This document shows positions 1 through 34,910 of a DNA stretch of 34,910 nt, piece after piece. Each line of letters begins with the position of its first letter. The first letter of the stretch is position 1. The notes under the pieces were generated by a model. It had not been told where the DNA came from. It ran no database searches and saw only the letters and a program-made list of their open reading frames with translations. The position numbers were made by a program, and so were the translations under genes. The DNA is from an uncultured Lachnospiraceae bacterium (lineage in GTDB: Bacteria; Bacillota; Clostridia; Lachnospirales; Lachnospiraceae): NCBI GenBank assembly GCA_947384285.1, contig CANDGI010000035.1, positions 1-34,910 of the forward strand, in the 5' to 3' direction.

Positions 1-21
1 TAAGCTCACCCGTTGGCTCAT
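1..21 (-). CDS. 5' end of a small DNA-binding-like gene, cut by window edge
   Basis: Seven codons starting MSQRVSL run off the left edge. The ATG follows a GAGGAAGTGAGG ribosome-binding site. The same start recurs at 387 and there continues for 16 residues with the look of the first helix of a helix-turn-helix/excisionase-like protein (LTEAAKEIG). The gene probably follows the 52-aa gene at 62-220 in one minus-strand transcript. Function is inferred from very few residues. Confidence 0.35.
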
Positions 22-55
22 GCCCTCACTTCCTCTGTTTCAAAAATCTTTCTAT
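1..55. repeat. Direct repeat copy 1 (55 bp)
   Basis: Identical over 55 bases to 367-421. On the minus strand it contains the end of a spacer, a ribosome-binding site and the first codons of the HTH-like gene. The left end may extend beyond the window. Confidence 0.9.
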
Positions 56-61
56 ATTTCT

Positions 62-220
62 TCATCTGAAAAACAAACTGTAAGCAAGGCGTGGCATATT
101 GTCACGTCTTCTGTTTTCTGCCATTTTCCTGACTACTCTCAGTAATGCCTTTCTTTCATTTGCCGTAAGTCCTTCGCATTTCGCATCTATATTCAATTTT
201 CTTTCTGCTTTTTCCATCAT
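62..220 (-). CDS. Small basic protein, 52 aa, unknown
   Basis: Begins with two consecutive ATG codons (218-220, 215-217) after a strong GGGAGGTGAGG ribosome-binding site and ends at TGA 62-64. The product is Lys/Arg/Glu-rich and largely helical, with a segment LTANERKALLRVVRKMAENR that looks like a short helical protein. There is no signal peptide or membrane segment. It lies just upstream of, and on the same strand as, the HTH-like gene at 1-21, so the two may form a small operon of a mobile element. I do not recognise the family. The opposite-strand reading frame over it is Phe/Ser/Leu-rich and looks like a shadow. Confidence 0.6.
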   Translation of the reverse strand: MMEKAERKLNIDAKCEGLTANERKALLRVVRKMAENRRRDNMPRLAYSLFFR

Positions 221-336
221 TCCTCACCTCCCATCTAAACTGTCACCCGTATTCATAAAATCCCACTGCCTTTATCTTTGTAAATCTGCTACTCTCTTTT
301 CAGAAAAGTGTTCCCGCTGTATATTGGAACTACTTT

Positions 337-387
337 TCAGCACCCTATTTCCTTTGCCGCTTCTGTTAAGCTCACCCGTTGGCTCAT
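337..387 (-). pseudogene. Truncated second copy of the HTH-like gene
   Basis: ATG at 385-387 follows the same ribosome-binding site as the gene at 1-21. The frame reads 16 residues (MSQRVSLTEAAKEIGC) and stops at TGA 337-339. The upstream 55 bp are identical to copy 1. The sequence from 221 to 336 holds only short minus-strand frames interrupted by stops, so this looks like a duplicated and broken copy. Confidence 0.5.
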
Positions 388-421
388 GCCCTCACTTCCT
401 CTGTTTCAAAAATCTTTCTAT
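367..421. repeat. Direct repeat copy 2 (55 bp)
   Basis: Exact match to 1-55, diverging immediately after 421. It marks a partial duplication in which the downstream gene has decayed. Confidence 0.9.
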
Positions 422-426
422 TTTTA

Positions 427-480
427 TTGATTCTCCATATTCTCCCATCTATAATGTATCTACAGGCTGCTGCAACAGCC
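427..480 (+). promoter_or_regulatory. Promoter plus 5'-terminal hairpin, cassette copy 1
   Basis: TTGATT (427-432), 17-bp spacer and TATAAT (450-455) form a good sigma-A-type promoter. Nine bases after the -10 a hairpin starts: GGCTG (465-469) pairs with CAGCC (476-480). A ribosome-binding site (GAAAGGAGA) and an ATG at 506 follow, 25 bases after the hairpin. Copy 2 at 1177-1230 has the same spacing throughout. Confidence 0.7.
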
Positions 481-505
481 GAGTACATAAGAAAGGAGAA
501 AACCA

Positions 506-778
506 ATGAATTTCTCAAAAATGTATTCTATTCTTTTCTAAGCATATGAACATTATCAAAAAACTGGAAACAGGCATTTTAATGTCCTTCCCAAAAATCA
601 AAATTATCTTATCCATGTCCTTAATACCATTCCATATCTCAAGGATAATGGTTATATTGAGCACATATCCGATAATTTACTTATTGATAGAACGGACAAA
701 ATTAGCCTTATTCCTCCAGAAACTATGTCATTCGACATTACATTTAGTGGAATTCATTTTGTGGAATCCAACAGGTAA
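506..778 (+). pseudogene. Small gene broken by an early nonsense codon
   Basis: The ATG at 506 has a clear ribosome-binding site and promoter but stops after 11 codons at TAA 539-541. The same frame then stays open to TAA 776-778 and reads like a real, soluble polypeptide (for example NYLIHVLNTIPYLKDNGYIE and SFDITFSGIHFVESNR). This suggests an 89-90 codon gene inactivated by a single stop. The intact cassette copy encodes an unrelated-looking 78-aa acidic protein, so the cassettes share control regions rather than obvious coding similarity. Its 3' end overlaps the minus-strand ORF at 728-964. Confidence 0.5.
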
Positions 779-964
779 CTTTATTTCTACTATGTATTCA
801 CGTTTAATTACATCAAAGGTACAGGAAAGGTGTGGTGCAATATCCTCACCTTTCATCCGTTCTAATTCCTCCAAAAGCATTTTCCAAAATAAATTCCGTT
901 GTTTTAAAATATCTCCATTTGCTTTTTCATGTGCTTCATATGACATTTTTATTAAATCTTTCAA
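728..964 (-). CDS. Hypothetical protein, 78 aa
   Basis: TTG start at 962-964 preceded by GGAAGGAGGG at good spacing. The product is a charged helical N-terminal half (EAHEKANGDILKQRNLFWKM) followed by a beta-like C-terminus (CTFDVIKREYIVEIKLPVGF). An upstream minus-strand frame ends TGT TGA, overlapping this TTG, so it may once have been translated by coupling. The last 51 bases are antisense to the pseudogene at 506-778. I do not recognise the family; it could itself be a remnant. Confidence 0.45.
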   Translation of the reverse strand: MKDLIKMSYEAHEKANGDILKQRNLFWKMLLEELERMKGEDIAPHLSCTFDVIKREYIVEIKLPVGFHKMNSTKCNVE

Positions 965-1176
965 CAGTTCTTACCCTCCTTCCTGTAATCTTTTCTTTTT
1001 ATGAAATTTCTAAACATCTTCAACCCGAACAGCAAAAAATCCCGAAAAATATTTCTGTGGAAATTGATTCTACTATCAAACATTTCCGCATCCCTATTAA
1101 CGTTTCCATCAAGGATATTGCCGGATTTTTATAATGAGATTGGCAAACACATTATTTCTTTCTTCTCACAATTCTC
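965..1176. other. Gene-poor, degraded stretch
   Basis: Short open frames exist on both strands. One plus-strand frame ends at 1134 with protein-like text (EIDSTIKHFRIPINVSIKDIAGFL) but has no plausible start, and a minus-strand frame is open over the same bases. None can be chosen. It is most likely the residue of a truncated gene. Confidence 0.3.
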
Positions 1177-1230
1177 TTGCCCTTACCTGTCCCTTCTTTT
1201 ATACTGTATATGCAGGCTCCGGCCAGAGCC
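1177..1230 (+). promoter_or_regulatory. Promoter plus 5'-terminal hairpin, cassette copy 2
   Basis: TTGCCC (1177-1182), 17-bp spacer and TATACT (1200-1205). Nine bases later a hairpin GGCTC (1215-1219)/GAGCC (1226-1230) starts at the expected 5' end of the transcript. The closing pair is C-G where copy 1 has G-C, so pairing is preserved while sequence changes. The ATG lies 25 bases downstream, exactly as in copy 1. Confidence 0.7.
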
Positions 1231-1255
1231 GAGTACAAAAGAAAGGGGAGCAATT

Positions 1256-1492
1256 ATGACCGAGTACGAAAAGAATCTACTTTCACAGCTTCAAAGAGCT
1301 TTTGATGGCGGAGAATATCATGTATCTTTTGATATTCCTGAACTTCCCGAAGAATCCGAGAAATTACTTTCCGCCTTACACACTCTCCAAGATGCGTCAA
1401 AAATTTTCATTCTCGCATCTCCCGAAGAAGATGATGATTCTATAGAAGTCGAAATGTATCCGCCCTGCTGCGGCCCATTGGTAACTGAATAG
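1256..1492 (+). CDS. Small acidic protein, 78 aa, unknown
   Basis: ATG at 1256 after GAAAGGGGAG, driven by its own promoter. The product is acidic: a helical N-terminus (TEYEKNLLSQLQRAF), a Pro/Glu-rich centre and an Asp/Glu cluster (ASPEEDDDSIEVEMYPP) near the C-terminus, ending CCGPLVTE. The size and acidity fit accessory proteins of phages and conjugative elements, but nothing assigns a role. The 3' half is antisense to the minus-strand gene ending at 1318, a 175-base convergent overlap. Confidence 0.6.
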   Translation: MTEYEKNLLSQLQRAFDGGEYHVSFDIPELPEESEKLLSALHTLQDASKIFILASPEEDDDSIEVEMYPPCCGPLVTE

Positions 1493-1761
1493 CACGATTC
1501 GTGGATTTGTCTTACAAAATTGGCCTGGGATTCTGTTATGGCATTTCTTTTTACAATTCCAGGCCATTTTTCTATTATCAGATTGTCCCATTCATTCTCT
1601 TTGCACAGTATATGATAGTGCTCTGTCCTTGCGCCGCCCGAAACCATATGCATGCCTTTCAATGCAGCTTGACTCTTTATCCTCTCGATTATATCCCGTG
1701 CAATGCTCTCTTTTCCTTTTGGCAGCACCAGCGTTACCATCATCCATTTCAATGTTCCCAT
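1318..1761 (-). CDS. Hypothetical protein, about 147 aa
   Basis: ATG at 1761 follows AGAGGAGG; an in-frame ATG at 1815 would add 18 residues. That ATG overlaps the stop of a 10-codon leader ORF (1812-1844) with its own AGGAAGGGGG site, so coupled translation from 1815 is also possible. The first ~95 residues look genuine (KGKESIARDIIERIKSQAAL; GGARTEHYHILCKENEWDNL, with an HYH motif). The last ~55 residues are Ser-rich and lie antisense to the 78-aa gene, so they may be read-through after loss of the original stop. Family not recognised. Confidence 0.5.
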   Translation of the reverse strand: MGTLKWMMVTLVLPKGKESIARDIIERIKSQAALKGMHMVSGGARTEHYHILCKENEWDNLIIEKWPGIVKRNAITESQANFVRQIHESCYSVTNGPQQGGYISTSIESSSSSGDARMKIFDASWRVCKAESNFSDSSGSSGISKDT

Positions 1762-2012
1762 TACTTTTTTTCCTCCTCTCCATTGTTCCCATGCCTGTTT
1801 CTTTTCAGGTTTCATGCCGCTTTCAACTCATTTAATAACATCATACTTCCCCCTTCCTATTTTGTATTTGCAAACATTCTGCAATTGCAATTTTGAGATA
1901 TTCGGAAGCCAATAGAAAGGAGAGATCTGCATAAAAATAAATATGAAAATAAAATCTATCGAACTACAATAATTACTAAGGAGGATATAACTAATGAAAA
2001 AGCAAGGATGAA

Positions 2013-2180
2013 ATGACAGAAGAAATAAATTTGGGTGAAATCGGCATATTCATTGTTAATGGTGAAAGCTATGTAAAAAAACTAGGAGATAAGGAATTGA
2101 TTTCCCTAAATCCAGAATATAACAACATTCCATTGACGGAAGATTCAAAATGCAGAGGAAGAGTTGTTGACAAACTGTGA
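2013..2180 (+). pseudogene. C-terminal remnant of an S24/LexA-like repressor
   Basis: The 55-codon frame from ATG 2013 to TGA 2178-2180 matches the end of the S24 peptidase fold of XRE-type phage/ICE repressors: a strand with GEIGIF, then VNGESYVKKLGDK, which contains the position of the catalytic Lys in this family, then LISLNPEYNNIPL and RGRVVDKL. The N-terminal HTH and the catalytic Ser segment are missing. Upstream, AAGGAGGATATAACTA and an ATG at 1994 open a 5-codon frame that ends at TGA 2009-2011, overlapping this start. A truncated repressor beside an integrase is typical of a decayed integrated element. Confidence 0.65.
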
Positions 2181-2240
2181 TTAAACTGCTTCGGCATTTA
2201 TAGAATCGAAATATATATTAAACTGCTTCGGCATTTTAAT
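2180..2240. repeat. Two tandem UUCG-tetraloop hairpins
   Basis: ATTAAACTGCTTCGGCATTT occurs at about 2180-2199 and again at 2217-2236. Each folds on a TGC/GCA stem closed by C(TTCG)G, and in the second copy the stem extends to about 10 bp with one mismatch (ATTAAACTGC / GCATTTTAAT). They lie between the repressor remnant and the lipoprotein gene. Neither has a clean T-run except the second (TTTTAAT), which could be a weak terminator. Confidence 0.6.
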
Positions 2241-2268
2241 AAAACACCACAGGAAAGGGAGCATTACC

Positions 2269-2970
2269 ATGAAGAGAAAAATATTAACCGTTTTATTGAT
2301 GTGCGCATTATCGGCAGATTTTACAGCCTGTGGAAACAATGCTGCAAAGAACAGTGCAAGCACAAAAGTATCTGACGAAGAAAAAGGAACCCCAACAAAT
2401 TATGCTGAAACATCTGATCTTGAGACTTCCAACCCCGGAGATTTATCAAGAGAGATTGATAATGTCAAAGAGGATGAAAAAGCACAGCCTGCAGAAACCG
2501 ACAATGTCCAATCCGAAGAAGATACTCTGCCTGAAAAAACTGAAGAATCGCCCTTAGAAATGAACAGCAATGCAGCATTAAAAGATTGGACTATCACCGT
2601 CACGGATGCACAAATAGTAGATTCTATTTCTTCTGGCTATATAGTATTCTCCCCTAATGAAGAGGGAAATAAATTTATTCAGGTATATGTCACTGCTGAA
2701 AATAATGGAAAACAAGCCGATAACTTCCTTCCAAGTTTTGGCATGGCAGATGATGTTAACGCTAAAGTGTTATATTCAGACGGGTACGAATTCAGTGCAA
2801 CAAATTTAATGGGATACAATAACGATTTACATGATTCCAATATTAACCCATTGTCTTCTCAAACAGGTGAAATTGCTTTTGAGATCCCAAGCACAGTTGC
2901 GGATTCCACAGATGAATTATTAATTCAATTTTCGTCTGGCAATGATAAAATAAAATTTAAAATACGCTAA
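2269..2970 (+). CDS. Secreted lipoprotein with DUF4352-like domain
   Basis: 233 aa. The N-terminus is a lipoprotein signal peptide: MKRK, a hydrophobic stretch, then a lipobox ending TAC with the modified Cys at residue 21. Residues ~22-100 are a Ser/Thr/Glu-rich, low-complexity linker. Residues ~104-233 form one beta-rich domain beginning LKDWTITVTDAQIVDS and including GNKFIQVYVTAENNGKQADNF, the pattern of the DUF4352/immunoglobulin-like lipoproteins common in Firmicutes. ATG 2269 follows GGAAAGGGAGC. It stands alone between repeat hairpins and the toxin modules; role unknown, possibly cell-surface binding. Confidence 0.8.
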   Translation: MKRKILTVLLMCALSADFTACGNNAAKNSASTKVSDEEKGTPTNYAETSDLETSNPGDLSREIDNVKEDEKAQPAETDNVQSEEDTLPEKTEESPLEMNSNAALKDWTITVTDAQIVDSISSGYIVFSPNEEGNKFIQVYVTAENNGKQADNFLPSFGMADDVNAKVLYSDGYEFSATNLMGYNNDLHDSNINPLSSQTGEIAFEIPSTVADSTDELLIQFSSGNDKIKFKIR

Positions 2971-3023
2971 AAAACATGAAAAAGTATTTCTGAAAACGGA
3001 AGCATTTTTCTCTGGGAAGCATA

Positions 3024-3052
3024 TTGCATTCAATATCTGCATATGCTATAAT
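3024..3052 (+). promoter_or_regulatory. Promoter of antitoxin RNA, module A
   Basis: TTGCAT (3024-3029), 17-bp spacer, TATAAT (3047-3052). Module B has a matching promoter with the shared stretch TTTGCATATGCTATAATGCC or close to it. No open frame follows; a terminator lies about 45 bases past the expected start. Confidence 0.75.
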
Positions 3053-3058
3053 GCCAAT

Positions 3059-3128
3059 AGGCAAAGTGAAGTCAGTGTTCATACGAGCACAAATGAAAAC
3101 CCCCGGAATGGCAGTCCGAGGGTTTTCT
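3059..3128 (+). ncRNA. Putative type I antitoxin RNA, module A
   Basis: About 70 nt, from the inferred start near 3059 to the T-run after the hairpin. Bases 3068-3090 repeat, on the same strand, the segment 3214-3240 that spans the toxin start codon, so the RNA is complementary to the toxin mRNA around its AUG. The two transcripts also converge on the same terminator. This is the layout of RNA II in the pAD1 par (Fst) locus. The ends are inferred. Confidence 0.65.
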
Positions 3129-3130
3129 TA
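3096..3130. terminator. Bidirectional terminator, module A
   Basis: A GC-rich stem (CCCCCGGA with TCCGAGGG) flanked by AAAA on the left and TTTT on the right, so it can terminate the plus-strand RNA and, less strongly, the minus-strand toxin mRNA. It abuts the toxin stop codon. Confidence 0.8.
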
Positions 3131-3134
3131 TTGG

Positions 3135-3230
3135 TTAGTTGTCATTGTCGTCACCATCTAACCATTTGATGATGTAGTGGCAGGCTACACCGCCCATGAT
3201 AGTAACCAAAAGCGAAGTCAGTATATTCAT
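3135..3230 (-). CDS. Fst-like type I toxin peptide, 31 aa (module A)
   Basis: ATG at 3228-3230 after GGGGGTG, stop TAA 3135-3137. The peptide has one hydrophobic helix (residues ~2-22, LTSLLVTIMGGVACHYII) followed by KWLD and an acidic tail GDDNDN. A single transmembrane helix, a Trp-Leu at the membrane edge and a charged tail are the hallmarks of the Fst/Ldr toxin family, which damages the membrane when unrepressed. The tail here is strongly acidic and lacks the usual N-terminal Pro of Fst. It has its own promoter and a convergent small RNA. A near-identical paralogue lies at 3584-3679. Confidence 0.75.
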   Translation of the reverse strand: MNILTSLLVTIMGGVACHYIIKWLDGDDNDN

Positions 3231-3277
3231 ACGATACACCCCCTTTCCGTTGCCGGATTGGGTATGACAACAGAGGA

Positions 3278-3306
3278 ATTATACCACATTGGAGCAACTC
3301 ATACAA
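3278..3306 (-). promoter_or_regulatory. Promoter of toxin mRNA, module A
   Basis: Read on the minus strand: TTGTAT (3306-3301), 17-bp spacer, TATAAT (3283-3278). It gives a leader of about 40 nt that contains a small CCG-GCAA-CGG (GNRA) hairpin just before the ribosome-binding site. Confidence 0.75.
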
Positions 3307-3342
3307 TAAAAAAACTGCTCCAGGCATTACCAATGCCTGGGA
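3306..3342 (-). terminator. Terminator-like hairpin upstream of toxin A promoter
   Basis: CCAGGCATT (3320-3328) pairs perfectly with AATGCCTGG (3332-3340); on the minus strand it is followed, after a few bases, by a run of T (3314-3308) that merges into the toxin -35. It would insulate the toxin from upstream transcription, including read-through from module B. Confidence 0.6.
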
Positions 3343-3442
3343 CGATTAGCATATTTGCTAACCATGTCGGTGAATCCACCAATATGCTATTATAATTATA
3401 AAAAATAAAGTAACAATTCAAAACAAAAATTTCCGGGACATA

Positions 3443-3471
3443 TTGCAAACCAAATTTGCATATGCTATAAT
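3443..3471 (+). promoter_or_regulatory. Promoter of antitoxin RNA, module B
   Basis: TTGCAA (3443-3448), 17-bp spacer, TATAAT (3466-3471), followed by the same GCCAATAGGCAAA start region as module A. Confidence 0.75.
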
Positions 3472-3477
3472 GCCAAT

Positions 3478-3557
3478 AGGCAAAAGAGATGGCTGTGTAT
3501 GTATCATTTTACGCACCAAGCAAAACCCCCGGAGGGCAATTCCGGGGGTTTTCTTTT
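3478..3557 (+). ncRNA. Putative type I antitoxin RNA, module B
   Basis: About 80 nt with inferred ends. Segments 3482-3490 and 3507-3517 repeat plus-strand sequence at about 3659-3667 and 3683-3693, which covers codons ~5-7 and the ribosome-binding site of toxin B. The RNA could therefore block ribosome binding. These recognition segments differ from those of module A. Confidence 0.65.
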
Positions 3558-3558
3558 T
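3522..3558. terminator. Bidirectional terminator, module B
   Basis: Perfect long stem AAAACCCCCGGA / TCCGGGGGTTTT with a short loop, followed by CTTTTT on the plus strand. It lies between the antitoxin RNA and the toxin 3' end. Confidence 0.85.
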
Positions 3559-3583
3559 CCGTCAAGGGTGGAAATTACCCAGG

Positions 3584-3679
3584 CTAGTTGTCATTGTCGT
3601 CACTGTCTAACCATTTGATGATGTAATGGCATGTTACACCAGCCACAACAGTAACCAAAAAAGAGATAACTGTTTCCAT
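3584..3679 (-). CDS. Fst-like type I toxin peptide, 31 aa (module B)
   Basis: ATG at 3677-3679 after GGGGGTGCG, stop TAG 3584-3586. It is the paralogue of the module A peptide: same length, one hydrophobic helix (VISFLVTVVAGVTCHYII), then KWLD and the acidic tail SDDNDN. The C-terminal ten residues differ from copy A at one position, while the N-terminal third differs at several, and it is this N-terminal/start region that each antitoxin RNA recognises. The whole module (about 400 bp) is a tandem duplicate of module A. Confidence 0.75.
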   Translation of the reverse strand: METVISFLVTVVAGVTCHYIIKWLDSDDNDN

Positions 3680-3730
3680 GTACTTTACGCACCCCCTTTC
3701 CGTTGCCGGATTGGGTATGACAACAAGGGG

Positions 3731-3759
3731 ATTATAACACACTGCTGCAATCTATACAA
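3731..3759 (-). promoter_or_regulatory. Promoter of toxin mRNA, module B
   Basis: Minus strand: TTGTAT (3759-3754), 17-bp spacer, TATAAT (3736-3731). Same spacing and leader as module A. Confidence 0.75.
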
Positions 3760-3797
3760 GAAAAAAACCGCCCCAGGCACTACCAATGCCCGGAGCG
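3760..3797 (-). terminator. Terminator-like hairpin upstream of toxin B promoter
   Basis: A roughly 12-bp stem (3768-3797, CCGC...GCGG arms) followed on the minus strand by seven T residues that abut the toxin -35. The equivalent element of module A has a shorter stem, but the position is conserved. Confidence 0.65.
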
Positions 3798-3925
3798 GCC
3801 AGCATATCAACCACAAAGGGGACTAGAACTGATACGCCTACTTACATACATAGTGTATCATCCTCTTACACCCTTCGTCAAGATATGGTGTATTTTTTTA
3901 TACTTTTTTAAAGGAGGATAATACC

Positions 3926-4987
3926 ATGCCGAAACGTAAAAAAAGAATGAAACTCCCTAATAATTTTGGCAGCATTAAATATCTGGGAAAAGGAAGACGC
4001 AGGCCATACGGCGTATACCCGCCAGTCACAGAATGGACATTCACGGGTCCTGTTTCCCCAAAAGCCCTTGCTTATACGGAAACCTGGGAGGAAGGGTATG
4101 AAATATTGACAGCCTACAATATGGAAAAGGATGGAAAAATAAAAGTAAACCGTGGGACATTTATAGACCGCACCCCCACTTTTTCAGAAGTCTACGACAT
4201 GTTCTACCAAGAAAAATATTGCAGTTCCCCAAAAAAGCTTTCTAAGGCCAGCATGGGTTCCACAAAAGCCGCTTTCCAGAATTGCTCCTCCATACATAAT
4301 GTACAGTTCGGCCAGCTCAGATATGAAGACCTGCAAAAAATCTTGAATGACTGTCCATTGAAACACTCTTCCCTGGAGCTTATCGTTAGCCTGCTGCACC
4401 AGATGTATAAATACGCCATGAAATATGAGATCGTTGATAAGGACTACTCTGCTTTCCTTTACATACCAAAAGATGATGATGATAACCACGGTGAAGCATT
4501 CACAGAAGATGAGTTGAAAATTCTGTGGGAAAACAAAGAAGACCCTGTAATCAGCATGATCCTTATTATGTGTTACAGCGGTTTCCGTATTGCAGCTTTT
4601 ACAGATATTGAGACAAACCTTGACGTCCAATATTTTAAAGGCGGCGTAAAAACAAAGTCCAGCAAGGAACGTACTGTCCCGATCCATTCCTTAATTTACC
4701 CCCTTGTATTAAACCGTTTTGATGGAAGCAGGAACCTTCTTGCATCTAGTACACGCCATTTCCGCTTACAAATGTACTCCGCTTTAGAAAAAGTTGGAAT
4801 CAAAAGGCATACTCCCCATGACTGCCGCCATACATTTTCCATGCTCTGTGAAAAATACAAAGTCAACGAAAACGACAGGAAGCGGATGCTTGGACATTCC
4901 TTCGGCAGCGATATTACCAATGGAACATACGGCCACCGAAATATCGAAGACCTTCGGATGGAAATTGAAAAAATAGAAGCCCCTTAA
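3926..4987 (+). CDS. Tyrosine-type site-specific recombinase (integrase)
   Basis: 353 aa, ATG after AAAGGAGGATAATACC. Phage/ICE integrase of the lambda Int family, which cuts and rejoins attachment sites through a tyrosine. The N-terminal ~60 residues are basic and probably bind arm-type DNA; residues ~85-180 resemble the SAM-like core-binding domain; the catalytic domain follows. Catalytic residues visible: Arg221 (SGFRI), Lys242 (GGVKTK), His298-x-x-Arg301 (HTPHDCRH), His324 (LGHS) and the nucleophile Tyr335 (GTYGH). It is complete and looks active. It is the only intact recombinase in the island; the excisionase may be the HTH-like gene at the left edge. No directional phage genes accompany it. 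Confidence 0.9.
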   Translation: MPKRKKRMKLPNNFGSIKYLGKGRRRPYGVYPPVTEWTFTGPVSPKALAYTETWEEGYEILTAYNMEKDGKIKVNRGTFIDRTPTFSEVYDMFYQEKYCSSPKKLSKASMGSTKAAFQNCSSIHNVQFGQLRYEDLQKILNDCPLKHSSLELIVSLLHQMYKYAMKYEIVDKDYSAFLYIPKDDDDNHGEAFTEDELKILWENKEDPVISMILIMCYSGFRIAAFTDIETNLDVQYFKGGVKTKSSKERTVPIHSLIYPLVLNRFDGSRNLLASSTRHFRLQMYSALEKVGIKRHTPHDCRHTFSMLCEKYKVNENDRKRMLGHSFGSDITNGTYGHRNIEDLRMEIEKIEAP

Positions 4988-4990
4988 TTT

Positions 4991-5011
4991 TTGTTGCTAA
5001 TTTGTTGCTAA
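4991..5011. repeat. Tandem TTGTTGCTAA repeat just after the integrase
   Basis: TTGTTGCTAA at 4991-5000 and 5002-5011, an 11-bp period starting a few bases after the stop codon. Adjacent 10-11 bp direct repeats beside an integrase gene fit arm-type binding sites or an attachment-site edge, but the other end is not identifiable here. Confidence 0.4.
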
Positions 5012-5138
5012 TTAACACCGTTTTTGCTGTTTTTCAACAATCATAAATCACCTTGTAAATCTTCCATAAACACCGTATTTTCAAGGCTTTCCGGCTAAAA
5101 CCGTGCCTTTTCACAATAATCCTGATTTTAGGATATTC

Positions 5139-5294
5139 TTAAATCATCCCTAACAGAGATTTCCATGTTTTATCCCCTGCCATAACCTCACCATCTGGAT
5201 TCTTATATCCCAGGATATTTTTCTACTAAGATTCAACCGCTTCCTCCATGCCTTTTCCAAACCAGGGAAGCTCCTTATCTATTGCTATTGCCAT
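5139..5294 (-). pseudogene. Small gene with two in-frame amber codons
   Basis: ATG 5294 follows AAAAAGGAGAAAAGG. The frame reads 22 codons (AIAIDKELPWFGKGMEEAVE...), meets TAG TAG, then stays open to TAA 5139-5141 with protein-like text (NILGYKNPDGEVMAGDKTWK). Total 51 codons. The frame is preserved around the stops, so decay looks recent. Family not recognised. The flanking 5012-5138 and 5295-5349 show nothing else. Confidence 0.45.
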
Positions 5295-5349
5295 TTCCTT
5301 TTCTCCTTTTTAATGTTCAAAAACCATCCACACAGCGGAGAAAAAATTT

Positions 5350-6450
5350 CTAAGCGTCAAAGCTGACTGGCAGTTCCACCGTAAATACCGTCCTTTCCTG
5401 GCAGCTCTCTGCCCAGATATTCCCGCCATGCAGCCTGACGATTTCCTTTGCAATGGCAAGCCCCAGCCCAGCACCTCCATTCTTGCTCTGCCTTGCGCTG
5501 TCCAGCCGGAAAAACTGTTCAAAGATACGCCCAAGCTTTTCTTGCGGGATGGCAGCGCCCTGGTTCTCTACCTGGATACGCACCATTTTCCCTGCCAGTG
5601 ATGCCCGGATTTCCACCTTTGCGCCTTCGTAACTGTAAAGCGCTGCATTCCGCAGCAGATTGTCAAATACACGCTGTATTTTATCCGGGTCACAGGTAAT
5701 CTTCAAATCAGGGGGCTCTACGGATAATCCACAGGACAAATTTTTTTCCAAAAACACAGGATGAAACTCAAACACTGTCTGCTCCAACATCATTTTCAAA
5801 GAAATCCTGGAGGTTTCCAGCTCCAGATGGGTTAGGTTAAACCTGGTGATTTCAAAAAATTCGTTGATTAAATCTTCCAGCCGCTCCGCCTTTTCCAACG
5901 AAATGGACAGGTATTTTTCCTGCAGCCTGGCGGAAATCCCACACTCTTCCTTTAACAGGGTAAGATACCCAATAACAGAGGTCAAAGGCGTTTTCAAATC
6001 ATGGGCAAGATATACAATCAAATCATTTTTCCGCTGTTCCGCCTCCCTGGCTCTCTGCTCATTGCGTTCCTTCTGCCGCTTCAGCTCATTCATATACTGC
6101 TCCACTTCCTGCAGCTGGGGCCGAAGCTGAATCAGCTCCTCCTTATCATTGAGTTTTTCCATAGCCGCCAGCACTTCCTGGAAATAATTCAAAAGCTTTA
6201 TCCAGTAAAAAATACCGATTGCCACAAGGCCTGCCAGGAACATGAAGCATACAAAAAGACCCTGGTTATCTGAAATCCAGTGAATCATAGGATACAGCCC
6301 TTCATTCCCATACCAGATATAGGAGCCAAGAATTGTTTTTCCCAGAAAAAGGCAAGCCACAAGACCCATCATACAGACCGCAGCCGCCCTAAGCATCTTT
6401 CTAAAAAACCGATGCAGAATAATTGTTTTGATATACTTTCTATCGTTCAA
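5350..6450 (-). CDS. VanS-like sensor histidine kinase
   Basis: About 366 aa from the TTG at 6448-6450, chosen because it overlaps the stop of the regulator gene by 11 bases and follows GGGGAG; the longer open frame upstream is antisense-like text over the regulator. Two transmembrane helices (~residues 18-40 and ~64-86) flank a short extracellular loop, then a coiled linker, a dimerisation domain with phospho-accepting His150 (YLAHDLKTPL) and an HATPase domain with N box (DNLLRNA), FEQFFR and GAGLGLA. No HAMP is obvious. Pairs with the OmpR-type regulator immediately upstream. VanS-family kinases answer to cell-wall-active compounds or other envelope signals; the target here is unknown since no exporter or van gene is nearby. 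Confidence 0.9.
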   Translation of the reverse strand: MNDRKYIKTIILHRFFRKMLRAAAVCMMGLVACLFLGKTILGSYIWYGNEGLYPMIHWISDNQGLFVCFMFLAGLVAIGIFYWIKLLNYFQEVLAAMEKLNDKEELIQLRPQLQEVEQYMNELKRQKERNEQRAREAEQRKNDLIVYLAHDLKTPLTSVIGYLTLLKEECGISARLQEKYLSISLEKAERLEDLINEFFEITRFNLTHLELETSRISLKMMLEQTVFEFHPVFLEKNLSCGLSVEPPDLKITCDPDKIQRVFDNLLRNAALYSYEGAKVEIRASLAGKMVRIQVENQGAAIPQEKLGRIFEQFFRLDSARQSKNGGAGLGLAIAKEIVRLHGGNIWAESCQERTVFTVELPVSFDA

Positions 6451-7153
6451 TGGTATAACCAACTCCCCAGACCGTTTTAATAAATTTTTGATTGCGGTAA
6501 GAATCCCGCATCTTCTCACGGATACGGCCAATATGAGCCATGACGGTGTTATTGTTATCCAGATATTTTTCCTTCCATACCGCTTCAAACAATTCCTCCG
6601 AGGATACTACCTGCCCCTGGTGGCTGCAAAGATACCACAAAATCGAAAATTCCCTGGGCGTTAGTTCCAATTCCTTGCCAAACAAAGCACTCTGGTGGGT
6701 GCGGCGGTTCATCCACAGCCCGCGGATTTCCAGTTCTTCCTCCGGCCAGCTTCCCAGCCCATCCTTTCCCTGCATTCCTTTGCTGTTGTAACTGCGGTAT
6801 CTGCGAAGCTGGGTTTTTACCCGGGCAACCACTTCCAGGGGATTGAAGGGCTTCGTAATATAATCATCTGCCCCCAGCATAAGGCCATTAATCTTATCCA
6901 CATCCTCCACTCTAGCCGTCAGCATGATAATGGGAAAATAATGCTCCTTGCGGATCATCTGGCAGATTTTAAACCCATCCACATCCGGCAGCATCACGTC
7001 CAGAAGCGCCAGATCTATCTGTTCCCGCTCCACACATTCATATGCTTCTTTTCCCCCATAAAATTTAAACACCCGATACCCTTCATTTGCCAAATACAAT
7101 TCCAGCAAATCCGCCACTTCCCTCTCATCGTCCACCACCAGTATACGCTCCAA
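6440..7153 (-). CDS. VanR-like OmpR-family response regulator
   Basis: 237 aa from TTG at 7151-7153, placed directly before the receiver domain (ERILVVDDE) and after GGAGGCGGGAGAGG. Receiver: acidic pair Asp8/Asp9, phosphorylated Asp52 (LLDVMLPD), Thr79 and Lys101 (KPF). C-terminal winged helix with LTPREFSILWYLCSHQGQVVS and the end TVWGVGYTIER typical of OmpR/VanR proteins. First gene of a two-gene transcript with the kinase (11-base overlap). It is separated from hydF by 148 bp containing a 10-bp inverted repeat, so it may have its own promoter and bind there. Confidence 0.92.
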   Translation of the reverse strand: MERILVVDDEREVADLLELYLANEGYRVFKFYGGKEAYECVEREQIDLALLDVMLPDVDGFKICQMIRKEHYFPIIMLTARVEDVDKINGLMLGADDYITKPFNPLEVVARVKTQLRRYRSYNSKGMQGKDGLGSWPEEELEIRGLWMNRRTHQSALFGKELELTPREFSILWYLCSHQGQVVSSEELFEAVWKEKYLDNNNTVMAHIGRIREKMRDSYRNQKFIKTVWGVGYTIER

Positions 7154-7232
7154 GCCTCTCCCGCCTCCTCTGAAAAAATATTTTTTATAGATTCCAAGCC
7201 GCATTTCCCCCATCAGAAACCACCCTGGCACT

Positions 7233-7297
7233 GCAACGAACAATCAATATTTCAATACACAGGAAAAGGCAGGATCCAAATATAAAATGTTCGTTGC
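7233..7297. repeat. 10-bp perfect inverted repeat between hydF and the VanR-like gene
   Basis: GCAACGAACA (7233-7242) and TGTTCGTTGC (7288-7297), 45 bp apart. It starts five bases downstream of the hydF stop and extends into the regulator's upstream region. It could be paired operator sites or a long-loop 3' structure for hydF. There is no T-run on either strand. Confidence 0.5.
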
Positions 7298-7301
7298 GGT
7301 A

Positions 7302-8561
7302 CTAAATCGTATTTGAAAAGCCATTCCCAGGAAGCTCCTCTAAAACCTCAGGAAATAATTCCACACTCCGCCGCAGAATCCCCTTCATATAGGCAATCGC
7401 AATGCCATAATTTGTCATAGGTATCCCCTGATTCCTGGCACATTTCTGCCGGTATTTCATTTCACGTTCGTTGAGCATGCAGCCGCCGCAGTGAATCACC
7501 AGCTTAAACCCTGACAAATCCTCTGGAAATTCTGTCCCGGAAGTAAGCTCTATCCGAAGGCTTTTCCCCGTATATTCTTTCAGCCAACGGGGCAGCTTCA
7601 CGGAACCAATATCACCGCATTGGCGGTGGTGGGTACAGCCCTCGGAAATCAGTATCTTATCTCCATCCTGCAAAGCTTCTATGGCGGCTGCCCCTGCCAC
7701 TGCCATCCGCAAACTGCCCTTGTACCGGGCAAACAAAATTGAAAATGAGGTAAGGGGAATTTCTTTCGGGGTAACAGCGCTGACTTTTCCAAACACCTGG
7801 CTGTCTGTAATCATCATAGCCGGCTTCCTGCCCAGCTGCTGCAGCATTTCTTCTAATTCATTGTCTTTTACCACAACTGCTGCGGCGTCCGCATCCAGGA
7901 TATCCCGGATGGCCTGCTGCTGAGGAAGAATCAGCCTGCCTTTTGGCGCCGCCTTATCGATGGGAACCACCAAAACCACAAAATCCCCAGGCTGCAGCAA
8001 ATCTCCTGCAAGCCGCCTGGATGGTCCGCCATGAGCTGCAAGCCCGGCAATTTTTTCCTTTAATTCCTCTATCTGGAAGCCTGTCCGAGCACTGACAAAA
8101 ATGCATCTTTCCCGATAGGCTTGAAGCTTTTCGTCTTTTTGCACCTTCGCAGTTTCCTCTTTTTCCAGCAAATCCGTTTTATTTAAAGCAATCACAAAAG
8201 GAATTTCCTTTTCCTCAAACAGGCCAATCAGCTCCTGCTCTGCTTCTGCCATCCCTTGCGCTGCCTCTATCACCAAAACTGCTGCATCTGTCTGATTCAA
8301 AATCTGCCTGGTCTTTTTGACCCGCAATTCTCCCAGCGCTCCCTCGTCATCAATCCCAGGCGTATCAACAATCACCACAGGCCCTAACGGCAGCAGCTCC
8401 ATGGCTTTTTTCACCGGATCGGTGGTAGTTCCTTTCACTTCGGACACCACCGCAAGCTCCTGGCCTGTGACGGCATTTACCACACTGGATTTCCCCGCAT
8501 TTCTTCTTCCAAAAAAACCAATATGGACACGTTCTCCTGACGGTGTATGATTCAAACTCAC
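7302..8561 (-). CDS. hydF: [FeFe]-hydrogenase maturation GTPase HydF
   Basis: 419 aa from GTG at 8559-8561 (after AAAGGAGAAACACT; the frame is open further but without a site). HydF is the scaffold that carries the 2Fe subcluster made by HydE and HydG and inserts it into apo-hydrogenase. GTPase domain: P-loop GRRNAGKSS (18-26), G2 Thr in KGTTTD, DTPG (66-69), NKTD (127-130). Then the dimerisation domain, then the cluster domain with C309-x-H311 and HC358-x2-C361, matching the family's CxH...HCxxC signature with 46 residues between. The TM1266-like regulator is just upstream. hydE and hydG are not in this window. Confidence 0.95.
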   Translation of the reverse strand: MSLNHTPSGERVHIGFFGRRNAGKSSVVNAVTGQELAVVSEVKGTTTDPVKKAMELLPLGPVVIVDTPGIDDEGALGELRVKKTRQILNQTDAAVLVIEAAQGMAEAEQELIGLFEEKEIPFVIALNKTDLLEKEETAKVQKDEKLQAYRERCIFVSARTGFQIEELKEKIAGLAAHGGPSRRLAGDLLQPGDFVVLVVPIDKAAPKGRLILPQQQAIRDILDADAAAVVVKDNELEEMLQQLGRKPAMMITDSQVFGKVSAVTPKEIPLTSFSILFARYKGSLRMAVAGAAAIEALQDGDKILISEGCTHHRQCGDIGSVKLPRWLKEYTGKSLRIELTSGTEFPEDLSGFKLVIHCGGCMLNEREMKYRQKCARNQGIPMTNYGIAIAYMKGILRRSVELFPEVLEELPGNGFSNTI

Positions 8562-8619
8562 AGTGTTTCTCCTTTCATTTTTCAAATGCTGTCTGGATAC
8601 CCGCAAAAATGCAGAATCC

Positions 8620-8871
8620 CTACACTTTGGAATATGCCGCTTTGCTGCTGATTCCTTTCAGCTTCCCTAATTTCCCGGAAAGGGCGCTGATGGTATCCTG
8701 GGGGGCGTCCACCGCAATGCTGATAATATTAATGCCTTTTTTCGGATAGGGAATCCCCATCCTGCCGATAATGCAGGAACCATATTCATGAAGAATCTGG
8801 TTCAATGCTTCCACTGAGGATTCTTCTTCCACGATAATGCCGATAATGGCTACTCTTGATTCCATTTCCAT
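8620..8871 (-). CDS. TM1266-type iron-only hydrogenase system regulator
   Basis: 83 aa, ATG 8871 after AAGGAAGG. A single ferredoxin-like/ACT-type domain of the TM1266 family (putative iron-only hydrogenase system regulator), similar in fold to the C-terminal part of NikR: first strand RVAIIGIIVEEESSVEALNQIL, then YGSCIIGRMGIPY and INIISIAVDAPQDTISALSGKLGKLKG. The family is regularly encoded beside hydE, hydF or hydG; here it is 58 bp upstream of hydF on the same strand, so co-transcription is likely. Ligand and DNA binding are not shown by the sequence. Confidence 0.9.
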   Translation of the reverse strand: MEMESRVAIIGIIVEEESSVEALNQILHEYGSCIIGRMGIPYPKKGINIISIAVDAPQDTISALSGKLGKLKGISSKAAYSKV

Positions 8872-8906
8872 TTTGAAACCTTCCTTAGATTAAACTTTTC
8901 ATATTG

Positions 8907-8949
8907 GGGTACGGACGGGAAGGGAGGATGCCCCTTCCCTGTGTATCGA
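8907..8949. repeat. Structured dispersed element, copy 1
   Basis: Conserved edges GGGGTACGGACGG and TGTGTATCGA surround an inner stem GGAAGGG/CCCTTCC. The same edges with a different, longer inner stem occur at 33779-33855. It lies between the 76-aa gene and the TM1266-like gene. Confidence 0.5.
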
Positions 8950-8972
8950 AATGTGGATTGCCTGCTTTCGTA

Positions 8973-9203
8973 TTACTCTTCAAATTCTACTGTTACAAAA
9001 AAGCCTTTGGGTGTCTCATGCACCTTTATGACTTTTCCTTCTTTGGATTTCAGCCGTTCGCTGAAGCTGTAATTTGCCGACATGGCATAGGCCTTGCCCA
9101 AGGTGTAATAATAAGAAGTGGGAAGCTTGCCTTCGGTAACTGGAAGCACATCCCCTTCTTTTAACAGCCCTGTCCGTTCCATCTTAAATTCCATCTGACG
9201 CAT
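8973..9203 (-). CDS. Conserved-looking small protein, 76 aa, unknown
   Basis: ATG 9201-9203 after AGAAGGAGGAAGCC; upstream in-frame sequence is Cys-rich antisense of trkH and is excluded. The product is a compact alpha/beta protein with [21 protein letters not shown], an Ala/Met/Ser-containing middle and a C-terminal beta pair ([20 protein letters not shown]). No membrane segment, Cys or signal peptide. It starts 19 bp after trkH and precedes the hydrogenase regulator, so it could belong to either group. Family not recognised. Confidence 0.75.
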
Positions 9204-9222
9204 GGCTTCCTCCTTCTTACAT

Positions 9223-10662
9223 CTAGCGCCGCTTCCAAGTTGAGGGCGCAAACAGCAGCAGCAAAGGAAACAGCTCCAGCCGCCCTGCCAGCATGTCAAA
9301 CATCAGCACATATTTCGCCGGCTGGGAATACACTGCAAAGTTCTCTGCCGGCCCAACCTGGCTAAGCCCCGGCCCTATATTATTCAGCGTTGCCGCTACC
9401 GCTGTAAAATTCGTGGTAAAATCCAATTCATCCAGAGAAACCAACAGCACAGACACCCCATAAATCACCGCATATGTAATAAAAAATACAGAAATTGAGC
9501 GCAAAATGTCTTTATTTACCACATGCTTTTCAAAATGTATCTGCCGCACACGCTTAGGGTGGATCAAATAAGACAATTCATTTTTTACCAGTTTCAGCAT
9601 GATTACAACACGGGAAACCTTGATTCCGCCGCCGGTGCTTCCTGCGCAGGCTCCGATAAACATCAAGAGCACCAGTACAAACTTGGAAAATTCCGGCCAC
9701 TGGTTAAAATCTATGGTGGAATACCCGGTGGTGGTGATAATCGAAGCCACCTGGAAAGCCGCATGGTGGAAGGCTTGAAGCAGCGACTGGAACCCTCCCC
9801 TGATATTTATGGTAATGGCCAAAACCGCCATCAGGATAATGCCAAGATAATATCTCATCTCTTCATGCTGCAATGCCTGCAAAGGCTTTTTCGTCCAAAC
9901 CAAGTAATACACATTGAAATTGATGCCGAACATAATCATAAAAATCGTGATAACCGCCTGCGAAACCATAGGGTACGACCCGATACTGCTGTTTAACACG
10001 CCAAATCCCCCCGTGCCCGCCGTACCAAAAGACAGGGTCATGGACTCAAAGAGGGACATCCCGGTAACCAATAGGAGGACAATCTGGACAATCGTTAAAA
10101 CCACATACATTTTATACAGGTTCCTGGCGGTATATTTTACCCTTGGAACCAGCTTTCCAACGGTAGACCCTGGGCTTTCCGCCCGCATCAGATGCATATT
10201 GTAACCACCCGCCAAAGGAAGGATTGCCAGAATCAATACCAGCACTCCCATACCGCCAATCCAGTGGGTGAAGCTCCGCCAGAACAGGTTGCATTGGGAT
10301 AGCGCTTCCACATCGGTTAAAATACTTGCGCCTGTGGTAGTCAAACCGGAGATTGTCTCAAACAATGCGTCTGTATAGCTGGGAAACTCCCCTGACAAAA
10401 ACAGGGGCAGCGCACCTGTCAAGCTCAATAGAATCCAGCTTAAGGATACTGTCACAAAACCTTCCCTTGCATAAAATACTGTGCTCCCAGGCTTTTTCAT
10501 TTTCCCAAACACTCCCAGCAAAAGGCAGGCTGCTAACACTGCTGCATAAGCCCATCCTTCTTTTTCCCTGTAAACCACGGCTGCGATACAGGGCAGGGAC
10601 AGAAACAACGCCTGGAATTCCAACACCCGGCAGAGTATATATCTGATAATTGAATAATTCAT
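9223..10662 (-). CDS. trkH: Trk-type potassium uptake channel TrkH
   Basis: About 479 aa from ATG 10660-10662 (a GTG one codon earlier at 10663-10665 is equally placed after GGAGG). K+ translocating subunit of the Trk/Ktr system in the cytoplasmic membrane, with four M1-P-M2 repeats. The four filter segments are visible: TTTGAS (~residue 111), GTAGTGGFG (~216), TTTGYST (~315) and NNIGPGL (~430), plus the gating-loop region near [15 protein letters not shown]. Starts 16 bp after trkA and is almost certainly co-transcribed with it. Length is normal for TrkH. Confidence 0.95.
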
Positions 10663-10678
10663 CACCCAGTCCCTCCGC

Positions 10679-12034
10679 CTATTTCAAAATGTCCTTCAGG
10701 TCATGGAACCCCTGGTTCGTAGTTACCACCACCACCGTATCGCCCATTTCAATGGTATCCTGGCCACCCGGGGTAATAATGTTCCCTCTTCGGTTGATGC
10801 AGGCAATCAGCAGGTTTTCCTTTAACTGCAGCTCCTTTAGAGGGATACCCACAAGGGCAGATTTCTCCTGCACCCGGAATTCCAATGCCTCCACCTTATC
10901 TTCAATCAGCCGGTACAAAGTCTCGATGTTGCTGCCAATGGAATTCTGCATGGCGCGCACATATTGGAGGATATATTCTGCCGTAATATGCTTGGGGTAA
11001 AGCACACTGCCCAAATCCATGCTGTCAAGAATCTCATCATAGGCAATCCTGTGTACCTTGGTAATGGTTTTCGCCTTTGACACGCTTTTTGCAAAAAGGC
11101 TTAACATAATATTTTCTTCATCCAGATTGGTCCATGCCACAAAGGAATGCGCCTTAGGCATCCCCTCCTCATAGAGAAGGTTGCGCTCCGTCCCATCTCC
11201 CCGGATAATCATTGCCTGGGGAAGCAGTTCGCTCAACTCATTGCAGCGTTCCTTATCCTGTTCAATAATTTTTATCTCTATGCCCATAGGCAGAAGCTGT
11301 TTTGCCAGATAATATGTAGTCTCGCCGCCGCCGATAATCATGCAGTTTTTAATCCGGTTGGTCACCATGCCGATTTTCCGGAAAAAATCATTGGCTTTTC
11401 TGGAAGAAGCTACGATAGAAATAATATCTTTTTCCCGCAGTATAAAATTACCAGATGGAATAAACACCTGCTCTCCCCGCTCTACCGAACAAATCAGCAC
11501 GTCACAATGAAGCCCGCTGGAAATATAAGTCAAAGGCCGTCCGTCCAACACGGAGCCCTCCCCGATTTTGCATTTCAAAAGCTCTACCCTTCCCTTTGCA
11601 AAGCTGTCCACCTTAATGGCAGAAGGGAATTTCAACAGCCGGGCAATCTCGCTGGCTGCTGCATATTCCGGGTTAATTACCATGGATAATCCCAGTTCTT
11701 CTTTGATATAGGCAATCTCCTTATTATAGATAGGATTGCGCACCCTGGCAATTGTATTGCAGCCCCCTGCTTTTCTGGCAATCAGGCAGCAAAGCAGATT
11801 CACCTCATCGGAAGTGGTGACCGCAATCATCAAATCCGCCTCATCAATCCCCGCCTCATTCTGTACGGTAAAGCTTGCTCCATTTCCCACAATACCCATA
11901 ACGTCAAACCGGTTTGCCACGGATTCGGCTTTTTGGGAATCTCTGTCTATTACTGTAATATTGTGTCCTTCTTTACTCAATTGTTCCGTCAAAGTAGTTC
12001 CAACATTTCCACAACCCACAATAATGATCTGCAT
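10679..12034 (-). CDS. trkA: Trk potassium uptake regulatory protein TrkA
   Basis: 451 aa, ATG 12034 after GAAGGAGAC. Peripheral cytoplasmic NAD(H)/nucleotide-binding subunit gating TrkH. Two RCK units: the first Rossmann domain starts MQIIIVGCGNVGTTL with GxGxxG and the acidic residue after strand two (VIDRD); the second starts NCMIIGGGETTYYLAKQL (residues ~229-247). Each is followed by a TrkA-C domain (~135-215 and ~365-451). Downstream partner trkH confirms the assignment. Preceded by degV with 54 bp between. Confidence 0.95.
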   Translation of the reverse strand: MQIIIVGCGNVGTTLTEQLSKEGHNITVIDRDSQKAESVANRFDVMGIVGNGASFTVQNEAGIDEADLMIAVTTSDEVNLLCCLIARKAGGCNTIARVRNPIYNKEIAYIKEELGLSMVINPEYAAASEIARLLKFPSAIKVDSFAKGRVELLKCKIGEGSVLDGRPLTYISSGLHCDVLICSVERGEQVFIPSGNFILREKDIISIVASSRKANDFFRKIGMVTNRIKNCMIIGGGETTYYLAKQLLPMGIEIKIIEQDKERCNELSELLPQAMIIRGDGTERNLLYEEGMPKAHSFVAWTNLDEENIMLSLFAKSVSKAKTITKVHRIAYDEILDSMDLGSVLYPKHITAEYILQYVRAMQNSIGSNIETLYRLIEDKVEALEFRVQEKSALVGIPLKELQLKENLLIACINRRGNIITPGGQDTIEMGDTVVVVTTNQGFHDLKDILK

Positions 12035-12088
12035 GTCTCCTTCATCTACGGCAGAAATCCGCCGTCTTCCTCCTTCTTAAAATCATTT

Positions 12089-12982
12089 TTATTGATCGTA
12101 TTTCTTTAACAGCCCAAGCCCCAGGGGATGGGGACCGGTATGGACTCCTATGGCAGCCCCAATCTGATAAATATCGATTGTTTTAAAATCAGAATATGCC
12201 TGCAGGGAAGCTAACAGCTGATTTCTGAATTCCACTGCTTCCTCATAATTATATCCATATCCCACCACAATTTGGTAATCGTCGGGGGACGCTTCTATTT
12301 TTTCAAAATGAGATTTCGTCTGCTCAATCAAGCGCTTCAAGCCCTTCTTCCTGCTTCTTACAATCCCTGTGGGGAAAATCTCTCCCTCTTTCAGTACAAT
12401 CAGGGGCTTAATGCCAAGGGTGGAAGCCGCAGTCCCCATCACCTTTCCAATTCTTCCGCCGTGAATCAGGTACTCATAATTTCCTACGGTAAACAGGATT
12501 CTTCCGGTAGGCTTGATCTGTTCAATTTTTTCCACGGTCTCCTCAAAGGACAATCCGTCCCGCTGCATCCGCACCGTCTCCAACACCAAGATTCCCTGGA
12601 GCACCGTATTTACCGTGGTATCCACAATCTGGATCCTGTTCCCAGGATATTCCTCCAACAATAAATCAGCCGCTGTCTTTGCTGAATTATAGGAGCCGCT
12701 GAACCTGGTGGTAATGCACAGGCAGATGATATCCTTGCCTTCTTTCAGATAAGGCGTAAACGCCTCCACGTAATCCTGCACAGAGGGAAGGGAAGACTTT
12801 GGAAACTTATCAGGATGATCCACCATCTCCTGGTAAAATGTCCTCACGCTGATTTCTTCAATCTCCTTCTTGTAGGTCTGTCCATCAAATGTTACATAAA
12901 ACGGCACTACCCGCACTCCTGCCTGCTGTGCCGCTTCCACGCCCAAATCGCAGGAGCCGTCCGTGATAATTTGATATGCCAT
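12089..12982 (-). CDS. DegV-family fatty-acid-binding protein
   Basis: 297 aa from ATG 12980-12982, after AAAGGGGAATTCT; a longer in-frame start lacks support. The two-domain DegV fold binds a fatty acid and, in FakB proteins, presents it to the FakA kinase. N-terminal strand YQIITDGSCDLG, then the SLPSVQDYVEAF segment, TRFSGSYNSA around the lipid head-group site, YLIHGGRIG and the C-terminal GVHTGPHPLGLG that closes the pocket. No kinase gene adjoins it. Probable first gene of the degV-trkA-trkH transcript. Confidence 0.9.
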   Translation of the reverse strand: MAYQIITDGSCDLGVEAAQQAGVRVVPFYVTFDGQTYKKEIEEISVRTFYQEMVDHPDKFPKSSLPSVQDYVEAFTPYLKEGKDIICLCITTRFSGSYNSAKTAADLLLEEYPGNRIQIVDTTVNTVLQGILVLETVRMQRDGLSFEETVEKIEQIKPTGRILFTVGNYEYLIHGGRIGKVMGTAASTLGIKPLIVLKEGEIFPTGIVRSRKKGLKRLIEQTKSHFEKIEASPDDYQIVVGYGYNYEEAVEFRNQLLASLQAYSDFKTIDIYQIGAAIGVHTGPHPLGLGLLKKYDQ

Positions 12983-13262
12983 AGAATTCCCCTTTTCCAA
13001 CTTAAACTTGTGCCACAGCAAAATGCCCTTCCTGTAACGGCACATAAGGGGAAGCATTCTGCTCCCCCGTATTTTTATAAAATTCTACGTTGCTATTATA
13101 ATACCTTTTCTGTAAAAAGAAAAGATGTTTTCCAAATTTAAAACTGGAATTTCTTCCTGCCAAAATAAACGTCATACCGTTAACCTTGGTTTTAAACCAC
13201 CTCTATACTCTTCTTAATTCTTGCAAAAGGGGGATTTTTACATGCCTTTTTGCAGCAGCTCC

Positions 13263-14618
13263 TTACCGCTTTACCGGCAATTTTACCGTGAATGTACTGC
13301 CGCCGCCCTTGGTGTCGCTGACGGAAATTGTGCCGCCGTGGCTATGGCAGATTTCTTTTGCAATGGACAAGCCCAGGCCGAAATGGTCTTTATTGCTGCG
13401 GGAAGGGCTGGCCTGGTAGAATTTATCAAAGATTTTCTCCTTTTGCTGGTCCGGGATTCCTGCCCCGGTATCCATTACCTGAATGCAGCATTTGTTTCGC
13501 TGCTGATATAAGCGCAGGGTTACGCTCTGCCCGGCAGGGGTATAAAAAAATGCATTATCCAGCAAGATTACCATGACCTGCTCGATTCTCTGGGGATCGC
13601 AGATGCAGCGGCAGCCATTTCCCTCTTCTTTTTGGAAGGCAAAGGAGATTCCTTTGTCCCTGGCCATTGGACTATATTTTCCGCAAAGGTTCTCTGCCAA
13701 ATCTGCCAGTTCAACATATGCAAAGGAAAGGCTTAATTCTGCCTGCTCCATTTTCACCAGGCACAAAAGATCCTGTATCAGCCGTTCCATCCTGGACATT
13801 TCATGATCCATCAGGGAAAAAATGCGCCCGCTTTTTTCCGTATCCGGTTTATTTTTTAAGATGGACAAGCCTGTTTTCAATACTGCCAGCGGGGAACGAA
13901 GTTCATGGGAAGCAACTGCAATGAAGTTTTTCTGTTTCTCATGGCCTTGCTCCACCGGCTTTAATACATGGCCGGTAAAACACCAGGAAAACAGAAAGAC
14001 GGCAGGGATGGAAAGAAGCCAGACAGCCAGAAACCAGATGCGCTGCACCCTTGCCTTGTGCCAGAAGGGCTTAAGGCTGTACAGATACAGGTAAGTGATA
14101 CAAGGCTCCTGCCAGGATACAGCCCCGTACATCACCAAAAACCCCTGTTTTCCCTTTCCATAGGAAAAATACTCCATTTCAGAGGAGAAGGTTCCTTTCA
14201 TTGGAAGGATATGATTCTCTTCGATATATTCTTTTACTTCCTCCACAGCCATACGCTCCGGCTCTGTGAGAGCCACATCGGAAAGGGCAGACAGATTGCC
14301 GTTTACCTCCAGGCAGAGCATGGTTTTTTCTGTGCTGGCATTTCTCATATACCAATTGATGCTGACCGTTTCCTCATTTTTCAGTTCATAAGATATATCA
14401 TTCGCTTTCCGGAAAAAAAGGGCTTCTTCCTGTCCATACATATTTTTTTCGGAAATCCTAAGACAGAATAAAACAACCGCAAGTACCAGCAAAGCTGTCA
14501 TCATGCAGCAGAGCAAGGAAAGCTTAATTTGAACTCTCCCCAACCAGGATAAACCAGAAAAGCGCGGCGCAAAAATTCTGCCATTTTGCGCAAGAAATTG
14601 TTTGTAAGAGCCTAACAT
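13263..14618 (-). CDS. Sensor histidine kinase of the divergent two-component system
   Basis: 451 aa, ATG 14616-14618 overlapping the regulator stop by 7 bases. Transmembrane helix 1 ~residues 31-53, an extracellular domain ~55-190 and helix 2 ~192-215, then directly the dimerisation domain with His238 (FIAVASHELRSPL), N box (VILLDNAFFYTPAG), GTGAGIPDQQ-like G1 region, FDKFYQ and FGLGLSIAKE. No HAMP domain. Paired with the OmpR-type regulator upstream, it most likely controls the operon that starts divergently at 15490. A ~60-bp echo of its 5' end lies at 29732-29790. Confidence 0.92.
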   Translation of the reverse strand: MLGSYKQFLAQNGRIFAPRFSGLSWLGRVQIKLSLLCCMMTALLVLAVVLFCLRISEKNMYGQEEALFFRKANDISYELKNEETVSINWYMRNASTEKTMLCLEVNGNLSALSDVALTEPERMAVEEVKEYIEENHILPMKGTFSSEMEYFSYGKGKQGFLVMYGAVSWQEPCITYLYLYSLKPFWHKARVQRIWFLAVWLLSIPAVFLFSWCFTGHVLKPVEQGHEKQKNFIAVASHELRSPLAVLKTGLSILKNKPDTEKSGRIFSLMDHEMSRMERLIQDLLCLVKMEQAELSLSFAYVELADLAENLCGKYSPMARDKGISFAFQKEEGNGCRCICDPQRIEQVMVILLDNAFFYTPAGQSVTLRLYQQRNKCCIQVMDTGAGIPDQQKEKIFDKFYQASPSRSNKDHFGLGLSIAKEICHSHGGTISVSDTKGGGSTFTVKLPVKR

Positions 14619-15301
14619 ACCACGTCACCTTTTTCCATCAAGCAATATCCCTGCCGGTGGACCGTTACAATCTCCAGGCCCGCTTGCAGGCTTTTCAGCC
14701 TTTTCCGCAGCAGATAAATATAGTTGTCCAGATTTCCATCCTCAATTTCCGTATCCGGCCCCCACACGTTTCCAATAATCTGCAGGCGGGTCAAAACCTG
14801 GCCAGGATTCCGAAGAAAATAAGCGAAAAGCTCCCCCTCCCGTCTAGGCAGGATAGAAACCTGGCCCTTATGGATTAATTTTGATTCCTTTTCTGAAAAG
14901 GAAATATCCCCCAATTGAAGCAGAAAATGAGATTCCTGGGCGAGGGTCCTTCGCATCACGCTGCGGATGCGCGCCAATAATTCCCCCATATCAAAGGGCT
15001 TGGCCAGATAGTCATCCGCACCCAAATCCAGGCCGTTGATTTTCTCTGCGGGCTCCCCCAGGGCAGTGATAAATATCACAGGCGTATCCACCCCATCCCG
15101 CCGCATACGTTTTAAGATTTCCTCCCCTGGCATTCCCGGAAGCATCCGGTCCAGCAAAATAATATCGTGGGCATCTTTAAGGGCCATGAGCAGCCCGTCA
15201 TAGCCGTCCTGGCAGGTATCAACCGAAAATCCTTCCTCCTCCAGCCCGTACATCAGTAATTCCGTTAAGCTTGCATCATCCTCAATCAACAGTATCCGCA
15301 T
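14612..15301 (-). CDS. OmpR-family response regulator
   Basis: 229 aa from ATG 15299-15301 after GGGAGGACTGCC. Receiver domain with acidic residues Glu7-Asp8-Asp9, phosphorylated Asp51 (LLDRMLPG), Thr79 and Lys101 (KPF); winged-helix output domain with ILPRREGELFAYFLRNPGQVLT and the recognition region DNYIYLLRKRL. It is transcribed away from the solute-binding operon, and the 188-bp space between them carries two pairs of 11-bp-spaced half-sites, the arrangement OmpR-type dimers bind. Autoregulation together with activation of the operon is inferred. Confidence 0.92.
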   Translation of the reverse strand: MRILLIEDDASLTELLMYGLEEEGFSVDTCQDGYDGLLMALKDAHDIILLDRMLPGMPGEEILKRMRRDGVDTPVIFITALGEPAEKINGLDLGADDYLAKPFDMGELLARIRSVMRRTLAQESHFLLQLGDISFSEKESKLIHKGQVSILPRREGELFAYFLRNPGQVLTRLQIIGNVWGPDTEIEDGNLDNYIYLLRKRLKSLQAGLEIVTVHRQGYCLMEKGDVVC

Positions 15302-15369
15302 GGCAGTCCTCCCACAGGCTCCATATTCGCCAGAAGCCTTCTTTCTAAAAATTAATGATACCACAAATT

Positions 15370-15425
15370 TCTCTAAAAGTCCTCTAAAGGAAATCCAGAA
15401 AATGCGTTAGAGAATTGTTAGAGGA
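15370..15425. promoter_or_regulatory. Four half-site operator between regulator and solute-binding operon
   Basis: CTCTAA occurs at 15371-15376 and 15382-15387 (11 bp apart). Its reverse, TTAGAG, occurs at 15407-15412 and 15418-15423 (also 11 bp apart). Each pair is a tandem site on one face of the helix, and the two pairs face opposite genes. The right pair ends about 20 bp before TAAGAT (15445-15450), a possible -10 of the operon; the left pair precedes TATCAT on the minus strand, a possible -10 of the regulator gene. Confidence 0.65.
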
Positions 15426-15489
15426 CTTTCCCATCCCCCTGTGATAAGATGGCAGAAAACAAAATATTCCTTAGGAAGGAGAACACACC

Positions 15490-17793
15490 ATGAAAAAGAA
15501 ACTTTCATTTTTACTTGCAGGGATATTGCTTTTGCTATCCATCAGTTCTACAGCATGTTCCTCAGAAAAAAGCAAACCAAGGGATGCCAAAAACCCCGCA
15601 TCCTCAAAACAGGCCGATTCCAAAAGCCAGGAAACAGCTGCAACAGGCCGGTACCGGGAAGAAACCATCTCTTTTCCCCTTCCGGTGGAAACCGTTTTTG
15701 ATACGGAAACCAGGGAGGGCAGCGCCCGCATTTTGTTTGAACAAAAGCCAGGGGACTTTAGCTGCTGCAAAAGCACAGACAATGGGCTTACCTGGCAGCA
15801 GGAACCTTGGGACGCCGATTGGCTCCCCCAAGGTTACCGGGTCGTATCCGCCTGCTTTGCGCCGGAGGGAACCCTCATAGCTTCCACTGGAAAAATATCA
15901 GAAAATCCCCTGGATGAACAGCACGCCACAGGCGCATACACCTATTTCAAGCTAACGGAAACCGGGCAGGGCCTTACGGCTGCCCCTCTGCCCTTGGAAC
16001 TGCCAGAGCCCAAGGAAGAATATCTCAAAAACGGCTACGGGCTTAGCTCCATCTCCTGCTCCCAAGATGGAAGGCTCTTCGGCGTTCTCCAATACGGCCT
16101 GGATGAAGAACATTTTTTCCAGGTTCTTGGTTTTGACCGAAAAAGCGGCGCGGTGGACTGGAAACGCGACGAGAAAGCCGCAGAAATTAAAGTATACGGC
16201 AATAGCCTTTATCTCAATGCCTACGACGGCACATGCAAAATCCTGGATCCCTCTTCCGGAAAAGACCTGTCAGAGACAGCCAGCCCGTCTGGAAAAGTTT
16301 TCTTTTCCTGTATGGACATAAATCCAGAAAAAGAAAAGATATTCTATTGTGATAAAACTGGAATCTATGGCTCGGACGCTGCCATGGCTCTAAACGAGCT
16401 TCTAGTAGATGGCCGGTTAAGCAGTTTTTCCGATATCAGCTGCGATATCAAATATTTCTTCCATATCAATGAGAAAGTGTTTCTGTTATTCCTGGCAGAC
16501 CAGTCCGGGGAAAACATGAAATTGCTGCGCTATGAATACGACCCCAAACTGGCCACCCAGCCGGAACAGGAGATACGGATTTTTTCTCTCACCAGCAATG
16601 ACGCCATAAAGAAATTAATCTCCGATTTCCAATCCAGCCACCCAGATGTATCTGTCAATTATGAGGCGGGCATGGAGGACCCCAATGCAAAAGATACGGC
16701 TGATGTAATCAATATCCTGAATACGGAAATCATGGCAGGAAACGGACCGGACATTCTGTTCCTAAACGGCCTCCCCTGGGAATCCTACCAGGAAAAAGGC
16801 ATCCTTATGGATTTAAGCGGCAGCCTGGCATCCGCTATGGAAGAAGACAAGGTCTTTGGGAACCTTTTTGACGCATATAAAACAGAAAGCAGACAATATG
16901 TCATTCCTATCTCCTTTTCCATTCCTCTTCTGGCAGGTGAAAAAAGCCAGATTGCATCGGCCGCTTCCCTGGACAGCTTGCTGGAAATGGCATCAGGCAT
17001 CGAAGGAATCTCCCCCCTTGACGCTGGGAATTTCCTGCCCTATGTCTTTAGCATCTTCTGGCAGGACATTCAGAAAACAGATGGTTCTATTTCCAGGGAA
17101 GCTGTGAAAAACCTATTGGAAACGGTGGGAAAATTTGACAGCCTGCTGCAGCCAAAAGAAGATATTTTTCCTACCTTTTCCTCGTTGAATTTAGAAGCTG
17201 ATATGCCCTACGACGGCAATGCCTGCTCTCCCCTTGGCATTTGGAATGTTGTATACAAAAATTCTGCTGCCAGTGTTGGGTATCTTGGCTCCATCCAGGA
17301 ATTTACCGCTATCTCAGACCATATCCCTGGACAGAACCTATCCTGCCGCCTCTTTCCAGAGCATGTCTTTCTTGCCCTGGCCGCAGGAATCAACAGCAAA
17401 TCCAGCCAGATGGAGCTTTCCGAGGAATTCCTGGCATTTGCTTTGAGCGAGGAAGGGCAGACCATATTTATTAACGGCTCCCTGCCTGTCTTCTCCCAAT
17501 TCCCGGTAAACAGGCAGGTATGGGATGCCATGGCGGAGAAGCCTTCCCAAGGGGAATTGGAACACTTGCAGCAAATCTTCCAAATGCTGGGCGGCTCCTT
17601 CGACTGGCTCCCAGCAGAAGAATATGAAAAACTAAAACAGGAAGTTCTGGAACTGGATACCCCCGCTATGGAAAATACCGTGGTTCTTGACGCCATTTCA
17701 GGCAGCGGAAGCGCCTATTTATCCGGCGGAAAATCTCTGGATATGGCAGTGAATGAAATCATGCAGACCTTGGAACTGTACCTTGCAGAATAA
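15490..17793 (+). CDS. Lipoprotein: Asp-box N-terminal part fused to solute-binding domain
   Basis: 767 aa, ATG after AGGAAGGAGAACACACC. Lipoprotein signal with modified Cys23 (STAC). Residues ~50-355 look like beta-propeller blades: one clear BNR/Asp box, STDNGLTW at 95-102, and further blade-like strands (RLFGVLQYGLDEEHFFQVLG; KIFYCDKTGIYGSD). Residues ~365-767 are a family-1 extracellular solute-binding domain (IRIFSLTSNDAIKKLISDFQ; GPDILFLNGLPW; ALSEEGQTIFINGSLPVF). Ordinary binding proteins of this type are ~430 aa, so the N-terminal half is an addition. First gene of the operon with two permeases. Substrate unknown; a sugar or glycan fragment would be the default guess. Confidence 0.85.
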   Translation: MKKKLSFLLAGILLLLSISSTACSSEKSKPRDAKNPASSKQADSKSQETAATGRYREETISFPLPVETVFDTETREGSARILFEQKPGDFSCCKSTDNGLTWQQEPWDADWLPQGYRVVSACFAPEGTLIASTGKISENPLDEQHATGAYTYFKLTETGQGLTAAPLPLELPEPKEEYLKNGYGLSSISCSQDGRLFGVLQYGLDEEHFFQVLGFDRKSGAVDWKRDEKAAEIKVYGNSLYLNAYDGTCKILDPSSGKDLSETASPSGKVFFSCMDINPEKEKIFYCDKTGIYGSDAAMALNELLVDGRLSSFSDISCDIKYFFHINEKVFLLFLADQSGENMKLLRYEYDPKLATQPEQEIRIFSLTSNDAIKKLISDFQSSHPDVSVNYEAGMEDPNAKDTADVINILNTEIMAGNGPDILFLNGLPWESYQEKGILMDLSGSLASAMEEDKVFGNLFDAYKTESRQYVIPISFSIPLLAGEKSQIASAASLDSLLEMASGIEGISPLDAGNFLPYVFSIFWQDIQKTDGSISREAVKNLLETVGKFDSLLQPKEDIFPTFSSLNLEADMPYDGNACSPLGIWNVVYKNSAASVGYLGSIQEFTAISDHIPGQNLSCRLFPEHVFLALAAGINSKSSQMELSEEFLAFALSEEGQTIFINGSLPVFSQFPVNRQVWDAMAEKPSQGELEHLQQIFQMLGGSFDWLPAEEYEKLKQEVLELDTPAMENTVVLDAISGSGSAYLSGGKSLDMAVNEIMQTLELYLAE

Positions 17794-17814
17794 CGGAAGG
17801 GGGAAGCAGATTAT

Positions 17815-18744
17815 ATGAAACATGCACAAAAAGGAGGAAGGCCAACGGGAAGCGTTACTCGAAATGCCTTTCAACAATTTGCCGCCGGAGCAAAGCGGAG
17901 GGGGCATTTCATTAAAAAAGGCAGGGAAGGCTTTCTCTTCCTCCTGCCAAGCCTGTTTGGCGTTTCCATTTTTGTATTCCTCCCCTTTGCCGATGTGGTG
18001 CGAAGATCCTTTACCAACTTAACCGGAGATACCTTTACCGGATTACAGAATTACAGAACCATAGGAGAAAATGCTGCTTTCCGGCTGGCCATGGGAAATA
18101 CCCTGAAATTTCTGGCCGTCTGCGTCCCACTGCTGCTTCTCTTGTCATTGCTTCTGGCAGATATGGTTTATTTCGGAAAGCGAAAATTCTACCAGGACCT
18201 CTGCCTGCTGCCTATGGCAGTTCCCACGGTCTCCCTGGTTTTTATCTGGAATATGATGTTCCACCGATATGGAGCCTTAAACAGCGCCCTGCACCTTTCC
18301 ATTGACTGGCTGCATTCCTCCTATGCATTTGCTGTCCTGGCCGCCACCTTCCTGTGGAAGAACATGGGTTATTATGTCATCCTGTGGATCACCGGACTGG
18401 AAGGGATACCAAAAAGCCTGTACGAAGCCGCGGCCCTAGACGGCGCAGGCGCCCTTGCCAAATTCCGCTATGTAACCCTGCCGGGGTTAGCGCCCATGGC
18501 ATCCGCTGTATTTATCCTTGCCCTGACAGGAGCCTTCAAATCCTACCGGGAAAACTACCTGCTGGCCGGAGAGTACCCGGACAAAAGCATTTATATGGTA
18601 CAGCACATGTTCCACAACTGGTTCCGGGACATGTCCATAGAAAAAATGTCCGCAGCCGCCGTTGTCATTGTGTGCATTTTCGCAGTGATTGTATACCCGT
18701 TCCGCAAAAAAGGAGATGGAAACTTTGATTCACTCAGTTCTTAA
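17815..18744 (+). CDS. ABC importer permease, MalF/UgpA-like
   Basis: 309 aa, ATG 17815, 21 bp after the binding protein. A basic N-terminal extension of ~40 residues, then six transmembrane helices; the binding-protein-dependent permease signature (EAA loop) is visible as EAAALDGAGALAKFRYVTLP. It should form a heterodimer with the next gene. No ATPase is encoded here, so the importer would need a shared MsmX/UgpC-type ATPase, as many Firmicute sugar importers do. Confidence 0.92.
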   Translation: MKHAQKGGRPTGSVTRNAFQQFAAGAKRRGHFIKKGREGFLFLLPSLFGVSIFVFLPFADVVRRSFTNLTGDTFTGLQNYRTIGENAAFRLAMGNTLKFLAVCVPLLLLLSLLLADMVYFGKRKFYQDLCLLPMAVPTVSLVFIWNMMFHRYGALNSALHLSIDWLHSSYAFAVLAATFLWKNMGYYVILWITGLEGIPKSLYEAAALDGAGALAKFRYVTLPGLAPMASAVFILALTGAFKSYRENYLLAGEYPDKSIYMVQHMFHNWFRDMSIEKMSAAAVVIVCIFAVIVYPFRKKGDGNFDSLSS

Positions 18745-19573
18745 AAAATTATCCTTATGCTTCCTGGTATTGCTGTGCATACTTTCCTGTCTCCCGGCAT
18801 TTCTCCTGTTCACCGGATCAATCACTGGAAAACAGGAGCTGGCCGTCTCCCTAAAGGGTATTTTCGAAGAACAGGGACAGACCTTCTTTGTGCTGTTCCC
18901 CTCCTTCCCTACCCTGAGGGGCTATCTGGAAGTAATGCTGGACACGCCGGAATTCTATGTGGTCTTCTGGAATTCTGTAAAGCTGGCATTTTTTATTGTA
19001 ATGGGCCAATTACTGCTTTCCGTCCCTGCCGCCTGGGGATTCTCCCGGTGGCACGGAAAGCTTTGCAGCCTGCTGTTTTACCTTTATACGATTTTAATGC
19101 TGCTGCCCTTCCAGGTTACCATGCTCTCAAGCTACATTGTGATAGACAAATTGGGAATCATGGACAGCCACGCAGCCATTATCCTGCCGGCTGTATGCTC
19201 CACCTTCCCCGTATTCCTGATTTACCGCTATTTTATCGGGATACCTGAGGAAATCTTCGAAGCCTTTTCCATGGACAGCAGCAGCCATCTTCGCATGTTC
19301 TGGCACATGGGCGTCCCATTAGCCATGCCTGGCATAAAAGCCGCGATGCTCCTTGGAATCCTGGAGTACTGGAACCTGTTAGAACAGCCGTTGCTGTTTT
19401 TAAAAACCCCTGCTCTCTGGCCCTTTTCCCTCTATCTTCCAAGGGTAAGCCAGGAAAATACCCAGTACATCTTTGTTTTTTCTTTTCTCGTGCTGCTCCC
19501 GGTATGCCTTCTGGCATTTCTGGAAAGAGAAGAACTGCAAAAAGGCATCGGCTCAATCACCCGGAAACAATAG
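18725..19573 (+). CDS. ABC importer permease, MalG/UgpE-like
   Basis: About 282 aa from TTG 18725, placed 9 bases after AAAAAAGGAG; an ATG at 18716 sits too close to that site. It overlaps the preceding permease by 20 bases. Six predicted helices and a divergent EAA loop (EIFEAFSMDSSSHLRMFWHM), in which the usual Asp-Gly-Ala is Asp-Ser-Ser. The last codons (GSITRKQ) are the beginning of a 42-44 bp tandem repeat that runs past the stop, so the C-terminus may have been altered by repeat expansion. Confidence 0.88.
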   Translation: MIHSVLKKLSLCFLVLLCILSCLPAFLLFTGSITGKQELAVSLKGIFEEQGQTFFVLFPSFPTLRGYLEVMLDTPEFYVVFWNSVKLAFFIVMGQLLLSVPAAWGFSRWHGKLCSLLFYLYTILMLLPFQVTMLSSYIVIDKLGIMDSHAAIILPAVCSTFPVFLIYRYFIGIPEEIFEAFSMDSSSHLRMFWHMGVPLAMPGIKAAMLLGILEYWNLLEQPLLFLKTPALWPFSLYLPRVSQENTQYIFVFSFLVLLPVCLLAFLEREELQKGIGSITRKQ

Positions 19574-19650
19574 CGGAACCCCGAAAGGCCGCTGGCTCAA
19601 TCGCTGGAAACAGCGTGGAACCACAAAAGGCCGCTGGCTCAACCGTCCTG
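19550..19650. repeat. 42-44 bp tandem repeat across the permease stop codon
   Basis: Units start with GGCTCAAYC at 19550-19593 (44 bp), 19594-19635 (42 bp) and a partial third at 19636-19650. Each full unit contains GGAAACA, GGAACC and AAAGGCCGCT. The first unit overlaps the permease coding end, the rest fill the gap before the HlyD-like gene. Confidence 0.8.
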
Positions 19651-19681
19651 ATACATCATAAAACTGAAAAGAGGCGCTGAA

Positions 19682-21112
19682 ATGAAATTAAAACCATATA
19701 TTTCCAAACTGATTTACTTTCAAAAATACCGCATTCTCCTGATTTTCCTTGTGGGAACCGCTGTCTTAACCGTGGTGTCCAGGGCGGCAGATTCCTTTAT
19801 GGTGCCCCAGGTATCCATTGCATCCCCAGAGGAAATGAAGCTGAAATATCCCCTGGAAATCGAGGGCCGTATTGTGCCAAAAAGGAGCCGCGCGGTCTAC
19901 TGCCAGGAAAATCTGCGGATTGCCCATGTAAATGTGCAGACAGATGATATTGTGAAAAAAGGAGACCTGCTTTTCTCCATTGATTCCGAACACCTGCAGG
20001 CTGCTATCCAGCAGACAGCGCAGGAAATGCAAAAGATCGACCTGCAAATCAAGGATTTGGAGCAATCCTGGCACAGCCAAAGCAGACAGCATACGTTGGC
20101 GCAAAACCGCGCAAAAGAAGATTATGCCGATATCTCCAATGCTTCCGAAGCTTCCGTAACCGCCGCTTATCAGGAATGGGAACAGGCAAAAAATGAGCTG
20201 GCGCTCCACGACAGCCGAAAACCCATCCGCTTGGAAACGGAACACCCTCAAAATGAACCTGCACTCCGGGATATCTCAAACTCCGATGCGTCCCAAGAAG
20301 ACCCAATGGACGCATGGGCGCAAAAACGGGCAGAATTGGAACAGCTCTGCCAGGAAAAAGAAAAACAGTACCAAGACGCCCTCGCCGCCAAACATAATGA
20401 TTTAAAAACTGCTGCCCGCCAGATAGAGGATGCCAGCCAGCCTTTGGCAAAGGATCATTCCGCCGCCCTTTTACAAATAGAAAAAGCAGACCTTGCCCGG
20501 ACTTTGGAAGAATTGCAAAAGCTCAGCCAGGCAGGCGGCAGCATCTATTCGGAGTATGACGGCCTGATCCTGGAATGCTCCATTTCCACGGGAAGCCTGG
20601 CTTCCTCTGAACCAGTAATCATCCTGGGGGATTTTAGCCAGCCGTTCCAATTTGAAGGCATGGTAAGCGACGCCGGGGAACTTCCCATTGAAACGGGAAC
20701 AGAGGGCACACTCAAAATGCAGAAGGATGCCGCAATGCTGGAGCATGTAAAAATTACCAGCATTTCCCGGGAAGAAGAAAAGCTCCGAATTACTGCCGCC
20801 CTGGATTCCTATGAGATTTCAGCAGCCCAGGAAGCCGTTTTCGATGTGGCAAAGGAAAGCAGGACATATCCCTGCTGCATCCCTTTATCCTCTTTGTACA
20901 GCCGAAAGTCCGGTGACTTTGTCATAAAAATCCAGGAAACCTCCACAATCCTCGGCAGGCAGGCAACTGCGGAATACGTGCCTGTCACCTGTTTAGAGAA
21001 AAATGGAAAGTATGCCGCAGTGGAAGGAAACCTTTCCTCCCAGGACTTCATCATCGTAGATGCAAGCAAAACCGTAAAGGAAGGGGACCATGTACGAATT
21101 GCCGAAGAATAG
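19682..21112 (+). CDS. HlyD-family membrane fusion (adaptor) protein
   Basis: 476 aa, ATG 19682 with a weak AGAGGCG site. One N-terminal transmembrane helix (~residues 18-35), a first lipoyl half (IEGRIVPKRSRAVYCQENLRIAHVNVQTDDIVKKGDLLF), a long charged coiled coil (~100-285), the second lipoyl half (YDGLILECSISTGSLASSEPV) and a beta-barrel C-terminus ending VKEGDHVRI. Such adaptors normally partner an ABC exporter of the MacB or peptidase-containing type, none of which is here. Placement behind MalF/MalG-type permeases is unusual. Confidence 0.85.
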   Translation: MKLKPYISKLIYFQKYRILLIFLVGTAVLTVVSRAADSFMVPQVSIASPEEMKLKYPLEIEGRIVPKRSRAVYCQENLRIAHVNVQTDDIVKKGDLLFSIDSEHLQAAIQQTAQEMQKIDLQIKDLEQSWHSQSRQHTLAQNRAKEDYADISNASEASVTAAYQEWEQAKNELALHDSRKPIRLETEHPQNEPALRDISNSDASQEDPMDAWAQKRAELEQLCQEKEKQYQDALAAKHNDLKTAARQIEDASQPLAKDHSAALLQIEKADLARTLEELQKLSQAGGSIYSEYDGLILECSISTGSLASSEPVIILGDFSQPFQFEGMVSDAGELPIETGTEGTLKMQKDAAMLEHVKITSISREEEKLRITAALDSYEISAAQEAVFDVAKESRTYPCCIPLSSLYSRKSGDFVIKIQETSTILGRQATAEYVPVTCLEKNGKYAAVEGNLSSQDFIIVDASKTVKEGDHVRIAEE

Positions 21113-21122
21113 GAGGATACCT

Positions 21123-22016
21123 ATGAACCACAAAAAAATAACCGCTCACAAAACCTGCCGGTATTTCAGGCTGCTTTTCTTTGGCCTCCTGTTCCTCTTT
21201 AGTTTTTCCAGATTCTATATTCATTTCAAAGAATTTAATGATTTGGATGAAAGCTTTACCTGCCTGTTTTACTCGGAACCATCCTCCGCCCAAGGACTGG
21301 CAGAAGAATGCCTGGCGCAGGGAATAGACTGCGAAACTTTAATCTCCAGCCAGGGGGAATGCCTGGCGCAGGGAATAGACTGCGAAACTTTAATCTCCAG
21401 CCAGGGGGAACGCCTGGCGCAGGGAATAGACTGTGAGACTTTAATCTCCGGCCAGGGAGAAGACCTGCAATGGGAAGAGCTGTCCCATGCCAGTGCTGCT
21501 GCGTACAAGCTGCCAGCCAGCCCACACTGCCCGCTTGCCGGCTCCATGGCTGTCTCCATCGTCCGGGGAATGAAAACCTTAGACTACCGTAAGACAGAAC
21601 ATTTATTCCAAAACAGCGATGTGAGAATCGATATTGTTTTGTTGAAATGGCTGGTTTATCTCATTGCATCTTTCCTTTTCCTGGGAATCCTGGCGCTTTT
21701 TTTTGCATATTCCAAAAAATTCCGCAAAACCAGATGGACATACTTTTTTGGCCTGTCTCTTTTTCTATGTTATATGAAGCTTGAAATATTTGCCGATACA
21801 GCAAGATTCCCTGTCTGGGCGCTGCCAGGAAAATGGTCTGATTTGGAAGGCTTTGGAGCCTTGTGGGAGAATCTTTTGGCACAGTTGTCTGCCATTTCCC
21901 ATTTTCGGGATTACCCGATTCTGTGCAGATATTATCAGGGACTGGCCGGATGCCCCTTTTATCTCGTTTTTTGTTTTCTTTCATTTTGGGCGTTCTTAAA
22001 GAACGCCCTTCCATAG
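21123..22016 (+). CDS. Membrane protein with Cys-containing tandem repeat, unknown
   Basis: 297 aa from ATG 21123 after AGGAGGATACCT, 10 bp behind the adaptor gene. Helix 1 at ~residues 13-32, then an extracytoplasmic loop of ~130 residues with three 17-residue repeats (CLAQGIDCETLISSQGE), each with two Cys six residues apart, then three more helices (~184-206, ~215-235, ~275-292). The last codons form a perfect hairpin. Last gene of the operon. I do not recognise the family; operon position suggests a membrane partner of the adaptor or importer. The repeat copy number is likely to vary between strains. Confidence 0.75.
   Translation: MNHKKITAHKTCRYFRLLFFGLLFLFSFSRFYIHFKEFNDLDESFTCLFYSEPSSAQGLAEECLAQGIDCETLISSQGECLAQGIDCETLISSQGERLAQGIDCETLISGQGEDLQWEELSHASAAAYKLPASPHCPLAGSMAVSIVRGMKTLDYRKTEHLFQNSDVRIDIVLLKWLVYLIASFLFLGILALFFAYSKKFRKTRWTYFFGLSLFLCYMKLEIFADTARFPVWALPGKWSDLEGFGALWENLLAQLSAISHFRDYPILCRYYQGLAGCPFYLVFCFLSFWAFLKNALP
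21306..21458 (+). repeat. 51-bp coding minisatellite, three units
   Basis: Units at 21306-21356, 21357-21407 and 21408-21458; the first two are identical over nearly all 51 bases and the third has a few substitutions. The period is a multiple of three, so units can be gained or lost without a frameshift. Confidence 0.95.
21988..22008. terminator. Perfect hairpin at the operon end
   Basis: GGGCGTTCT-TAA-AGAACGCCC lies inside the last codons of the membrane-protein gene, in the 32-bp space before the convergent kinase stop. No T-run follows on either strand, so termination efficiency is uncertain. Confidence 0.5.
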
Positions 22017-22048
22017 CAAGAGCCTGCAGCCAAAGGCACAAATCCACC

Positions 22049-24547
22049 TTATTGCAGTAAAGACGATTGCCGCAGAATGCTTTTCAAGATGCTGGTATCA
22101 ATCACAAATTCCGGCGTTCCCATATTGCCTGGGGCAACCTCATACTCTTCAAACATAATCACAAGCTTGTTCTGCTCGTTAATATAAAAATCCTGATCTC
22201 TATCAATTTCCTTAAAGCAATAACTCTCCTGCCAGATGCCGCCCGACACATAATACTGTGTCTCGCCATCCTTCATCTGCTCCCTCATCTGCCGCAGAAT
22301 ATCTTTACTGATAAGGCTGCGGTAATCGCTGCCCTCGCAAAACAAATCACTTAACCCTAAAATTTTTCCCTTTTTCTTATCCAGTACGAAATTACGCGCG
22401 TACTGCCCCGATCCCCCCGCATTGATGGTGCAGAAAAATTGTACCACAAGCATATCGGCATCATTCCGAAGAATGTTATAATCTATGTCTGCGCCCACAT
22501 GCCCGTTATATTTCCGGGAAACATACCATCTAAACTTACTTCTCATTCCATTAATATAGTCCTCTATCTGGTTCTCTAATTCTGCCACAACCAGATCGCC
22601 TGCATCTTCCACATTCTCCATTAAGCTGTCCAGGGACGGCTCGTCAATATCCATTGGTTCATCTATGGAAGAGCTGCTGTCCTGGTTCCCATCACCGCCA
22701 GAGGTTTCTTCCTTCCAATCGCTATTGGTTTTTGAAGGCTTTTTGCTGCCACTGCTTTGCGGAAGTTTCCCCCATACCGTGTCCCCAGCTTCCACAGCCT
22801 GTTCCTCTGCTGCATTGCCGTCTCCTGAGACATCTTCTTTTCCAGCCCCGCCATATGCCTGGTTCTTCTTTTCCGCAGCCTCATTGCCTGGCGAAGCTTC
22901 TTCTTGAACCTCATCATATGCCCGAACCGCCTTTTCTGCAGGCTTATTACCTGCCAAAACTTCTTTCTGGGCTCCATCCTCCTCCGTCTTATTTTCCTTT
23001 CCGCCGCTGTCTGCTGTAAATACAGGATATTCCGCTTGAAAAACGTTGTCTCCCCATCCTGTAACCATAGACTGTTTCCCCGCTTCCCAGACAGGTATTT
23101 CCCTGCTGCCGTATTCTTCAAACGCCTGTGCCGCCACAAATGTACAGACGAGCAAAACAAAAAATGCAATTGCGGAAACGGGAATGGGAGAGATAGGCTT
23201 TTTCCAAAAGTTTTCCTGCTTTCTGCTGTCTGGCAGCTGTAATGTCTGAGCGCAGAACAGCGCCGCATGAAGCCGGAATTCTCCCTCGCTGCATTCGCAG
23301 TTGAGGAAACCGTTATATTTATCGGTAACCGCATGAATGCTTTTCAGCCCGACTCCATGCCCTTTTTCTACTGGCACATCTGGATATCCATCCTTATCAA
23401 AAGAAATATCTTCCTCACAGGAATTTTCAACGGAAATAAGTAAATTCCTCTGTTCCTGGAACCTCACTAAAACACGTATGTAACGTTTCGTTTTCTCGTT
23501 TATTTTCCGGCAGGCATTCACCGCATTTTCTATAGCGTTCGCCAGCGCCATGCAGACATCTATAGCGTCATAAGGAATGTCCTCTGGAATATCAATTCTT
23601 GCAAAAACGTCGCAACCCTCATCCTTCGCGCGTCCAATAGCGGAAGACAGCACGGCATTTACCGCAATGTTTTCACAATAGACCTTCCTTTCTGTCTGGG
23701 AAAGCCTTCCTCTCATATTTTCAAGATAGCCAAGAATGTTTTCCATCTCCCCTTGTCTGGCCAGTTCTTCCAATGCCGAAAGATGGTGGCGCATATCATG
23801 CCGGTAAATCCTTCCCGCTTCTATTTTTTTGCAAATGTCTTCGTACTCCCGCCGCTGCATCTGCATCCTGAATTCCACCGCTTTTTCTGTCTCCTTCATC
23901 CTGGCAACGGCTGCCGACGATGCCAGAAGCTTTGCAATGGCCAAAAGCAGCGACAAGGCCGTTAAAAACAGTAAAAACCATACGGTAAAGTCCATAGAAC
24001 TGTTTTTAAAATAAGAAAACAGGATTAATATCATTAAGATTGGAAAGAAAATAGGCAGCCAGTTTGTCCGGTTTTCTTTCACATAAACATGAAAGGGCTT
24101 GTAAAGAAACCGGAAAACCAGAAACACAAGCAGCACTGCCACGGACAGCCCAGCGGCTGCCAGCAATAACTCACGCTTCAATCCAAAAATATGGTTCCCA
24201 AAATACAAAAAAAACATAGTATTCAGGATTTTCAGCGTAAATGCAGACAGAATCCCCACCGCCAAAGCCGCCGTCGTCTGTAGAAAATTATACCAGGAGA
24301 GAACATACAGCCCGGCTGCAGCTGGCAGATAAGCAGTAATCGGCAGCATTGTAAGGATAAACATAATATCCTGCCCTGATAGGAAAAGCGCCGCCTGTAT
24401 CATTGCAATCAACGCTAAAATACCTCCTGCCGCAAACAAGCGCATTTTCTTTGAAAACCGCAGTTCTGTCAGCCCTGCGCAGATTGCAGTGTATGATAAA
24501 AAAATAATCGCTTCCGAAAAAATTGTTCCAATTATAATAAAATTCAT
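22049..24547 (-). CDS. GHKL histidine kinase fused to extracellular DUF3298 (RsiV-like) domain
   Basis: 832 aa, ATG 24547 after GGAGAACAGGAAGG. Six helices in residues ~1-210, then an AgrC-type kinase: phospho-acceptor region RHDMRHHL (His250), N box NAIENAVNA (337-345) and GHGVGLKSI (396-404). AgrC proteins end about here (~430 aa). This one continues with an extra helix (455-475), a Glu/Ala/Gly-rich disordered linker (~480-650) and a folded domain (~660-832) with GKILGLSDLF and the C-terminal INEQNKLVIMFEEYEVAPG...PEFVIDTS of DUF3298, the ligand-binding domain of the anti-sigma factor RsiV. Predicted topology puts it outside the cell. No LytTR regulator is adjacent. Confidence 0.85.
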   Translation of the reverse strand: MNFIIIGTIFSEAIIFLSYTAICAGLTELRFSKKMRLFAAGGILALIAMIQAALFLSGQDIMFILTMLPITAYLPAAAGLYVLSWYNFLQTTAALAVGILSAFTLKILNTMFFLYFGNHIFGLKRELLLAAAGLSVAVLLVFLVFRFLYKPFHVYVKENRTNWLPIFFPILMILILFSYFKNSSMDFTVWFLLFLTALSLLLAIAKLLASSAAVARMKETEKAVEFRMQMQRREYEDICKKIEAGRIYRHDMRHHLSALEELARQGEMENILGYLENMRGRLSQTERKVYCENIAVNAVLSSAIGRAKDEGCDVFARIDIPEDIPYDAIDVCMALANAIENAVNACRKINEKTKRYIRVLVRFQEQRNLLISVENSCEEDISFDKDGYPDVPVEKGHGVGLKSIHAVTDKYNGFLNCECSEGEFRLHAALFCAQTLQLPDSRKQENFWKKPISPIPVSAIAFFVLLVCTFVAAQAFEEYGSREIPVWEAGKQSMVTGWGDNVFQAEYPVFTADSGGKENKTEEDGAQKEVLAGNKPAEKAVRAYDEVQEEASPGNEAAEKKNQAYGGAGKEDVSGDGNAAEEQAVEAGDTVWGKLPQSSGSKKPSKTNSDWKEETSGGDGNQDSSSSIDEPMDIDEPSLDSLMENVEDAGDLVVAELENQIEDYINGMRSKFRWYVSRKYNGHVGADIDYNILRNDADMLVVQFFCTINAGGSGQYARNFVLDKKKGKILGLSDLFCEGSDYRSLISKDILRQMREQMKDGETQYYVSGGIWQESYCFKEIDRDQDFYINEQNKLVIMFEEYEVAPGNMGTPEFVIDTSILKSILRQSSLLQ

Positions 24548-24580
24548 CCTTCCTGTTCTCCTTGCAAGTTATACTATGTA

Positions 24581-24608
24581 TCTTACACGCTCCGGCAATA
24601 ATAGTCAA
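24581..24608 (-). promoter_or_regulatory. Promoter of the kinase-DUF3298 gene
   Basis: On the minus strand TTGACT (24608-24603) and TAAGAT (24586-24581) are separated by 16 bp, ending 33 bp before the start codon. Confidence 0.55.
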
Positions 24609-24716
24609 GATACCGCTTCCTCCCTAAGGTAATGCCTCCTCGCTCTCTGGCTCAGCGGCAGGCCGCCGGAAGGCACTGAATCATGCCTCCCATTCCTTTT
24701 CCTCCTGCAAAAATTC

Positions 24717-24745
24717 TTGCTATTTTATTGGCGGGATACTATAAT
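24717..24745 (+). promoter_or_regulatory. Promoter of the macro/TPR operon
   Basis: TTGCTA (24717-24722), 17-bp spacer, TATAAT (24740-24745), 35 bp before the macro gene start. The 109 bp between this and the divergent kinase promoter show only a short GC-rich imperfect stem near 24655-24675. Confidence 0.7.
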
Positions 24746-24780
24746 AAATATTATAACAAAAGAGGGAGCGAATAAGCAAT

Positions 24781-26151
24781 ATGGGGAAACAACTTAAGAA
24801 TATCAGCAGAATGTTTGCATTCATTGAGGGGGACATTGCAGACAAATCTTTTCTGGCAGATTACGGCATTGACACCATTGTGAATGCAGCAAATCCTACG
24901 CTGAGAAAAAGTGAAAAAAATTACGTAAAACCAGGCGTCAGCCTTTCCATCCATCTTGCCATTGACACACTGAAGAACGAAGAAGGATACTTTGAGAAAA
25001 AAATCATCGAGGAAAGGGAAACAGAAGATAAAAAAAATGAAATCCGCTGTCCCAGAGGACAGGCCGTCTTAACAAAAGGATATGGCCTTTGCGAACGCAT
25101 CATACATGTGGTTGGAGCAGAATATGACGGAACCTTCAAAAAGAAGCCGGAACCTTGTTCCAGTTCCAGAATTTCAACCCTGGAATCCTGTTATTATGAA
25201 ATCGTAAAAACGATAAAGCAGCACGCTGAAATCAAATCTCTCGCTATCCCCATAATTGGTGCCGGCAACTATAGATTTCCATTTGAATTTGCTGCACGCA
25301 TTGCCATGGCTTCCATGGTAAACGCATTCATTGAATGGCAAATCCAAGATCCGGAAATATTTGAAATCATAGATATCCCCAAAATATATTTTGTAATTTA
25401 TGATGCAGAGAAACATGTGCAAAAGGAACATCTCGCCTGCATCCATGACATATGGCAGAAGGAATACAAACTGCTGGCTCAGGAAAACCAAAGAATCGTT
25501 TATCAAAAATCCCTGGATTCCCACCGCAGCTACATAAAAGAAATCAAGGCATATGATGAGACAAGAGGATACTTTTCTGTTGCCCGCAAAATCCGCCTGG
25601 CTTTGATGTATGTCCGCTACGCCTTTTTTCCTTTCATGCGCCTTAAAGATGCCTTCGGAAAAAACAACTGGAAAAAGCGGCGGCAGTCGGTAGAACTCCT
25701 GGCAATTGCCAAAATATTCCTGCCGCTTCTCCTCTGGCGTTTTGTATCACTATGCCAAACCGCAGAAGTCCCATGCCTTGTAATCAGATGTTCTAGAATA
25801 TTGGTCGTTTACAGCATGAGCGATACGATTACATATTTGCTGATCTTAATTATTATGGCAGATATCCAACGCCCTTCTGCCAACCTGATACGTTCCATGC
25901 TGATGCTTTTTGTCAATTACATCGAAGTTGCTTTGGACCTTACATTTTTATATTGGTCCGTTTACCAGAACAGCATCTGTTTCGGTGATGCGCTGCTATT
26001 CGGCATGCTGGGACAATCCCAGATAAAGGAAATGACAACCATGTGCGATTATCTCTGGCCGCACCTGAATGCCAGCGTACAATTTTTCTTTTTAACCCTT
26101 GTGTTCGGCTACCTGGCAAACCATATGCAGCAAAAAAAATTTATAAGCTAA
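24781..26151 (+). CDS. Macro-domain protein with C-terminal membrane region
   Basis: 456 aa, ATG after GAGGGAG. Residues ~12-205 are a macro domain, a fold that binds ADP-ribose and relatives: FIEGDI, DTIVNAANP (31-39), PGVSLSIH (51-58), RGQAVLTKGYGL, RIIHVVGA and LAIPIIGAGNYRFP. The glycine-rich loop is PGVS rather than the usual GGGVA. A helical, basic linker (~230-300) leads to four hydrophobic helices (~305-325, ~340-362, ~375-397, ~430-448). Macro domains joined to membrane helices are known effectors of NAD-derived signals (type II Thoeris), though no TIR gene is here. The TPR/DUF2971 gene begins 17 bp downstream. Confidence 0.85.
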   Translation: MGKQLKNISRMFAFIEGDIADKSFLADYGIDTIVNAANPTLRKSEKNYVKPGVSLSIHLAIDTLKNEEGYFEKKIIEERETEDKKNEIRCPRGQAVLTKGYGLCERIIHVVGAEYDGTFKKKPEPCSSSRISTLESCYYEIVKTIKQHAEIKSLAIPIIGAGNYRFPFEFAARIAMASMVNAFIEWQIQDPEIFEIIDIPKIYFVIYDAEKHVQKEHLACIHDIWQKEYKLLAQENQRIVYQKSLDSHRSYIKEIKAYDETRGYFSVARKIRLALMYVRYAFFPFMRLKDAFGKNNWKKRRQSVELLAIAKIFLPLLLWRFVSLCQTAEVPCLVIRCSRILVVYSMSDTITYLLILIIMADIQRPSANLIRSMLMLFVNYIEVALDLTFLYWSVYQNSICFGDALLFGMLGQSQIKEMTTMCDYLWPHLNASVQFFFLTLVFGYLANHMQQKKFIS

Positions 26152-26168
26152 AAAAGGGGGAGCTGACA

Positions 26169-29100
26169 ATGATTAATTTTTTTCAAGTCACAAAAGACAC
26201 AACAGAAGCAGGCATTATATGTTTCCTGAAAAATGTTTTTAATGAAACAGAAAACATACATGACCCGTACGGCGCACAGCAAGACATCCTGGATGCAAAA
26301 GGAAAACAGGAGCGATACAAAAATCTTTTGGATCGCACAGAGCGAAACTGGAATTCATGGCTGGAACAGAAAGAACACGAAGCAGAGCCGTCTTCTTACC
26401 CAGCCGAAAAACTCCACGACGTGGTATTGTCCAACCTTTATCTAAGGAATGGGCAATGTGAAGAGCAGAAATTCCACAATACATCCGAAAGCTACAAAAA
26501 AGCCCTGGAATTGCTGCGGAAACATAGGCCGCCAGAGAAAAACAGCATAGAAGGCACAAACGGCGAAGATACTCTCCTAAATCTTCTAATTCACCTGAAC
26601 CTTGGGAAATACATGCGCAATATGAGCTATTTTGAAAGCCGGAGCCGCTTTTCCTTGGCAAGCCATGAGTTCGAGAAAGTCAAATATTTCCTGGAGAAAG
26701 AAGAAAGCTTCCATGACCAGAACCACATGCAGATCTGGCTGGAGGCAATAACCAACATCGGAAAATGCCAGAAAAACCGCTATGAACTAAAAGAATCAAA
26801 ATCCACATTCCAGGGAGTGGTAAGCGGCCTTCTGCCATGGATAAGCGCCAGCAAAAAAAATATTTTTGAGCAAAAGCATCTGAAACTAAGCCTGTCAGAG
26901 CCTTGCGAAACGGAAAAAGCAATTTATGCGCACCTAAAGAATGAAAAACAGTTGTCCGACCTGTTTTTCATACGCGCGCTCATACAGCTTGCCATTGTAT
27001 ACCGGAAACAGCGGGATTATGAGACAGCCAAAGCTATATGTGAAATCGTGAAAGCCATGGAGCCGGAAAATACGGACGCAATCAATAACCTTGGCGTGTG
27101 CTACAGGAAAAAAGGAAACTTAAAAGAAGCAATTGACTGTTTTAAGCCTCTAATGGAAAGAGGAAACCGTTTTGCAAGAATTAATTACTGGAAATGCGTC
27201 CTGCGCCAGGAAGAATCTCCCCAGGAAAAAGGAGATGCATCAAAAGAAGAAATCCAAAAATTCCTAGAACAGGATAAACCAAACTGGGCATACGAGCTGC
27301 TCCAGGCGCAAAATGAGCAAGACTGGGAACACAGGCTCATCCAGGCGCGCTTCCTGCAATTTCAAAAAGACTTGAAAATGGCTTATGCCATATTTGAAAA
27401 ACTTTACGAAAAATATCCCTTTATCCACTATGGAACCATCGGCTTAAAAGCATACTACAATATGGCCGCCTGCCTGATGCAGGAAGGAAAATACCAACAG
27501 GCAAAGAGCATTCTGGACGAAATTTTAAATACCTGCCCAAGTGACAGGCTTGCCAAGATTGACAAAGGCTGGTGCCTCATGCAGGCGAACCAATACAAGG
27601 CTGCAAAGGATTTATACCTTGATGTTATGAACCTTCCCCAAAACTGGGCAGACAGCGCCAGCAAAATGCCAGACCATACCGGCACAGCAGCAGGCAATGC
27701 CAGCAAAACGCCAGACCCCATCCAAAACTGGAAAGATAGCTGCAGCTTAAGCACCTATGAACAGGTAAAGCAGCTGAACAACCTTGGGGAGTGCTATCTG
27801 CGTATCGGCGATATCCAAAAAGCTTCCATCCTGTTTCAACGGGTATTGGATGAAGAATCAGATAATATTGAAGCTTTAAATTTTAAGGCGCAGTGCCTCA
27901 TGCAGGAGGGAGAACAACTGGAAAAAGAGGAAAAATATGATGATGCAGCAGAAAAATACAACAAGGCCATCACTTCCCTGGAAGATGCCATCTTAAGAAG
28001 GGAACACGTAGACCCGGACAGGAAGGAAAGACTTCCCCTGATTTCCCATCTGATTATTGCCAAGGCAGCTTATGTACAAGCTGTAAACAGAAAAAACGCG
28101 CCCCTTTTGAACCCTGAAGGGCAGCCGGCAGGAACCCTCATATCCAAAGATTACCTGGAATACTACCTGCTATACTATCCTGACGCAAGCTGCTCCCAAA
28201 AAGCCTGCTGTGAATTTGCAGAATTTCTATTAGGCAGCGACCACAGCAATTCTGGGAGCCCTGACCAGGAAGCCCTGAACCGTTACCGGGCATTTTCACG
28301 CATCCAGCTGTGGAAAAAAGAAGAGGGCTGTGAAAAATTTTCGCATTTTATAAAGTCCCCGGAATTTATGAGCACCGGAGCCAGCAAGCGCGGAAAAATC
28401 CTGGCATGGCTGTTCCTGATTTACCGGGATGTCCGGAAGATAAAGGAGACATGCCGGTATTCCCCAAAAGCTGCCTGCCATGAGATATTGATTCCTGCAC
28501 ACTACACCACCTTAAACACATTGAAAAAGCTTGCAGCTGAGGAAAATGCATACCTGCGCCTGTGGAACAGCGTATACATGAATGACCCCAATGAAGGCTC
28601 CTGCTTCTTAGAGCTGCTGAAGGCAACATGCAACAACCTGCCGGAACAGGAAAACGCGGATACCGCCTTATCCAAATATTTCCCACACTTGAACAACACC
28701 AAGGAAAACCTGTCCCCGACCAACAGCAATGTGTACATAACCAGCTTCTGCCGGGAAAAGGACGACCTTCAGATGTGGCGGCTTTATGGGGATGATGCAA
28801 AGGGCTGCAGCCTTGTTTTTGCCGATGATTTTTTCGACATCCGAAGCCGGATAGAAGGACCGTTAGATTTGACAGAATATTCCGACCATGACTACCCGCT
28901 GTATGAAGTCCAATACATTGATGAAGAAAAATTGATGAAAGACGGAGAAATTAAAATTGTTTCCAGTAAGAAAACAGAAACAAACAGAAGCAGCCAAATC
29001 AGCGAAAACAGAACCCTGCAGATGGATGAAACTAAGGCTGAGCAGATAAAAAAACATCTGGAAAGCATCTGGAAGCATATCACCAACCTGCAAAACTGGA

Positions 29101-29435
29101 TGACAGAAAAGAAACAAGAAATAAAACCTAACAGCGCGGCAGCAGTAACTGCTTTTTTGGCAGATGCCTTGAACGAAATCCGCTTTCTTTTTAAATACTC
29201 TTATTTTGAAAAAGAAGAAGAGCTGCGCCTGGTACAGTTCTCCTACCATCCCAAATTCGAGAATGAGGCATTTCCCATTCCAAGAATGTATATCAACGTA
29301 GAGAGGGAAATCCAGCTTAAGGAGGTTATGCTCGGCACAAAAATCAAAGCCCAGAGAAAAGATGAGATCGTCTCCTGGCTCTATGCCACAGGCAAGGTAG
29401 AAAAGGTGACAGAATCACAGAAACACTATAAATAG
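26169..29435 (+). CDS. TPR-repeat protein with C-terminal DUF2971 domain
   Basis: 1088 aa from ATG 26169 after GGGGGAGCTGACA. No signal peptide or membrane helix. TPR-like helical pairs fill most of the first ~700 residues, clearest at AINNLGVCYRKKGNLKEAID, YNMAACLMQEGKYQQAKSIL and LNNLGECYLRIGDIQKASIL. Residues ~765-1085 are a DUF2971 domain: HYTTLNTLKKL and YLRLWNSVYMNDPNEG, then VYITSFCREKDDLQMWRLYG and DAKGCSLVF, ending in a conserved-looking LKEVMLGTK strand. The opening H-Y-T with a later NDP-E recalls ADP-ribosyltransferase-like folds, an inference. TPR sensor plus effector domain and pairing with a macro protein suggest a conflict system. Confidence 0.82.
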   Translation: MINFFQVTKDTTEAGIICFLKNVFNETENIHDPYGAQQDILDAKGKQERYKNLLDRTERNWNSWLEQKEHEAEPSSYPAEKLHDVVLSNLYLRNGQCEEQKFHNTSESYKKALELLRKHRPPEKNSIEGTNGEDTLLNLLIHLNLGKYMRNMSYFESRSRFSLASHEFEKVKYFLEKEESFHDQNHMQIWLEAITNIGKCQKNRYELKESKSTFQGVVSGLLPWISASKKNIFEQKHLKLSLSEPCETEKAIYAHLKNEKQLSDLFFIRALIQLAIVYRKQRDYETAKAICEIVKAMEPENTDAINNLGVCYRKKGNLKEAIDCFKPLMERGNRFARINYWKCVLRQEESPQEKGDASKEEIQKFLEQDKPNWAYELLQAQNEQDWEHRLIQARFLQFQKDLKMAYAIFEKLYEKYPFIHYGTIGLKAYYNMAACLMQEGKYQQAKSILDEILNTCPSDRLAKIDKGWCLMQANQYKAAKDLYLDVMNLPQNWADSASKMPDHTGTAAGNASKTPDPIQNWKDSCSLSTYEQVKQLNNLGECYLRIGDIQKASILFQRVLDEESDNIEALNFKAQCLMQEGEQLEKEEKYDDAAEKYNKAITSLEDAILRREHVDPDRKERLPLISHLIIAKAAYVQAVNRKNAPLLNPEGQPAGTLISKDYLEYYLLYYPDASCSQKACCEFAEFLLGSDHSNSGSPDQEALNRYRAFSRIQLWKKEEGCEKFSHFIKSPEFMSTGASKRGKILAWLFLIYRDVRKIKETCRYSPKAACHEILIPAHYTTLNTLKKLAAEENAYLRLWNSVYMNDPNEGSCFLELLKATCNNLPEQENADTALSKYFPHLNNTKENLSPTNSNVYITSFCREKDDLQMWRLYGDDAKGCSLVFADDFFDIRSRIEGPLDLTEYSDHDYPLYEVQYIDEEKLMKDGEIKIVSSKKTETNRSSQISENRTLQMDETKAEQIKKHLESIWKHITNLQNWMTEKKQEIKPNSAAAVTAFLADALNEIRFLFKYSYFEKEEELRLVQFSYHPKFENEAFPIPRMYINVEREIQLKEVMLGTKIKAQRKDEIVSWLYATGKVEKVTESQKHYK

Positions 29436-29446
29436 GGAAACCCCAG

Positions 29447-29486
29447 CACAGGCAGCAGTTTATGAAAAACCGCCGCCTGTGTTTTA
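29447..29486 (+). terminator. Terminator of the macro/TPR operon
   Basis: CACAGGC (29447-29453) pairs with GCCTGTG (29475-29481), with extra GC pairs inside, followed by TTTTATT. It begins 12 bp after the stop codon. Confidence 0.8.
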
Positions 29487-29487
29487 T

Positions 29488-29875
29488 TCTATCCCCGCCT
29501 GACAATTCACATCCTTTTGCTGGTTGAGAAATAATAAAAATATTAAGCTGGTCTCTCATAGGCACAATCCCATATCCCAAGGTTCCCTGATTCCTGCCTC
29601 CTTGGAAATGACGAGGCTGCTGGCTGAAATTTTCTTTCCACCTTTCTTCCAGAATCCATGCAGGCTGTGCAAAAGCAATGCCGCGCCTCCAAACAAGCGG
29701 CTTTCTACTTTTTTATCCTTTTACCTAACCCGGATAAACCGGAACCAAAATTTTGCCATTTTGCGCAAGATCTCATTCTTAAGCCCCTAAAACCGGCCTA
29801 AATTTTTCCTTTTATATCTATAACCTTTTTCTTAGCATCTCAGTTTTTCATAGATTACTTGACACTGCCTTTGCA
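29488..29875. other. Intergenic stretch with gene remnants
   Basis: No supported gene. Bases 29732-29790 resemble the 5' end of the kinase gene at 13263-14618 (shared GGATAAACC, GCCATTTTGCGCAAGA and the final CTAA) in the same orientation, but the minus-strand frame is interrupted by stops. The rest is pyrimidine-rich and featureless. Confidence 0.4.
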
Positions 29876-30553
29876 TCATATTGAAATCTTCAAAATCTCA
29901 GGATATTTCTCCACATACTCTGCCAAGTGGAACAGTTCTTCTCCCCTTGCAGTCCGTACCAGCAATTCCAGCCGGATATTTTTCCCACGCTTCCTGGTGC
30001 GGAATTTAAGTATCCTGCACTGATAGACTTCCTCCAGCTCTTTTCTGATTTCCGCGCTAATCTGGCTGCCTGCTCCTTGAAGATACTCCACCTCTATCTC
30101 ATATACGTCTTTGATAATATGGGATAGCTTTCCCTGGCGCCCCAGGAAAATTTCTACCAGCACCACAATTCCAGTGGTACAGATTCCTATGACATACATC
30201 CCGGCTCCTATGGCCATCCCCACTCCAAGGGTTGCCCAGATTCCTGCCGAGGTGGTAATCCCGCTGATATTTTTATTCCGGGAAAAAATAACGCCTGAAC
30301 CAAGAAACCCAATGGCAGCCACCGCCCCCGCCGCCATCCTGGAAGGGTCTACACGCACATACTGCCCGGTTACATCCTGAAATCCGTATTTTGACAAGAT
30401 CAGCATCAGCGCTGACGAAACTGCCACAATTACATGGGTGCGGAGCCCCGCTGTCTTCTTCCTGCTTTCCCGTTCATACCCAATGATGCCGCCGCAGGCG
30501 CCTGCCAGCAAAATCCTTGCCATCCATTCCAACTGCTGTATAAAATCTGCCAT
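29876..30553 (-). CDS. MgtC/SapB-family membrane protein
   Basis: 225 aa from the ATG at 30551-30553, preferred over one five codons earlier because GGAAGG lies 7 bases before it. The N-terminal ~140 residues are the MgtC hydrophobic domain with the signatures GGIIGYERE, AGLRTHVIV, AAGAVAAIGFLGSGVI and SAGIWATLGVGMAIG. Residues ~145-225 are a cytoplasmic ACT-like tail (YEIEVEYL; RLELLVRTARGEE). MgtC proteins are linked to growth at low Mg2+ and to inhibition of membrane ATPases, but most family members are uncharacterised. Divergent from asnA. Confidence 0.9.
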   Translation of the reverse strand: MADFIQQLEWMARILLAGACGGIIGYERESRKKTAGLRTHVIVAVSSALMLILSKYGFQDVTGQYVRVDPSRMAAGAVAAIGFLGSGVIFSRNKNISGITTSAGIWATLGVGMAIGAGMYVIGICTTGIVVLVEIFLGRQGKLSHIIKDVYEIEVEYLQGAGSQISAEIRKELEEVYQCRILKFRTRKRGKNIRLELLVRTARGEELFHLAEYVEKYPEILKISI

Positions 30554-30689
30554 ATGAAATCCTTCCATGAAAAATCACTTATGTAAACTATTCTTTCCTT
30601 CATTTTTATAATATCATACTACTGCTGCAAGCTGCAATCAATTTCTGCTGCATAACTCCCAACAGGTAAAAGCATTGCCGCATTTTCTA

Positions 30690-30718
30690 TTGAAAAAAAA
30701 CAGCCGCAGGCATATAAT
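30690..30718 (+). promoter_or_regulatory. Promoter of asnA
   Basis: TTGAAA (30690-30695), 17-bp spacer, TATAAT (30713-30718). The leader would be about 30 nt, leaving no room for a T-box. Confidence 0.8.
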
Positions 30719-30753
30719 GGTACAGAATAAAAAATACATATAAGGAGACTACC

Positions 30754-31764
30754 ATGGAACACTTGATGATACCTGATAACTACAAACCCCAGCTTGACTT
30801 GCATGACACCCAGATTGCCATTAAAACCGTCAAAGACTTTTTCCAGAACCTGCTTTCCCAGCGGCTGAACCTGCAGCGCGTGTCCGCCCCGCTGTTTGTA
30901 GACCCCGCCTCCGGCTTAAACGACAACTTAAATGGCGTGGAACGTCCCGTAACCTTCGGCATAAAGGAGCAGGACGAAAAAAAAGCCGAGATTGTCCACT
31001 CCCTGGCAAAATGGAAACGCTACGCACTGGACAAATATGGCTTTTCCCTGGGCGAGGGGCTGTACACAGATATGAATGCCATCCGGCGGGATGAGGTTAC
31101 AGATAATATCCACTCCATTTTTGTGGATCAATGGGATTGGGAGAAAATCATTTCCAAAGAAGACCGGAATATGGATTACTTAAAAGAGACGGTGCGCAGT
31201 GTCTACAAGGTTTTAAGGAAAACAGAAAAATACATGGCAATCCAGTACGATTACATTGAGGAAATCCTTCCCCACGATATCTTTTTTATCACCACCCAGG
31301 AGCTGGAAGACAGGTTCCCAGACTGCTCCCCAAAAGAGCGGGAACTGCATATTGCAAAAGAAAAGGGCGCCGTATGCATCATGCAGATTGGCGGTAAGCT
31401 TTCTTCTGGAGAACCCCACGACGGGCGGGCCCCGGATTATGACGACTGGGCATTGAACGCGGATATCGTGGTATATTACCCGGTGCTGGGAATTGCCCTG
31501 GAGCTTTCCTCCATGGGTATCCGTGTGGACAAACAGGCCCTGCTGGAACAGCTAGAAAAAGCTGGCTGCCCAGAACGCGCAAAGTTTCCCTTCCAGAAAG
31601 CTATCTTGGAAGGAAAGCTTCCCTTTACCATAGGAGGCGGCATCGGCCAGTCCCGCATCTGTATGTTTTTCCTGCGGAAAGCCCATATTGGCGAGGTACA
31701 GTCCTCCCTCTGGAAAGATGAGATTGTAAAAGAAGCAGAAAAACATGGCATTCCCCTATTGTAA
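30754..31764 (+). CDS. asnA: Aspartate-ammonia ligase AsnA
   Basis: 336 aa, ATG after AAGGAGACTACC. Makes asparagine from aspartate, ammonia and ATP in the cytoplasm; the fold is that of class II aspartyl-tRNA synthetase. Near-typical AsnA text throughout: QRVSAPLFVDPASGLNDNLN, GVERPVTF, SLAKWKRYAL, YTDMNAIRRDE, SIFVDQWDWEK and the C-terminal GGGIGQSRICMF. Length matches the family (~330-340). Single-gene transcript with its own promoter. Confidence 0.97.
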   Translation: MEHLMIPDNYKPQLDLHDTQIAIKTVKDFFQNLLSQRLNLQRVSAPLFVDPASGLNDNLNGVERPVTFGIKEQDEKKAEIVHSLAKWKRYALDKYGFSLGEGLYTDMNAIRRDEVTDNIHSIFVDQWDWEKIISKEDRNMDYLKETVRSVYKVLRKTEKYMAIQYDYIEEILPHDIFFITTQELEDRFPDCSPKERELHIAKEKGAVCIMQIGGKLSSGEPHDGRAPDYDDWALNADIVVYYPVLGIALELSSMGIRVDKQALLEQLEKAGCPERAKFPFQKAILEGKLPFTIGGGIGQSRICMFFLRKAHIGEVQSSLWKDEIVKEAEKHGIPLL

Positions 31765-31773
31765 CATGTAAAA

Positions 31774-31867
31774 GGCTGCCAGGGAAATGAAAGCTACACA
31801 TAATAAATGATGACTGGGCTAAATGCATCACTATTATATTGTGGAAAATGTATCATTTCCCGGCAGC
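31774..31867. repeat. Long imperfect inverted repeat after asnA
   Basis: GGCTGCCAGGGAAATGA (31774-31790) is complementary to TCATTTCCCGGCAGCT (31853-31868) apart from one bulged base and a terminal wobble, with about 60 bases between. No T-run follows. It may be the asnA 3' structure or one end of a small mobile element. Confidence 0.6.
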
Positions 31868-31868
31868 T

Positions 31869-32249
31869 CTATGTTTGTGCCGATTTCCAAATGATATGTA
31901 TAAAATCAATCAAAACTACCAGAAACTGCCAGACAGCTGCCTGGATTCTGCACCCATCCACAATATGTCCGCTATGGGTTTCCACAATTACCTGCAGCCC
32001 ATCTGCCGATACTAAAGCTAAAAATTTTCCTAGTCCCGACTGGCTCAAAGGATGTAAATGGGCTTCTGGATTTTCAATAACCAGAACAGGATTTCCAACC
32101 ACACTGGCAGCCAATGCTTGTACAATAATCGGATTATCCTCTGGCTCTTCGCTCCCTACCTCATATTCTAAACCTGCATATTCTGATTTTTTCTTTTTCA
32201 ATTCTAAATCCAAGCTGCCTTCCTCATAAGCCATTGGCATTGCCATCAC
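31869..32249 (-). pseudogene. Fragment of a DUF3696-type AAA/ABC ATPase
   Basis: 126 codons. Residues ~40-105 are the C-terminal half of an SMC/OLD-like predicted ATPase: Walker B and following acidic/His segment VLVIENPEAHLHPLSQSGLG, then the switch VIVETHSGHIVDG. In DUF3696 proteins this part is preceded by ~250 residues with Walker A, which are absent; only a 43-bp repeat array lies upstream. After GCRIQAAV the text becomes hydrophobic and unlike the family. It is best read as a remnant, not a functional ATPase. It lies between two long inverted repeats. Confidence 0.75.
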
Positions 32250-32265
32250 CTCTGCCTATATTTTC

Positions 32266-32394
32266 TTCCATCCCTGTATAGCTATTTCTCTCCCTGCCCA
32301 GAATAAGCTTCCATCCCTGTATAGCTATTTCTCTCCCTGCCCAGAATAAGCTTCCATCCCTGTATAGCTATTCCTCTCCCTGCCCAGAATAAAC
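32266..32394. repeat. 43-bp tandem repeat, three units
   Basis: Units at 32266-32308, 32309-32351 and 32352-32394, beginning TTCCATCCCTGTATAGCTAT. Units 1 and 2 are identical and unit 3 has two substitutions. The period is not a multiple of three and no gene spans it. Confidence 0.95.
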
Positions 32395-32410
32395 TTTCCA
32401 ATCACCCTTA

Positions 32411-32476
32411 AAAGGAACCTCTGTATCCAGGCAGAATGTATAGATTCTTAATACTGCCCGAACCAGAGGTTCCTTT
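32411..32476 (-). terminator. Long inverted repeat, probable dapL terminator
   Basis: AAAGGAACCTCTG (32411-32423) and CAGAGGTTCCTTT (32464-32476) are perfectly complementary, with a second inner pair GGCAG (32430-32434)/CTGCC (32454-32458). On the minus strand the second arm runs into TTTTAAG. It lies 51 bp past the dapL stop. It could alternatively be the end of an insertion that brought in the ATPase fragment. Confidence 0.55.
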
Positions 32477-32527
32477 AGAAATTGATATCTCAACAATGCA
32501 TGTTTAATGTATCACCGATATATAATA

Positions 32528-33742
32528 TTACAATTTTCGAATCCGCTCCAATGCCGCAAGGGTATTTTCATAGCTGCCAAAGGCTGTAAGCCTGAAGTAC
32601 CCTTCTCCGCTTGGCCCGAACCCGGAACCTGGGGTTCCTACCACGTTGGCCTGCTCAAGCAGATAATCAAAGAATTCCCAGGAAGTCATATTCCCCGGGG
32701 TTTTCAGCCAGATATAGGGTGCATTCACCCCGCCGAATACGGTATACCCGGCAGCCCCTAGCCCGTTCTTAATGGCAGCGGCATTCTTCATATAATAAGC
32801 CACCTGCTCTTTTAACTGAGCCTTTCCTTCCGGGCTGTAAGTAGCTTCCCCGGCCCGCTGCACGATATAAGGAGCTCCATTGAATTTGGTGCCGTGGCGG
32901 CGCGCCCACATCTGATTTAAAGAAGCGCCCTGGCATTTTAAATCCTTGGGGACTACCGTATACCCCAGGCGCACTCCGGTAAATCCTGCGTTTTTGGAAT
33001 AGCTTTTCAACTCAATGGCACAGGTTCTTGCCCCTTGGCACTCAAAAATAGAATGCGCCACATTCTCCTCTGAAATATACGCTTCATAAGCCCCGTCATA
33101 GATAATCACGGCGCCGATTTTATTGGCATAATCCACCCATTCCTGAAGCTGCTGCTTCGTAATTGTAGTTCCGGTAGGGTTATTGGGCAGGCACAGGTAA
33201 ATGATATCCGGCGCCTCCTTGGGAAATTCAGGTACAAAACCATTTTCCATGGTACAGGGCATGTAAATCACATTGCTCCAGGTTTCTGTTTCGGCATTGT
33301 ATGTACCGGTTCTTCCTGCCATCACATTCGAATCCACATAGACTGGATATACCGGGTCGCAGACCGCAATCCTGTTGTCCTGTCCGAAAATTTCCTGGAT
33401 ATTTGCAGAATCACTTTTCGCACCGTCGGAAACAAAAATCTCGTCTGCTGAAATATCGCATCCTCTGGCTTTGTAGTCGTGCTCTGCGATTGCTGTTCTT
33501 AAAAATTCATATCCCAAATCTGGAGCATATCCGTGGAATGTGGCTGCGTCTGCCATTTCATCTACTGCCTGGTGCATTGCCTGGATGATGGCTGGAGCCA
33601 GGGGCTGGGTTACGTCGCCGATTCCAAGGCGGATGATTTCTTTTTGGGGGTTTGCTTCTGCAAACGCAGATACTTTTTTGGCAATTGTGCTGAATAGGTA
33701 GCTGCCTGGGAGTTTCTGGTAGTTTTCATTGATTTTATACAT
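32528..33742 (-). CDS. dapL: LL-diaminopimelate aminotransferase DapL
   Basis: 404 aa, ATG 33742 after AGAGGCG. PLP enzyme that converts tetrahydrodipicolinate and glutamate to LL-2,6-diaminopimelate in one step, bypassing the acylated intermediates of lysine synthesis. Fold type I aminotransferase: RLGIGDVTQPLAP at the N-terminus, DGAKSD (106-111), PNNPTGT (186-192), Asp216 in YDGAYE and the Schiff-base Lys250 in ELKSYSKNAGFTGVRLGY; the C-terminal Arg for substrate carboxylate is in GYFRLTAFGS. Length is that of bacterial DapL. dapF lies 172 bp upstream on the same strand. Confidence 0.96.
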   Translation of the reverse strand: MYKINENYQKLPGSYLFSTIAKKVSAFAEANPQKEIIRLGIGDVTQPLAPAIIQAMHQAVDEMADAATFHGYAPDLGYEFLRTAIAEHDYKARGCDISADEIFVSDGAKSDSANIQEIFGQDNRIAVCDPVYPVYVDSNVMAGRTGTYNAETETWSNVIYMPCTMENGFVPEFPKEAPDIIYLCLPNNPTGTTITKQQLQEWVDYANKIGAVIIYDGAYEAYISEENVAHSIFECQGARTCAIELKSYSKNAGFTGVRLGYTVVPKDLKCQGASLNQMWARRHGTKFNGAPYIVQRAGEATYSPEGKAQLKEQVAYYMKNAAAIKNGLGAAGYTVFGGVNAPYIWLKTPGNMTSWEFFDYLLEQANVVGTPGSGFGPSGEGYFRLTAFGSYENTLAALERIRKL

Positions 33743-33778
33743 AATATATACGCCTCTTTCTGTTAATTTCTTATTTCT

Positions 33779-33855
33779 GGATACGGACGGAAATACAGGA
33801 TTGCCCTTGCATCGCTGCTTAACGGAAGGGCAAGCCTGTATTTCCTGGGTATCGA
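33779..33855. repeat. Structured dispersed element, copy 2
   Basis: GGATACGGACGG at the left and CTGGGTATCGA at the right match the edges of the element at 8907-8949. Between them GGAAATACAGG pairs with CCTGTATTTCC and, inside that, GCCCTT with AAGGGC. It fills most of the dapF-dapL gap. Confidence 0.55.
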
Positions 33856-33914
33856 GAAAATATCAGGTGTTCGTTATTTGCTACGGCATTAGCATTGAAA
33901 AATTTAGTTGTCGG

Positions 33915-34766
33915 CTATAGTAATTCTTGGGGAAGGGGTGCTTCTCCGTCAAATACTGTGGCGGCTGGGCCTGTCATATATATGGGGGCGGTGCCGCCTT
34001 GCCAGCTGATATGTAAATCTCCGCCTAACAGTTGTACGGTTGCTTCCTGGTCTGCTTTTCCGTTTAGGATGGCTGCTGCTAAGACGGCACAGGCTCCGGT
34101 TCCGCAGGCAAGGGTTTCTCCGCTTCCTCGCTCCCATACCCGCATGCGCAGTGTATGTTTGTCGATTACATTTACGAATTCGGTGTTTATCCGTTTAGGG
34201 AAATTGGGATGGTGTTCAAAGGAGGAGCCGATTTTCTCCAAATCCAAGGTTCTAACGTCTTCTTCCATGAAGATAACGCAGTGGGGATTTCCCATGGAAA
34301 CACAGGTTACTTGATATGTTTTTCCATCCACCTCCAGAGGAATGTCTACTGCCTGCGCTCCACTTGCAAGCACTGGTATTTTCTCTGGGGACAGCTCGGG
34401 GGCGCCCATATCGACTTTTACTAAGGATACCTTTCCCTGCTCCAGGGTCAAATCCAGATGTTTGATGCCTGCCAGTGTTTCTACACTGATTTTTGTCTTA
34501 TCGGTCAGGCCGTAATCATATACATATTTTGCTACGCAGCGGATGCCGTTCCCACACATTTCTCCCCGGGAGCCGTCTGCATTGTACATTTCCATTTCAA
34601 AATCGGCATTCTTGGAAGGTTTTATCAGAATCAACCCATCTGCACCAATCCCAAAATGCCTGTCGCTGACATATTTTGCCGTTTCCTCTGGATGCGCCAC
34701 GGTTTCAGCCAGGCAGTTTACATAGACATAATCATTTCCAATTCCGTGCATTTTTGTAAATTTCAT
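33915..34766 (-). CDS. dapF: Diaminopimelate epimerase DapF
   Basis: 283 aa, ATG 34766 after AAGGAGAGAACA. PLP-independent epimerase turning LL-DAP, the product of DapL, into meso-DAP for peptidoglycan and lysine. Two-thiol catalytic pair visible: Cys71 in EMCGNGIRC and Cys221 in LACGTGACA; the start FTKMHGIGNDYVYV and GADGLILI are typical. The gene order dapF-dapL indicates the aminotransferase variant of the pathway. A 76-bp repeat lies directly upstream. Confidence 0.97.
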   Translation of the reverse strand: MKFTKMHGIGNDYVYVNCLAETVAHPEETAKYVSDRHFGIGADGLILIKPSKNADFEMEMYNADGSRGEMCGNGIRCVAKYVYDYGLTDKTKISVETLAGIKHLDLTLEQGKVSLVKVDMGAPELSPEKIPVLASGAQAVDIPLEVDGKTYQVTCVSMGNPHCVIFMEEDVRTLDLEKIGSSFEHHPNFPKRINTEFVNVIDKHTLRMRVWERGSGETLACGTGACAVLAAAILNGKADQEATVQLLGGDLHISWQGGTAPIYMTGPAATVFDGEAPLPQELL

Positions 34767-34779
34767 TGTTCTCTCCTTG

Positions 34780-34910
34780 CCCTATTCACTATATGGGGTA
34801 ATTGCAAAGCTTCTAAGCGATTGTGCCGTCGATCGGTTTCACTGTTCTCGCTTTTCCCTATTCACTATATGGGGTAATTGCAAAGCTTCTAAGCGATTGT
34901 GCCGTCGATC
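34780..34910. repeat. 76-bp tandem repeat upstream of dapF, running off the window
   Basis: The 55-bp segment at 34780-34834 is repeated exactly at 34856-34910, giving a 76-bp period; the second unit is cut by the window end. It begins with a small palindrome (CCCTAT...ATATGGGG). The array lies just 13 bp before the dapF start codon on its upstream side, so it may contain repeated promoter or leader elements. Confidence 0.85.

Follow-up and report, generated by a model that had tools for sequence, protein, structure and literature searches.

The window, the whole stretch of 34,910 nucleotides that was analysed (G000:C35), belongs to a 3.2-Mb draft genome of an uncultured Lachnospiraceae bacterium, estimated to be 83% complete. 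Among named relatives, Lachnospiraceae bacterium 3-1 is the closest one found. Two genes on the forward strand are of interest. The first (24781-26151) encodes a macro-membrane protein of 456 aa and the second (26169-29435) a TPR-DUF2971 protein of 1088 aa, counted from the ATG. Both ORFs, and the 17-bp gap between them (26152-26168), are as the initial annotation had claimed. The longest ORF of the second gene begins at a GTG at 26043, with the ATG at 26169 as the preferred reading. A ribosome-binding site, GGGGGAG, is present at 26156-26162 of the same strand and ends six bases 5′ of this ATG.

An intrinsic terminator hairpin followed by T-rich sequence (29445-29483, forward strand) was found only 3′ of the second gene, with a z-score of -4.5 and none of 200 shuffles as stable. 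A sigma-70-like promoter match, TTGCTA-17-TATAAT, lies at 24717-24745 on the forward strand. As this is a consensus match only, and as the 12 promoter-like sites of the region are not clearly more than the 9.1 ± 2.7 of shuffled sequence, a single promoter is plausible rather than established. The earlier description of one promoter and one terminator thus stands for the terminator and is reduced to plausibility for the promoter.

The near flanks contain ABC transporter parts, a GHKL kinase, MgtC, AsnA and an aminotransferase, as identified by Pfam in ten flanking proteins. No cluster of known defence genes was present among these ten, nor was a TIR gene, the scans including both direct neighbours of the pair. 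The TIR protein of a Mu-like viral contig (L136), used as a single-sequence query, also found no TIR among the ORFs of the window.

The macro-membrane protein

The macro domain occupies residues 34-175 (24880-25305, forward strand; PF01661, E 3.8e-15, and alignments). It is followed by a hydrophobic C-terminal half, in which hydropathy predicts approximately three membrane segments within residues 306-390 (25696-25950) of a conserved tail. The joining of a macro domain to membrane helices, as first proposed, is therefore borne out. A search of 145 genomes, including the window's own, found one close relative of the whole protein, in the sister species G023, the remaining rows being macro domain matches only. 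A scan of genome contigs likewise confirmed the G023 locus (KE159571.1) alone. The macro gene is under constraint, with a dN/dS of about 0.2 in comparison with the sister both in the macro part (dN 0.21, dS 1.03) and in the membrane tail (dN 0.15, dS 0.82; NG86, aligned parts).

The Asp of the GGGVD(G)-type loop is the catalytic residue of MacroD-type hydrolases. The domain was aligned with macro proteins from relatives, 28 in addition to that of the sister, and with viral ones. The GGGVDGAIH stretch of most of these proteins is replaced by PGVSLSIH in the window and by PSVNLSVH in the sister. In the window, the position of the Asp in the GGGVDG of MacroD-like relatives is taken by Ser54, and in the sister by Asn. 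The MacroD-type loop with its catalytic Asp is thus missing from the window domain, and hydrolysis of the MacroD type is unlikely for this reason. Profiles of DarG match the protein weakly; NCBIfam DarG gives 12 bits against a cut-off of 250, which does not place it among the DarG macro antitoxins, and PADLOC DarG gives an E of 0.005 over 40 residues only. PF20016 scores 14.7 bits, its cut-off being 25.

The membrane half alone, used as a query among 29 genus genomes, matched the window's own genome and G023. The tail has no convincing relatives in 299 family genomes, where four weak rows besides the window were returned (E 5.9e-4 to 0.0099); the strongest of these lies in a frame of 31 aa, and two contain stops. 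The macro-membrane protein had no match in viral contigs, and in plasmids only its macro part was matched (8 plasmids). The idea of a two-helix channel, or pore domain, formed by eye for the tail, was discarded; there was no Pfam channel match, and a PDB sequence search returned only ammonium channels at chance level (best E 1.4).

The DUF2971 domain and its predicted fold

The second protein carries a TPR region at approximately residues 267-607 (26967-27989, forward strand), with Pfam matches down to E 1.4e-21, and a C-terminal DUF2971 domain at approximately residues 777-1088 (28497-29432). On the whole protein, PF11185 reaches 20.4 bits, slightly short of its 22-bit cut-off. In the search of its own genome the score is 25.3 bits, above the cut-off, and this protein is the only DUF2971 found there, in a genome estimated to be 83% complete. 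The domain is matched by phrog_1762 at E 5.5e-15. By these profile matches and by the same near-invariant residues in alignments, it is a member of the family known as DUF2971, PDC-S31 or phrog_1762, and the earlier description of a 1088-aa TPR protein ending in DUF2971 holds.

The initial annotation had likened the opening motif of the domain to those of ADP-ribosyltransferases (ARTs). Fold searches with two DUF2971 models agree with this likeness, and the best row of the compact model is DarT. ART classes are told apart by catalytic motifs, H-Y-E or related, in the NAD pocket. In the alignment columns, the His, Tyr and ExE of DUF2971 are near-invariant across the family and kept in the window. 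The residues of the window domain are H778, N805, D806, E809, D865, W870 and Y873, with G879, Y916, K1009, E1016, E1018 and R1020 further along.

For the TPR-DUF2971 protein, the DarT family was not among the best 25 of 29 Pfam rows, nor among the NCBIfam and PADLOC rows, and a thin hhalign comparison gave less than 1%. PDB sequence searches were empty for DUF2971 profile A4, and profile A2 brought up a single weak match, a ribosomal protein (E 0.03). There was also no family match listed for the Tpt1/KptA RNA 2′-phosphotransferases (PF01885), from which DUF2971 differs by a long helical insertion and an ND..E / W..Y / ExExR signature. On the modelled structure, the second gene most likely encodes a domain of DarT/Tpt1-like ART fold behind the TPR array, from which ART activity may be inferred.

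Among the open-access papers searched, one names DUF2971 (PMC5552945). No published statement of an ART fold for the domain was found in open-access papers, with subscription journals and preprints mostly outside this scope. The terms PF11185, PDC-S31 and 'DUF2971-containing' occur in none of the open-access papers searched.

Conservation of the locus and spread of DUF2971

The macro gene of G023 is found at the same chromosomal place, with MgtC, AsnA and the aminotransferase on one side and the transporter block on the other. It consists of two open pieces. Alignment of its DNA with the window gives only two blocks (window 24711-25459 and 25854-26152), from which it follows that approximately 395 bp are missing, and the TPR-DUF2971 gene has no counterpart in the alignment. 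Damage to the macro gene at a locus lacking the enzyme gene suits a partner that has lost its purpose, although a single case proves little. Neither gene of the pair was seen beside MgtC in 15 other genomes of the genus. Only five of the 15 have AsnA next to MgtC, and four of the contigs stop a short way off (L209, L212, L217 and L220, the last almost empty on that side), so that the case for an orthologous empty site is weak.

From the transporter operon to the macro gene, the two sister species carry different genes (window 21090-24547; L041:12525-14747). The window has a GHKL kinase gene there and the sister, by reading, AbrB-like/PIN-like and ArsR-like genes, so that this spot is variable in gene content. 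The gene at 21090-22016 is shorter than its homologue (308 vs 375 aa). Within L041:13600-15755 of the sister, a transporter-operon gene ends in LANHMYQRNFI and the macro-membrane remnant ends similarly, LANHMHQRKFIS. In one of the 15 other genus genomes, G009 (L206), a gene reading as a DNA methylase lies beside MgtC.

More than 80 other DUF2971 places were listed. The surroundings of 43 of them, for the most part those with the highest scores, were examined with flanks of approximately 8 kb, shorter at contig ends. All 43 hold DUF2971, and none has a macro domain beside it (E 0.01, profile from 31 macro rows). The same is true of 43 viral loci, of which L161 and L166 duplicate others (417 ORFs; flanks of up to 8 kb in L136 and up to 4 kb elsewhere). 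The pairing of a macro-membrane gene with a TPR-DUF2971 gene is seen only in this window. The notion of a conserved two-gene system is rejected on this account; among the loci examined the two genes co-occur in the window only, and the sister holds a broken macro gene alone. Rare co-occurrence had been named in the initial annotation as speaking against its proposal.

The TPR-DUF2971 protein has matches in ten of the 145 genomes (its own included, E 1e-3), in four of which the TPRs alone are matched. A full-length homologue, L093, shares 31.5% over 1104 aligned positions (E 1e-122), and a further relative, L096, is matched in two stretches and sits between biosynthetic genes. There is no macro neighbour beside either. 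As such solitary relatives exist, the macro gene is not required by TPR-DUF2971. Most DUF2971 relatives fetched are single-domain proteins of approximately 230-340 aa, in contrast to the TPR-fused domain of the window. TPR fusions also occur in L003, L093 and L096, by reading or alignment, and a Sel1 fusion in L136, by Pfam, and in its relative L241.

The DUF2971 profile had matches in 61 of the 397 genomes drawn from the family and in 17 of the 391 drawn from the class, the two draws having three genomes in common. In PADLOC the family is the candidate PDC-S31, with 33 of 37 rows for the best model. The full-length TPR-DUF2971 protein had no match in viral contigs or phages, and its DUF2971 part was matched in three streptococcal plasmids. 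Among the viral, plasmid and phage searches, the scan with profile A2 confirmed nothing. The DUF2971 of L156 had no match in E. coli, and the domain of L136 none in plasmids.

In viral contigs, annotated by reading, DUF2971 is carried as cargo. Six podovirus-like contigs have it between a portal-like gene and the next head-block gene (L139, L148, L153, L156, L171 and L175), and the same site is visible from one side only in L168 (upstream) and L160 (downstream). This position is a repeated cargo site inside a structural operon. Others have DUF2971 beside integrase-like genes (L145, L147 and L155) or tail-type genes (L149, L151, L165 and L176), again by reading, and a satellite phage carries it at its end. 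The Mu-like contig L136 has a TIR gene (PF13676, E 5e-19), a small gene and then the Sel1-DUF2971 gene. This arrangement (L136:5552-8750; IMGVR_UViG_2823217464_000003), in which the small gene is of 178 aa without a Pfam match, lies amid phage structural genes. By reading, no TIR gene adjoins the related Sel1-DUF2971 gene of L241.

On chromosomes, the DUF2971 gene of L044 adjoins an AspBHI N-terminal restriction family match, an AAA ATPase and methylase- and Vsr-like genes. A copy is found in 20 of 5426 E. coli genomes; in the one examined (GmF046, L239:9025-18409), it is located in a MobQ relaxase region, and a Thoeris-like pair of TIR and SIR2 genes lies at a distance of approximately 6.5 kb. 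From this company of prophage cargo, restriction-modification, TIR/SIR2 and PDC-S31, DUF2971 looks like a conflict gene in many places. The reading of the locus as a conflict system draws support from these settings, though not from the window itself, whose scanned near flanks show no defence island.

Possible roles of the two proteins

It is proposed, with a probability of about 0.45, that DUF2971 is a DarT/Tpt1-like ART within an NAD+-using conflict enzyme, and that the macro protein is its partner, binding ADP-ribose or the product at the membrane. The TPR array would hold the C-terminal enzyme quiet or detect a trigger. The DUF2971 part would use NAD+ to modify a target, nucleic acid or protein, with ADP-ribose. 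At the membrane, the macro protein may then bind the ADP-ribosylated product or free ADP-ribose, as immunity or as effector, the two proteins working jointly.

Rather unlikely, though to be taken seriously, is that the two genes are chance neighbours; a stand-alone TPR-DUF2971 defence or cargo enzyme would lie behind an unrelated macro-membrane gene, possibly sharing its transcript and having no common pathway. The lack of a macro gene at all 43 chromosomal and 43 viral loci is in keeping with this, as are the remnant kept by the sister without a DUF2971 gene and the varying surroundings of the MgtC gene across the genus. Against it stand the 17-bp gap on one strand, with a terminator only after the second gene, and the folds of both halves, which are those of ADP-ribose biology. 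The internal deletion of the sister's macro gene, where the enzyme gene is absent, is also as expected after lost use.

Two special cases of the partnership are each improbable. In a strict toxin-antitoxin pair of the DarTG kind, the macro protein would hydrolyse ADP-ribose off the target of the enzyme. The DarT row of the compact model, the macro gene directly upstream of the ART-fold gene and the damaged macro gene of a sister lacking the toxin-like gene all resemble DarTG. The enzyme, however, has no DarT family match among the rows listed and is fused to TPRs; solitary TPR-DUF2971 genes exist; and the macro domain is MacroD-like with Ser54 for the GGGVD Asp, anchored in the membrane, which is unlike DarG, and in a pairing that is not conserved. 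DarG uses a lysine in place of the aspartate (PMC9967889). The other case, which overlaps the preferred partnership, is Thoeris-like signalling, in which DUF2971 would make an ADP-ribose-derived signal for the macro-membrane protein to read, whereupon the latter would cluster and harm the membrane. The TM-macro ThsA of type II Thoeris is a binder of ADPR and IAD for which clustering in the membrane has been proposed, and it hydrolysed none of the substrates tested (PMC11204291). The macro domain of EcThsA is residues 62-278. The window protein is alike in combining membrane helices with a macro domain that is without the MacroD Asp and probably binds only. The Thoeris likeness noted initially is retained in this outline; the order is reversed, as ThsA has an N-terminal membrane part and a C-terminal macro domain, PF20016 stays below its cut-off and no TIR ThsB was found in the scans of the window. 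DarT-type ARTs, moreover, modify targets, and no diffusible signal is known from them. On the absent MacroD Asp, the likeness to TM-macro ThsA and the weak DarG profiles, a binding role is favoured over hydrolysis for the macro domain.

DUF2971 is a common domain without a described function, as its 61 of 397 family genomes and 43 viral loci indicate. Conflict genes combining an ART with a macro domain are of a known kind, and the family-level identification of DUF2971 is the weightier part. As a tentative generalisation, DUF2971 may constitute a large undescribed DarT-like ART family, carried by prophages, phage satellites and islands, either by itself or following TPR or Sel1 sensor arrays. 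In a new arrangement, the window enzyme would have recruited a non-hydrolytic membrane ADP-ribose reader, forming an ADP-ribosylation conflict system apart from both DarTG and Thoeris. If DUF2971 is a DarT-like ART, these genes of prophages and islands could be given a testable activity, the modification of DNA, RNA or protein with the use of NAD+, and phage defence by ARTs would extend far past DarTG. A natural test case is offered by the window, where such an enzyme would lie next to a membrane protein of the ADP-ribose-binding type.

One further arrangement was recorded. At L094:8553-13578, a DUF2971 gene (769 aa) directly adjoins Hsp70-like and GrpE-like genes on the same strand.
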